The notes under the pieces: model-generated | Told to the model about the DNA's origin: nothing | Database searches by the model: none | Seen by the model: only the letters and a program-made list of their open reading frames with translations | Part shown: positions 1 to 47,605 of the stretch, in pieces | Position numbering within the stretch: the first letter of the stretch is position 1 | Layout of the letters: each line of letters starts with the position of its first letter | Position numbers and translations under genes: made by a program | Assembly: GCA_903901045.1 (NCBI GenBank) | Contig: CAIUPP010000021.1 | Coordinates: 168,491-216,095 of the forward strand | Direction: 5' to 3' | Length of the DNA stretch: 47,605 bases | DNA from: an uncultured Planctomycetota bacterium | GTDB taxonomy: Bacteria; Planctomycetota; Brocadiia; CAIUPP01

Positions 1-616
1 GAATCTGTTTCGCGCCGGCGAAGGCGCGTTTCACTCCGTCGATAAGGAGCGGATGCGTCTTGGCAGGGGGGAGGCAAAGCGCGCCGTGGACGGAGTGGGC
101 TTCCTCAACGGCCACCGTGACCACCGGACCCTCGACCCACTCCCGCGCTTCCTCGCAGGCTTTCGTGTCGCCGGACAGGAAGATGACCGGGATGCCCAGG
201 CTGCCGGCGATGCCTCCGATGTAGCCCAGTTCCCCGGCCGGACGTCCGTTGATCCAGAAGCCGGTGATGCTGACGCTGCTGCCGGTGTGGGACTGAACCG
301 CGTCGGCCAAACCCGTGCGCGCGTGCTGACCGACGAACAGGACCGCGCCGAATCGGCGAAGCGCCATGCAGTCGTGCCACGGGATTCCGCGCGCCAGCTT
401 GGCTTCGGGATGCAGCGCGGCCAGGTCGATTGAATGCGCCTCTCCCACGATGATCTCCTCCGCGCCGGCCTGGACGCACCCCTCCACCACGGCGTTAATC
501 TCCCCCATCATCAGGGCTTGATAGCTGCGCGCCCTCTCCGGAGTCGAGCCCTTGCCGTAGCCGCCGCATACGCATCCGCTCACGCCTTCCTGGTCGGTCA
601 CAATGAAGACCTTCAT
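1..616 (-). CDS. M55 family D-aminopeptidase (DppA-like), C-terminus cut by window edge
   Basis: Reading the minus strand from an ATG at 616 gives an open frame running off the window start (205 codons seen). The N-terminus has the M55 signature: an early D..EG pair after a beta strand (MKVFIVTDQEGVSG), then a GEAHS segment, a GQHAR segment, an HTG segment and an NGRPAGELG stretch. These match the metal-ligand and active-site regions of DppA, a zinc peptidase that removes D-amino acids from short peptides. The start is preceded by AAAGAGGATG. It is divergent from the TPR gene at 773. In context it may recycle peptidoglycan fragments or D-amino-acid peptides. The family call is firm; the substrate is unknown. 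Confidence 0.85.
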   Translation of the reverse strand, partial: MKVFIVTDQEGVSGCVCGGYGKGSTPERARSYQALMMGEINAVVEGCVQAGAEEIIVGEAHSIDLAALHPEAKLARGIPWHDCMALRRFGAVLFVGQHARTGLADAVQSHTGSSVSITGFWINGRPAGELGYIGGIAGSLGIPVIFLSGDTKACEEAREWVEGPVVTVAVEEAHSVHGALCLPPAKTHPLLIDGVKRAFAGAKQI

Positions 617-670
617 GGGTTCATCCTCTTTCAATCAGTTCCAACGTCAGTGACGGAGTGTGGATTATGG

Positions 671-676
671 TATCAT
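671..676 (+). promoter_or_regulatory. possible -10 box upstream of the TPR gene
   Basis: TATCAT lies in the divergent gap between the M55 and TPR genes. The best -35 candidate (GTGACG at 650-655) is weak and only 15 bp away. The same TATCAT hexamer sits ahead of the rhamnose isomerase gene at 6901. Confidence 0.3.
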
Positions 677-772
677 ACCTCCCCGACGCCGCGCGACGGT
701 TGCGCCGCACGGAGGTCTTGCCACGATCAATGGCCCCTGCTCGGGGCGCAAGCAGACAAAGGAGGCGAACCC

Positions 773-1585
773 ATGCTCATCCGACGATTGAATCGCTTCG
801 GGCTGGCGTGTGTGGTGGCCGTCGCGCTGGCGGCCCTGACGTCGGTGGCCTTCGGTTATGCAACGGCAGCCGAGGCATTGAAGGACGGCCTGGCCAAACG
901 CAGCCAGAAGGAGTATGAGGCCGCCGCCACGGCGTTCCGGGAGACGTTGAAGCTGGACCCCAAGCAGGGAGTGGCGCGCACGTTGCTCGCGGAGTGCCTG
1001 GTGGCGTTGAACAAGAACGACGAGGCGCTGGCGGCCCTGAACGAAGGGATCGCGGACCCGCAGCAGAGCGCGTCCGACCGCATCAGTTTTCAGGTCAAGG
1101 CCGGAGACATAGACCGCGTGCAGAAGAAATACGACGAGGCGCGCGCCGAGTACGGCAAGCTCCTGAAGATGGACGTCGGCGATAAGGGCTCGCTGGCCAA
1201 ACGCGAGGCGGCGCGCTGCCTGGCCCAGACGGATTTCGACCAGGGGAAATTCGAGGCGGCGGCGAAGGGCTTTGAAGAGTCGCTCAAGTTCGACCCGGAA
1301 TACATCTTCTCCCAATACATGGCGGGCCAGGCTTATCAGCAGGCTAAATTGAACGACAAGGCCGTCGAGGCGTACACGAAGGCTTCGACCATGAAGGAAA
1401 GCCAGCCGAACTATGCCCCTGCCGCGCGGCTGGCGCTCGCCCGCCTGTACGTTCAGCTCGAAAAGCTCCCCGAAGCGCAGAAAACCCTTGAGGATATGCT
1501 CGCCCTCCAGAACTTGCCGGAGTCCACCAAGGCCCGGGCCGGCGCTTTGCTCGCGAAGGTGAAAGAGAAACTCCCGGCGAAGTAA
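773..1585 (+). CDS. secreted or periplasmic tetratricopeptide-repeat protein
   Basis: A 270-residue protein starting at the ATG at 773, behind a strong AAAGGAGG site; the open frame extends further upstream but without a comparable start. Residues 1-30 form a signal peptide (RRLNR basic end, Ala/Val-rich core, then a TAAEA-type cleavage region). The rest is tandem TPR-like helix pairs, visible as repeated L..G..A, F..AL.LDP and A...Y..AL patterns, for example FRETLKLDP, FEESLKFDP and YTKAS. TPR proteins act as scaffolds, so no reaction can be assigned. It is the first gene of a run of same-strand genes, but the 96-nt gap to the creatininase gene leaves cotranscription uncertain. Confidence 0.8.
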   Translation: MLIRRLNRFGLACVVAVALAALTSVAFGYATAAEALKDGLAKRSQKEYEAAATAFRETLKLDPKQGVARTLLAECLVALNKNDEALAALNEGIADPQQSASDRISFQVKAGDIDRVQKKYDEARAEYGKLLKMDVGDKGSLAKREAARCLAQTDFDQGKFEAAAKGFEESLKFDPEYIFSQYMAGQAYQQAKLNDKAVEAYTKASTMKESQPNYAPAARLALARLYVQLEKLPEAQKTLEDMLALQNLPESTKARAGALLAKVKEKLPAK

Positions 1586-1681
1586 GTTTCTTCGTGAGCA
1601 ATGCGTTGGACTGTTCGCCTCTGCGAAGGAAGAGTCTCGCGGCAAGGGGCGGGCGAGTCATAACATATATGGAGCGCACTC

Positions 1682-2497
1682 ATGGAATCGCAGACTTCTC
1701 ATTTCGTCAGAGAAATGCCCTGGACCGAACTCGACGCGCACATCCGGCGCAATGGGCTGGCCATTCTGGTCAGCGGCTCCGTGGAGTGTCACGGGCCGCA
1801 CCTGCCGATGGGCACGGACACGCTCATCGCGGAGGCCGTGGCGTTGGGGGTGGCGCGCCAGTGCGACGGAGTGATCTTCCCGCCGTTTGAGTACACCTAC
1901 AGCGGGGGCACCACCGTCTTTCCGGGCACCGTCTCCATCGCGGGACAGGCGCAGCAGACCATCGCGCGCGCGGTGCTGCTCAAGCTGATCCACGACGGCT
2001 ACCGGAAGATCCTGCACATTCAGTGGCATGCCCCTTACTACGTCAGTCAGCAACTGACGCGCGAGATCTTCGAGGAAACGGGTGTGCCGGTCCTCTTCGT
2101 GGGTATGCTGAACATGCCCCTCATGCGCTCGCCGCAGATGACCGAATTGATCGGCACGGAAGGGTACACCTGGGAGGCCGTCCTGGCGGCTGCCGCGCTG
2201 CCTCTGCTGGGCCGGACGGAGCGGCTGCATCTGGAGAAGTTCCCCGCGGACGTTCAGCCCGAGCCAAGGCCCGCCGACCCCTGGTTGAATGCGATGGCCG
2301 CGGTGGGCGGCGTCGTGGGTCAGTACTTCACCCATCCCTCGCAGCATGTGCCGGTCCGGCGTAACGTGGACGTGGCCGCGGGGACCCGGGCGCTCGCCCT
2401 CATGGCAACCACTATTGCGGAGGTCGTGGGACCTTTGGGACAATATGCGGCGGCCTGCAAGGCGCGCCCGCCGTCGGCGGGCCCGTACGGCGCATGA
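1682..2497 (+). CDS. creatininase family amidohydrolase
   Basis: A 271-residue protein of the creatininase/FAPy-deformylase-like fold, a metal-dependent amidohydrolase of cyclic amides or lactams. The first metal-binding block is well kept (residues 31-46: SGSVECHGPHLPMGTD, with Glu35, His37 and Asp46 as expected ligands), followed by YSGGTTVFPGT at 73-83. The second block, normally NGHGGN, reads IQWHAPYY at 113-120: the His is retained but the glycines and Asn are lost. This suggests a divergent subfamily with a different substrate. The start follows ATATGGAGCG. It lies 48 nt before the TIM-barrel isomerase gene and is probably cotranscribed with it. True creatinine hydrolysis is not implied. 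Confidence 0.85.
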   Translation: MESQTSHFVREMPWTELDAHIRRNGLAILVSGSVECHGPHLPMGTDTLIAEAVALGVARQCDGVIFPPFEYTYSGGTTVFPGTVSIAGQAQQTIARAVLLKLIHDGYRKILHIQWHAPYYVSQQLTREIFEETGVPVLFVGMLNMPLMRSPQMTELIGTEGYTWEAVLAAAALPLLGRTERLHLEKFPADVQPEPRPADPWLNAMAAVGGVVGQYFTHPSQHVPVRRNVDVAAGTRALALMATTIAEVVGPLGQYAAACKARPPSAGPYGA

Positions 2498-2545
2498 GGC
2501 CGATCCGTTGAGTCAATCGCTGAGAGACAGGAGGACGCGGAAGCC

Positions 2546-3415
2546 GTGGTCAAGTTTGCAGCCATGACGTTCATGTTCGGCGACTGGTGCGCCGCCGGAG
2601 GCGGTCGCCACGAGAAGATGGTGGAGGGGCTGGCGCGAATCGGGATAGAGGCCATCGAGCCCTTTCATACCGGGTTCGTTCAGGAGCCGGCGCTGATCGG
2701 GCGTTACCAGAAAGCGCTCGCGGATAATGGAATGTCCGTCTCGGCGGTGGACGTCATCTGCGACCTGGTCTATTCCTCCCCGGCGGAAAAGCGGCAAGGG
2801 CGCGACGCGCTCCGGCGCGGCCTGGAAATATGCGCGGAACTCGGCGCGCCGATCTCGCACGTGGCCGGGCACATGCCGAAAGAAAGCGTTGCGCTGCGCG
2901 ACGCGCGCGCGATGATTGTGGAACAGTTGCTGAATGAGGCCGCATTCGCGGAACAGCACGGGATCACCCTGGCCATCGAGAACTTCGGCTTTGCGCCGAC
3001 GCTTCAGTGCAAGGTGGAAGATTGCCTCGAAATTCTCAAGCTGGGCGGCGGAAAGGTGCGGTTTCTCTTCGACGCAGGGAACTTCGAATTCGTCGGGGAG
3101 CGCGCGGACGCCAACCTAGAGTTGCTCTACGAGCAGACCTGTTACGTTCACTTCAAGGACGTGCGCCCCGCCTCGGCGCGCCAGGCAGGCGACATCGACT
3201 TCGGCGGCAGACTTGTCGGGTGCCCGCTGGGCGAAGGGGTTGTGCGGGGCGCCCAGGTCGCCGCCATCCTCAAGGCCAGGAACTACGCCGGCTGGGTGGC
3301 GCTGGAGTGCTGCTCGGTCCTCGGCGATCCGATGTCCACCGTGGCGCGCGACCTTGCAGTGCTCAAGCGGTGGCTGGGTCAGCCCGCTTCGAAACGGGCT
3401 GTTGCGCATCCATAG
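2546..3415 (+). CDS. sugar phosphate isomerase/epimerase (AP-endonuclease-2 TIM barrel)
   Basis: A 289-residue xylose-isomerase-like TIM barrel. The expected metal ligands are visible at strand ends: Glu145 (LAIENFGF), Asp176 (FLFDAGNF), His202 (CYVHFKDV) and Glu254 (VALECC). Such enzymes interconvert ketoses or inosose-type intermediates, or act as hydroxypyruvate-type isomerases; the substrate cannot be read from the sequence. The chosen start is GTG at 2546, after AGGAGG at 2528-2533; no upstream ATG fits. It is tightly linked to the creatininase gene and the following UroD-like genes in the same catabolic run. Confidence 0.85.
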   Translation: MVKFAAMTFMFGDWCAAGGGRHEKMVEGLARIGIEAIEPFHTGFVQEPALIGRYQKALADNGMSVSAVDVICDLVYSSPAEKRQGRDALRRGLEICAELGAPISHVAGHMPKESVALRDARAMIVEQLLNEAAFAEQHGITLAIENFGFAPTLQCKVEDCLEILKLGGGKVRFLFDAGNFEFVGERADANLELLYEQTCYVHFKDVRPASARQAGDIDFGGRLVGCPLGEGVVRGAQVAAILKARNYAGWVALECCSVLGDPMSTVARDLAVLKRWLGQPASKRAVAHP

Positions 3416-3507
3416 CGCGGGCTGTCCAACGTGCATTTGCATTGGCGCGGACCGGGCGACCCGCGCCGCATGGTATCTATAGCGCCATATGAATAGGAGT
3501 TGGGGTA

Positions 3508-4632
3508 ATGAAAACGACGGAATCAACCCTGCTGCCGCCGGCGGCATGGACGGCGGGGTTGGAGAAGATTGCGCGCCAGCCGCTGAAGCTCCAGCCGGAT
3601 TTTCCGCAGGTGGCGAAGCGCTGGGAAGCCTGGTGGCGGTTTGAGTCCAAGCGTCCGCTCGTGCTGGCCTCCGCGCCGAAACGCCAGGACATCTACTGGG
3701 GCAAAGCCTTCGACCGGATGGACCGTCCCGCCGAATGGCTCCGCCTGCGCCGTTTGCAGGTGGAGAACACGCACTACGCCGGCGAAAGCATCCCCTCGAT
3801 TCGAGTGGATATCGGCCCCGTGTCGACGGCGGCCTTCATCGGCGCCGTGGTGCACCTGTCCGAAGCGGAGCAAACGTCCTGGCAGGACCCCTATATCGAC
3901 GACTGGCGCCGTTTGCCCTCGCTCGCGCTCGACGCGGGCAATCCCATCTGGCGGCGCGTTCTGGAACTGACGCGGCTGACCGCACAGGATGCCGCGGGGA
4001 ACTACCTGGTCTGCTTCCCGGACCTTGCCGGCGCGATGGACGTGCTGGCCAACATGCGCACGCCGGAGCGACTTTGCATGGATCTGTTCGACGCGCGCGA
4101 AGAGGTGCAACGCGCCTCCCTGGAGGTCGTCGACTTCTGGTACGCCGTCTTCTCCGCGCTTCATGATGCCGCGCTGAGGGCGGGCGCGGGCGTCACGCAG
4201 TGGCTCGGCTGCTGGTCGGGAGTGCCGCACACCGTGCCCACGTGCGACTTCAACGCGCTGATCGGGCGGGAGGATTTCATCGAAGTCTGCCTGCCCTCGC
4301 TCCGCAAGCAGGCGCAGTTGGCGGGCCGCTGCGTGCTCCATCTCGATGGTCCCGCGGCGGCGCGGCACGCGGAGACGCTGGCCGCGGAACCCTCCATCCA
4401 GGCGGTGCAGTACACCCCCGGGGCGGGCACGCCATCGGCGCTGGCGAAGCTGGAGATGCTGAAGCTGCTCCAGCGCGCAAAGAAACCGCTGCTGCTCATC
4501 TGCCCCGTCGCGGAGGTGGACGAACTCGCGGACAAGTTGGACCCGCGCGGGCTGACGCTCTGGCCGACCGATGTGACCACGCCGGCCATGGCCGACGCCG
4601 TGGCGGCGCGCATCGCAAAGAAGTTCGAATAG
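3508..4632 (+). CDS. uroporphyrinogen decarboxylase-like protein lacking the zinc Cys
   Basis: A 374-residue protein of the URO-D/CIMS-like superfamily, judged from the overall barrel pattern and its close neighbour. The characteristic HxC zinc motif of the corrinoid methyltransferase members is replaced by His278-Leu-Asp280 (VLHLDGP), so it cannot bind zinc as MtaA does. It also lacks the N-terminal arginine motif of genuine HemE, so porphyrin decarboxylation is unlikely. The ATG at 3508 follows AGGAG. It sits 45 nt before a second, zinc-motif-bearing UroD-like gene. The two may work as a pair, perhaps as methyltransferase plus partner, but that is inference. Confidence 0.7.
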   Translation: MKTTESTLLPPAAWTAGLEKIARQPLKLQPDFPQVAKRWEAWWRFESKRPLVLASAPKRQDIYWGKAFDRMDRPAEWLRLRRLQVENTHYAGESIPSIRVDIGPVSTAAFIGAVVHLSEAEQTSWQDPYIDDWRRLPSLALDAGNPIWRRVLELTRLTAQDAAGNYLVCFPDLAGAMDVLANMRTPERLCMDLFDAREEVQRASLEVVDFWYAVFSALHDAALRAGAGVTQWLGCWSGVPHTVPTCDFNALIGREDFIEVCLPSLRKQAQLAGRCVLHLDGPAAARHAETLAAEPSIQAVQYTPGAGTPSALAKLEMLKLLQRAKKPLLLICPVAEVDELADKLDPRGLTLWPTDVTTPAMADAVAARIAKKFE

Positions 4633-4677
4633 CGGCGGTCTCCGGCAGGGCCCTCATCATACGATCGGAAGAAACGC

Positions 4678-5874
4678 ATGACATCTCGCGAACGCGTCGT
4701 TGCGGCGCTGGCGCGCCGCCAGCCGGACCGCGCGCCCCTGGACATCGGCGCAACGGAATCCTCCGGCATGACCGGCATGGCCTATAACCGCCTGTGCCGG
4801 TTCCTTGGCATTCGCGGCATGGGGCGCATCTTCGATCCGTACCAGCAGGTGGTGCTGATCGAAAGGCCGGTGCTCGACGCGCTTGAGATTGACGCCGTCG
4901 CGTTGCATTTCGAGCCGCGCCGCTGGAAGCCCACCACCTTGCCGGATGGGACGCCTTGCGAGATTCCCGAAGGCTGGAACGAGGTGAAGCTTTCGGACGG
5001 CTCCCGAGAGGTGCGAGGACCGGATGGCCGCTTGCAGGCGCGCATGCCCGCCGGCGGGTTCTATTTCGAGCCGGGGGAGCCGCCCCTGGCGCACGTGACG
5101 TCCGCCTCGGAGATCCATCCCGGCCTGCCTGCCATCGCCGGCTTCGACCTGCCGGGATTCTCCGACGAAAGTTGGTCCGAGCGCGCGGCGCGTGCCAGGG
5201 CGCTGCATGAGACGGGCCGCGCCGTCGTGGGGAACCTGTGTTGCCACTTCCTGGCCGCGGGACAAACCCTGCGCGGCTACACCACCTTCATGTGCGACCT
5301 GCTTGCCGAAGAGGCGCTCGCGGAGGCGCTGCTGGAATCGCTCTGCTCGGCGTACATCCGGCGCGCCGATGAATACGTGAAGCACCTGGGCGCGTATCTC
5401 GACGTGATCCTGGTCAACGACGACCTGGGAACGCAGAACGGCCCCATGATCTCGCCCGAAGTGTACCGCCGCATGATCAAACCCTGGCAGAAGCGCTTCT
5501 TCGCCCATCTGCACGGCCTCTTCCCCGGCGCGCTGCTCCTGCATTCTTGCGGCGCGATCTCGGAGTTCATTCCCGATCTGATCGAAGTCGGCATCGACGC
5601 CATCAATCCCGTGCAGATATCCGCCAAAGGGATGGAGCCGGAGCGGCTCAAGCGGGAGTTTGGCCGCGACATCCTCTTCTGGGGGGGCGGCTGCGATACC
5701 CAGCGCGTGCTGAATCAGGGCACGCCCGGCCAGGTCCGGAGCGAGGTCCGCAGGAACAAGGCGATCTTCGGCGCGGGGGGGGGATTCGTCTTCACCCAGG
5801 TGCATAACATCCAGCCCGATGTGCCGCCCGAGAATGTCATGGCGATGGTCAAAGCACTGCGCGAAAGCGACTGA
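4678..5874 (+). CDS. uroporphyrinogen decarboxylase family protein, MtaA-like zinc motif
   Basis: A 398-residue URO-D family protein beginning [11 protein letters not shown], the usual opening of the MtaA/CmuA-like branch. It carries His289-Ser-Cys291 (LLHSCGAI) and a later Cys339 (GGGCDTQ), the His-x-Cys...Cys pattern that holds the substrate zinc in methylcobamide:CoM-type methyltransferases. Many sugar-degrading bacteria encode such proteins beside oxidoreductases with no known role. No corrinoid protein or reductive activator lies nearby. It is flanked by the zinc-less homologue (45 nt upstream) and an esterase (55 nt downstream). A methyl- or carboxyl-transfer role is possible; the substrate is unknown. 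Confidence 0.8.
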
Positions 5875-5929
5875 ACGCAGGCGCGCCGGCAGGAATGGAG
5901 CCGGCCAACACGGAAGGAGAGATCAGGGT

Positions 5930-6835
5930 ATGAGCCAACAGACAATGCGGAAAAAGCTGCACGGACTTCTCGGCGATCTGCCCCGGCGCTCGCGCCGCAT
6001 CACCGTCTCCAAGTGCGGCGAGGGGGAGGGCGTTTCCTATCGCCTGGAGAAGCTGGTCCTGGAACTGAATGGCATCGAGCCGGTGCCCGCCTACTTCATC
6101 CGTCCGAAGAACGGCTCCGGAAAGTTCCCCACGATCCTCTATAACCACTCACATGGCGGGGACTACATGCTGGGGAAGAACGAGCTGATTCGGGGCAATG
6201 CCTATATTCAGCAGCCGCCGTATGCCGAGGAGCTTGCTCGGCGCGGTTATGCCGCGCTGTGCATCGACACCTGGGCCTTTGGCGAGCGGCGCGGCCGCAC
6301 GGAACATGAAATCTTCAAGCAGATGCTCTGGTCCGGGCAGGTGATGTGGGGGATGATGGTCTACGACAGCCTCCGGGCGGTCGACTACCTTGTCTCCAGG
6401 CCCGACGTCGATTCCGCGCGCATCGGTACGCTGGGCTTGTCGATGGGCAGCACCATGGCCTGGTGGACCGCCGCGCTGGATACGCGCATCAAGGTCTGCG
6501 TGGACATCTGCTGCCTGACCGATTTCCAAGAGTTGATACGGGCTCGCGGCCTGGACGGGCATGGGATCTATTACTACGTGCCGGGCCTCCTCAAGCACTT
6601 CACGACGGCGCAGATCAATGCCCTGATCTCGCCGCGTCCGCACCTGAGCCTGGCCGGAAGGTATGACCTGCTGACCCCGCCCGACGGGCTCGATAAAATC
6701 GACCTCGAACTTCGCAGAGTGTACCGGCGCGACGGCGCGCCCCAGGCCTGGAAGCTTCTGACCTACGACACCGGGCACTTCGAGAACGCCGACATGCGCA
6801 GCAAAATCATCCAGTTCCTGAAGAAGTGGCTTTGA
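5930..6835 (+). CDS. alpha/beta hydrolase, dienelactone hydrolase/acetyl xylan esterase-like
   Basis: A 301-residue serine hydrolase. The nucleophile elbow is GLSMGS (Ser171), the acid is probably Asp246 (AGRYDLLTP) and the base His283 (DTGHFEN). An HSHGGD oxyanion segment sits at 73-78. No signal peptide is seen, so it should be cytosolic. The architecture matches the large dienelactone hydrolase-like/acetyl xylan esterase group that trims acyl groups from sugars, which fits its place between UroD-like and rhamnose isomerase genes. The start is the ATG at 5930, after GGAAGGAGA; the open frame extends upstream into the preceding gene and is not used. Confidence 0.8.
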
Positions 6836-6876
6836 CGCGCGGGCGTTGCAGTCCTGCCGCGCCCCGCGGCCAGCCA

Positions 6877-6906
6877 TTGCGCGGCGCGGCGAAGTCATAG
6901 TATCAT
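6877..6906 (+). promoter_or_regulatory. candidate sigma-70 promoter for rhamnose isomerase
   Basis: TTGCGC (6877-6882) and TATCAT (6901-6906) are separated by 18 bp, in the longest gap (131 nt) of this gene run. It would allow internal initiation before the isomerase gene. The match is 4/6 and 5/6 to consensus. Confidence 0.4.
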
Positions 6907-6966
6907 TGCCTGCCACGCGCCGTTCTAATGGGCTTGATTCACGATGGCGTTGAGGAGAATTATGCG

Positions 6967-8178
<1,212 letters not shown>

Positions 8179-8217
8179 CTGGGACTGAAAGCATCGGAAC
8201 AGGAATAGGAGGCGCGC

Positions 8218-8994
8218 ATGAGTGTATTGGATAGCTTTTCGCTGAAGGGACGCGTAGCGCTCGTGACGGGAGGCGCCGGGCTTTACGGGCGCCAGATCGT
8301 CGCCGCCCTCGCCGAAGCCGGAGCCAGGACGATCATGGCTTCGCGCGGGATCGAGGCGTTGGAGAAGGTCGCCGCGCAGGAACGCGCCCGCGGGTTGGAC
8401 GTCCAGGCGCTTTCCTTCGATCAGTCGAGCGAGAAATCCATCCTCGGGCTGCGCGACGCGGTCTATGAGAAAGCGGGGCGCGTCGACGTCCTCGTCAACA
8501 ACTCCGTCCTGCGCTCCATGGCATCCTGGTCCGACTCGGCCGCCAACTGGGAGAAGAGCATGCAGGTGAACGCCACCGGCGTCTTCCTGATGACGCGCGC
8601 TTTCGGCGACAAGATGGCCGAGGCCGGACGTGGCAGCATCATCAACGTGGGCTCGATCTATGGCGTGGTGGGGCCGGACTTCTCTCTTTACGAGGAAGTC
8701 GGCTGGCCCCAGCCGCCGGACTACTGGTTCAACAAGGGCGGGATGCAGAACCTCACGCGCTTCACCGCCGCTCATTACGGTCCGCGCGGAGTGCGCTGCA
8801 ACGTGATCAACCCCGGCGGCTACTACAACAACACGGACGAGCGCTTCGTGAAGCGCTACGCCAAGCGCGTCTTCCTCGGCCGGATGGCGAATGACACGGA
8901 CCTCAAGGGCGTCATCGTATTCCTCGCCAGCGACGCCAGCGCCTACCTGACCGGCGCGACAATCGCCGTGGATGGCGGCCTGACGGCGAAGTGA
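8218..8994 (+). CDS. SDR family oxidoreductase
   Basis: A 258-residue classical short-chain dehydrogenase. It has the cofactor loop TGGAGLYG (17-24), a NNSV variant of the NNAG motif, the NVGS serine and the catalytic Tyr169-x3-Lys173 (YWFNK). The C-terminus ends in the usual TGATIAVDGG. It is NAD(P)-dependent, and the substrate is likely a sugar, polyol or aldehyde from the surrounding pathway; lactaldehyde or a sugar acid are both reasonable. AGGAGG precedes the ATG. It lies 39 nt after the rhamnose isomerase and 34 nt before the Gfo/Idh gene, so cotranscription is likely. Confidence 0.87.
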   Translation: MSVLDSFSLKGRVALVTGGAGLYGRQIVAALAEAGARTIMASRGIEALEKVAAQERARGLDVQALSFDQSSEKSILGLRDAVYEKAGRVDVLVNNSVLRSMASWSDSAANWEKSMQVNATGVFLMTRAFGDKMAEAGRGSIINVGSIYGVVGPDFSLYEEVGWPQPPDYWFNKGGMQNLTRFTAAHYGPRGVRCNVINPGGYYNNTDERFVKRYAKRVFLGRMANDTDLKGVIVFLASDASAYLTGATIAVDGGLTAK

Positions 8995-9028
8995 TGGTTT
9001 TGTCTTGCAGAGAATGAAGGGAAACGTT

Positions 9029-10264
9029 GTGACAGAGCTGAAGCCCGTGAAGTTCGGTCTGGTTGGCATTGGAGGCTACGGCGCCTCTTACGTCACCAAC
9101 ATCCTGGCGCTGGAAAAAGAAGGGCTCGGGACGTTCGGCGCCGCCGTCGTCCGCAGCCGCGGCAAGTATCCCGAGCAGGAAAAGGCGCTGGCCGAGCGCG
9201 GCGTCCCCATCGTCGGCACGATGGAGGAGATGCTCGCGCTGGGCAAATCGCAGTTCGATGTCGTCGCCATTCCCACCGGCATCGAGTGGCACCGCGACCA
9301 GGTGATCCGGGCGGCCGAGGCCGGCTTCAATATCATTTGCGAAAAGCCGACCACCGCGACGATTCAGGACTTCGACGCGATGTCCGCCGCCCTTCAGCGG
9401 GCGGGGACCTGGTGCCAGATCGGTTTTCAGAGCCAGTCCGCGCCGGCCGTGCGCAACCTCAAGAGCGAGATTTGCTCCGGGCGGCTGGGGAGGGTCAAGG
9501 AAGTCATCGTCACCTGCTGCTGGATGCGCGACAACCACTACTACGCGCGCAACTCCTGGGCGGGCAAGCTCACCTGCAACGGACGCTGGGTCCTCGACGG
9601 CACCATCAACAACCCGCAGGCGCACTACCTGTTCAACGGCCTCTATTTCGCCTCGAACGAGCCGGGGCAGGCCGCGCTGCCGAAAAGCGTGCGCGCCGAG
9701 CTTTACCACGCTCACGAAATCGAGAGCGAGGATACCGCCTGTCTGGAAGCGCTCTGCCAGAACGGCGCGAAGGTCTATTTCTACGGCACGGTGGCCGCGT
9801 CGGCAAATGCCCACAGCGTCATAGAGGTTTTTGGCGAGCGAGGCCGCGCGGTGTGGGACTCCACGCAGACGCTGCGATTCTACGAAGGGGAGCGCCTCGT
9901 ATCCGAAGTGCCGCCGCCGGCCCTGGACGGCAGCGTTGAGCAATGGCGCAACGTCGCCCGGCGCTATCGGGGGGAGGATAAGGAACTCAACTGCCCGCTC
10001 GAAATGACGCGCGCCCACGTCCTGGCCGTCAACGGCGCTTTCCTTTCGAGCGCAGTGACAAGGCAGATTTCCGCGGATGGTCTGGAGATCACTGAACTGG
10101 CCGAGCCGAAGCCGCACATTCGCACGGTCATCACCGGCATCGAGAAAATCGCCGCGCGCGCCGCGGCCGGGCGCAAACTCTATAGCGATCTGGGAGTGCC
10201 CTGGGCGGCCAGGACCCAGGCCGTGGATGTGAGCCGGCTGACGACGTTCGACTTCCCGCGATAG
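9029..10264 (+). CDS. Gfo/Idh/MocA family oxidoreductase
   Basis: A roughly 411-residue NAD(P)-dependent dehydrogenase of sugars or cyclitols. It has an N-terminal Rossmann motif VGIGGYG and the catalytic-site Glu105-Lys106-Pro107 (CEKPTTA), followed by the C-terminal beta-sheet domain. The GTG at 9029 is chosen because GAAGGGA lies eight bases before it; an in-frame ATG at 9014 is the alternative and has no clear ribosome site. It is the last gene of the first catabolic run and is followed 15 nt later by a bidirectional terminator hairpin. The substrate is unknown; an oxidised rhamnose or related deoxysugar is plausible from context. Confidence 0.85.
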   Translation: MTELKPVKFGLVGIGGYGASYVTNILALEKEGLGTFGAAVVRSRGKYPEQEKALAERGVPIVGTMEEMLALGKSQFDVVAIPTGIEWHRDQVIRAAEAGFNIICEKPTTATIQDFDAMSAALQRAGTWCQIGFQSQSAPAVRNLKSEICSGRLGRVKEVIVTCCWMRDNHYYARNSWAGKLTCNGRWVLDGTINNPQAHYLFNGLYFASNEPGQAALPKSVRAELYHAHEIESEDTACLEALCQNGAKVYFYGTVAASANAHSVIEVFGERGRAVWDSTQTLRFYEGERLVSEVPPPALDGSVEQWRNVARRYRGEDKELNCPLEMTRAHVLAVNGAFLSSAVTRQISADGLEITELAEPKPHIRTVITGIEKIAARAAAGRKLYSDLGVPWAARTQAVDVSRLTTFDFPR

Positions 10265-10278
10265 GGCCCGAAGAAGAA

Positions 10279-10318
10279 AGAACGGAGCGGCACCGCGATC
10301 CGGCGCACGCTCCGTTCT
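10279..10318. terminator. bidirectional hairpin terminator
   Basis: Perfect 10-bp inverted repeat AGAACGGAGC / GCTCCGTTCT with a 20-nt loop, between the converging Gfo/Idh genes. T-rich and A-rich flanks (CTCGTTT to the right, AAGAAGAA to the left) suit both directions. Confidence 0.75.
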
Positions 10319-10341
10319 CTCGTTTCAGCCCTTCGCGTCTC

Positions 10342-11340
10342 TCAGAGGATCTTCACAGCCTTGCCGCTATCGGCGCATTCGCGCGCCTTGAGCAGCACCT
10401 CGGCCATGACGAGCGATTCAGCGGTGCTGAAGGCGCCGCGCCCGCGCCCGCGAAGCGTCTCGACCAGTTCCAGCCCGGCATGTTCGTCATGGCCGCCAAC
10501 CGCCAACTCGGTGGGGGGCTGCTCCTGGGTAATGAGCACGCACTTCCCGTCGCGCACCTCGATAACCCCCTTGCTCCCCGCGATGCGCAGGCGGTCATCG
10601 CCGTGCGTCGGCGCCGCCGCCGGTCGCAGGTAGTCCATGTGCATCACCACGTCGACCCCCTTCTCCATTTGCAGCAGGATGATGGCGTGGTCCTCGAACT
10701 GGCCGTATTCCTTCTTTGCGATATTCCCCTGCACGCCGCACAGCGCCCCGGTGTATTTCAGACCGGTAATCCAGTACGCGAGGTCCATGATGTGGCAGCC
10801 GACGAACATGATCGTTCCGGGGAACCCCTGGCGCGTCTTGTAGAAATCCGGGCGCGACGCGCCGAAGCGATAGGACTTCTGCCCCGTGACCAATACCACA
10901 TCGCCGATCTTTCCACTGCGCACCGCCTCGCGCGCAGCCATGAAGGCCGGCCCCAGGCGCATGGTGAATTCCGTCAGCAGGTGGAGCCCCGGGTTTTGGC
11001 GCGTCACCGCGCGCAGGTCGCTCAGTTCCGCCGCGCTGTTGGCGATCGGCTTGTCGCTGACCACGTGAATACCGCGCTTCAGCGCCGCGACGATATAGGG
11101 GCCGTTCTTCGCCGGCCACGTCCCCAGCGAAAGGACCTCCGGCTTCACTTCATCGAGCATCTTCTGCCAGTCCTCGAAGTACGGCGCGCCCGCCGCCCAC
11201 GGCGCGGAGACGTAGTCCCGGGCCTTGTCATCCAAGCCATCGGCGGCAATGGCCACGCACTGGGCCGTCTTTCCGAATGCCCCTACGAGGGCCTGGTGCC
11301 CCCATCCTCCGATTATGGCCGCGCGAATGCAGTCCTTCAT
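10342..11340 (-). CDS. Gfo/Idh/MocA family oxidoreductase, short form
   Basis: A 332-residue protein starting at 11340 behind CGGAGGT; the longer open frame upstream is not used. It has a Rossmann start (AAIIGGWGHQ, with Trp replacing a usual glycine-loop residue) and Asp96-Lys97-Pro98 (VSDKPIA) instead of the commoner EKP. It ends in the sugar-binding sheet domain. Members act on sugars, inositols or as ligand-binding homologues. It is downstream of the zinc alcohol dehydrogenase on the same strand, separated by a terminator-like hairpin at 11417-11489, so it may have its own promoter. The unusual glycine loop makes cofactor use slightly uncertain. Confidence 0.83.
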   Translation of the reverse strand: MKDCIRAAIIGGWGHQALVGAFGKTAQCVAIAADGLDDKARDYVSAPWAAGAPYFEDWQKMLDEVKPEVLSLGTWPAKNGPYIVAALKRGIHVVSDKPIANSAAELSDLRAVTRQNPGLHLLTEFTMRLGPAFMAAREAVRSGKIGDVVLVTGQKSYRFGASRPDFYKTRQGFPGTIMFVGCHIMDLAYWITGLKYTGALCGVQGNIAKKEYGQFEDHAIILLQMEKGVDVVMHMDYLRPAAAPTHGDDRLRIAGSKGVIEVRDGKCVLITQEQPPTELAVGGHDEHAGLELVETLRGRGRGAFSTAESLVMAEVLLKARECADSGKAVKIL

Positions 11341-11416
11341 CCGACCTCCGATTGTTGCTGTGTTGAAATCAGGCGCGTTTCTCTGTCGAGTCCAAACATC
11401 GTACACCAAGAGTGAG

Positions 11417-11489
11417 AAAAAGACCAGAGCCGGTTTCACAACGGCGTCGCGGGCCGCCCCAATCCGCGCCGCAACTGCGAAACCGGCTC
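11417..11489 (-). terminator. intrinsic terminator after the zinc alcohol dehydrogenase
   Basis: Inverted repeat GAGCCGGTTTC / GAAACCGGCTC (11427-11437 and 11479-11489) with a GC-rich, partly self-pairing loop. On the minus strand it is followed by a run of five T (plus-strand A at 11417-11421). It separates the alcohol dehydrogenase from the short Gfo/Idh gene. Confidence 0.65.
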
Positions 11490-11530
11490 CGGGAAATGCT
11501 TGCCGCTCTCCTTCGTCCGACGGGCTCCGC

Positions 11531-12565
11531 TCAGGCGTTCGGCGTGCAGACGGCTTTGATGATCGGCTGCCGTCCATCCACAATGCCCGCGAAGATCGCC
11601 TTGTGCTCCCCCAGCTTGAAGGTGTGCGTGATGATCTGACGCGAGTCCATCATCCCTTTCTGGAGGATCTTGAGCGACGTCGGAAACTTGATCGCCGGCT
11701 CCGCAAACGTCGGGACGAGGGAGCGCTTGTTGAAGATTAGATCGTTCACGTCCACGGCGATCTGCGAATGGCCGCCGAGGTTGATGCCGATGAAGGAGAC
11801 GGTCACGCCGAAGCGGCCCACCGGAATCGCCTGCTCCATGCTCTTGGGGGGGCTGGTGACGATGACGCGGTCCGCGCCGTTGGGGAAATGACGCTGCACG
11901 GCCTCCAGGGGGTTCTCGACCGCCGTGTCCACAACGAAGTCCGCCCCCAATTGTCTTCCGGCCTCGAAGCGCGCCTTCTCGCGCGGACAATTGGCATCGT
12001 AGCCGACCAGTCCCACCGTGGCCGCTCCCATCATCTTGGCCAGGCGCACGCACATCAGGCCGATGGGGCCGGGGCCGAAGACCACCACATCCGCGGCGGG
12101 CGGAATCTGCGCATGCAGCACGGCGTTCAACGCCACCGCCTGGGGCTCCGTCAGCGAGGCGGCTACGTAGTCCAGTCCTTCGAACCGGTCGCAGAGGCGT
12201 TCATGCACCACCATGTGCCGCGCTATCCCGGGGCGGCCTTCGAGGTTGTGCATGTTGCGGCAGAGGTGCGCCTCCCCGTTCTTGCAGTTCTCGCAGACGC
12301 CGCACATGGCGCAGTCCTCGACGATCACGCGGTCGCCGGGCTTGCAGGTGACTGCGTTGCGACCGACCTCCAGCACCTCGGCGGCGATCTCATGCCCCAG
12401 CGGGTTGTACTCGCCCCTCGCGTCCTTGGCGAAATGGATATCCGTGCCGCAGAGGCCGCAGGCGTGCACCTTCACCAGCACGTCATTGTCGCGCAGCGGC
12501 GGCAACTCGAAGTCGCGCAAGTCGAAATCCATCGAACTGCGCGCAAACAGCCCTTGCGTTTTCAT
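11531..12565 (-). CDS. zinc-dependent medium-chain alcohol/polyol dehydrogenase
   Basis: A 344-residue MDR dehydrogenase related to sorbitol/threonine dehydrogenases. Catalytic zinc ligands are Cys39 (CGLCGTD), His58-Glu59 (GHE) and probably Glu140 (LTEPQA). The structural zinc lobe is complete with Cys85, Cys88, Cys91, Cys94 (CAMCGVCENC) and an extra Cys102. The nucleotide-binding glycines are at 164-169 (GPGPIG). It should oxidise a secondary alcohol of a sugar or polyol with NAD(P). It lies downstream of the DegT-type gene on the same strand, with the palindromic terminator 12601-12641 between them. The exact substrate is not readable. Confidence 0.87.
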   Translation of the reverse strand: MKTQGLFARSSMDFDLRDFELPPLRDNDVLVKVHACGLCGTDIHFAKDARGEYNPLGHEIAAEVLEVGRNAVTCKPGDRVIVEDCAMCGVCENCKNGEAHLCRNMHNLEGRPGIARHMVVHERLCDRFEGLDYVAASLTEPQAVALNAVLHAQIPPAADVVVFGPGPIGLMCVRLAKMMGAATVGLVGYDANCPREKARFEAGRQLGADFVVDTAVENPLEAVQRHFPNGADRVIVTSPPKSMEQAIPVGRFGVTVSFIGINLGGHSQIAVDVNDLIFNKRSLVPTFAEPAIKFPTSLKILQKGMMDSRQIITHTFKLGEHKAIFAGIVDGRQPIIKAVCTPNA

Positions 12566-12600
12566 GGCGTGGCCCTTTCCTGTTGAGTCAGCGGAAGAAA

Positions 12601-12641
12601 CGAAACCTTGCGAAGGTCAAACGATCCTTCGCAAGGTTTCG
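12601..12641 (-). terminator. nested-palindrome terminator, repeat family copy 1
   Basis: A perfect 16-bp stem (12601-12616 with 12626-12641) and 9-nt loop. On the minus strand it is followed by TTTCTTCC. It follows the DegT-like gene. Each arm is itself near-palindromic (AACCTT-GCG-AAGG), and the same motif recurs at 33653 and 42817. Confidence 0.7.
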
Positions 12642-12653
12642 CATAAGACTTTC

Positions 12654-14003
12654 TCAGCCCGTTCCGTACAAAGAAGAATCCGCGTGCGGATAGATGCGGT
12701 CGTCCTTGTGCGCCATCGCAACGTCCAGGTTGGCGAAGACCTTCTTGAACGCGGCCACGATGTTCTTCATCTCCGGCAGGCCGTTGGGCGGATGGATGCC
12801 ATGGACGACGGTGTAATTCCTGCACAGCGCCTGCGCGACGGGGAAGTTGTCCGGATCGTACGGGCGATCGGAGGCGCGGCGCTTCTTCATCTTCCCCTTG
12901 TACTTTTCGCAATCCCACGGGCAGCCCGTGCGGCCGTAGCCCCACTGGGTCTGGAAGAGGTCCTGCGCGGGGACCGGCATCGTCTGCCACTGGCCGATGT
13001 GCAATCCTTCCGCGTAGAGCGCCTTCTCGACCGCCTTGCGGAAATCGACGGGGGTGGCGCTGACGCCGGCGGCCTTCGGGTCCAGGCGGATATTGAACAT
13101 GAAGAAGGAGTGCTCCAGCCGGGGCGGGACGTAGGGGGGGGTGACTCCCTTGATCTTGCCCAGTTCGCGGATGAGGTAAGCCGCGTTCTTCCGGCGGATG
13201 GCGTTGAGCGTGTCGAGCTTGGCCAACTGCGCGCGGGCCAGCGCGGCGGGAAGTTCCTGCGTGCGGTACATGTACCCCAGAATGCTCGCGTTGTACACGC
13301 GCAGCTTGCTCTCGTCGTCCACCTCGTCGCCGAACATGCGCACGAGGGAGGCTTTCTGCTTCCAGGTCTCATCATCCAGCACCAGCAACCCGCCTTCGCC
13401 GCCGCAGAGGTTCTTCAGGTTGTTCAGGCTGAAGCAGGCCATGTGGCCGATGGAGCCGGCCACCTTCCCCTTGTACGTTGCGCCGTGCGCCTGGCAGGCA
13501 TCCTCGATCACGATCACCTTGTGCTTCTTGGCGATCTTCATGATCGGGTCCATGTCCGCCATGAGCCCCTGAATGTGCGGGACGATGATCGCCTTGGTGT
13601 AGCGCGTAATCGCACGTTCCAGCTTGTTCGGGTCGAGGTTGTACGTGCGCGGGTCGATGTCCACGAAGACCGGCACGGCATTCTGGTGCAGCGCGCAACT
13701 GGCCGAAGCCAGGAAGGTGAAGGCGGACGTGATCACTTCGCAGCCGGGCTCGACGCCCGCCGCCGCCAGCGCCATGTGCAGAGCCGCCGTGCCGCTGCAG
13801 GTGGCCAGGCAGTACTTGCGGTTGCAGTAGGCGGCCCATTCCTTCTCCAGCGAGGAGGCCTCGGGCGCGCCGCTGCCCGCCACGATCCCGCGGTCAATCA
13901 CGCGCAGCACCGCGTCGCGGTCGGTCTGATCGAGCACCGGCCATCGCTTGGCGGCCGCTCTTGACGTGACGGGCTTGCCGCCATCAATTGCCAGCTTCTC
14001 CAT
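12654..14003 (-). CDS. DegT/DnrJ/EryC1 family PLP-dependent aminotransferase (copy 1)
   Basis: A 449-residue fold-type-I PLP protein. The internal aldimine lysine is Lys197 (SLNNLKNL) and the pyridine-N partner Asp168 (IEDACQAHG). The family transfers amino groups onto keto-sugars, or dehydrates or oxidises them. The start at 14003 follows AAAGGAGA; the longer frame upstream is not used. It is clearly paralogous to the DegT gene at 33982-35319 (shared DIDPRT, MDPIM and AKKHK blocks), and both have a Gfo/Idh gene nearby on the same strand. Its setting among catabolic genes argues for amino-sugar use or modification rather than LPS synthesis, but neither is proven. Confidence 0.87.
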   Translation of the reverse strand: MEKLAIDGGKPVTSRAAAKRWPVLDQTDRDAVLRVIDRGIVAGSGAPEASSLEKEWAAYCNRKYCLATCSGTAALHMALAAAGVEPGCEVITSAFTFLASASCALHQNAVPVFVDIDPRTYNLDPNKLERAITRYTKAIIVPHIQGLMADMDPIMKIAKKHKVIVIEDACQAHGATYKGKVAGSIGHMACFSLNNLKNLCGGEGGLLVLDDETWKQKASLVRMFGDEVDDESKLRVYNASILGYMYRTQELPAALARAQLAKLDTLNAIRRKNAAYLIRELGKIKGVTPPYVPPRLEHSFFMFNIRLDPKAAGVSATPVDFRKAVEKALYAEGLHIGQWQTMPVPAQDLFQTQWGYGRTGCPWDCEKYKGKMKKRRASDRPYDPDNFPVAQALCRNYTVVHGIHPPNGLPEMKNIVAAFKKVFANLDVAMAHKDDRIYPHADSSLYGTG

Positions 14004-14057
14004 TCTGATTCTCCTTTCGAAAACAAGTTGCTTCAATTGCGTCCACCGGTCGCTCAA

Positions 14058-15359
14058 TTACAGCCGTTCCAACAACTTCGCCGCCTCGTTGACAATCAAG
14101 TCGTCCGCTTTCTCCTCCAGCCGGCTGCCCGTGCCGGGATGCGACTCATAGCCCCCTTCACGGACCGCCCGGCGCGTGGGCACGTAGCCGAGGTAGCCGT
14201 TGGCCATGTCCACGACGAACGTCCGCTTCTCCGGCCGCAGCGCCTTGATGCGACGGCCGATTTCCGTGAACAACTCCCCGGGAAAGCTGACAAACGCCGC
14301 GCCGCCGACGCGGAATCCGATCATCTCCACGTCGAAGCTCGACCGCCCCATGGCGACCAGGTCCATGCAGGCGCGGGCGTACAGCGTGTCATCCACGCCG
14401 TCGCGGATCGTGTGCGGCTGACTTGGCCGCGCAAGCACTTCCTGCGCCCAGGCCAGGTACTCCGGCGTGATCTTCCGGATGGCGACGCTGAATCGCGATT
14501 GCCGCACCGAGAGGCTGTCGTCGGAAGGGATGATTTGTCGGGCCACGTCCATGACCTCGCGCGCCAGCCACGCCCCCTTGCGTTCCATCCCCGCCCAGTC
14601 CCGTTCGCGGAATGCGGGAATGTCCACGCTTCCCTGCGCGCCGTTGGTGAACAGCGCCACCCCGCCCAACTCGCGCTCGATGGCGGCGGAAGCGACTCCG
14701 GGGTAATCGGCGCTGACCTGGAACCAGGTGCCCGGCGGTGTATTCGGATGGCCGGCATGGTTATACAGGATGGCGATGGTCTTCCCGTCCAGAGCGTCGA
14801 TCCGCACCACGCCGACTTCGGGATCCATCACCCCGGCCGGGCCGATGAGTTCCTCCGGGCTGAACGTATCCCAATTCATCGCGATCCGGCCGTCCGTCAG
14901 ATAGAAGCGGCGGTACTCGCTGATGGTGAATTCCGCGCCCGACCCGCACCCGGCGTGCGCCGGCCTGGCTGCGTCGCGCGCCCGTTTCGTCAATTCGGCC
15001 AACTCCTGAATGAGCCGGTCGCAGTACTCTTGTTCCCGGGGACAGAAGTATCCGTAAGTGGCGGGGCCGGAATGGATGTGGCCGCAGGCGATGACCTGGC
15101 GCTCGAAGGGGATATGGGTGCGCTCGGCGATCCGGCGGCGCATGGCGTCCGCAACATCTTCGGGCAGACAGCACAGGTCGAGGCTCAGCAACGCGAAGGG
15201 GCCGTCCTTGTTCTCAAGCACCAACGTCCGGGCGGAGATGGGGTCGTGCATCCCCTCGGACTTGTGATCGCGCGGGTTGCCGTCGAGCCAGACGGGGTAG
15301 GCCGGCGTGATATCGGCTCTCGCTGCGCCCGCTTTTAGTGCGCTCATAAGATTATCCAC
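14058..15359 (-). CDS. neutral/alkaline ceramidase-like hydrolase (N-terminal domain only)
   Basis: A roughly 433-residue protein matching the catalytic part of neutral/alkaline non-lysosomal ceramidase. Visible are KAGAARADITPAYP at the start, the zinc-site GHIHSGPA, NHAGHPN and NGAQGSVDIP. Known ceramidases are about 670 residues with a C-terminal Ig-like domain; that part is missing here. No signal peptide is visible, so the true substrate in this bacterium may be a cytosolic amide rather than ceramide. GTG at 15359 and ATG at 15347 (four codons later) are both possible starts. It is the first gene of the minus-strand run, divergent from the GntR gene, with a likely operator over its promoter. 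Confidence 0.78.
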   Translation of the reverse strand: MDNLMSALKAGAARADITPAYPVWLDGNPRDHKSEGMHDPISARTLVLENKDGPFALLSLDLCCLPEDVADAMRRRIAERTHIPFERQVIACGHIHSGPATYGYFCPREQEYCDRLIQELAELTKRARDAARPAHAGCGSGAEFTISEYRRFYLTDGRIAMNWDTFSPEELIGPAGVMDPEVGVVRIDALDGKTIAILYNHAGHPNTPPGTWFQVSADYPGVASAAIERELGGVALFTNGAQGSVDIPAFRERDWAGMERKGAWLAREVMDVARQIIPSDDSLSVRQSRFSVAIRKITPEYLAWAQEVLARPSQPHTIRDGVDDTLYARACMDLVAMGRSSFDVEMIGFRVGGAAFVSFPGELFTEIGRRIKALRPEKRTFVVDMANGYLGYVPTRRAVREGGYESHPGTGSRLEEKADDLIVNEAAKLLERL

Positions 15360-15414
15360 CCGTGAAAAGGTGAGTTCCAGCCATGCCAGAAAGGGCTCGG
15401 AATCGCTTGCGCTG

Positions 15415-15457
15415 CGACTTATTATAATGATATAACATGTCGTCTCATCTTTTTCAA
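15415..15457. promoter_or_regulatory. putative GntR operator overlapping a minus-strand promoter
   Basis: A 28-bp near-palindrome (15415-15442) has outer CGAC/GTCG arms and an AT-rich centre containing TATAAT; 10 of 14 positions match between the halves. A minus-strand promoter TTGAAA (plus 15452-15457), 17 bp, TATATC (plus 15429-15434) overlaps it. The surrounding 15360-15649 is otherwise non-coding and divergent between the ceramidase-like and GntR genes. This is the classic layout for repression and autoregulation by a GntR protein. Confidence 0.5.
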
Positions 15458-15649
15458 GTGCGTGTGGGCTGAATCGGGTAAAGTATTCGCGGCAAGCCCG
15501 TGAAGCGAGCGGTGCATGCGGGCCTGGGCCTCAGCCCTGCCTGGTTGATACCGAGCAGGGCATGGACGCGCCGGTCCGCGTCCTGGGCTGAACGCCTGTG
15601 ACCGTTCCAGTCGACGAAGGGACCTTTTGGTCCGCAACGGAGTCCGTAG

Positions 15650-16381
15650 ATGAATCGGAAGACCACGGCGTACAACATGGTGGCTGAAATACTCCGGCGC
15701 AGGATTCTCGGCAACGAACTCCAACCCGGCCAGCAATTACCCTCGGAGCAGGATCTCTGCAAGGAGTTTCGCACCTCGCGCATCACGATCCGCCGCGCGC
15801 TGCAGATTCTGGAGGAGGAACTGCTCGTTCGGCGTCGACAGGGAAGCGGGACGTTTCTGACCGCCAAACCCGCGCGAAAGATTCCCATCCTGAGCTCGGA
15901 GTTCGATGCCAGCCTGGCGCGCCATGCCCCGGAGGTTACGCGCCGGGTGGACTTGTGGGAATGGCGGCCTGCCGATGAGGAGACGGCTGCGCTGCTGCAC
16001 ACCTTCGTCGGAGACCGTGTGCTCTTCGTGCGCCGCATTGACTCGATGGGGTCATCGCCTGTGGCGATGGACGAGATGTCGATCCTGCGCGCGTATGCCG
16101 ACAAATTATCGAAAGAAGAACTCGCCGGACTGGACTCGATGGAGCGCTGGCAGAAGGCGCAGGGGATCGAAATCGGCCACTCCGTGCAGGCCGTCGAAGC
16201 GGTTGCCGCCGAGGAGCCGGTGGTCGGTGTGCTGGGGGTGAATCCCGGGACGCCCGTTCTCAAAGAAACCGAAACCGTTTACCTGGCGGATGGCGCGGCC
16301 GCCGCAATCTTCGTGAGCTACTACCGCCATGACCAGTTCCGCCTCATCGGCACCGTCCGGTACGCCGGGCGAACGAAGTAG
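15650..16381 (+). CDS. GntR family transcriptional regulator, HutC/UTRA type
   Basis: A 243-residue regulator. Residues 1-70 are the winged-helix GntR domain (LQPGQQLPSEQDLCKEF, TSRITIRRALQIL, RQGSGTFL), all well kept. Residues 90-235 resemble the UTRA ligand-binding fold (AVAAEEPVVGVLGVNPGTPVLKETE), which senses a small metabolite, often a phosphosugar. It most likely represses the divergent ceramidase/DegT/alcohol dehydrogenase run and its own operon, through the palindrome at 15415. It is 26 nt ahead of the M28 peptidase gene and probably cotranscribed with it. The inducer is unknown; a rhamnose-pathway intermediate is a reasonable guess. Confidence 0.9.
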   Translation: MNRKTTAYNMVAEILRRRILGNELQPGQQLPSEQDLCKEFRTSRITIRRALQILEEELLVRRRQGSGTFLTAKPARKIPILSSEFDASLARHAPEVTRRVDLWEWRPADEETAALLHTFVGDRVLFVRRIDSMGSSPVAMDEMSILRAYADKLSKEELAGLDSMERWQKAQGIEIGHSVQAVEAVAAEEPVVGVLGVNPGTPVLKETETVYLADGAAAAIFVSYYRHDQFRLIGTVRYAGRTK

Positions 16382-16407
16382 AACTGCGCCTTCAAAAGGA
16401 AAGAACG

Positions 16408-17694
16408 ATGCGAAACTTGAAAGACCCCGCCGGCCTCCTGCAAATCCGCAGCGACATGGAATTCATGTGCCACACCGTGGGACAACGGCTCGCCGGCTCG
16501 CCGGAAGAGAAGCGGGTGGCCGAATACATGGTGGGCCGTCTCCGTGAGCTTGGCGCGTCGAACCTCGGCAGCCTTCCCTTTCCTGTCCAGCGGTGGATTC
16601 CGGCCCCGGCTGTATTGACCGACGTTGACAGCGGGCGGCGGATCGAAGTCAGCCAGGTCACCCACTCGCTCGCGACGCCGCCGGAAGGGGTGGAAGGGGA
16701 GCTGATCGTCATTGAACCGTTCGATTATGAGCAGGGCATGCGCTTCGACGGTTTGGAGGGGAAGATCGGCCTGTTCTACGGAGGGTATGGGGAATCGGAA
16801 GAAGTTTTCCGGCAGATGCAGGAGTCCCCGCTGAAGGCGCTGCTTTACGTGGACACGCGCTATGCGACGGAGTGGGCCCTCGCCGCAGGAATGGGGGAGC
16901 GGTTCATGCGCATGGTCCGGAAGCCCATGGCCAACCTCTCCATGATGGATGCCTGGGCGCTGGCGCGCAGCGGCGCGCGGCACGTGCGCCTGGCCTGTTC
17001 CGGGCGAATCGAACCGGCCAACTCCTGGAATGCCGTCGGCGAATTCCCAGGCTCAGACCCGGCCGCGCGGGTGATCGTCATTTCCGGGCACCTGGATTCC
17101 GTCAGTGAAGGAGTCGGGGCCGATGACAATGCCAGCGGGATCGCCGCCGCGCTGGAATGCGCCCGGCGTTTGCGGGGAAAGGGCTTGAGGCATACCGTGC
17201 GCTTCATCGGCTTCGGCGCTGAAGAGCAACTCTCCGTGGGATCGACGCGATACGTGGGGAGCCAGGTCGCGGACCTCGACCGCATTGCCTTCGTATGCAA
17301 TTTCGACTCGGTCGGCGCTCATCTGGGCAGCTCGGAAATTCAGTGCGCCGGCACCCCGGCCTTGAATCGGTACGTCAAAGAGGCCGCCGAGAAACGCCTG
17401 GGCTTCGGCAAGGTCGTTGACGACGCCTCTCCCTACCAGGATATGTTCCCCTTTGCCGCGCGAGGAATTCCCGGCATCTGGGTGACGCGGACCACGCACA
17501 GCACTCTGTACTGGTACCACCACTCCGTCCATAACAACCTTGACGCGGTGTCCATGGAGCAGATTGCCTGGACAGCGGAAGCGGCTTGCGAGATGGTCGG
17601 CGACCTCGCCAGCCGCGAGAACTGGCCCTTTGAACGCCGGCTGACGCCGGAGCTTAAAGGGAAATGCGACCGCTTCCTGCGCGAGCTATTCTGA
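16408..17694 (+). CDS. M28 family zinc aminopeptidase
   Basis: A 428-residue co-catalytic zinc exopeptidase. Ligands are visible: His228 and Asp230 (SGHLDS), Asp239/Asp240 (GADDNASG), Glu272-Glu273 (GAEEQ), Asp in CNFDSVG and a late His in a THSTLYWYHHS segment. A PA-like insert lies in residues 60-190. No signal sequence is seen, so it is likely cytosolic. The start is the ATG at 16408 after AAAGGAA. It converges with the DapB-like gene, with only 7 nt between stop codons. Coupling to the GntR gene suggests an inducible amino-acid or peptide salvage role within the island. Confidence 0.87.
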   Translation: MRNLKDPAGLLQIRSDMEFMCHTVGQRLAGSPEEKRVAEYMVGRLRELGASNLGSLPFPVQRWIPAPAVLTDVDSGRRIEVSQVTHSLATPPEGVEGELIVIEPFDYEQGMRFDGLEGKIGLFYGGYGESEEVFRQMQESPLKALLYVDTRYATEWALAAGMGERFMRMVRKPMANLSMMDAWALARSGARHVRLACSGRIEPANSWNAVGEFPGSDPAARVIVISGHLDSVSEGVGADDNASGIAAALECARRLRGKGLRHTVRFIGFGAEEQLSVGSTRYVGSQVADLDRIAFVCNFDSVGAHLGSSEIQCAGTPALNRYVKEAAEKRLGFGKVVDDASPYQDMFPFAARGIPGIWVTRTTHSTLYWYHHSVHNNLDAVSMEQIAWTAEAACEMVGDLASRENWPFERRLTPELKGKCDRFLRELF

Positions 17695-17701
17695 CCGTTG
17701 C

Positions 17702-18706
17702 TCAGGAACGGCTGCAGGTCACCGGCGGCAAGTCGAGCATCGTCTTAAGGCCGGGCGTCACCTTGCGAATGGCGGCGACGGCGTTCAGAACGATGGCGCA
17801 GGTGGCGATGTCGCCGTTGACCCCGCCTTCGATCACAGACCGCAGGTTCGGAGTGCCGGTGATCTCCACCGCGTCGAAGGATTTCGCTTCGCCCACCGCG
17901 GCGCGGAATTCGAGCGTGATGACCTCCTTCCTGCCGACGAAGGCGTGGCCGATCTGCTCGACGCCGCAGGCCATCCCCTTCTCGATCGGGGCGTAGCCGC
18001 TGGTGATGCGTCTCTTCGCGATGACCGGCCGCAGGCTCTCGGTCGTCCGGCTGAGCTTCCAACCCAGCGCATGCGCGACCATCTGCATCGACTCCGTCAG
18101 CCCCACGTGCCGCAGTGTGCCGGCCTCTTTCTTCTTGCGGAACTGCGCCGTCGTAAGCCCCGCGCCGATCTTCTGCTGAAACGGCACGCGGCGCGCCGAC
18201 GCATCCTGAATGCGCTGCACGCGCACATGCTCCACCTTCTGGCAGACCCCGGTGAGCGCGGAGGGGAGGAAGTCCATCAGGAATCCCGGGTTCACCCCCG
18301 TCCCCACGCAGGCTACGCCATGCTTCCGGCAGAGAGCGTCAATTCGCCGCGCGACGGCCGGCGAGGCGCCCCATGGGAAGGAAAGCTCCTCGCAGGTCGA
18401 AACGATCGGGAGCCCTGCCGCGGCGATCCGGGCGATCTGCGCTTCGATGCGCCTGACATCGGAAACCGTCGTCAGCAGCGCCACTTCCGCTTTGCGGCCA
18501 CGCAGCGCGCTGCGCAGGTCTTTCGCGACGGCGACCCCGAGGCGCTTGACGCCGCACAGTTCCCCCGCGTCTTTCCCCACCTTGTCCGGCGCAGGGTCCA
18601 CCACGGCGACCAGTTTGAGGTTCGGACGTTCCAGCAGATAGCGCACCACCTTCTGGCCCAACGGGCCCAGGCCGATCTGGACGATCCTCGTCATTGTCTC
18701 ATTCAC
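17702..18706 (-). CDS. DapB-fold dehydrogenase, 2,4-diaminopentanoate dehydrogenase-like
   Basis: A 334-residue NAD(P)-dependent protein. It has a Rossmann start IGLGPLGQ (13-20), a VVDPAPDKVG segment and a long C-terminal domain like that of 2,4-diaminopentanoate dehydrogenase of clostridial ornithine fermentation (EC 1.4.1.12), rather than true dihydrodipicolinate reductase. The catalytic details cannot be confirmed by eye. MTRIVQ, four residues in, is an equally good start. None of the other ornithine-fermentation genes is nearby, so the substrate here may differ. It is convergent with the M28 gene and divergent from the aldolase operon. Confidence 0.7.
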   Translation of the reverse strand: MNETMTRIVQIGLGPLGQKVVRYLLERPNLKLVAVVDPAPDKVGKDAGELCGVKRLGVAVAKDLRSALRGRKAEVALLTTVSDVRRIEAQIARIAAAGLPIVSTCEELSFPWGASPAVARRIDALCRKHGVACVGTGVNPGFLMDFLPSALTGVCQKVEHVRVQRIQDASARRVPFQQKIGAGLTTAQFRKKKEAGTLRHVGLTESMQMVAHALGWKLSRTTESLRPVIAKRRITSGYAPIEKGMACGVEQIGHAFVGRKEVITLEFRAAVGEAKSFDAVEITGTPNLRSVIEGGVNGDIATCAIVLNAVAAIRKVTPGLKTMLDLPPVTCSRS

Positions 18707-18722
18707 TCCTCGCAGACCTTGC

Positions 18723-18751
18723 TTGCCGATGGTTCGGCACGGCAGTATAAT
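18723..18751 (+). promoter_or_regulatory. sigma-70-like promoter of the aldolase/PHP/SDR operon
   Basis: TTGCCG (18723-18728), 17-bp spacer, perfect TATAAT (18746-18751), in the divergent gap. It would give a leader of about 110 nt before the aldolase ATG at 18870. Confidence 0.65.
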
Positions 18752-18869
18752 TGCGCCCGATTCGGGGGCGCACCGGTAGCCGCATTATGCCCGGCGTCCC
18801 GAACTCGTGCAAGCGGCCACGCAGAGAGAACCGCCTCCATCGCAAGAACTTGTTCGGAATGACAGAACA

Positions 18870-19631
18870 ATGGCTTCGCCTGAAATCGTCAAACAACTCG
18901 TTGCGCTCTCCAACAATCTGGGGCGTCCGGAGATGGACTACGTCATCCTTGGCGAGGGGAACACCTCCGCGCGCGCGGAGGACGGGACCTTCTGGGTGAA
19001 AAGCAGCGGCACCGAGCTGCGGACGATTACCCCCGAAGGATTTGTTCAGGTGGATTGCGGCCGCGCCCTGGCCGTTCTGGAGGGGCCGGAGTTGAACGAC
19101 GCGCAGGTGAAAGAAGCGCTCTCCGCCGCCAAGGTGACTCCGAGTGCGCCGGGCCGTCCCTCGGTGGAAACGCTCCTCCATGCCCAACTGCTCGACCTGG
19201 AGGGGATTCGTTTCGTTGGGCACACGCATCCCACCCTCATCAACGCGCTGACCTGCTCGGTCGCCTTCCCGGAAATATTCAAGGGCCGGCTCTTCCCGGA
19301 CGAAATCGTCCTGTGCGGGACGGCGCCGCTGCTGGTGCCGTACACCGATCCCGGCTTTCCGCTTGCGCGCCGCCTCAAGGAGCTGCTGGGCAAACACCTG
19401 AAGAAGCACGGTGAAGCGCCGCGCATCATTCTCATGCAGAACCACGGGTTGGTTGCGCTGGGCGGCACGGCGAAACAGGTGGAAGATGTCACGCTCATGG
19501 CGGTCAAGATGGCGCGCGTGCTGCTGGGCGCGTACAGCGTCGGCGGGCCGCGGTATCTCGCCTCCAAAGATGTCGCCCGCATTCACACCCGGCCCGATGA
19601 ACTCTACCGGCGGCGGCAGTTGGGGGTGTAG
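18870..19631 (+). CDS. class II aldolase/adducin family protein, candidate L-rhamnulose-1-phosphate aldolase
   Basis: A 253-residue zinc aldolase. The family features are present: GEGNTSAR (28-35), SSGTEL (45-50), zinc histidines 118 and 120 (GHTHPT) and 192 (NHGLVALGG), with Glu100 as a possible catalytic base. Class II aldolases split ketose-1-phosphates into DHAP and an aldehyde. With rhamnose isomerase and rhamnulokinase in the island and no other aldolase, cleavage of L-rhamnulose-1-phosphate to DHAP and L-lactaldehyde is the best guess. Fuculose-phosphate aldolase activity is an alternative. The ATG at 18870 has only a weak site (CGGAATGA); a longer frame upstream has no better start. 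Confidence 0.8.
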   Translation: MASPEIVKQLVALSNNLGRPEMDYVILGEGNTSARAEDGTFWVKSSGTELRTITPEGFVQVDCGRALAVLEGPELNDAQVKEALSAAKVTPSAPGRPSVETLLHAQLLDLEGIRFVGHTHPTLINALTCSVAFPEIFKGRLFPDEIVLCGTAPLLVPYTDPGFPLARRLKELLGKHLKKHGEAPRIILMQNHGLVALGGTAKQVEDVTLMAVKMARVLLGAYSVGGPRYLASKDVARIHTRPDELYRRRQLGV

Positions 19632-19735
19632 CGGACGCCGCAGGCGCGGACCATTCCATCCGCGTCGCGCGCCACGCTGCCTCCCGCGTCATCCGGATTC
19701 ATTGAACTCATCGCATACGAGGGGACGGATTGCTG

Positions 19736-21088
19736 ATGCAGAAGATCGCCGAGTTGGAAGCGCTTCTCAACGATCGTTCCCCGGCCACGCGCGCCGATGC
19801 GTTGTCGGGGCTGATGGCGCTCGCGCAGCAGGGGGCGATTCGCCCCGAGCCGGAGCGGGCCGCCGTCAACATGCATTGCCACACCTTCTTCTCCTACAAT
19901 GCGAGCGGCTATTCTCCCACGGCGCTGGCCTGGCTGGCGAAGCGGCGCGGCTTTGCGGCGGTCGGCATCGTGGATTTTGACGTGCTCGACGGCGTCGACG
20001 AGTTCCTCCGCGCGTGCGACCTGGTCGGCGTGCGCGGCAGCGCCGGGCTGGAAAGCCGCGTCTACATCCCGGAGTTCGCGACGCGCGAAATCAACTCCCC
20101 CGGCGAGCCGGGGATCAGCTACTACATGGGGATCGGTTTCACCTCCGGCCGGGCCCCCGGGTCCGTCGCCCCCATTCTGGCGGGGATGCGCGCGCGCGCC
20201 GAGCAGCGCAACCGCGCCATGGTCGCCCGGCTCAACGCGCATCTCGCGCCGGTCGCGGTGGACTATGACCGGGACGCGCTGCCGCTGACCCCGGCGGGCA
20301 ACGCCACGGAGCGCCACCTCCTGGCCGCCTACGTGAGCGCCGCAATTCATCGCTTCCCCGATCCCTCCGCGTTCTGGGCGGAGGAACTCGGCCTCACGCG
20401 CGAGCAGGTCGCCGCTCAGATCGGCGACGCGCCGAAGTTCCAGAACCTCGTCCGCGGGAAACTGATGAAGCGCGGCGGGGTGGGCTACGTGCAGCCGGGG
20501 CCGGAGTCCTTCCCGACGGTCGAAGAGGTCCACGAAATGATCTGCGCCTGCGGCGCGCTCCCTTGCCACACCTGGCTCGACGGCCTGTCGGCGGGGGAGC
20601 AGGCCATCGGCGAACTGCTGGAGTTGCTCATCGCCAAGGGGGCCGCCGCCCTCAATATCGTCCCGGACCGCAACTGGAACATCGCCGATCCCGAGCAGCG
20701 CGGCGTGAAGGTGCGCAACCTGCACCGCGTCGTGGAGCTGGCCCGCGAGCTGGACCTGCCACTGATCGTCGGCACGGAGATGAACGCCTTCGGGCAGAAG
20801 CTCGTGGATGACTTCGACGCGCCGGAAATGGCCCCCGTGCGGCAGGCGTTCCTCGATGGCGCTTTCTTCATCTGCGGCCACACGGCCATGCAGCGCGCCC
20901 TCGGCCTGGGTTATCAGAGCCCGTGGACGCGCGCGAACCTTCCCTTGCGGCGGGCGCGCAATGGATTCTATACTGCCGTGGGCCGTCTCGCCCCGGCGGG
21001 GCGGGCGGGGCTGGAGGTGTTCAAAGGGATGTCAAACAGCGCGTCGCCCGGGGACTTCCTGGCGCGGCTCAAGCGCGACAGCAAATAA
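19736..21088 (+). CDS. PHP domain metal-dependent phosphoesterase family protein
   Basis: A 450-residue protein with a PHP domain. The first motif is NMHCHTFFSYN (His47, His49), followed by VDFDV, a PCHTWLDG segment in the middle and CGHTAM near the end, supplying the usual His/Asp metal ligands. A helical N-terminal region precedes it. PHP proteins hydrolyse phosphoesters or act as metal-dependent phosphatases. Large PHP proteins of this layout are poorly characterised. The ATG at 19736 follows GAGGGGACGG; TTG and CTG codons just before it are not needed. It lies within the operon between the aldolase (104-nt gap) and the SDR gene (10-nt gap), so it probably acts on a phosphorylated pathway product. 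Confidence 0.82.
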   Translation: MQKIAELEALLNDRSPATRADALSGLMALAQQGAIRPEPERAAVNMHCHTFFSYNASGYSPTALAWLAKRRGFAAVGIVDFDVLDGVDEFLRACDLVGVRGSAGLESRVYIPEFATREINSPGEPGISYYMGIGFTSGRAPGSVAPILAGMRARAEQRNRAMVARLNAHLAPVAVDYDRDALPLTPAGNATERHLLAAYVSAAIHRFPDPSAFWAEELGLTREQVAAQIGDAPKFQNLVRGKLMKRGGVGYVQPGPESFPTVEEVHEMICACGALPCHTWLDGLSAGEQAIGELLELLIAKGAAALNIVPDRNWNIADPEQRGVKVRNLHRVVELARELDLPLIVGTEMNAFGQKLVDDFDAPEMAPVRQAFLDGAFFICGHTAMQRALGLGYQSPWTRANLPLRRARNGFYTAVGRLAPAGRAGLEVFKGMSNSASPGDFLARLKRDSK

Positions 21089-21098
21089 GGAAGAACAG

Positions 21099-21881
21099 AT
21101 GGAAAAGATGCTGCAAGATCGCGTGGCCCTCGTGACCGGCGGCGCGCAGGGGCTGGGCGAGGCGATCTGCCTGCGCCTGGCGCGCGAGGGGTGCCATGTC
21201 GCGGTGGCCGACCTGAAGGAAGCGGACGCCATCGCCACGGCGGCGCGCATCACCGACCGGCGCGCCATCGCCATCAAAGTGGATGTGACCGACGAGGCGC
21301 AGGTCGCCGCCATGGTCGACCGCACCGTCAAGGAGTTCGGGCGACTGGACCTCCTGGTCTGCAACGCCGGCATCCTCATCGCCGGCGATATCGCCGACTT
21401 CGCCGCGGAGAAGTGGCGCGCCGTGATGAACGTCAACCTCTTCGGTTATTTCCTCTGCGCCTCCTGCGCCGCGCGCGTGTTGAAGCGGCAAAAGAGTGGC
21501 GTGATCATCCAGATCAACTCCAAGTCGGGCAAGAAGGGGAGCTTCAAGAACTCCGCCTACGCCGCCTCCAAATTCGGCGGCATCGGCCTGACGCAGAGCA
21601 TCGCGCTGGACCTGGCCGAGTCCGGCATCCGCGTCAACGCCATCTGCCCCGGCAACCTCCTGGACTCGCCGCTCTGGGTCAACTCGCTCTACAAACAGTA
21701 CGCCGAAAAGTGGGGGATCACCGAGGAGCAGGTGCGCCAGAAGTATATCGACCAGGTGCCCATGAAGCGCGGCTGCACCTATGAGGATATCTGCAACGTG
21801 CTGGTCTTCCTGGCCTCCGACGACGCGAGCTACATGACCGGCCAGGCCATCAACGTCACGGGCGGGCAGGAGATGCGGTGA
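21099..21881 (+). CDS. SDR oxidoreductase, sorbitol-6-phosphate 2-dehydrogenase (SrlD)-like
   Basis: A 260-residue classical SDR. It shares long blocks with E. coli SrlD as I recall it: VNLFGYFLCA, IIQINSKSGKKGS, AASKFGGIGLTQS, ALDLAESGI, the GNLLDSP loop and the VPMKRGC and INVTGGQ ends. The cofactor loop is TGGAQGLGE and the catalytic Tyr/Lys is in YAASK. SrlD oxidises sorbitol-6-phosphate to fructose-6-phosphate; here a related hexitol or deoxy-ketose phosphate may be used. In some bacteria an aldolase and an SDR are fused (RhaEW); here the two are separate but in one operon. The ATG at 21099 follows AAGGAAG. Confidence 0.85.
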   Translation: MEKMLQDRVALVTGGAQGLGEAICLRLAREGCHVAVADLKEADAIATAARITDRRAIAIKVDVTDEAQVAAMVDRTVKEFGRLDLLVCNAGILIAGDIADFAAEKWRAVMNVNLFGYFLCASCAARVLKRQKSGVIIQINSKSGKKGSFKNSAYAASKFGGIGLTQSIALDLAESGIRVNAICPGNLLDSPLWVNSLYKQYAEKWGITEEQVRQKYIDQVPMKRGCTYEDICNVLVFLASDDASYMTGQAINVTGGQEMR

Positions 21882-21889
21882 GAGCTTAC

Positions 21890-22037
21890 AAATGGTTTTG
21901 CTCCGTTGAAACCATCGGGACAGCGTGTCGTTCTTCGCGTGGTCTAGGTGGGGACACAAAACTTTCCTTTGGAAAGTATTGTGTCCCCACCGGCCCGGCC
22001 CGCCAACCGGGATGGTTTCAACAGAGCAAAATGGTTT
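21890..22037 (-). mobile_element. miniature inverted-repeat element, full copy A, with 9-bp target duplication
   Basis: The element is 21899-22028 (130 bp). Ends are TGCTCYGTTGAAACCATC as an 18-bp terminal inverted repeat with one mismatch. It is flanked by a perfect 9-bp direct repeat AAATGGTTT (21890-21898 and 22029-22037). The centre is a long hairpin (about 20-bp arms, TTT loop) beginning GTGGGGACACAA. Its reverse complement aligns end to end with copy B at 27152 at roughly 90% identity. No transposase is encoded. Confidence 0.88.
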
Positions 22038-22120
22038 CATAACCCATTTGTGGGCGTTAACGACGTCGTTCGCGCCAATGATTTCGCGGGTTGGATAACC
22101 CGCGCCACAGTTATGAAACC
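22033..22120. repeat. second palindromic element beside the MITE, with REP-like hairpin
   Basis: Perfect 11-bp inverted repeat GGTTTCATAAC (22033-22043) / GTTATGAAACC (22110-22120) encloses an inner hairpin CGCGGGTT-GGAT-AACCCGCG (22085-22104). Copy A of the MITE sits directly at its left end. It forms the rest of the 320-nt gap before rhaB. Confidence 0.6.
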
Positions 22121-22140
22121 GGTTGTAGTCGTTGTTCGAT

Positions 22141-22176
22141 GTCCTTTATGTCCTTGCAGTCCTTGATGTCCTTGTT
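22141..22176. repeat. 9-bp tandem repeat, four units
   Basis: GTCCTT recurs every 9 bp (22141, 22150, 22159, 22168) with variable three-base spacers (TAT, GCA, GAT, GTT). It is non-coding and lies 26 nt before the rhaB start. Confidence 0.7.
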
Positions 22177-22201
22177 CGTTCACACAGGCAGGGCATGTGC
22201 C

Positions 22202-23668
22202 ATGAAAACCGTTAATTTCGCAGCCGTGGACCTTGGCGCGGAGAGTGGCCGCGTAATGCGCGTGGGCTTCGACGGCGCGCGGTTCGAGTTGGAGGCCGCG
22301 CACCGCTTCCCCAACGGGCCGGTGCGCGTGGGGGAGACGCTCCACTGGGATGCCCCGAAACTGCTCGCGGAAATCAAGAAGGGACTGCGCCTCTGCGCTC
22401 AGAAAGCCCCGCTGGCCGGCATCGGCGTGGACACGTGGGGCGTCGACTTCGGCTTGCTGGGTGCGCGGGATGAATTGCTGGAGAACCCCGTCCACTACCG
22501 CGACCGGCGCACCGATGGCATGATGGATGAGGCGTTCCGCATTGTGCCGCGCCGGGAGGTGTTCGAGCGCACCGGCATTCAGTTCATGCAGCTCAATACG
22601 CTGTACCAGGTGCTCTCCCTCGCGCGCCAACGCCCGGAATTCCTGGCCCAGGCGCGAACCCTCCTGACCATGCCCGACCTGCTCAATTTCTGGCTCACGG
22701 GGCGCAAAGTCGGGGAGTTCACCATCGCCACCACCACGCAGATGTACGACCCGCGCGCCGGGGATTGGGCGCGTCCGATGCTTGAACAACTGCGCCTGCC
22801 CACCGGAATTCTCCCGCCGATCGTCAAGCCCGGAACGGTCCTGGGGCCGCTGCTTGACTCCGTCGCGGCGGAGACAGGAATTCGCGGCGCGCCGGTCATC
22901 GCGCCCGCCTGCCACGACACCGGCTCGGCGGTCGCCGCCGCGCCCCTCTTCTCGCCGCACTCCGCGTACATCAGTTCCGGCACCTGGTCGCTCGCCGGCG
23001 TTGAGGTCGCCGCGCCCGTCATCACCCCGGTGACCTACGCCGGGGGCTTCACCAACGAAGGGGGGGCCAACGGCACCGTCCGCCTGCTCCGGAACATCGG
23101 CGGACTCTGGCTGCTTCAGGAATGCCGCCGCACGTGGACCGACGAGGGAAACGTGTATAGCTATGACGACCTGACGCGCCTGGCCGCCGCCGCCCCCGAG
23201 TTCGCCGCATTCGTGGACCCGGACGCTCCTGAATTCGGCCCGCCGGGTGACATGCCCGCGCGCCTTCGCCACTACTGTGATCGCACGAACCAGCCGCCCC
23301 CCGATAGCCACGCCGCCCTCGCCCGCTGCATCCTCGAAAGCCTCGCGCTGAGGTACCGCATGACCATCGAGAACCTCGAAGCGGCGCTGGGGTGGAAAGT
23401 GGACCGAATCCACATCATCGGCGGCGGCTCGCAGAACACCCTTCTCTGCCAGATGACCGCCGACGCCACGGGGCTGCCCGTGCTGGCCGGCCCCGTCGAG
23501 GCCACCGCGCTGGGCAACGCCCTCATCCAGGCGCTGGCCACGGGCCACCTCGCCTCAATCGCTGAAGGGCGCGAAGCCGTCAAGCGCTCCTTCTCCCTCA
23601 TCCCCTACGACCCGCATCCGTCCGAAGCATGGCAGTCAGCATATCAAAGGTTCAGGCGGATGCTGTGA
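22202..23668 (+). CDS. rhaB: rhamnulokinase
   Basis: A 488-residue FGGY-type sugar kinase, almost the length of E. coli RhaB (489). It has the N-terminal phosphate loop AAVDLGAESGR, a GVDTWGVDFGLL block, VHYRDRRTDGM, the LNTLYQ segment, the domain-2 GTWSLAGVE block and the C-terminal IGGGSQN adenosine site, all typical of rhamnulokinase rather than xylulokinase. It phosphorylates L-rhamnulose to the 1-phosphate (EC 2.7.1.5). The ATG at 22202 follows GGCAGGGCATGTGCC; the open frame upstream runs through repeats and is discarded. The 320-nt repeat-filled gap may separate it from the aldolase operon, so it may need its own promoter. Confidence 0.92.
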   Translation: MKTVNFAAVDLGAESGRVMRVGFDGARFELEAAHRFPNGPVRVGETLHWDAPKLLAEIKKGLRLCAQKAPLAGIGVDTWGVDFGLLGARDELLENPVHYRDRRTDGMMDEAFRIVPRREVFERTGIQFMQLNTLYQVLSLARQRPEFLAQARTLLTMPDLLNFWLTGRKVGEFTIATTTQMYDPRAGDWARPMLEQLRLPTGILPPIVKPGTVLGPLLDSVAAETGIRGAPVIAPACHDTGSAVAAAPLFSPHSAYISSGTWSLAGVEVAAPVITPVTYAGGFTNEGGANGTVRLLRNIGGLWLLQECRRTWTDEGNVYSYDDLTRLAAAAPEFAAFVDPDAPEFGPPGDMPARLRHYCDRTNQPPPDSHAALARCILESLALRYRMTIENLEAALGWKVDRIHIIGGGSQNTLLCQMTADATGLPVLAGPVEATALGNALIQALATGHLASIAEGREAVKRSFSLIPYDPHPSEAWQSAYQRFRRML

Positions 23669-23692
23669 TTCCCGGAGCGCAGAAGAAGAGAA

Positions 23693-23739
23693 AACGAAAA
23701 ACCGCTGCCGTGTCCCTTCACACAGCAGCGGTTTTCGTT
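23693..23739. terminator. bidirectional terminator between rhaB and csp
   Basis: Stem of about 15 bp (AACGAAA and ACCGCTGC pairing with GCAGCGGT and TTTCGTT) with a loop of about 16 nt. A-rich on the left and T-rich on the right arm ends, it serves both converging genes. Confidence 0.8.
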
Positions 23740-23764
23740 ATGACTTAGGCTTGTTCAGCCTGAG

Positions 23765-23971
23765 TTAGCTGACCTTCGTCACGTTCTTCGCGCGCGGGCC
23801 CTTCTGGCCGGCTTCGGTCTCGAACGTCACGACATCGTTCTCAGCCAGGGACTTGAAACCGCTGCCCTGGACTGCGCTGTGATGCACGAAGACGTCTGGG
23901 CTGCCGTCGTCCGGCGTAATGAACCCAAAGCCCTTCTGATCACTGAACCACTTCACCTTACCTTGCGCCAT
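23765..23971 (-). CDS. cold shock domain protein (CspA family)
   Basis: A 68-residue single CSD protein with RNP1 KGFGFIT and RNP2 VFVHHS, normal family length. It binds single-stranded RNA/DNA and acts as an RNA chaperone. The start at 23971 follows GGAGGAAAG; a longer frame upstream falls in the leader. A strong promoter at 24252-24280 predicts an untranslated leader of about 270 nt, a usual trait of cold-inducible csp genes, so thermoregulation through leader folding is likely. It is monocistronic, with terminator 23693-23739 downstream. Confidence 0.95.
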
Positions 23972-24251
23972 GTTTCTTTCCTCCATGCGTTGACTCGGCA
24001 CGAACCCGCGTCCCGTCGGGCCGCCACACTGGCGTCCGATACCGGGCACGGACGATCCGCTTTCCGAGCGATTAGGTTGCGCCGGTAAACGCACAGCTTG
24101 GAGACGGTCTGAACAGGAACAGGTGCAAGGGGAGGAGAAGGGAAGGAAGACACCTTGCGGTGTCCGCTCATCTGCCTGTGCACAACGGAGAACCAGTTAC
24201 AGTGCGCTCGAACTGCTGTGGCCCTCATGGGCCTAACCTAACAATGCTCGT

Positions 24252-24280
24252 ATCATACGCTATCGGAGGCGCGGCGTCAA
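24252..24280 (-). promoter_or_regulatory. sigma-70 promoter of the cold shock gene, long 5' leader
   Basis: On the minus strand: TTGACG (plus 24275-24280), 17-bp spacer, TATGAT (plus 24252-24257). The 376-nt stretch 23972-24347 holds only this promoter, the csp leader (including a GACACC/GGTGTC hairpin near 24149-24164) and a small GCGTTC/GAACGC hairpin (24324-24338) after xerD. Confidence 0.7.
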
Positions 24281-24347
24281 GCGAGAGTATGCGGAATGTA
24301 AAGCGCAGCGCGCAAACCGGCGGAGCGTTCTCCGAACGCGCCCGCCC

Positions 24348-25250
24348 TTACCCGCGCGGGTGGAACTGTTTATGGACGCTCTTGAGCCTGGAGTGGTCCA
24401 CATGCGTGTAGATCTGAGTCGTGGCGATATTGGCGTGTCCGAGCATCTCCTGCACCGCGCGCAGGTCGGCGCCATGCTCCAGAAGGTGCGTGGCGAAGGA
24501 GTGGCGCAGCGTGTGCGGGGAGATGCGCCGCCCCACCCCGGCCTTCAGCGCGTACTGGCGCACCATCGTCCAGAGGCGTTTGCGCCCGATCGGCCCGCGC
24601 CGCCCGGGGAAGAGCCAGGGGGAAGGGGCATCCCCCAGCAGCGTCTCGCGCGCGCCGGAGAGGTAATCGTTCAGCGCCGCCGCTGCGCGCTCGCCCACCG
24701 GCACAATCCGCTCCTTGGACCCTTTCCCGAAACAGCGCACGTAGCCCAGGTCCAGGTGCAGCGCCTCCAATTTCATGTTCGCCACCTCGCTGACGCGCGC
24801 CCCCGTGGCGTAGAGCAGCTCCAGCAGCGCGCGGTCGCGCTTCCCCATCGGCGTCGAGGCGTCCGGCGCGGCCAGAAGCGCCGTCACCTCCGGCTCCGTC
24901 ATCACCTCCGGCAGGTACTTCGTCAGCTTGGGGGAATCCAGCAGCGAGGTGACATCCTTCGCCACCTCTCCCTCCGACCAGAGGAAGCGGTAAAAGGTCT
25001 TCACCGCCACCAGGCTGCGCGCGACGGAGTTGATGTGCAACCCGCGTTCGCGTTCGTGGACCATGAATTTCAGCACCGTCGAGGCGCCGGCGAGGCGCGC
25101 GTCATCCTGCCCCTGCTCGTGCAGGAAATAAACGAAGCGCGTCAGGTCCTGCCGGTACGCATCGACCGTCATGGGGGAGAGGCCGCACTCGGCGACCAGG
25201 TAATCCATGTACTGGTTGACCAGGTGCGCCGATGGCAGCGTGTCAGTCAT
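24348..25250 (-). CDS. xerD: tyrosine recombinase XerD/XerC
   Basis: A 300-residue site-specific recombinase with an N-terminal SAM-like core-binding domain (1-105) and the catalytic domain. Catalytic residues are in place: Arg152 (GARVSEV), Lys176 (GKGSKER), His246 and Arg249 (HTLRHSF), His272 (GHANIAT) and the nucleophile Tyr281 (IYTHV). Length and sequence fit the chromosomal dimer-resolving XerC/D group, not an integron or phage integrase. The ATG overlaps the end of the glycosyltransferase gene by 8 nt, so translation is coupled. No dif-like site was recognised nearby. Assigning D rather than C is a judgement. Confidence 0.88.
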   Translation of the reverse strand: MTDTLPSAHLVNQYMDYLVAECGLSPMTVDAYRQDLTRFVYFLHEQGQDDARLAGASTVLKFMVHERERGLHINSVARSLVAVKTFYRFLWSEGEVAKDVTSLLDSPKLTKYLPEVMTEPEVTALLAAPDASTPMGKRDRALLELLYATGARVSEVANMKLEALHLDLGYVRCFGKGSKERIVPVGERAAAALNDYLSGARETLLGDAPSPWLFPGRRGPIGRKRLWTMVRQYALKAGVGRRISPHTLRHSFATHLLEHGADLRAVQEMLGHANIATTQIYTHVDHSRLKSVHKQFHPRG

Positions 25251-26766
25251 GCGCCCCCTCCGGGCTGCGCGTCAACAGCGTCCAGTCCAGCCCGCCGGGC
25301 CATGCGTGGCTGGGGAAGCTTGCGCCATCCAGCGGCTTCCACCCCTCATCCAGCAGCATCTTTGGCGCTGCGCTGAAGGGGCGCGACACCGGGCTCTGGC
25401 AACTGATCAGCCAGAGTCGGGCGGCGCGCTTCTCCCGCGCCTGTCCCCGGAGCAGCGACTCCGCCGTGACGTTGCGCGTGTCCACGTCGCGTGTCTGGTA
25501 GTACTCGAAGGCATAGCCGACGTAGCCGGGGTTGAACATCACCAGGTCGCCGGGTTGCAGGCGCTCCTGGACGTCGCTCACCATGCCGCGCCAGTCCTCC
25601 TTCTGGAAGGAGGCGGAGAAGTAGTCGCGCAGTCCGAAGAGGTTCAGCGCCAGCAGCGCGGCGACGACGTAGCATACCGGCGGCACGCGCGTCTCGCGCG
25701 CGGGGGCGGAGTTCTCCTTTCGCCGCGCCGCGCACAGGGCGATGATCAGCAGCGGCTGCAGGAAGATCAGGTGCTTCGCCTCGTAGTAATGCACCCGCGG
25801 CATCGGCATCAGCAGATACCCGAGCAGCGGAACGAAGAAGAGCACGCTCAGCGCCAGCGCAGGCTTCCGGTTGCGCCGCGCCAAAAGCGCCACGGCGGCG
25901 GCGATCACCAGCGCCAGGCCCAGCCAGAGGCCCAGCGTGGGCATCACGCTCCAATCCATCGGCCCCACCCCCCACGACGCGATGCCGCTGATTACCTCCT
26001 GCGCGGAAGGCGCGCCCACCGCGTCTCCCACCGTCCGGATGCTCTCCTGCAGCTTCGCCGTCGTCACGCGCAGCACGAACCAGTACCAGGGCAGGAACGC
26101 CAGCCCGATCAGCAGGTGCGCCATGAACCATTCGCGCCACTGCACTCTGCGCTTCCATGCGAGAATGACGTAGAGCAGCGCCAGCGCGCCGATGGTGAGG
26201 ATGCAGAGGGCGTAGGTGTACAGACTCAGCAGCCCCAGCAGGGCATAGAGCAGCCACAGCTTCCAGCCGGCCCCGCCGCACCGGGAGACGATCCGCAACA
26301 GCAGGTAGGTCTGCGCCAGGAAGAGGGCGGTCGCCAGCGTATGGAGGCGCGCCTCCTGGGAATAGAAAATCTGGAAGTAGCTGAACGCCATCACCACCCC
26401 GGCGGCGAGGGCGCCCCGGCGACCGGTCAGCCGCCGCGCGATCAGGAAGGTCAGCCACACCACCGCCACGCCTAGGAATACCGCCGGGAGCCGCGCAAAG
26501 GCGTCCCCGCTCCCCAGCCGCAGCCAGAGCCACTCGATGATCTGGAACAGCGGGGGGTGCGCGTCGGTGTAGATCACTTCATTCATCATGACGGGGAAGG
26601 AGGAGGTCGCCTTATGGACGGTCATCACCTCGTCGAGCCAGAGCGACTTTGCCCCCAAATCCCAGAGCCTCAGCAGCAGGGCCGCCAGCAGGATTGCCGT
26701 CAGCCACAGCGCCTGGCGCTTGCGCGCGTGGGAAGCCTCCATCGGATTTGGGTTGGGCCGTTTCAT
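25243..26766 (-). CDS. GT39/ArnT-like integral membrane glycosyltransferase
   Basis: A 507-residue polytopic membrane protein with about ten hydrophobic segments and the catalytic-loop Asp45-Glu46 (SLWLDEVMT) after the first membrane span, as in PMT/ArnT-type glycosyltransferases that use lipid-linked sugar donors. The conserved SQEARLHTL segment follows. A less hydrophobic periplasmic C-terminus contains a YYQTRD segment. It probably transfers a sugar from an undecaprenyl-type carrier to a lipid or protein. It overlaps xerD by 8 nt. A small lipoprotein gene lies upstream on the same strand. Acceptor and donor are unknown. Confidence 0.83.
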   Translation of the reverse strand: MKRPNPNPMEASHARKRQALWLTAILLAALLLRLWDLGAKSLWLDEVMTVHKATSSFPVMMNEVIYTDAHPPLFQIIEWLWLRLGSGDAFARLPAVFLGVAVVWLTFLIARRLTGRRGALAAGVVMAFSYFQIFYSQEARLHTLATALFLAQTYLLLRIVSRCGGAGWKLWLLYALLGLLSLYTYALCILTIGALALLYVILAWKRRVQWREWFMAHLLIGLAFLPWYWFVLRVTTAKLQESIRTVGDAVGAPSAQEVISGIASWGVGPMDWSVMPTLGLWLGLALVIAAAVALLARRNRKPALALSVLFFVPLLGYLLMPMPRVHYYEAKHLIFLQPLLIIALCAARRKENSAPARETRVPPVCYVVAALLALNLFGLRDYFSASFQKEDWRGMVSDVQERLQPGDLVMFNPGYVGYAFEYYQTRDVDTRNVTAESLLRGQAREKRAARLWLISCQSPVSRPFSAAPKMLLDEGWKPLDGASFPSHAWPGGLDWTLLTRSPEGAHD

Positions 26767-26812
26767 ACGCGCATTCTAGCGAAAAACCAGGCTCAGCGCG
26801 ATGGAACTGCCG

Positions 26813-27025
26813 TCAACTGGGCGCAATGGGGTCGTGGTACGTGCTGGGCTTGTGCGTCGTTGTCGTCGTTTCGACCGGCTGAGAGGAAGTCTCCTCCTGA
26901 ATCTGCTGGGAGGACTCCGGCGTCGGCGTTGGCGCAGGGGGGGCTTCCTTCCCGCACCCGGCGAACAGAAAGCCGCCCGCGCACAGCAGCGCCGGCAGCA
27001 GGCCTGTGGCATGAATCCGCGTCAT
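26813..27025 (-). CDS. small Pro/Thr/Ser-rich lipoprotein
   Basis: A 70-residue protein starting at 27025 behind AGAGGAGA. A lipobox FAGC with Cys24 follows a short signal peptide, so it should be membrane-anchored. After the Cys the chain is low-complexity (Pro, Thr, Gln, Glu, Ser) with a TTTTTH stretch and no recognisable domain. It is 46 nt upstream of the glycosyltransferase gene and may be cotranscribed. It is real by its ribosome site, lipobox and position, but its function is unknown. Confidence 0.65.
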   Translation of the reverse strand: MTRIHATGLLPALLCAGGFLFAGCGKEAPPAPTPTPESSQQIQEETSSQPVETTTTTHKPSTYHDPIAPS

Positions 27026-27142
27026 GGCATCTCCTCTTGTCGAATGGAACAAATCCACCACTCCCCCTGAGTATATCCTCCTTTCCGCGCAATTCAAAAC
27101 ATGCCCGGCATGGTTTGCCGCGCCGGGCGCGCCGGTGTATAG

Positions 27143-27290
27143 TTACGGAAATGCTCTGTTGAAACCATCCCGGCTGGCAGGCCGGGCCGGTGGGGACACA
27201 ATACTTTCCAAGGGAAAGTTTTGTGTCCCCACCTCGACCACGCGAAGAGCGACACGCAGCCACGATGGTCTCAACAGAGCATTACGGAAA
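27143..27290 (+). mobile_element. miniature inverted-repeat element, full copy B, with 9-bp target duplication
   Basis: The element is 27152-27281 (130 bp), the same length as copy A. The terminal inverted repeat TGCTCTGTTGARACCATC has one mismatch between ends. It is flanked by a perfect 9-bp direct repeat TTACGGAAA (27143-27151 and 27282-27290). The central hairpin has GTGGGGACACAATACTTTCC and its near complement around an AAG loop. It occupies much of the 368-nt gap between the lipoprotein and mgtA genes. Confidence 0.9.
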
Positions 27291-27393
27291 TAAATGCGGT
27301 CGCGCCTTGCCGCCGGCGTGCGCGTCCCCCGCGAAAAGGGCTCACAGTTCAACCCGTTTGAGCAATCTGGCTCTGCGCAGGAGAAATGAAACT

Positions 27394-30018
27394 GTGACGT
27401 TGCCGACCGAACAGAAGCTGGCGCGCAACGGGGCTCCGAAGCGCGCCTCCCTTAAGATGCAGGTTGCGCCGCTGCTCATCGAGGCCGCCGCGGCCGAACC
27501 GGATGCCGTTCCCGCGCTTCTGGCGGGCACCGCCCAAGGGCTTTCCAGGGAGGAAGCCGAGCGGCGGATCGAGGAGCACGGCCCGAACGCCGTCGGCCAG
27601 GAGAAGCGCCACACGCGGCTGATTCTGCTCGGCCACGCCCTCGTCAACCCCCTCGTCATCCTGCTGGCCATACTTGCCATTCTCGCCTATTTCACCGGCG
27701 ATCATCCCGCCGCGATAGTCATGACGCTCATGGTCATCCTGGGCGTCGGCCTGCGATTCCTTCAGGAAGCCCGCGCCGACACCGCCGCCGCGCGGCTCAA
27801 GGCGATGATCACCGTGACCGCCACGGCGTTGCGCGACGGACAGTTCATCGAACTGCCGTTGCGCGACCTCGTTCCCGGCGACGTCATCAAGCTCTCCGCC
27901 GGCGACATGATCCCCGCCGACGTGCGCCTCCTCTCCTGCAAAGACCTCTTCATCATCCAGAGCACCCTGACCGGCGAATCGCTGCCCGTCGAAAAATTCG
28001 CCGCCGCGCAGCCGCTGGCAGGGCGCTCCCCGCTCGAACTGGCCGGCGTCTGCTACCTGGGCACCACCGTCGAGAGCGGCGCCGGCATGGCCATGGTCGT
28101 GGCCACCGGACCGAAGACCTGCCTGGGCGGCATGGCCCGCGCCATCGTCGGGCCGCAGGTCCAGACCAGCTTCGACAAAGGAATCAGCCGCTTCACCTGG
28201 CTCATGATCCGCTTCATGCTCGTCATGGTCCCGTTGATCTTCCTCATCAACGGCCTCACCAAGCACGACTGGAAAGAGGCCTTCTTCTTCGCCCTGGCCG
28301 TCGCCGTCGGCATGACCCCCGAGATGCTGCCGATGATCGTCACTGTCTGCCTCTCCAAGGGCGCCATCGCCATGTCGCGCAAGAAGGTGATCGTCAAGCG
28401 CCTCAACTCCATCCAGAACTTCGGCGCCATGGACGTCCTGTGCACCGACAAGACCGGCACCCTCACCCTCGATCGCGTAATCCTCGAAAAGCACTTCAAC
28501 GTCATGCGCGAGACGGACGATGGCGTCCTCGTCTTCGCCTACCTCAACAGCTACTTCCAGACCGGCCTGAAGAACGTGCTGGACCGCGCCATCCTCGACT
28601 ACAAGGAACTGCATAGCGAGATTCACATCCCCGAGTACCGCAAGCTCGACGAAATTCCCTTCGACTTCTCCCGCAAGGTGATGTCCGTCGTCGTCGAGAC
28701 CCCTTCAGGCACCCCGCGGATCCTCACCAAGGGCGCCCCGGAGCAGGTCTTTAAACGATGCAGCCAGTTCGAGTTCCACGGCAAGCTCTACCCGATGGAA
28801 CAACTCCTGATGGACGACCTGCGGGTGGAGTACGAGGACCTCAGCGACGACGGCTTCCGCGTCCTGGCGCTGGCTTACAAGGACCTCGACCGCCGCGCCG
28901 CGTACTCCAAGGAGGATGAGCGCGACATGATCCTGCGCGGCTTCGTCGCCTTCCTGGACCCGCCGAAAGACTCCACGATACCGGCCATCATCGCCCTTCA
29001 GAAGCACGGCATATCCATCAAGGTTTTGACCGGCGACAACGAGCGCGTCAGCGCCAAAATCTGCCGTGAGGTGGGCCTGTCGACCGACCAGATCGTCCTC
29101 GGTTCGCAAATCGACGGGATGGACGACGTTCAACTCGCCGACGCCGCCGAACGCGCCACGCTCTTCGCGCGCCTCTCGCCGGCGGACAAAGAGCGGATCA
29201 TCCGCGCGCTGCAGGGGCGCGGGCACGTCGTCGGGTACCTGGGGGATGGAATCAATGACGCCCAGGCCCTCCGCGCCGCCGACGTCGGCATCTCCGTGGA
29301 CACCGCTGTCGACCTGGCCAAGGAATCGGCCGACATGATCCTCCTCGAAAAAAGCCTCATGGTGCTCGAGGAGGGGGTGCTGGAAGGGCGCAAGGTCTTC
29401 GCCAACATCCTCAAGTACGTCCGCATGGGGGCCAGTTCCAGCTTCGGCAACATGTTCAGCGTCGTCGGCGCCAGCGTCTTCCTCCCCTACGTCCCCATGG
29501 CCCCGATCCAAATCCTCACCAACAACCTGCTCTACGACTTCTCGCAGGTCGCCATCCCGACCGACGACGTGGACCCCGAGCAGATCGCCCAGCCGCGCCG
29601 ATGGACCATGAACGAGATCGCGCGCTTCATCCTCTGCATCGGGCCGATCAGCTCCATCTTCGACTACAGCACCTACTTCATCATGCTCTACGTCTTCCAT
29701 TGCTGGGACCCGAGCATGGCTCCGCTCTTCCAGACCGGCTGGTTCGTCGAATCGCTCCTGACGCAGACGCTCATCATCCACATCATCCGCACCAACCGCA
29801 TTCCCTTCTTCGAGAGCCGCGCTAGTTGGCCTCTGATTGCCACCACCGTGTTGGTCATGGCGACAGGCCTCTGGCTGCCCATCTCGCCTGTCGCCAAGTC
29901 GCTGGGGTTCCAGCCGCTGCCGGGGCTCTACTGGCCGCTGCTCTTCCTGACGCTGCTCAGCTACGGGATTTTGACGCAGAGCGTCAAGATGTGGCTCTTC
30001 CGCAGGCGCTGGGTGTAA
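27394..30018 (+). CDS. mgtA: magnesium-transporting P-type ATPase (MgtA/MgtB type)
   Basis: An 874-residue type IIIB P-type ATPase that imports Mg2+ across the inner membrane. It has an N-terminal cation ATPase domain (LSREEAERRIEEHGPN), actuator motif TGES near 192-195, the phosphorylation site DKTGTLTLD (Asp352), KGAPEQVF in the nucleotide domain and GDGIND at about 617-622, then a C-terminal set of membrane helices. E. coli MgtA is 898 residues. The GTG at 27394 follows GCAGGAGA; ATG at 27457 is an alternative. The open frame upstream covers the MITE and is spurious. No regulatory leader peptide or Mg2+ sensor RNA is obvious in the short leader. Confidence 0.92.
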   Translation: MTLPTEQKLARNGAPKRASLKMQVAPLLIEAAAAEPDAVPALLAGTAQGLSREEAERRIEEHGPNAVGQEKRHTRLILLGHALVNPLVILLAILAILAYFTGDHPAAIVMTLMVILGVGLRFLQEARADTAAARLKAMITVTATALRDGQFIELPLRDLVPGDVIKLSAGDMIPADVRLLSCKDLFIIQSTLTGESLPVEKFAAAQPLAGRSPLELAGVCYLGTTVESGAGMAMVVATGPKTCLGGMARAIVGPQVQTSFDKGISRFTWLMIRFMLVMVPLIFLINGLTKHDWKEAFFFALAVAVGMTPEMLPMIVTVCLSKGAIAMSRKKVIVKRLNSIQNFGAMDVLCTDKTGTLTLDRVILEKHFNVMRETDDGVLVFAYLNSYFQTGLKNVLDRAILDYKELHSEIHIPEYRKLDEIPFDFSRKVMSVVVETPSGTPRILTKGAPEQVFKRCSQFEFHGKLYPMEQLLMDDLRVEYEDLSDDGFRVLALAYKDLDRRAAYSKEDERDMILRGFVAFLDPPKDSTIPAIIALQKHGISIKVLTGDNERVSAKICREVGLSTDQIVLGSQIDGMDDVQLADAAERATLFARLSPADKERIIRALQGRGHVVGYLGDGINDAQALRAADVGISVDTAVDLAKESADMILLEKSLMVLEEGVLEGRKVFANILKYVRMGASSSFGNMFSVVGASVFLPYVPMAPIQILTNNLLYDFSQVAIPTDDVDPEQIAQPRRWTMNEIARFILCIGPISSIFDYSTYFIMLYVFHCWDPSMAPLFQTGWFVESLLTQTLIIHIIRTNRIPFFESRASWPLIATTVLVMATGLWLPISPVAKSLGFQPLPGLYWPLLFLTLLSYGILTQSVKMWLFRRRWV

Positions 30019-30315
30019 GACAAGCGCCTGCCCCGGCCACAATTTTTGCCTGTCCGAACTCCCTCAGCCATCGGCCCATAGGCCCGGCCATCATGGGAAA
30101 ACCCTGTCCTCGCGCGGCCAAAAACAGGATTTCTCTTGATTGGGACGGCCTCCTGAAATACCATCGCCTTAATAGAAAACTAACCATTGCAGACAAGTGA
30201 AAGACGTTCAAACGTGTTGACTTCACACCGAGCGATCGACTTGTGCGAGTGTCGCAGTGCGCGTGGACGCGACAGATTCGCACGAGACCGGGGCGTTCGA
30301 GAAGGCAAGTCGCAA

Positions 30316-31935
30316 ATGGAGAGTATGTTCAACGGTTCCCCGTCGATCTCAGGGAAGGCCGGCAGTGCGGCGGGGGTGAACGCCCTGCAGAATATGCCCT
30401 TCCTCACCGAGGAACGATTCCGCCAAATGGCCGAAGACAGCGGCATCGGCATGCTCGTCGCCGACGACCTCGGCGGCATCAGCTACGCCAACGCCGCGCT
30501 CCTCAAAATGTTTGCCTTCGACCCCTCGGACGTGGCCGGCGGAAAGCTGCGCTGGGACCGACTGACGCCGGCGGAGTTCGCCCCGAAGGACTACGAGGCG
30601 TTGCGCCAACTGGCCCTTTCGGGCGTCTGCCTCCCGTACGAAAAAGAATGCCTCTCCAAGGACAACCGCCGCATTCCCGTCTCCCTCGTTGCCTTCGTCG
30701 CCGGCCGCGCCCCCGCCGGAGCGTTGAATCTGGCCGTGTTCGTGAGCGACCTGACGCGCCAGAAGCAAGCCGAGCGGCAGCTTCAGGCCCTCAACGAAAG
30801 CCTTGAAAAGCGCGTCGAGGAGCGTGCCCGAGTCGCCGAGCAGCGCGCCGATCAACTGAAGCTGCTTGCCGCCAGGCTCACCGGCGCTGAACAACACGAA
30901 CGCAGACGGCTGGCCAAAGTGATCCACGACCATCTGCAGCAGTTGCTCGTGGCCGCGCGTCTTCAGGCGGGCGCTGTCCGGCGGCAGGTTGGGGACTTCG
31001 AGGCGCTTGCCGGCGTGCAGAGTGTGGATGATCTAATCCGCCAGGCGCTGGAGGTTTCCCGCACGCTGACCGTGCAACTCAGTCCCCCCGTGCTGCATGA
31101 CTCCGGCCTGGAGGAGGCGCTCCACTGGCTCGCCGGCGACATGCTGGAGAAGAACCGCATGGAGGTCACCGTCGAATCAGAGCCGGACGTCGAGCCCGCA
31201 TCCGACGACCTCAAGCTCTTCCTCTTCGAATCCGTGCGCGAACTGCTCTTCAACGTCGTCAAACACGCGGGGGTCGACAAGGCCGCCGTGGAACTGCGCC
31301 GGGTCGGGAAGAATGAATTGGAAATCGTCGTCGAGGACCACGGCGCGGGCTTGTCCCTGCTGCCCGAAGGGGACTGGGGCCTGGGGCTCTTCAACATCCG
31401 CCAGCGATTGGAACTGCTCGGGGGACGGATGGAAATCGACAGCGTCCTGGGGCAGGGCACGCGGATCGTCATGAGAGCGCCGCTGAGCATCGAAGTGCGG
31501 GCAGATGACTCCGACCGCGAGCAGCCGCCTGAAGAGAGCCCTGCCCCTGAGCAGAAGGTCGGTCGCAAGCCGCTGCGCGTCCTGCTCGCCGACGACCACA
31601 AAATCCTGCGCGAAGGGCTCGTGCGGCTGCTGCAACTCGAGCCGGACCTTGAAGTCGTGGGGGAGGCCTCCGACGGTCAAATGGCTCTGGACATGGTTCG
31701 AGCCATCCACCCCGACGTGGTCGTCATGGACGTGACTATGCCGCGGATGAACGGCGTCGAGGCCACCCGGCGGATCAAAGCCGAAGCGCCCGACGTGCGC
31801 GTCATCGCCCTCTCCATGCACGGGCGCGAGGACATGGCCGCGGCCATGCGCCAGGCGGGCGCCTGCGCCTACTTCACCAAAGGGGGCGCCTCCGAACTGT
31901 TGATCAGCGCCATCCGCGCCTGCGCGAAGAACTAA
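30316..31935 (+). CDS. PAS / HisKA_3 histidine kinase / receiver hybrid
   Basis: A 539-residue soluble sensor kinase. Order: PAS-like domain (about 30-150), coiled coil (about 150-195), NarX-type dimerisation domain with His204 (ERRRLAKVIHDH), HATPase (ELLFNVVKHAG N-box; GAGLSLL and WGLGLFNIRQRL glycine boxes), then a NarL-type receiver (417-539) with Asp472 (VVMDVTMP) and a conserved KGG end. No membrane segment and no HTH output domain exist. The receiver resembles those of LuxR-type regulators, so it may have arisen from a kinase-regulator fusion that lost its HTH. The ATG at 316 of the frame line (30316) follows GAAGG. The preceding 297-nt gap (30019-30315) holds no clear terminator or other gene. 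Confidence 0.87.
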   Translation: MESMFNGSPSISGKAGSAAGVNALQNMPFLTEERFRQMAEDSGIGMLVADDLGGISYANAALLKMFAFDPSDVAGGKLRWDRLTPAEFAPKDYEALRQLALSGVCLPYEKECLSKDNRRIPVSLVAFVAGRAPAGALNLAVFVSDLTRQKQAERQLQALNESLEKRVEERARVAEQRADQLKLLAARLTGAEQHERRRLAKVIHDHLQQLLVAARLQAGAVRRQVGDFEALAGVQSVDDLIRQALEVSRTLTVQLSPPVLHDSGLEEALHWLAGDMLEKNRMEVTVESEPDVEPASDDLKLFLFESVRELLFNVVKHAGVDKAAVELRRVGKNELEIVVEDHGAGLSLLPEGDWGLGLFNIRQRLELLGGRMEIDSVLGQGTRIVMRAPLSIEVRADDSDREQPPEESPAPEQKVGRKPLRVLLADDHKILREGLVRLLQLEPDLEVVGEASDGQMALDMVRAIHPDVVVMDVTMPRMNGVEATRRIKAEAPDVRVIALSMHGREDMAAAMRQAGACAYFTKGGASELLISAIRACAKN

Positions 31936-31996
31936 ACGGCGGGGAAACGAAGGGGGTCACGCAAACCCTTCGGCCACGAGCTCAGGGCCGAGTGGG

Positions 31997-32077
31997 ACGC
32001 AAAGGCGCAAAGCACGGCAAATGCAGAGTATGACAATCGCTGCTTTTGTTGTTCTTTGCGACTTTGCGTCTTTGCGT
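31997..32077. repeat. inverted CGCAAAG repeat pair
   Basis: ACGCAAAGGCGCAAAG (31997-32012) is inverted as CTTTGCGTCTTTGCGT (32062-32077), 15/16 matching. Related sequence TTCTTTGCGTCTTTGCGTGA recurs at about 38820-38839. It fills the 165-nt gap between the kinase and HAD genes and might also act as a terminator. Confidence 0.6.
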
Positions 32078-32100
32078 GAGCAGCCGTTGTGCGACCGTCG

Positions 32101-32751
32101 CTAGACCAGCCCCAGCAGTTCCTGTGGCTTGGCGACGAGGAACTCCGCGCCGCTGCTCACCAGTTCCTCGCGTTCGCGGAACCCCCACAGCGCGCCCACG
32201 GAGTGCATCCCCGCGCCGCGCGCCGTCTTCATGTCGATCGACGTGTCCCCCAGGTAGAGGAACCTCTCCGGCAGCAGCTTCATCAGCCGCGCCACCTCCA
32301 GCGCTCCGCCGGGGTCCGGCTTCGTCGCGATCCCCTCGCGCTGACCCAGCACCACCTCGAACTTCCAGCGCGGCAGGAACTCATCCACGCATTGGCGCGT
32401 GAACGCATCCATCTTGTTCGACAGGACCGCCAGCCGAACCTTGCGTTCCACCAGCCCGTCCAGCATCTCCGCGACGCCCGGGTAGGCGTGGGTCTTCACG
32501 TTCCAGTTGCGCGCGTACTCCCCCTTGAACTGCGCCAGGCACTCTTGGACCGTCGCTTCATCCCTGTGGTCCTTCGGCAGCGAGCGCTCGATCAGCTTCG
32601 TCGAGCCATCCCCCACGAAATAGCGGAAATCCGCCACCGGATGCTGCGGAAACGCATGCGCCGCCAGCACCCGGTTCACCGCATCCGCCAGGTCCTCCAG
32701 CGTGTTTAGCAAGGTGCCGTCGAGGTCGAACAATACTGCCGCAAAGCGCAT
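32101..32751 (-). CDS. HAD-superfamily phosphatase, phosphoglycolate phosphatase (Gph)-like
   Basis: A 216-residue HAD hydrolase. Motif I is LFDLDGTLLNT (Asp9 nucleophile, Asp11), motif II is the SNK segment, motif III Lys is in TKPDPGG, and motif IV is LGDTSIDM. A four-helix cap lies between motifs I and II. It is most like phosphoglycolate phosphatases/beta-phosphoglucomutases, but without the CAP detail needed to name a substrate. The start at 32751 follows GAAGGA. It is 41 nt downstream of the HEPN gene on the same strand and may be cotranscribed by chance. Confidence 0.85.
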   Translation of the reverse strand: MRFAAVLFDLDGTLLNTLEDLADAVNRVLAAHAFPQHPVADFRYFVGDGSTKLIERSLPKDHRDEATVQECLAQFKGEYARNWNVKTHAYPGVAEMLDGLVERKVRLAVLSNKMDAFTRQCVDEFLPRWKFEVVLGQREGIATKPDPGGALEVARLMKLLPERFLYLGDTSIDMKTARGAGMHSVGALWGFREREELVSSGAEFLVAKPQELLGLV

Positions 32752-32792
32752 GGATAGTCCTTCACTGTGTTCGATGTGTGGGCGCGGGATGG

Positions 32793-33203
32793 TCATGCCA
32801 GCGGCGAAGCGCGCAGGAGGGCGTCGCGGACTTTCGTAGCAAGAGTGAAAGCCATCTTTGCCTCAGACAGTTCCGGTTCCGGCATGTCGCCGGGATAACG
32901 CGCTTCGACGCCGTATGGATTGAGCGCCGTAGCCCCCGCGAGACTCTTTGCCAGTGGGGCGTCCACCCCTGCCAGCAGGTCGAGCAGTTCCCCGATCACA
33001 TGAGTCTTTGGGAACTCCACCTGCCGCAACGTGAGGAAGCCTTTCAGGTACTTCTCCGCCGCCTGCTGCGAGAAGAAGCAGGACGGATAGAGCAGGGGCG
33101 GTTCTCGCGACAGAAGCGCCTCGGCTGCCTGGAGGTCGGTCTCCGCTTTGTGAAACCATTGTCCAGCCAGCTTCCAGCGGACCTTGTCCTCAGGCGGCTT
33201 CAT
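32793..33203 (-). CDS. HEPN domain protein of an MNT-HEPN pair
   Basis: A 136-residue all-helical HEPN protein (COG2250-like), recognised from WFHKAETDLQAAEALL and FFSQQAAEKYLKGFL. The RNase-type Rx4-6H motif of toxic HepT is not intact; the nearest match is Arg60 and His68 (LRQVEFPKTH), seven residues apart. This branch may therefore not be a ribonuclease. The start at 33203 overlaps the upstream nucleotidyltransferase gene by 14 nt, so the two are translationally coupled. MNT-HEPN pairs act as toxin-antitoxin or nucleotide-modifying modules. Confidence 0.85.
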   Translation of the reverse strand: MKPPEDKVRWKLAGQWFHKAETDLQAAEALLSREPPLLYPSCFFSQQAAEKYLKGFLTLRQVEFPKTHVIGELLDLLAGVDAPLAKSLAGATALNPYGVEARYPGDMPEPELSEAKMAFTLATKVRDALLRASPLA

Positions 33204-33531
33204 AGATAACCTTGCCGTACTTGTGCGCCGGGTAGGCGATCCCGCCGATGACATTCTTGCTGGCCTCGAACCAGCCCGAGGAAATGACAAGGACATCGAA
33301 CGGAAAACCCATGCCGCGCAGCGCGTCGCCGACTTCCACGCTCTTCCTTCTGCGGTCTGTCTCCTCTGCTTCGACGATCAGCAGGTCAATGTCGCTATCG
33401 CGGGTCATTTTGCCGGCGGCGGCTGAGCCGAAGAGTATGATCTTTTGCGGATCGGCGACAGACAGCACCCGGCGCACGATCTCCTGGATCAGCGCTTCGT
33501 CGATTCTGGTCGTCGTCGCCGCCGTGGTCAT
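33190..33531 (-). CDS. minimal nucleotidyltransferase (MNT/MntA-like)
   Basis: A 113-residue nucleotidyltransferase of the pol-beta fold. The active-site signature is Gly35-Ser36 (LFGSAAAG) followed by Asp47 and Asp49 (DSDIDLLIV), as required for metal-dependent nucleotide transfer. In characterised systems MntA AMPylates its HEPN partner and so neutralises it. It is upstream of, and overlaps by 14 nt, the HEPN gene. A TTGACT -35-like box lies on the minus strand upstream, without a convincing -10. Confidence 0.88.
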   Translation of the reverse strand: MTTAATTTRIDEALIQEIVRRVLSVADPQKIILFGSAAAGKMTRDSDIDLLIVEAEETDRRRKSVEVGDALRGMGFPFDVLVISSGWFEASKNVIGGIAYPAHKYGKVIYEAA

Positions 33532-33652
33532 GCCATGCCTCGCAGTGTGTGTCTAAAGAGTATTCAACGGCAAATGGAGGGTGAAGTCAAGAGCAAGACA
33601 TATTCAGCTTGGCGGGAAGCGCTGAGAATCCGGTCTGTCAAAGTCCGGCGCA

Positions 33653-33692
33653 GAACCTTGCGGAGGTTCGTACAAACTTTCGCAAGGTTTGT
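33653..33692. repeat. nested palindrome, repeat family copy 2
   Basis: AACCTTGCGGAGGTT and AACTTTCGCAAGGTT form a hairpin in which both departures from copy 3 are G-U-compatible. It lies in the 450-nt gap 33532-33981, which holds no gene; that gap also contains the hairpin at 33910-33941 and an unremarkable GC-rich stretch. Confidence 0.65.
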
Positions 33693-33909
33693 TCTCCCGC
33701 CCTGCGGACATTGCGCGGCGCGGCACAATCACCTTGACGGCTCGCTCGGCTGGAGCGATAGTGAAGCGGCCTGAGCGCGCCTTCGTATGCTCGTTGAATG
33801 GTTGGCGGTCTGCGGGCGCAGTTGCCCTAAGTGCGGTGCGCGAAAGTGGTGTTGGGGGTTCACAGGCGGCTTCGGTCTCTGATGTGGGCAGCGCTTCCGA
33901 GAAATCGTT

Positions 33910-33941
33910 GCGGGCCGGGGAAAGAAATTTCCCCGGCCCGC
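33910..33941 (-). terminator. hairpin terminator after the second DegT gene
   Basis: Perfect 14-bp stem GCGGGCCGGGGAAA / TTTCCCCGGCCCGC with a GAAA tetraloop, 41 nt beyond the stop of the DegT gene. No long T run follows. Confidence 0.7.
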
Positions 33942-33981
33942 ATTCCTCGTGCCATCACATCAACACTTCGTCAACCGGCGC

Positions 33982-35319
33982 TCACTTGATCCGATATCCC
34001 TTCCTTGCCTTCTCCGCCGCGCTGCGGATGCCGGCGATGGCGTCCTTGATATTCTGCTCCGTCAGCCGCGGGTGCATCGGCAGGTTCGTCTCGCGCTTGT
34101 AGAAGAAGGCCTCCGCCTTCGGACAATTCCCGGTGATCCCCATCTTCTTCAGCCCGGTGAAATGGTACGTCGGCTGGTAGTGCTGAATCCCCTGCACGCC
34201 CTCCTCGACGTAGAGAATGCGCAGGAAGTCGTCGCGGCTGGCCCCCAGCTCCTTCTCCTCGACGCACAGCGTGTACAGGTGGTACACGTGCTTCGCGTAG
34301 CTGGGCTCGAACACCGGGGTGATCCCCTTGATTCCCTTGATCCCCTCGCTGATCGCGCGCCCGATGGCAATGCGCTTGTCGGTGAGCATGTCCAGCTTCT
34401 TCACCTGCACCCGGCCCACCGCCGCCTGAATCTCGTTCATGCGGTAGTTGTTCCCCCAGTACCCCTCGACGTCTTTCACATCGAAGTGGCTGGGAATCCA
34501 GTAGTCGTACTTCGTCTTCTTCTCCATCACGATGCCGCCGCTGTACTCCCAGCGCGTTTCGCCGGGCTTGTAGTGGTCGAGGTTCATGCAGCGCAGCGCC
34601 TCGATCTTGTCCGCCCACTCGTCGTGGTTGGTGGTGATCATCCCGCCTTCGCCGCAGGTGGTCATGTTCTTGAGGCTGTGGAAGCTGAACACCCCCACGT
34701 CGCCGATGGACCCCGCCTTGCGCCCCTTGTACTCCGCGTTCGGCGTGTGCGCGCAATCCTCCAGCACGTACAGCTTGTGCTTCTTCGCCAGCGCCATGAT
34801 CGGGTCCATGTCGCACATGAGGCCGCCGTAGTGCACCACGTAGATCGCCTTGGTCTTCTTGGTGATCTTCTTCTCGATCTCTTTCGGATCGATGTTGAAC
34901 GTGCGCGGGTCGATATCCGCGTACACCGGAATCGCCTTCTCCTTGAGCACCACCAGGCTGGTGGCGATGAACGTGTTCGGCGTGACGATCACTTCGTCGC
35001 CGGGCTTGATCTGGAACAACTGCGTGCACAGGTGCATCCCCGTGGTGCAGTTGCTGACGGCGAACGCGTGCTTGACGCCGTGCTTCGCGGCGAACTCGCT
35101 CTGGAACAGTTTCACCTGCGGCCCCATCGTCAGGCTGTCCTGCTTCATTGCCGCCAGCACCGCCTGCTCCTCTTCCGGGCCGTAGATCGAGCCCATGAAG
35201 GAATAGGGCACCTTCAGCTTCACCCCGTCGGCCATCTCGTACGAACTGGTAATCCCGCCCTCGGACTCTGAACCGGTGAACTTGACCTTCTTCTTCTCCG
35301 CCGCCTTGGCTTTAGCCAT
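33982..35319 (-). CDS. DegT/DnrJ/EryC1 family PLP-dependent aminotransferase (copy 2)
   Basis: A 445-residue paralogue of the protein at 12654-14003. The PLP lysine is Lys217 (FSFHSLKNM) and the ring-N Asp188 (VLEDCAHT). It has a Lys-rich 13-residue N-terminal tail (MAKAKAAEKKKVK) not seen in copy 1. The family acts on keto-sugars, usually nucleotide-activated. It is 34 nt downstream of a Gfo/Idh gene; such dehydrogenase plus aminotransferase pairs make amino-sugars (compare WlbA/WlbE), but they also occur in sugar catabolism in this kind of genome. The start follows CAGGAAAC. Confidence 0.88.
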   Translation of the reverse strand: MAKAKAAEKKKVKFTGSESEGGITSSYEMADGVKLKVPYSFMGSIYGPEEEQAVLAAMKQDSLTMGPQVKLFQSEFAAKHGVKHAFAVSNCTTGMHLCTQLFQIKPGDEVIVTPNTFIATSLVVLKEKAIPVYADIDPRTFNIDPKEIEKKITKKTKAIYVVHYGGLMCDMDPIMALAKKHKLYVLEDCAHTPNAEYKGRKAGSIGDVGVFSFHSLKNMTTCGEGGMITTNHDEWADKIEALRCMNLDHYKPGETRWEYSGGIVMEKKTKYDYWIPSHFDVKDVEGYWGNNYRMNEIQAAVGRVQVKKLDMLTDKRIAIGRAISEGIKGIKGITPVFEPSYAKHVYHLYTLCVEEKELGASRDDFLRILYVEEGVQGIQHYQPTYHFTGLKKMGITGNCPKAEAFFYKRETNLPMHPRLTEQNIKDAIAGIRSAAEKARKGYRIK

Positions 35320-35353
35320 GTGCGTCCCGTTTCCTGAAAGAGTGCCTGTGACC

Positions 35354-36415
35354 TTACGCCAGCTTGGGCGCGACCGCTTTGCCCGTTCGCGCCGACTTGT
35401 AAGCCGCTTCCATCACCGCATGGTTCCAGAGACCATCCTCCGCGGGCACCGGCGCCGGCTTGCCCTGAAGAATCGCCTCGGAAAACGCCTCGATCTCCGC
35501 CTGGTAGGTGTTGCGCGTCGGGAGTTCCCAGGGCTGATAGCCGCTCTTGGTCTGCACGTTCTGCTGGGCGTCATACCCCTTCATGCCCCCGAGAATGCAA
35601 CTGCGCATCTCGCCGCCGGGACCCTGCGCCATGCTGTATTTTCCCTTCACCGCTCCCTTCGAGCCGTACACTTCCAGAACGAACTCGCTGGCCTCGTCCG
35701 GGATGCCGAAGCTCACATCCACGATCCCCGGCACGCCCGATTCGAACTCCAGCAGCAGGATGGCCGTCTCCTCCACCTGGTACGTCTGCACGCGGTTCGC
35801 CATCTTCGCCATCACGCTCTTCGTCCGCCCGAACATCATCTCCAGCACATCCACCACGTGCGCGCCCATGTCCACCAGCGACCCGCCGCCTCCGAGCGCC
35901 TGCACCTGGCGCCAGGCCCCCTCCATCGGCGGGTACCAGCAGGTCATTTGCCCGCGCGCCATCACCGGCACCCCCAGCGAGCCGTCGCGGATCATCTCCC
36001 GCAGCTTCTGGTGGTAAACGTTGAAGCGCATCATGAACCCCGTCCCGAACAGCACGTTCTTCTTCCGGCACGTCGCGATCATCCGTTGGATCTCGCGGGT
36101 GGTCAGCCCCAGCGGCTTCTCGCAGAGAATGTGCTTCCCCCGCCTCGCCGCCGCAGCCACGTGCTCCTTGTGAAGGTTGTTGGGAGTGGCGATGTAGACC
36201 GCCTGCACCTCTTTCATGCGCAGCAGCGACTGGATGTCCGGGCAGTTCCGCGCGCCGAACTGGGCCGCGACCTCTTCCGCCCCCTTGCTGTTCACATCGG
36301 TCACCGCCACAAGCCGCGCATTGGCCGCCGGGACGATCCCCTCGGGAATGGTGCGCCGCTTGGCGATTCCGCACGCTCCAATGACACCCCATCCGACCTT
36401 GCCAGACATTTCCAT
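35354..36415 (-). CDS. Gfo/Idh/MocA family oxidoreductase, paired with DegT copy 2
   Basis: A 353-residue NAD(P)-dependent dehydrogenase. N-terminal Rossmann region VGWGVIGACGIAKR, then the catalytic Glu-Lys-Pro (LCEKPLGLT) and the C-terminal substrate domain with a GAHVVDVLEMMFG helix. It probably oxidises a sugar hydroxyl to the ketone that the partner aminotransferase could then aminate. The ATG at 36415 follows AGGGTGA. It is divergent from the radical SAM gene. The substrate is unknown. Confidence 0.88.
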   Translation of the reverse strand: MEMSGKVGWGVIGACGIAKRRTIPEGIVPAANARLVAVTDVNSKGAEEVAAQFGARNCPDIQSLLRMKEVQAVYIATPNNLHKEHVAAAARRGKHILCEKPLGLTTREIQRMIATCRKKNVLFGTGFMMRFNVYHQKLREMIRDGSLGVPVMARGQMTCWYPPMEGAWRQVQALGGGGSLVDMGAHVVDVLEMMFGRTKSVMAKMANRVQTYQVEETAILLLEFESGVPGIVDVSFGIPDEASEFVLEVYGSKGAVKGKYSMAQGPGGEMRSCILGGMKGYDAQQNVQTKSGYQPWELPTRNTYQAEIEAFSEAILQGKPAPVPAEDGLWNHAVMEAAYKSARTGKAVAPKLA

Positions 36416-36590
36416 GGGATCACCCTGTATTTGAACTCGCGGCGTGCCTGCCCGCAGCTTCGGCGTGGGTCAATTATAGCCGGTTGGCGGCGTGCGTCAA
36501 GCCACGATTGCGGTGTGCCGCAGAGCGTGCGATAATGGAAAACGTGGATTTTCAGGCTATTTTTGCGAAATCGGTCTCCGAAGGCTTCCC

Positions 36591-37622
36591 GTGAACCCAT
36601 CCGGCATGCAAAATCCGTTGAGCGACTGCGCCATCTGCCCGCGCCGCTGCCACGCCGACCGCGCGGCGGGGGGGCTCGGCTGGTGCCGCGCCGGCGCGGG
36701 CCTCAGCATCGGCTCCATCTGCCTCCATCGGGGGGAAGAGCCGGTCATCAGCGGGCCCGAGGGAATCTGCAACATCTTCTTCGCGCGCTGCAACCTGCAA
36801 TGCCTCTACTGCCAGAACTACCAGATCAGCCGCACCGACGCCCCCGTCGCCGCCCGGGAATGGACCCTTGCCGAAGCCGTCGCACGCGTCCGGGAATTCC
36901 TGGCCGCCGGCGTTCCCCGCGTCGGTTTCGTCTCTCCCTCGCACTGCATCCCCCAAATGGAAGCGCTCATGGATGCGCTTGCGAATGCAGAATGTGCGGC
37001 GCGCCCGAGAGCGGAGAATGGACAGACGGAGCCGGCGCTGCCGTCAAATCAGAAATCAGAATTCAGAAATCAGAATTCTGAAATCCCTCCGTCCGTCCGC
37101 CCCATCTTCGTGATGAACACCAGCGCCTATGATACCGTGGAGACCCTCCGCCGGCTGGAAGGGCGCATGGACGTTTATCTGCCCGACCTGAAGTACATGG
37201 ACTCTGCGCTCGCCGCGCGCCTCTCCGGCGCGGCCGACTACCCCCCAATCGCCGCCGCCGTGCTGCGCGAAATGTTTCGGCAGAAGGGGGGGAATATCTG
37301 GCTGGCCGAGGACGGCGGCATCGAATCCGGGCTCATCGTGCGCCATCTGGTGCTGCCCGGGCAGGTGGAGAACAGCAAAGCCTGCCTGCGCTTCATTGCC
37401 GAAGAGCTTTCCCCCTCGGTCCATCTCTCCCTGCTCGCGCAGTACCGGCCCACCCCGGCCGTTGCGAGCGACCCCGACCTCGGTCGGCTGCTCCGCGCGG
37501 AGGAATATCAGGAAGTGCTCGACGAGATGGAGCGGCTCGGCTTCTATCGCGGCTGGACCCAGCAGCTCATCAGCGCCGGCAACTACAACCCGGACTTCCA
37601 AAGGCCGAACCCGTTCGAATGA
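36591..37622 (+). CDS. radical SAM protein, PflX/pyruvate-formate-lyase-activase family
   Basis: A 343-residue radical SAM enzyme. The cluster-binding Cys67, Cys71 and Cys74 (CNLQCLYC) follow an N-terminal Cys-rich region (CAICPRRCHAD at about 13-23; GWC), as in COG1313/PflX proteins. A downstream NTSAYDTVETLRRLEG block and LPDLKYMD match the family. GTG at 36591 is preferred for its GAAGG site; ATG at 36606 is the alternative. Residues about 128-168 form a low-complexity insert; 152-165 is encoded by a short repeat (37046-37084). No glycyl-radical enzyme lies nearby, so its target is unknown. It converges with the DUF4833 gene (16-nt gap). Confidence 0.82.
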   Translation: MNPSGMQNPLSDCAICPRRCHADRAAGGLGWCRAGAGLSIGSICLHRGEEPVISGPEGICNIFFARCNLQCLYCQNYQISRTDAPVAAREWTLAEAVARVREFLAAGVPRVGFVSPSHCIPQMEALMDALANAECAARPRAENGQTEPALPSNQKSEFRNQNSEIPPSVRPIFVMNTSAYDTVETLRRLEGRMDVYLPDLKYMDSALAARLSGAADYPPIAAAVLREMFRQKGGNIWLAEDGGIESGLIVRHLVLPGQVENSKACLRFIAEELSPSVHLSLLAQYRPTPAVASDPDLGRLLRAEEYQEVLDEMERLGFYRGWTQQLISAGNYNPDFQRPNPFE

Positions 37623-37638
37623 ACCACGGATTCCGCGC

Positions 37639-38211
37639 TCACTTCGGCACAACCTTCTCGACGCGCTCCTCCTGCGTCTTCTTGTCCTTGCCGTAAAGCT
37701 CGATGTAGTGGACGTCCGGGCCGGTCCATCCATCGGTGGAATTGATGTACATCTTCTCCAGGTATGCCGGGTGCCCGTCGATGTCTAGCTCCGCGTGGAC
37801 CGTCTCCCCATCCAGGGTCACCTTGATCACGCGGTCCGGCGCGGCCACCACCGTCATCTGGTATCCATCCGCCGCCGGCGTCAGATTGAAGCCGTACGCC
37901 TTCTTCTTCTCGATCCAGTTGAGATCCTGCCGCTGCCCCTTCTCCGCCAGCAAAATCCAGTAAGCCACCACCGGCTGATCGGGGTCGAACTTCCCCTCCG
38001 GCGTCAGGCGGGCGTCGTAATGCACCACATTGGCATTCTTGCTGCGCTCGATTATGAACAGCGGCCGGTCTCCCCCCTTCGCCTGATCCGCCACCGGCAG
38101 AAGGGCCTTCGCACCCGTTGCGCCAACGGTTCCGCCCCCGATCGCCGCTACCGCCAATACCGCCGCGATCCACGCCGTCAAAAGCGGCAACCGCCGCATC
38201 CCGCTCTCCAT
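37639..38211 (-). CDS. secreted DUF4833 domain protein
   Basis: A 190-residue protein starting at 38211 behind GGGAGGAG; the longer open frame upstream is not used. Residues 1-35 form a signal peptide (RRLPLLTAWIAAVLAVAAI). The body shows the DUF4833 pattern: NANVVHYDARL, PVVAYWILLAEKG and YGFNLTP, followed by AELDIDGHPAYLEKMYI. The family has no known activity and is thought to be periplasmic. A lone gene; the tRNA-Lys and its terminator lie upstream on the same strand. Confidence 0.75.
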   Translation of the reverse strand: MESGMRRLPLLTAWIAAVLAVAAIGGGTVGATGAKALLPVADQAKGGDRPLFIIERSKNANVVHYDARLTPEGKFDPDQPVVAYWILLAEKGQRQDLNWIEKKKAYGFNLTPAADGYQMTVVAAPDRVIKVTLDGETVHAELDIDGHPAYLEKMYINSTDGWTGPDVHYIELYGKDKKTQEERVEKVVPK

Positions 38212-38350
38212 GGAAACTCCTCCCGTGTGCGCCCGCGTGTCATTCCTGGTCGCTGCATTCATCCCTGAAGTCCTATGGGGCCGTCGGCCTATTATAGAGC
38301 GTATGCCCCAACGAAGGAAGGAGTCCCCAGGAAGGCCCCATAAAGCGAAC

Positions 38351-38388
38351 GAGCCGGAATCACAAGGCAATGCCTGCAATTCCGGCTC
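38351..38388 (-). terminator. hairpin after tRNA-Lys
   Basis: Perfect 10-bp inverted repeat GAGCCGGAAT / ATTCCGGCTC with an 18-nt loop that pairs partly with itself, just past the tRNA 3' end. Confidence 0.65.
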
Positions 38389-38397
38389 TATGGAAAA

Positions 38398-38473
<76 letters not shown>

Positions 38474-38553
38474 GAACGCATTCACAATAGCTTCAGCGAA
38501 GAACCGGAATGTACCACAGCGCGGATTTTACTGTCAAGCGAGTGGCCAACGAC

Positions 38554-38905
38554 TTCACCGCAGAGACGCAGAGGACGCAGAGAACGACGAGACGGGGCAA
38601 CGAGAATGACAGCGAGTTTCACCGCAAAAAGCGCGAAGAACTCGCAGCGAATGACGGGCCGGTGGAGACACAATATTTTCCAAAGGAAAGTTCTGTGTCC
38701 CCACCTCGACCACGGGAAGAATGGCACACTGCCACGATGGTTTCAACAGGGCGAAATAGCTTCTAGCCCATCTTGTTATCTTGTCCCATCGTCTCGTTTC
38801 CGTTACCCCGTCCCGCCGTTCTTTGCGTCTTTGCGTGAGACGCTGTCGCCGTTTCCGGCGTCTTCTTCCCTCCGTACTCCGCGTTCTTCGTGTCTCTGCG
38901 GTGAA
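38554..38905. repeat. 352-bp segment bounded by an inverted repeat, enclosing MITE copy C
   Basis: TTCACCGCAGAGAC (38554-38567) recurs inverted at 38892-38905. The left end continues as CGCAGAGGACGCAGAG direct repeats, and a related TTCACCGCAAAAAGCGCG lies at about 38619. This fills most of the 502-nt gap before the TRIC gene; no CDS is supported there. Confidence 0.6.
38655..38752 (+). mobile_element. miniature inverted-repeat element, degraded copy C
   Basis: It matches copy B from the GGGCCGGTGG block through the hairpin and the right arm, ending GATGGTTTCAACAGGGC. The left terminal repeat is missing. No target duplication can be identified. Confidence 0.75.
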
Positions 38906-38975
38906 TGTCGTCAACTTCATCTTGCGGTTGGCGCGGCGTGGCGGTATCCTGTTGCCGTTCAGTATGGAGACCCGC

Positions 38976-39587
38976 ATGATCTACGTTCTCGACCTTTTTG
39001 GGACGGCCGTCTTCGCCATCACCGGCGCGCTGGCCGCCATCGGCAAGCGCATGGACATCTTTGGCGTCGCCGTTGTGGCCATGGTCACCGCCATCGGCGG
39101 CGGCACCCTGCGCGACCTCGTGCTGGGGCGCGAGCCGGTCTTCTGGGTCGGCGATCCGACCTACCTGGTCGTCATCCTCGCGGCCGCGATAGGCGCGTTC
39201 ATCTGGGCCTGGTCCATGCGCCACTACATGACGCAACTGCTCATCGCCGACGCTTTGGGGCTGGCCGTCTTCACCATCATCGGTTCGCAGGTCGCGCTGG
39301 GGCGGCAAGCGCATGCGCTCGTCGCGATCATGATGGGAGTGATGACCGGCGCGGTGGGGGGGATACTGCGCGACGTCCTGTGCAACGAAGTGCCGCTCAT
39401 CCTGCGCAAGGAAATCTACGCCACCGCCTCGCTTGCCGGGGCGATCATCTACGTCGCCGGCGCGCGGCTCAACCTGAACCCGAACCTCATCATCCCGCTG
39501 GCAATGGCCGCTGTCTTTCTCATCCGCCTGGCCGCCATCAAATGGAAGCTCTCGCTCCCCGTCGCGCACAAGCAACCCGACCGCTGA
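38976..39587 (+). CDS. TRIC/UPF0126 (YicG-like) membrane channel protein
   Basis: A 203-residue membrane protein with seven hydrophobic segments arranged as two repeats, each with a glycine-rich kink: AIGGGTLRDLVLG and GAVGGILRDVLC. Bacterial TRIC proteins are trimeric cation channels; YicG-type members may transport small amino acids such as glycine. Length is typical (about 205). ATG at 38976 is chosen over 38964 because TGGAGA lies before it; the longer upstream frame runs through repeats. A lone gene. Confidence 0.85.
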   Translation: MIYVLDLFGTAVFAITGALAAIGKRMDIFGVAVVAMVTAIGGGTLRDLVLGREPVFWVGDPTYLVVILAAAIGAFIWAWSMRHYMTQLLIADALGLAVFTIIGSQVALGRQAHALVAIMMGVMTGAVGGILRDVLCNEVPLILRKEIYATASLAGAIIYVAGARLNLNPNLIIPLAMAAVFLIRLAAIKWKLSLPVAHKQPDR

Positions 39588-39627
39588 CAGCGGGAAAGTG
39601 GCGTTCTATATTGTCCTTCGTTCGCCG

Positions 39628-39722
39628 TTAATTGAACGTTGTCTCCGTCCTCTTCCGTCATTCTCCGTTGACTGAACGTTGAACGTCGGACGTCGAACGT
39701 CGAATGTTGAACGTCGTCTCCG
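39628..39722. repeat. GAACGT-rich degenerate repeat tract
   Basis: Short imperfect units (TTGAACGTTG, GAACGTCGGACGTCGAACG) fill the gap between the converging TRIC and PIG-L genes, with CGTC/GACG self-complementarity. Confidence 0.6.
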
Positions 39723-39725
39723 TTT

Positions 39726-40505
39726 CTACCTCTTCATCACCTTCGCCCCCAGCACCTCCCGGAGCATATCCTTGTCCCGCAGCGAGTAGGCGACGTGGCT
39801 GTGCTGGCGGAATCCTTCCGCGAACTTCAGGGACTTTCTTCCGGACAGCTTCGCGATCTCCGAGCACATATTCCGCATCGTCGCCAGGTAAGAATCCTGC
39901 CCCTGGCTCACATCCAGCCACTCCTTCTGGCTTGCGTGACGGCGCAGCATCTCCTCTTTCGTCTTGATCTCGCTGCCCACGTCCACGAACAGCGACGGCT
40001 TCACCAAGTTCCGCATCCCGTCGCGGTTCATCAGCGGCTGCGCGTGGTAGAGGTAGACATCCTGCGTCGTCTGCTTGCGGCGGGGAATCGAGGGGTAGTT
40101 CTTGATCCCGCGGATGAAGCAGGCTGTCACGATCACCCGCGCCGTAATCATATGGTCTTCCATGTAATCCGCCAGCGAGGGCAGCAGCACGATCGTCGGG
40201 GCCACCTCGCGCACCACCGCCGTCGCCTTGCGCACGAGCTTGTCCTCGTAATACACCATCAAATCGTCCACCAGCCCCGGGTGGTACTTGGCGCCGATCA
40301 CCTGCGCCGCGCGCTGCGCCTCCTTGCAGCGGATGCGGATGATCTCCTCGCGCGAGTGACGCGCCGTCCCGCCGGAGCCGTTCGCCACCGTCAGAATGTG
40401 CGGCTCGAATCCGGCCTTCGCCAGGAGCGACAGCGTCCCGGCCATCACGAATTCCACATCATCAGGGTGCGCGCCCACCGCCAGCGCGGTCAATTTCTGT
40501 GCCAT
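39726..40505 (-). CDS. PIG-L family deacetylase (LmbE-like)
   Basis: A 259-residue zinc deacetylase. The metal motif AHPDD is at 12-16 (GAHPDDVE), with a further DHMITAR His. The family removes acetyl groups from N-acetylglucosaminyl lipids or thiol precursors (BshB, MshB) and from other N-acetyl sugars. The start at 40505 follows GAAGGAGAG; a longer frame upstream is not used. A lone gene; a role with the DegT/Gfo/Idh amino-sugar pair is possible but not shown. Confidence 0.85.
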   Translation of the reverse strand: MAQKLTALAVGAHPDDVEFVMAGTLSLLAKAGFEPHILTVANGSGGTARHSREEIIRIRCKEAQRAAQVIGAKYHPGLVDDLMVYYEDKLVRKATAVVREVAPTIVLLPSLADYMEDHMITARVIVTACFIRGIKNYPSIPRRKQTTQDVYLYHAQPLMNRDGMRNLVKPSLFVDVGSEIKTKEEMLRRHASQKEWLDVSQGQDSYLATMRNMCSEIAKLSGRKSLKFAEGFRQHSHVAYSLRDKDMLREVLGAKVMKR

Positions 40506-40621
40506 AGTGCTCTCCTTCAGAAAGAGGATTCCTCCCGGCTGCATCGCCTCCGACTGCAACAGGAAACCAGAATTCCGCGCCCGAGTCAACTCTCGTCGGC
40601 CGCATGTGCAGCGCGCGGAAA

Positions 40622-40666
40622 AGTGGGGACATAAAACTTTCCTCTGGAAAGTATTATGTCCCCACT
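40622..40666 (-). repeat. core-only MITE hairpin, copy D
   Basis: Only the central palindrome is present (21-bp arms, TCT loop, one mismatch). Relative to copies A and B the C-G pair in GACAC/GTGTC is changed to T-A on both arms, a compensatory change. It lies in the 326-nt gap before dnaK. Confidence 0.75.
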
Positions 40667-40732
40667 ACTCAGTTCCGCCAGTCCCTGCTTGACGCAACCG
40701 CCGTCCGGAGGGGAACTTGCCGAAATCGCGCC

Positions 40733-40760
40733 TTGACATCTCGGGGCCGCTGTAGATAAT
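40733..40760 (+). promoter_or_regulatory. sigma-70 promoter of dnaK
   Basis: Perfect TTGACA (40733-40738), 16-bp spacer, GATAAT (40755-40760), about 70 nt before the ATG. No CIRCE-type inverted repeat is visible, so HrcA control is not supported. Confidence 0.7.
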
Positions 40761-40831
40761 AGACAGAAGTGACTTGATGTAACTCACACGGTTCACGTTG
40801 GCAACAGAGTCGTCAAACTGGAGGTGCAGCT

Positions 40832-42793
40832 ATGGGAAAAGTCATCGGAATTGACCTGGGGACCACGAACTCCGTCGTCGCGCTGATGGAGGGGAACAAA
40901 CCGATCGTATTGACCAACGCCGAAGGCAGCCGCCTGACCCCGTCGGTGGTCGGCTTCACCGGCGAAGACAAACTCGTCGGGCAGGGCGCCAAGCGGCAGG
41001 CCATCACCAACCCGCGCAACACCATCTTCTCCATCAAGCGTTTCATGGGGCGCCGCCACAACGAAGTCGCCTCCGAGGAGAAGCTCGTCCCGTACCAGAT
41101 CGTCGGCGGCCCGAACGACCTGGTGAAGGTGCACATCGACAAGGAGAACAAGGACTACACCCCGCCGGAAATCTCCGCCATGGTCCTGCAGAAGCTCAAG
41201 CAGACCGCGGAGGACTACCTGGGGGAGAAAGTCACCGAGGCGGTCATCACCGTCCCGGCGTACTTCAACGACAGCCAGCGGCAGGCCACCAAGGACGCCG
41301 GGGAGATCGCGGGGCTCAAGGTGCTGCGCATCCTCAACGAGCCCACCGCCTCCGCCCTCGCCTACGGCCTCGAGAAGAAGAAGGATGAGAAGATCGCCGT
41401 CTTCGACCTCGGCGGCGGCACGTTCGACATCTCCATCCTCGAAACCGGCGAAGGGGTCTTCGAAGTCAAGTCCGTCAACGGCGATACGCACCTCGGCGGC
41501 GACGACTACGACCAGGTGCTCATTGACTACGTCGCCGACGAATTCAAGAGGCAGAACGGCATCGACCTGCGCAAGGACCAGATGGCGCTCCAGCGCCTCA
41601 AGGAAGCGTGCGAGAAGGCGAAGATCGAGCTCTCCTCGGCGACGCAGACCGACATCAACCTCCCCTTCATCACCGCCGATGCCACCGGCCCCAAGCACCT
41701 GCTGCTCACCCTCACCCGCGCCAAGTTCGAGCAGCTCACGCGCCACCTCACCGAGCGCTGCCGCAAGCCGGTCGAGCAGGCGCTCAAGGATGCCGGCCTC
41801 AAGCCGGCCGAGGTGGATGAAGTGATCCTCGTCGGCGGCTCCACCCGCACCCCCGCCGTCCAGCAGATCGTCCGCGAAATGTTCGGCAAGGAGCCGAACA
41901 AATCCGTCAACCCCGATGAAGCCGTCGGCGTCGGCGCGGCCATCCAGGCCGGCGTCCTCACCGGCGAAGGTCCCGGCGACATCGTCCTGCTCGACGTCAC
42001 CCCGCTCTCCCTGGGCATCGAAACCCTTGGCGGCGTGATGACCCGCCTCATCGAGCGCAACACCACCATCCCCACCAGCAAGAAGGAAAGCTTCACCACC
42101 GCCGCGGACAACCAGACCGCCGTCGAGATTCACGTCCTCCAGGGCGAGCGCGAAATGGCCGCCGACAACCGCACCCTCGGCCGTTTCCAGCTCGTCGGCC
42201 TGCCCCCCGCCCCGCGCGGCATGCCGCAGGTCGAGGTCACCTTCGACATCGACGCCAACGGCATCCTCAACGTCTCCGCCAAGGACATGGCCACCGGAAA
42301 GAAACAGGCCATCCAGATACAGTCCTCCTCAGGCCTCACCAAGGATGACATCGAGAAGATGCGCAAGGATGCCGAAGCGAACGCCGAGGATGACAAGAAG
42401 AAGCGCGAGTTGATCGAAGAGCGCAACAAGGCCGACTCCATGATCTACTCCACCGAGAAGACGCTCAAGGAGCACGGCGCGAAACTTCCCGAGCCGGAGC
42501 GCAAGAAGATCGAGCAGGCGATTGCCGACCTGAACAAGGCCAAGGAGGGGGGCGACGTGAACGAGATACGCCGCCTCACCGAGAGCCTCATGAACGCCGC
42601 CCACAGCTTGGCCCAGATGCTCTACCAGCAGGCCGGCGCGCAGGGCGCCCAGGGCGGCCCGCAAGCCGGCCCGCAGGGCGGTCCTCAAGCCGGTCCCGAG
42701 GGTGGTCGTGCCCCCGGCGGCAAGTCCGGCGATGACGTCGTCGACGCCGACTTCGAGGTCGTGGACGACGATAAGGACAAGGACAAGAAGTAG
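40832..42793 (+). CDS. dnaK: chaperone protein DnaK (Hsp70)
   Basis: A 653-residue Hsp70. It has the nucleotide-binding motif [12 protein letters not shown] at the start, the [10 protein letters not shown]-type phosphate loop ([11 protein letters not shown]), VGGSTRTP, the linker [12 protein letters not shown] and a substrate domain, then a helical lid and a Gly/Gln/Ala/Pro-rich tail ending [16 protein letters not shown]. It folds newly made and stress-denatured proteins with ATP. It stands alone, with no grpE or dnaJ neighbour. The promoter is at 40733 and the strong terminator at 42817. Confidence 0.97.
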
Positions 42794-42816
42794 GAACTGA
42801 TCGGCGCCAGCGCACT

Positions 42817-42860
42817 GAACCTTGCGAAGGTTCGTTTAACCTTCGCAAGGTTCTTTTTTC
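42817..42860 (+). terminator. dnaK terminator, nested-palindrome repeat copy 3
   Basis: Perfect 16-bp stem (GAACCTTGCGAAGGTT with its complement), CGTTT loop, then a T6 run. Each arm is itself a palindrome (AACCTT-GCG-AAGGTT and AACCTT-CGC-AAGGTT). Confidence 0.88.
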
Positions 42861-42906
42861 TCATTGCCAATTGGCAAATGCCCATTGCCCATTGATCCGC
42901 CTCTCC

Positions 42907-43000
42907 CATGTGGCACAGCCGCGCTCGGCTGTGCATCCCCGCGCCGCGAGTCGCATGTGGCACAGCCGCCCTCGGCTGTGCAGTCCCGCGCCGCCAGCCG
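42907..43000. repeat. two tandem 47-bp palindromic units
   Basis: Two copies in tandem (42907-42953, 42954-43000), about 89% identical. Each contains GCACAGCCG and CGGCTGTGC arms around a short loop. With the dnaK terminator they fill the 265-nt gap before rsmE. Confidence 0.75.
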
Positions 43001-43058
43001 CATTGTGCGCGCGCCATCGGTCTGATAAACTCGCGCCGTCCCTTGAAAGGAGGAGCCC

Positions 43059-43796
43059 ATTCCCAGTCACCTGCGGCGGTTCTTCGTCGAAGATATCCCC
43101 GAGCCGGGGCGGCGGCTCTCCCTGCGCGGGGAGGAAGCCCACCACATGCTCTCCGTCGTCCGCATCCGCAAGGGGGAAAACGTGCTGCTCCTGGACGGCA
43201 ACGGCATCGTCGCCGAAGCGCGGCTGGAGGATGCCCGCCGCGACGAGGCGACCCTCCTCGTGCTCTCGCGCGAAACCCTCCTCATCGAGCCCGCGCGCCG
43301 TCTGACGCTGGCCTGCGCCGTCCCGCGCAGCTCGCGGATGGACACCCTCGTGGAAAAATGCGGCGAACTGGGCGTTGCTCGCCTCATGCCCATGGTCACC
43401 GCGCGCAGCGTCGTAGATGCGATGGAGCGCCAGGAGAACCACCTCGTGCGTTGGCGTCGAATCGGCATCGAAGCAGCCAAGCAATCCGGGCGGACGAAAC
43501 TGACCGAACTGACCGCCGTCCTCTCCTTCGATGCCGCCCTGCGCACCGTCGAGCCCGGCGCCGCGCGCCTCTTCGCATCCCCCGAGCCGGACGCCGTGTC
43601 CCTTGCTTCCTTTGCCTCCGGGCTGACGAAAGAGCAGCCGGTACTCGCCTTCATCGGGCCGGAAGGGGGGTTCGCGCCGGAGGAAGTGCAGGCCGCGAGC
43701 AACGCCGGCTGCATCCCGGTCGGCCTGGGCCAGCGGATCCTGCGCGTCGAAACAGCCGGCATCGCCCTGGCCGCCTATTTCCTGTTGGGAACGTAA
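43059..43796 (+). CDS. rsmE: 16S rRNA (uracil-1498-N3)-methyltransferase RsmE, apparent ATT start
   Basis: About 245 residues, a SPOUT/RsmE family enzyme that methylates U1498 of 16S rRNA. An N-terminal PUA-like part (SHLRRFFVED, GEEAHHMLSVVR) precedes the SPOUT domain with its knot: FIGPEGGFAPEE and GLGQRILRVETA. The reading frame opens after a TGA at 43044-43046, and no ATG, GTG or TTG occurs before 43146, which would delete the first 29 residues. An AAAGGAGG site sits six bases ahead of ATT at 43059, giving a normal N-terminus; CTG at 43071 is less likely. An AUU start (as in infC) or a single-base error is implied. Confidence 0.85.
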   Translation: MPSHLRRFFVEDIPEPGRRLSLRGEEAHHMLSVVRIRKGENVLLLDGNGIVAEARLEDARRDEATLLVLSRETLLIEPARRLTLACAVPRSSRMDTLVEKCGELGVARLMPMVTARSVVDAMERQENHLVRWRRIGIEAAKQSGRTKLTELTAVLSFDAALRTVEPGAARLFASPEPDAVSLASFASGLTKEQPVLAFIGPEGGFAPEEVQAASNAGCIPVGLGQRILRVETAGIALAAYFLLGT

Positions 43797-43810
43797 GAAG
43801 GGTCATTCGT

Positions 43811-43988
43811 CGTAGGGGCGCAGCATGCTGTGCCCTCGTTCAGCCCCATCCCTTGGCCGCCCAACACCCTTTGCGTATATAGTGCCACGCAGTTTGCCCG
43901 CGGACCGTGTAGGCGCGGGCTTCAGCCCGTGCAACAGAACCGTGGTGATCGCCTTGCGGCGCAGGCAGGAGCGCAGCATGCTGCGCCC
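43811..43988. repeat. short palindromic repeat cluster
   Basis: Three palindromes fill the gap between rsmE and the metallophosphoesterase: 43811-43835 and 43969-43988 (GCGCAGCATGCTGYGC type) and 43914-43932 (GCGGGCTTCAGCCCGTGC type). Confidence 0.6.
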
Positions 43989-44006
43989 TGGCCGTTGTCC
44001 CTTCCG

Positions 44007-45128
44007 TCACGCCGGCTCAATCGTAATCAGCGTCACCTCCGGCGGCGAGAACAGCCGCATCGGAGGGCCCCACGTCCCCGCCCCGCGGCTCACGTACGCA
44101 TGCGAATCCTCATCGATCTGCCGCAGCCCCAGCCGCAGCGGGTAAGCCAGCATCACGAAGCGATCGGCCGAAATCTGCCCGCCGTGCGTATGCCCTGAAA
44201 GCTGCAGGTCGAACCGTCCGCGCGAGAGCTTTCCGATCTTCGGCCGGTGCTTCAGCAGCACCGTCATCCTTCCATCCGGCTCCGCCGGCAGCGCCGCATC
44301 CTCATCGGAGTGGCACGACACGCCCATCCGGTGCCCCGCCGTGTCATCCACTCCCGTCAATCGCAGACGATTCGGCAACTCCACCGACTCCCCGCGCAGC
44401 ACCGTGAACCCCGCCTCCTCCATGAACGCCAGGCTGTCATCCACCCCGCTGAAATATTCATGGTTCCCCAGGATCGCGTACTTGCCGAAGCGCGGATGCA
44501 CCTGCCGGAACAGCCGCGCCAGCGGTTGGACATTCTTGAACGCTCCGTCCACCATATCCCCCGTGCTGACCACCACGTCCGGGCAGGACTGCGCCACCAG
44601 CCCCACCACCCGCTGCAGAAAACGCTCGCGGTTGGTCAGGCCCAGGTGCAGGTCGCTGATCTGCATAATGCGAATCCGCTTGGTCACGCGCGCCGACTTG
44701 AGCGTCACCCGCTCGATCTGCACATTGGCCGCCTCGTAGAGACTCCAGGCGCAGGCCAGCGTCACAACGATCGCGAAGAAGAGGAACGTCGGCTGCGCCG
44801 GCAGCGCCATCGCCGCCAGAGTGGGGGAGACGCCGCCGCTGTGGCTCACCCCGTAGTTCCATAACTCCATCCCCAGCGCCAGCGTACAGAGCCATGTCAG
44901 CACCACCGTCCAGGGGAGCGCAATGAAGGACATCACCCGCGCAGCGCGGAAGGAGCCGAAATGCGCGAGAACTCTGGAAAGCAGCGACGCCGCTAGCATC
45001 ATCACGCAGAACACCCCCGCCACGATCAACGCCCAGCGCTGGGCAGGGAATGCCATGTGGACAATTCGGAGAAAGTAGGCGTGCATCAGGACTGCGATTG
45101 CGCTGTATTTCAGCACCACTCTGCGCAT
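44007..45128 (-). CDS. membrane-anchored metallophosphoesterase (YkuE-like)
   Basis: A 373-residue protein. Residues 1-130 carry four hydrophobic segments, and the C-terminal domain is a calcineurin-like phosphoesterase with ISDLHLG, STGDMVDG, ILGNHEY and SGHTHGGQ, giving the full set of Asp/Asn/His ligands for two metals. Related proteins (YkuE, YaeI, UDP-diacylglucosamine diphosphatase relatives) act on phospholipids or nucleotides at the membrane. It is a lone gene followed by repeats. The upstream 277-nt gap (45129-45405) is unusually AT-rich and holds only one repeat palindrome. Confidence 0.85.
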   Translation of the reverse strand: MRRVVLKYSAIAVLMHAYFLRIVHMAFPAQRWALIVAGVFCVMMLAASLLSRVLAHFGSFRAARVMSFIALPWTVVLTWLCTLALGMELWNYGVSHSGGVSPTLAAMALPAQPTFLFFAIVVTLACAWSLYEAANVQIERVTLKSARVTKRIRIMQISDLHLGLTNRERFLQRVVGLVAQSCPDVVVSTGDMVDGAFKNVQPLARLFRQVHPRFGKYAILGNHEYFSGVDDSLAFMEEAGFTVLRGESVELPNRLRLTGVDDTAGHRMGVSCHSDEDAALPAEPDGRMTVLLKHRPKIGKLSRGRFDLQLSGHTHGGQISADRFVMLAYPLRLGLRQIDEDSHAYVSRGAGTWGPPMRLFSPPEVTLITIEPA

Positions 45129-45366
45129 GTATTCCCGCCGTAGGTTGACTAGTGCGTCCGTGCTGCGTCGATTGCGGTTGTCACGCCCTTCATTTTACCA
45201 TACTAGAGCCGATAAAGTGAACATGCGGCGCAGTCCTAACAGCCAGTGAGACAGCGGGATAGAAACATATAGGAAAATATCGTAAGCGCAGGTAGGCAGA
45301 ACCACCTATTGTAGTGTTTCAGGATGGGGCTGCATTAGGAGGAAGCGCGGCCACGACCTTGTAGCC

Positions 45367-45396
45367 CGTAGGGGCAAGGCATGCCTTGCCCTTGCC
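45367..45396. repeat. GTAGGGGCAAGGC palindromic repeat, copy 1
   Basis: GTAGGGGCAAGGCATGCCTT followed by GCCC is a near-perfect palindrome. A decayed copy is at 47407-47432. Confidence 0.6.
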
Positions 45397-45405
45397 ACTT
45401 CTAGA

Positions 45406-47343
45406 TTATGAAGCAGGCCCGGTGGGGGGAGTAGCGCAGTCAATGAACGCGCGGTGCCATAACTCGAACATCAGCAGCGACCAGAGGCGGTAGCCGTGGT
45501 CGGCCCGCTTGGCCACGTGCTCCTCGACGAGCGCCGTCACCGTCTCCGGACGGAAATAGCCCCGCCCCAGCGCCTCGGGGGCCAGCAGCACCGAGCGCAG
45601 GTAATCGCGCAACTCGCCGCGGAACCAATCCGCAATCGGCACGCCGAAGCCCATCTTCGGCCTGCGGACGATCTCCTGCGGAAGCATCTCCCCGAACGCC
45701 CTCTTCAGAAGGTACTTCTGCGCGAAGCCTCGCATCTTCATCCGCGTCGGCAACGCCCCCACGAACTCCATCACCTTCTGGTCGAGGAACGGCGCACGGC
45801 ACTCCAGCCCGTGCGCCATGGAGGCGATATCCACCTTCGCCAGCAAATCATCCGGCATGTACCGCATGAAATCCACGAACGTCGTTTGCGCGAGGAAATC
45901 GAGCCCGGGGACCTTCTCATATTCCGCGTCGAAAATCGCGCTGGAAAGGGAGCCCGCCATCGCCGCGCGCATTTCGTCCGAATAGAGCGCCTGCTTGCGC
46001 GCGTCGTCGAAAATCGAGCACCACCGGACGTACCGTTCCCGCGGCGGCATATTCAGCGCCTCGAACAGCCTCCGCGCGCGCCGCCGGAAACTCCTGTGCT
46101 CTACCGACACCGGCATGCTTCCCCAGAACCGTCCCCCCAGCATCCGCCGCGCCGGGCCGGGCAGCCGGTCGAACCACTGGCCCAGCTTCGCCGCGCGGTA
46201 GCGCGGGTAGCCCGCGAAACCCTCATCCCCCGCGTCCCCCGTCAGCGCCACCTTCACATGCTGGCGCGTCACCTGGCTGACGTAATACGTCGGGATCGCG
46301 CTGGAATCCGCGAACGGCTCATCGTAGTGCCACACCAGCTTCGCGATGATCTCCACCGCATTGGGCCGCACGATGAACTCATGGTGGTCCGTCTTGAAAT
46401 GCCTTGCGGCCAGGCGGGCGTATTCGAGTTCATCGTACCGCTTCTCCTCGAACCCGATGGAGAACGTCTTCACCGGCGCATTGGAGAGCTTCGCCATCAG
46501 CCCCACCACGATGCTCGAATCCATCCCGCCGCTCAGGAACGCCCCCAGCGGCACATCGCTGATCAGCCGCAGCCGCACCGACTCCTCCATCAGCGCGCGC
46601 AGCTCCTCGACGTACTCCCGCTCCGGGCGCTCCGGCGCCGCGACGAACGGCGGACGCCAGTACTCCTGCACCTGCGCCTTCCCGTCCTGCCAGAGCAGGA
46701 AATGCCCCGGCGGCAGCTTCGAGATTCCCTTGAACATCGTCAGCGGGTGGGGGACGTAGCCGTACGTCAGGTAATGGTGCAGCGCCTCCGTGCAGACCTC
46801 GCGCGGCACATCGGGTGCCTGGAGGATCGACTTGATCTCCGACCCGAAGAGAATGCGCTCCCGCTCCGCGCGGTACACCAGCGGCTTCTTCCCCACCCGG
46901 TCGCGCGCCGCGAACAGCCGGTTCTTGCGCGCGTCCCAGATGGCGAAAGCGAACATCCCGCGCAGCTCCCGCAGGCACTCCACATCCCGCTCCTCGTAGA
47001 GGTGGAGGATCGTCTCCGTATCGCAGTGAGTGCGGAAGCGGTGGCCGCGCGCCAGCAGCCTATCGCGCAGCTCCGGGAAATTGTAAATCTCCCCGTTGAA
47101 AACGATCCAGACCGTCTCATCCTCATTCGCCAGCGGCTGGTGGCCACCCGCCAGATCGATAATACTCAGCCGGCAGTGGCCAAGACCCACCTTGCCCGGC
47201 CCGGCGGGAGTGGAGAAGGGGAGCAGCTTCCGACCCGCGTCATCCGGCCCGCGGTGACTCAGGACGCAGCGCATCCGTTCGACCTGGCTCTCATCGAACC
47301 CGGCCGCAGCGCCGATCCCGACCATCCCGCAAATCCCGCACAT
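45406..47343 (-). CDS. asnB: asparagine synthase (glutamine-hydrolysing), AsnB family
   Basis: A 645-residue protein with an N-terminal class II glutamine amidotransferase domain (catalytic Cys2, MCGICGM; the NGEIYN, RGPDD and HCDTETILH blocks) and a C-terminal synthetase domain with the ATP-binding PP-loop LSGGMDSS at about 267-274. It makes asparagine from aspartate and glutamine. Length and the FELWHRAF end fit the asparagine synthetase-like proteins often found with exopolysaccharide or exosortase systems, so a modified-substrate role is possible. It starts at 47343 behind AAAGGAGAA; a TATAAT (plus 47364-47369 as ATTATA) lies just upstream. Confidence 0.92.
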   Translation of the reverse strand: MCGICGMVGIGAAAGFDESQVERMRCVLSHRGPDDAGRKLLPFSTPAGPGKVGLGHCRLSIIDLAGGHQPLANEDETVWIVFNGEIYNFPELRDRLLARGHRFRTHCDTETILHLYEERDVECLRELRGMFAFAIWDARKNRLFAARDRVGKKPLVYRAERERILFGSEIKSILQAPDVPREVCTEALHHYLTYGYVPHPLTMFKGISKLPPGHFLLWQDGKAQVQEYWRPPFVAAPERPEREYVEELRALMEESVRLRLISDVPLGAFLSGGMDSSIVVGLMAKLSNAPVKTFSIGFEEKRYDELEYARLAARHFKTDHHEFIVRPNAVEIIAKLVWHYDEPFADSSAIPTYYVSQVTRQHVKVALTGDAGDEGFAGYPRYRAAKLGQWFDRLPGPARRMLGGRFWGSMPVSVEHRSFRRRARRLFEALNMPPRERYVRWCSIFDDARKQALYSDEMRAAMAGSLSSAIFDAEYEKVPGLDFLAQTTFVDFMRYMPDDLLAKVDIASMAHGLECRAPFLDQKVMEFVGALPTRMKMRGFAQKYLLKRAFGEMLPQEIVRRPKMGFGVPIADWFRGELRDYLRSVLLAPEALGRGYFRPETVTALVEEHVAKRADHGYRLWSLLMFELWHRAFIDCATPPTGPAS

Positions 47344-47363
47344 CCGCTTCTCCTTTGCGTGAC

Positions 47364-47369
47364 ATTATA
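47364..47369 (-). promoter_or_regulatory. possible -10 box of asnB
   Basis: Perfect TATAAT on the minus strand, 20 nt before the ATG, giving a short leader that contains the ribosome site. No -35 box at proper spacing is seen. Confidence 0.4.
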
Positions 47370-47406
47370 GCGGATTTAAACAGGCAACGACTAGTATTGG
47401 CCGCGT

Positions 47407-47432
47407 GGTAGGGGCAAGGCACCGCCCTGCCC
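47407..47432. repeat. GTAGGGGCAAGGC palindromic repeat, copy 2 (decayed)
   Basis: GTAGGGGCAAGGCACCGCCC then TGCCC: same family as 45367-45396. The last 262 nt of the window (47344-47605) hold only this and the asnB promoter region; no gene is supported. Confidence 0.55.
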
Positions 47433-47605
47433 AGCGTGCTGTACCGCCCCTCTCCCCCAGGGCGAACGCATCTAAACTCCGCTGTCCGCCCGTTTGACGC
47501 TGCGCACGGCATGATGGCGCGGAACGAGGCCGCTTATGGACTGCGGCGGCAACGACGCCGCTTTGTCTTGGTGGAGACTTGATCATGGGGTGGGCCTGTC
47601 GGTTC

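Follow-up and report, generated by a model that had tools for sequence, protein, structure and literature searches.

A family of short non-coding transposable elements sharing one 18-bp end and 9-bp target duplications in an uncultured Planctomycetota bacterium

The window, a 47,605-bp stretch of one contig from the draft genome of an uncultured Planctomycetota bacterium, contains two complete copies (A and B) of a 130-bp MITE bounded by an 18-bp terminal inverted repeat, TIR1. A tyrosine recombinase gene lies between them. Copy A is located inside a different MITE (MITE2), and a truncated third copy and a hairpin of the same family as the MITE core, without TIR1 arms, occur further along the window. 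A tRNA gene, the sole match in an Rfam scan of the window, lies about 180 bp ahead of the third copy. The features are listed below; copies A and B were placed by sequence, end matches and duplication, and the duplications by sequence.

21889-22125, plus strand: MITE2, ends like CAACCGGTTTCATAAC, with copy A inserted close to the left end and TA flanks at 21887-21888 and 22126-22127
21890-21898: left 9-bp target duplication of copy A, AAATGGTTT
21899-22028, minus strand: copy A, 130-bp MITE, TIR1 ends at 21899-21916 (one mismatch) and 22011-22028 (perfect)
21948-21990: REP-like hairpin of copy A, 43 bp
22029-22037: right 9-bp target duplication of copy A, AAATGGTTT, which is also the outer end of MITE2
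24348-25250: tyrosine recombinase gene (Phage_integrase and SAM-like N-terminal domains)
27143-27151: left 9-bp target duplication of copy B, TTACGGAAA
27152-27281, plus strand: copy B, 130-bp MITE, TIR1 ends at 27152-27169 (perfect) and 27264-27281 (one mismatch)
27190-27232: REP-like hairpin of copy B, 43 bp
27282-27290: right 9-bp target duplication of copy B, TTACGGAAA
38401-38473: tRNA gene
38656-38753, plus strand: third copy, one-armed, truncated and diverged, made up of the hairpin core (starting GGGCCGGT), the right arm and TIR1 with two mismatches
40623-40665: hairpin of the MITE-core family without TIR1 arms

The coordinates, lengths, ends and duplications that an earlier note on this DNA had given for copies A and B are exact on the sequence, and the identity between them, put there at about 90%, was measured as 92%. 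Both copies are 130 bp long, lie in opposite orientations and carry one perfect and one single-mismatch TIR1. TIR1 matches in the window number 5 against 0.02 expected, and both copies fold far more strongly than shuffled sequences (z about -9). The element was said to encode no protein, and its 130 bp indeed have no coding capacity and hold no transposase. In the third copy, TIR1 is followed by AAATAGCTTC and then TA. This truncated copy, the solo hairpin and the position of copy A inside another MITE had not been noticed before.

The genome is a 4.77-Mb draft in 154 contigs, and other copies with 9-bp duplications, which the earlier note proposed to look for, are present in it. At least 40 places resemble the 130-bp element, and there are 165 TIR1 sites (up to three mismatches) compared with none for the reversed pattern. 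Near-matches to TIR1 in 97 relatives amounted to one single site in total, so the family is not common to the nearest sampled genomes, and plasmid sequences gave no match to the element. Sampled contig stretches, from which TIR1 ends were collected, yielded 143 distinct ends and 26 spans between paired TIRs for which both flanks were present, two loci giving overlapping pairs. A perfect 9-bp direct repeat borders 10 of the 26 spans (A, B, L003, L004, L006, L011, L013, L047, L071:6612 and L107) and a repeat matching at eight of nine positions borders three others (L005, L009 and L012); by our own arithmetic, flanks agreeing at eight or more positions are expected by chance at about 1 in 10,000 per site. 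The duplications lie at unrelated sites and differ in sequence from site to site, and the recurrence of one duplication length at many such sites upholds their use in the earlier note as evidence of transposition. Some elements with both TIR1 ends have no direct repeat and carry the inverted flanks GAAGCTGTTT...AAACAGCTTC instead.

Interiors of TIR1-bounded elements range from 104 to 379 bp. The hairpin type is mostly 130 bp, a type reading CTGTTCCG.../CTGCGAACCCCC... spans 104 to about 379 bp, a third begins GTC... (for example L047, 279 bp), and further types exist. Duplications of 9 bp are also found on elements with non-hairpin interiors (L047, L071:6612 and L107). Since several unrelated interiors share one 18-bp end, it is the ends and not the core that define the element. 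Many draft contigs stop inside elements of the CTGTTCCG.../CTGCGAACCCCC... type, and copy numbers are therefore minima. One TIR1-TIR1 span of 1.7 kb (contig C123), considered as a transposase carrier, appears to hold an ordinary gene. Copies A and B are thus members of a genuine MITE family with more than 100 full or partial copies in the genome. A literature search for the 18-bp TIR1 end in print found none, and as far as the literature searched shows the family is new, while its kind is well known.

The earlier note expected an autonomous IS with matching ends elsewhere in the genome. An IS of this description exists in Gemmataceae, with 9-bp duplications, but was not found in the element's own assembly. 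An exact 18-mer scan of about 85,000 genomes returned 17 stretches; we estimate that a search space of 257 Gb would give about 7 exact matches by chance, and several of those obtained look like such matches. Ten stretches (L091, L092, L095, L097, L099, L100, L102, L103, L104 and L106), from genomes of Gemmataceae (Planctomycetes) and one untyped bacterial genome, have a single IS end in common. The complete Gemmataceae IS is 985-987 bp long with exact TIR1 ends and was found on several contigs. Perfect 9-bp duplications flank it at L103 (CGCCGGAGT) and L164 (TGTGCCAGT), and none were seen at three other copies. MITEs of 102 bp and 163 bp that have ends of this kind and are flanked by perfect duplications are present in one of these genomes too.

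The coding sequence of the Gemmataceae transposase is split between two frames that overlap around an A-rich run (G preceded by AAAAA or AAAAAA; L103, L104, L164 and L166), an arrangement that suggests programmed frameshifting in the 987-bp IS. With the frames joined by inference, the protein scores 143.7 bits against the NF033579 model 'IS5 family transposase' (cut-off 140). PF01609 is found in its second part, and PF13737 matches weakly and over the N-terminal part only. Of the DDE families offered in the earlier note (IS5, IS4 and IS1), IS5 fits.

Searching the element's own assembly with the Gemmataceae transposase gave no match, and matches to PF01609 there were limited to an IS1380-like gene and a single IS427-like fragment. 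The PF13737 search gave no match, and neither did its controls. Viral contigs held no relative of the Gemmataceae transposase. An IS256-type partner was rejected, as PF00872 was absent while the positive control matched. A 460-aa PF01609 gene on contig C23 was likewise set aside, not being matched to TIR1 ends; by its sequence it looks like an IS1380-family transposase. Repeats are often missing from draft assemblies, so that the missing transposase is not proof of absence, and the partner may be lost, or collapsed or unbinned in the draft genome. In a Phycisphaerales genome (UBA12270; G103) a related end, TGCTCTGTTGAAAACATC, occurs at about 37 sites (L158 and L173) and bounds elements some 130 bp long whose palindromic interior is different and whose flanking repeats are imperfect.

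IS903-group elements have repeats of about 18 bp and 9-bp duplications, and those of the IS427 group duplicate 2 bp (PMC3281130, Table 2). The lengths of end and duplication seen here fit the IS903 group of the IS5 family. We consider it about 90% probable that an IS5-family (IS903-type) DDE transposase moves the non-autonomous copies A and B in trans. The enzyme would recognise the 18-bp end TGCTCTGTTGAAACCATC and make a 9-bp staggered cut, giving the 9-bp duplications, and the 43-bp hairpin would be a REP-like palindrome that became enclosed by two TIR1 ends and is carried along as a passenger. The mover of the copies in this genome is probably a relative of the 987-bp Gemmataceae IS. That IS is known from other genomes, and the link to the mover therefore rests on end identity and on the length of the TSD.

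The insertion of copy A can be followed in MITE2. The left end of MITE2, interrupted in the window, is intact in three other copies (L195, L196 and L197); in two of these the right end, intact in the window, is interrupted by another TIR1 element. MITE2 copies are thus reciprocal paralogous empty and filled sites for TIR1 insertion, and the uninterrupted sites that the earlier note sought in close relatives were found for copy A as paralogues. Genome-wide, 71 of the 143 TIR1 ends adjoin the outer flank GAANCNGTTT, and TA precedes 40 of those 71. This flank forms the outer end of MITEs bordered by TA, a family whose ends read GAACCGGTTTCATAAC or GAAGCTGTTTCAAAAC (window 21889-22125; L195-L204). 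The same end accompanies an IS427-like transposase fragment (L061, C110:1-260), which scores best against the IS5 model NF033580, below its cut-off. Clean TIR1 insertions have the target consensus G, 9 bp and then C in A/T-rich surroundings, which fits the TA-family outer end. Taken together, the 21-bp targets show greater self-complementarity than sites drawn at random from the genome (p about 0.006). It does not exceed what a permutation of half-sites gives, and accordingly belongs to the shared consensus and not to palindromes within each site. The outer end of the TA-duplicating IS427-type MITE is a preferred target of TIR1 insertion, and where it lies on one side only (A, L005 and L113) this is the outcome of simple insertion. 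Doubly flanked elements may have arisen when TIR1 copies at the two ends of a single host MITE recombined, or may derive from movement as TA-type units.

The second of these origins would mean that about half of the copies also move as TA-duplicating IS427-type units with a longer end, GAAGCTGTTT plus TIR1, two transposases thereby using nested ends. We regard this as possible but unlikely. The counts of GAANCNGTTT and TA given above agree with it, as do the flank and TA on both sides of L010, L053 and L071:16241 (and, more diverged, of L114 and L122) and the presence in the genome of the IS427-like fragment and of MITEs with GAACCGGTTTCATAAC ends. It does not account for the 9-bp duplications at A, B and elsewhere, however; double flanks would equally result if TIR1 elements entered both ends of an IS427-type MITE and then recombined, and target preference alone can place the flank on one side, the target consensus fitting the IS427-type end. 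Such movement would be compatible with the IS903-type explanation of the 9-bp duplications.

The 43-bp hairpin, named as the core in the earlier note, is present in both copies, but it is a separate REP-like repeat and does not define the MITE. Its half-sites occur 102 times forward and 98 times in reverse (about 100 copies) in this genome and not at all in 57 relatives. Among 53 hairpins examined, a sample biased towards TIR1 loci, 18 had no TIR1 nearby, 24 had one arm and 11 had both. Hairpins without these ends, together with the other interiors between the same ends, set the hairpin apart from the MITE. Solo hairpins stand in longer palindromic surroundings (GGTGGATAAAAT...ATTTTATCCACC) or as neighbouring pairs, like REP clusters (L044 1-120; L184 480-620). 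In REP/RAYT systems a GT(A/G)G head is recognised by the enzyme; the hairpins here often start GTGG, positioned inside the stem.

One-armed copies (L014-L030, L074, L083, L113, L123, L126 and window 38656-38753) break off, with few exceptions, at one constant position 8-9 nt beyond the hairpin, the sequence there being hairpin-ACCTCGACC in one orientation and hairpin-ACCGGCCC in the other. One possible cause of this fixed end is that the core moves independently. Tentatively, and with rather little confidence, one may picture a mobile unit of about 56 bp, made up of the hairpin and the adjoining 8-9 nt to its left and right (GGGCCGGT-hairpin-ACCTCGACC), for which a Y1/HUH enzyme would be the mover; joined to a TIR1 arm, the unit would end either at the DDE TIR or at the hairpin boundary, making a two-mode hybrid of DDE MITE and REP.

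A view of the repeats as chiefly REP/BIME-type palindromes that a RAYT (Y1, HUH) spreads on single-stranded DNA, with the TIRs secondary, is improbable. The roughly 100 hairpins, many without TIR1, and the fixed distance from hairpin to end in one-armed copies could be read in this way, as could a RAYT-like Y1 gene (L067, C54:29539-29877) with related, not identical, hairpins GTCGGGACAYAATACTT on both sides. Y1 transposition proceeds without a 9-bp duplication, however, and such duplications also border the TIR1 elements with other interiors (L047, L071:6612 and L107). IS200/IS605 members have neither TIRs nor larger TSDs (PMC2817692). For copies A and B a RAYT origin is contradicted by their 9-bp duplications; for the solo hairpins it may hold. 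That the repeats reflect segmental duplication or assembly artefact is scarcely credible: the draft does have 154 contigs, many ending within TIR1 elements, but the exact duplication differs at each site, diverged copies have unique sequence (the divergence of the one-armed copy in the window argues against an artefact there too), and the same ends with 9-bp duplications occur in independent assemblies of other species.

Several described systems come close to the present one. According to the passages on it in PMC6382973, MITEAba12 of Acinetobacter is 113 bp long with ends GGCTTTGTTGCACAAA and a 9-bp TSD. It resembles the TIR1 element in being short and non-coding, in its ends, in the 9-bp duplication and in having no homology to its IS, ISAba12, outside the ends; a REP-like hairpin core is not reported in those passages. 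MITEAba12 differs in TIR sequence (GGCTTTGTTG... against TGCTCTGTTG... in the TIR1 element) and in interior and, as that account has it, its parent IS co-resides in the genome. The IS903 group resembles the present case in TIRs of about 18 bp and a 9-bp TSD, and the Gemmataceae partner transposase is of the IS5 family; members of the group are about 1050 bp long with a single frame and have PF13737 as their model, whereas the Gemmataceae IS has 987 bp and two overlapping frames and the window element is gene-less (PMC3281130). REP/RAYT systems likewise have a high-copy palindrome and related inverted hairpins flanking a Y1 gene, but here many palindrome copies lie inside a DDE-type MITE, and membership of the RAYT group is putative (PMC2817692, PMC3116915). 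IS elements that target REP sequences (PMC1525189) also have a repeat as preferred target; in the present case insertion favours a TA-duplicating MITE, at its outer end, and not a REP.

These results add an undescribed MITE superfamily with one end and several interiors. Its exact 18-bp ends tie the family to a concrete IS5-family IS of Gemmataceae, which makes its mobilisation testable. The genome presents a clear nesting of small elements, in which an IS903-type MITE has the end of an IS427-type MITE as its preferred target and a REP-like hairpin as cargo. The one-armed copies with their fixed end raise the question of whether REP-like palindromes can travel with parts of DDE elements.

Follow-up and report, generated by a model that had tools for sequence, protein, structure and literature searches.

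A bare REP-like hairpin, probably of a TIRYT/RAYT-type Y1 system, and its relatives inside a MITE

TIRYT loci, or TIRtrons (TIR-associated tyrosine transposases), carry GGGGWSAS repeats and belong with relatives of the RAYTs (Di Nocera et al. 2013, PMC3733652). A survey of TnpA-REP proteins assigns TIRYT mostly to subclass 2.1; for the subclass thought to be TIRYT it reports no REP-like sequences nearby and describes terminal inverted repeats alone (PMC6006769). The E. coli TnpA-REP requires a conserved mismatch or bulge in the stem of its substrate (PMC8266576), and REPs elsewhere have been proposed to act as terminators or mRNA stabilisers (PMC3733652). For REPINs, excised copies have been sought in deep sequencing reads (PMC3116915).

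We analysed a window of 47,605 nt from an uncultured Planctomycetota bacterium and, within it, a short palindrome called copy D. The hairpin is best described as a variant of the known TIRYT/REP-type repeat, not as MITE debris; what sets it apart is its probable capture by a MITE. As in TIRYT loci, a Y1 gene with an HUH motif and a Tyr lies between inverted repeats, here with a motif close to GGGGWSAS, and such repeats recur at other genomic sites as dimers or clusters. In contrast to those loci, the repeat occurs in this genome mainly as a hairpin that has a short loop and keeps a fixed mismatch in its stem, present in about 90 copies and often inside a MITE. Extragenic inverted doublets that fold as hairpins and are linked to a Y1 transposase gene are shared with the REP/REPIN and RAYT systems of E. 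coli and P. fluorescens, and a conserved stem mismatch with the E. coli REPs. The TIRYT-like Y1 gene is matched to a large set of covarying hairpins, a concrete candidate substrate for a poorly studied branch, and one mobile repeat is carried by a second, unrelated mobile element.

Copy D and the hairpin across the genome

The hairpin pattern matched four times in the window, against 0 expected from shuffles: in copies A and B, in a third copy and in D (Table 1). As originally predicted, D consists of the central palindrome only, with no arm, no GGGCCG or CTCGACC shoulder and no terminal repeat. Its core, GTGGGGACATAAAACTTTCC-TCT-GGAAAGTATTATGTCCCCAC, is extended to 45 nt by the pair A40622/T40666. 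The stem comprises 19 pairs around a 3-nt loop and is interrupted by a single internal mismatch, and as single-stranded DNA the hairpin folds at -18.1 kcal/mol (z = -10). In the single arm of D, a small stem (AAAGT/ACTTT) encloses the GGGACA motif. D lies between the divergent genes for PIG-L and dnaK, upstream of both; a terminator role for D was rejected on this setting and on the missing T tract after the full stem. By position, D has a GTAG beside the hairpin. This tetranucleotide, found 5′ of the palindrome in classical RAYT/REP systems, is not conserved beside the other hairpins here, whose feet read GGGCCG, GAAA and others.

Table 1 Hairpin-related features of the window and the arm sequence
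Feature	Position	Strand	Description
Copy D, bare REP-like hairpin	40622..40666	- (strand with the T.T mismatch)	43-nt core 40623-40665 plus one closing A-T pair
Single arm of D	40620..40640	+	AAAGT-GGGGACATAAA-ACTTT, as in the flanks of the Y1 transposase gene
Copy A, complete 130-bp MITE	21899..22028	-	hairpin 21948-21990; flanked by the perfect 9-bp target duplication AAATGGTTT
Copy B, complete 130-bp MITE	27152..27281	+	hairpin 27190-27232; flanked by the perfect 9-bp target duplication TTACGGAAA
Third copy, right-half element	38656..38752	+	GGGCCG shoulder, eroded hairpin 38662-38704 and right arm with terminal repeat; no left arm
Single hairpin arm			AAAGTCGGGACACAATACTTT

Outside the loop, D differs from A at only two positions, and these are partners in the stem. 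The change from C-G to T-A, by which GACAC/GTGTC becomes GACAT/ATGTC on both arms with pairing kept, is real, as the original prediction had it. By hand calculation, a pair of random stem changes would land on partner positions and complement each other with a probability of about 1/39 x 1/3 = 0.009. D alone is weak evidence, because its changed site varies in other copies too (CG in 35, UG in 4, UA in 1 and other states in 2 of 42 distinct variants). The double change in D is one event at a polymorphic site, and the argument rests on the genome-wide data.

In the assembly that contains the window (4.77 Mb in 154 contigs), a covariance model gave roughly 90 places for the hairpin. Merging yielded 93 sites for comparison; both terminal repeats are present in 11 of them, the left one alone in 23, the right one alone in 16 and neither in 43. 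The predicted excess of core-only over full copies is thus present. The exact consensus core occurs 37 times. Scanning 1.23 Mb of the genome by sequence only, we found that 139 of 160 arms have an inverted partner next to them; the arms lacking one mostly belong to long-spacer doublets. By rough gene calls, 51 of 72 sites are extragenic, compared with about 12% of random positions, and in this the roughly 93 sites resemble classical RAYT/REP systems with their many extragenic palindromic copies linked to a transposase type. The extragenic sites are near background proportions in their gene setting (26 tandem, 14 convergent, 11 divergent), and hairpin orientation showed no bias relative to GC skew (p = 1.0 and 0.61). 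At one site (L122, C23:196480-196702), three tandem hairpins with a spacing of 91 bp carry their own CTGGGG/CCCCAG variant.

Among 58 genomes of relatives searched, including one of the same family, strong matches to the hairpin were confined to its own genome, with one weak match in each of two others; the MITE terminal repeat is likewise essentially confined to this genome. Viral contigs gave 0 exact matches, and a literature search by hairpin sequence returned unrelated papers only.

Covariation, the second expectation of the original prediction, was found in the stem. The 42 distinct variants are mutually related rather than independent, and they derive from a copy list built partly by structure-aware search with each copy oriented to its best match; in them, 97.1% of stem cells are paired, and 6 of the 19 stem pairs, in 13 cells, have changed on both sides. 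None of these values was reached in any of 500 shuffles, and controls with slid pairing remained far below the true pairing. Double changes include G1-C43 to C-G or A-T, G3-C41 to C-G, A7-T37 to C-G and C19-G25 to G-C, and one-sided and G-U states are present as intermediates. Columns 13 and 31 form a T.T mismatch in 83 of the 93 copies; a restored pair (T-A or A-T) occurs in 3 copies only.

A Y1 transposase gene flanked by the arms of the hairpin

The genome contains six Y1_Tnp matches. One of them (C54:29509-30189) is an intact gene whose product, aligned with homologues, has the HUH motif NHVH and the conserved Tyr, and matches Pfam Y1_Tnp with 28.6 bits (cut-off 23). The gene is flanked by inverted AAAGTCGGGACAYAATACTTT doublets, two upstream and one downstream, with the sequence of the hairpin's arms, and further long-spacer doublets are found nearby and elsewhere in the genome. 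A RAYT-like Y1 gene, as had been anticipated, is therefore present and is bordered by the arm sequence, although it is the long-spacer and not the short-spacer hairpin doublet that flanks it. The flanks of the remaining five Y1 matches have no such inverted arms. At the gene, the arms carry CGGGACAY, which departs from GGGGWSAS at one or two bases, whereas the genomic hairpins read GGGGACAC, which fits.

Among solved structures, the best match of the family profile is the E. coli TnpA-REP (4er8, E 4.6e-10). Against the NCBIfam RAYT model NF047646, the protein scores 62.8 bits (E 3.2e-17) at a cut-off of 80; it is thus related to classical RAYTs and by that test is not a member. A Pfam search up to E 10 gave Y1_Tnp only, and the C-terminus searched alone had no match; with no helix-turn-helix detected, we did not file the protein under TnpA-REP subclass 2.1, which has this domain at its C-terminus (PMC6006769).

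The comparison covered 77 homologues, taken from named genomes that span many phyla. In 28 of them, GGGGACA motifs pointing inward lie within 220 bp on both sides of the gene, compared with 1 of 77 for the outward control and 0.0 for shuffles; mostly the motif reads GGGGACAC or GGGGACAG. Judged by sequence, the C54 locus and the flanks of the homologues correspond to the published TIRYT loci (PMC3733652). Single arms of the homologues tend to self-pair around GGGACA, with a mean longest stem of 4.59 compared to 3.95 (sd 0.11) with swapped partners. Because they pair better with themselves, the small stem around the motif may be the basic unit.

The hairpin inside a MITE

The larger element is 130 bp long, with 18-bp terminal inverted repeats and 9-bp target duplications; A and B end in TGCTCTGTTGAAACCATC and its inverse, the left end of A being one base off. 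In full elements, the target duplications match on average at 8.0 of 9 positions, compared with 3.5 for shuffled ones. Short, bounded by terminal repeats and a target duplication and containing no gene, it is an ordinary DDE-type MITE. In contrast to other DDE-derived bacterial MITEs, which it otherwise resembles down to core-less relatives with the same ends, its interior is the hairpin of another, Y1-type transposase system. An autonomous parent was not found: the own-genome sequence examined contains no convincing element between paired ends. Plasmids gave no match to the MITE.

Several observations concern the MITE itself. Its terminal repeat lies at many contig ends of the genome (e.g., C21:70-89, C93:148-167, C33:24751-24770), which suggests a longer multi-copy element collapsed in the assembly. 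The same 18-bp ends and 9-bp duplications also bound core-less elements (L016:2315-2506, L082:1248-1518, L356:17444-17722) whose interiors are quite different palindromes, so that one type of MITE end accompanies several interchangeable hairpin cargos. Some elements (L046, L064, L081) are bounded by AAGCTGTTT/AAACAGCTT, which is an inverted rather than a direct repeat and points to a subfamily whose terminal repeat is longer.

The copies with GGGCCG/CTCGACC shoulders (n = 57) are nearly uniform, with a mean pairwise distance of 0.039, whereas the bare copies (n = 24) reach 0.134, 3.5 times as much. To the bare set belongs also D, which the script had binned elsewhere through a chance GGTTTC nearby. 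The A-rich AA foot, as in the transposase arms, is present in 12 of the 24 bare copies and in 0 of the 57 shouldered ones. Because the bare copies are more diverse and half of them keep the transposase-type foot, the hairpin family is probably the older one and the MITE captured its variants, a direction read from these sequence comparisons rather than from a rooted tree. Capture probably happened at least twice, since another variant of the hairpin, GGTTGGGACAC..., sits in a second MITE body that shares these ends (L083, L092, L143, L150, L151, L153, L154).

Truncated copies end at recurrent positions. Of the 23 left-half copies, 13 end at CTCGACC or a single base beyond it; of the 16 right-half copies, 12 have their start inside GGGCCG or no more than three bases ahead of it; and copies consisting of shoulders and hairpin have both fixed ends, GGGCCG|hairpin|CTCGACC. 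Mostly, truncated copies read CTCGACCC where full elements have CTCGACCA. The fixed ends may stem from a Y1 reaction, from replication stalling at the hairpin or from internal deletion. In three elements (L126, L136, L138), the core with its loop and mismatch is inverted relative to the MITE shoulders, as if the spacer between the arms had been flipped.

Possible mechanism, alternatives and other repeats

We consider it likely that D is a genomic copy of the REP-like hairpin of a TIRYT/RAYT-type Y1 system, variants of which were later captured by a DDE-type MITE. The hairpin would consist of two inverted copies of the ~21-nt Y1-flanking arm (AAAGT-CGGGACAYAAT-ACTTT), their usual ~40-nt spacer being shortened to CC-NNN-GG, and would fold when the strand is single, for instance during replication. 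By analogy with the E. coli TnpA-REP (PMC8266576), the GGGACA motif and the fixed stem mismatch are probably what the HUH/Y1 protein recognises on the folded single strand; the protein would cut beside the motif and transfer the hairpin, thereby spreading the bare copies. The DDE-type MITE, with its own terminal repeats and duplications, would have captured variants and amplified one of them, spreading the shouldered copies. More tentatively, two unrelated systems may move the same hairpin, alone as a Y1 single-stranded DNA repeat and as cargo of the MITE, with the foot (GGGCCG | CTCGACCC) serving as an alternative end inside the MITE and giving rise to half elements bounded by a terminal repeat at one side and a fixed hairpin end at the other.

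It appears very unlikely that erosion or truncation of MITEs produced D and the other core-only copies, with the hairpin surviving by chance or through the proneness of palindromes to breakage. There are 39 copies with one terminal repeat only, and some of the shoulder-only copies may well be deletion products; six copies share an internal right-arm deletion that gives CTCGACCCAACAGAGCA or a close form. Yet breakpoints recur at identical bases among the half copies, a pattern that speaks against random erosion; the bare copies differ in their feet and exceed the shouldered ones in core diversity, and the Y1 gene is flanked by the same arms. Rare, randomly eroded core-only copies with mismatched arms, the outcome opposed to the original prediction, did not appear. 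A more serious alternative, though still improbable, explains the double changes by arm-to-arm template switching, a known mutational process at imperfect palindromes, instead of selection on structure or protein recognition. The cores flipped relative to their shoulders indicate that arm-to-arm events occur. Free correction, however, should erase the T.T mismatch, which persists in most copies; one-sided and G-U intermediates occur, and the process would account for the covariation only, not for the association with the transposase.

Marginally less probable than erosion is a role at the RNA level, for example in terminating transcription or stabilising mRNA. The hairpin is very stable and mostly extragenic, and such roles have been proposed for REPs elsewhere, but it has no Rfam match (the search of the window gave one tRNA only), the full stem lacks a following T tract, D is upstream of both its neighbours, and the gene settings of the extragenic sites approximate the background. 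We therefore retain the Y1-system hairpin as the preferred reading. In the original prediction, the core was an independent REP-like unit, carried by the larger element and recognised as single-stranded DNA or RNA. Copy counts, covariation and the Y1-flanking arms bear out the independent unit, and the transposase family makes recognition of single-stranded DNA plausible; recognition as RNA found no support here.

The window holds two further repeats. A dispersed palindrome, AACCTTGCGAAGGT...ACCTTCGCAAGGTT, occurs twice (12604-12638 and 42818-42852). Just downstream of dnaK, at 42897-42990, lie two adjacent 47-bp direct repeats containing GCACAGCCG...CGGCTGTGC.
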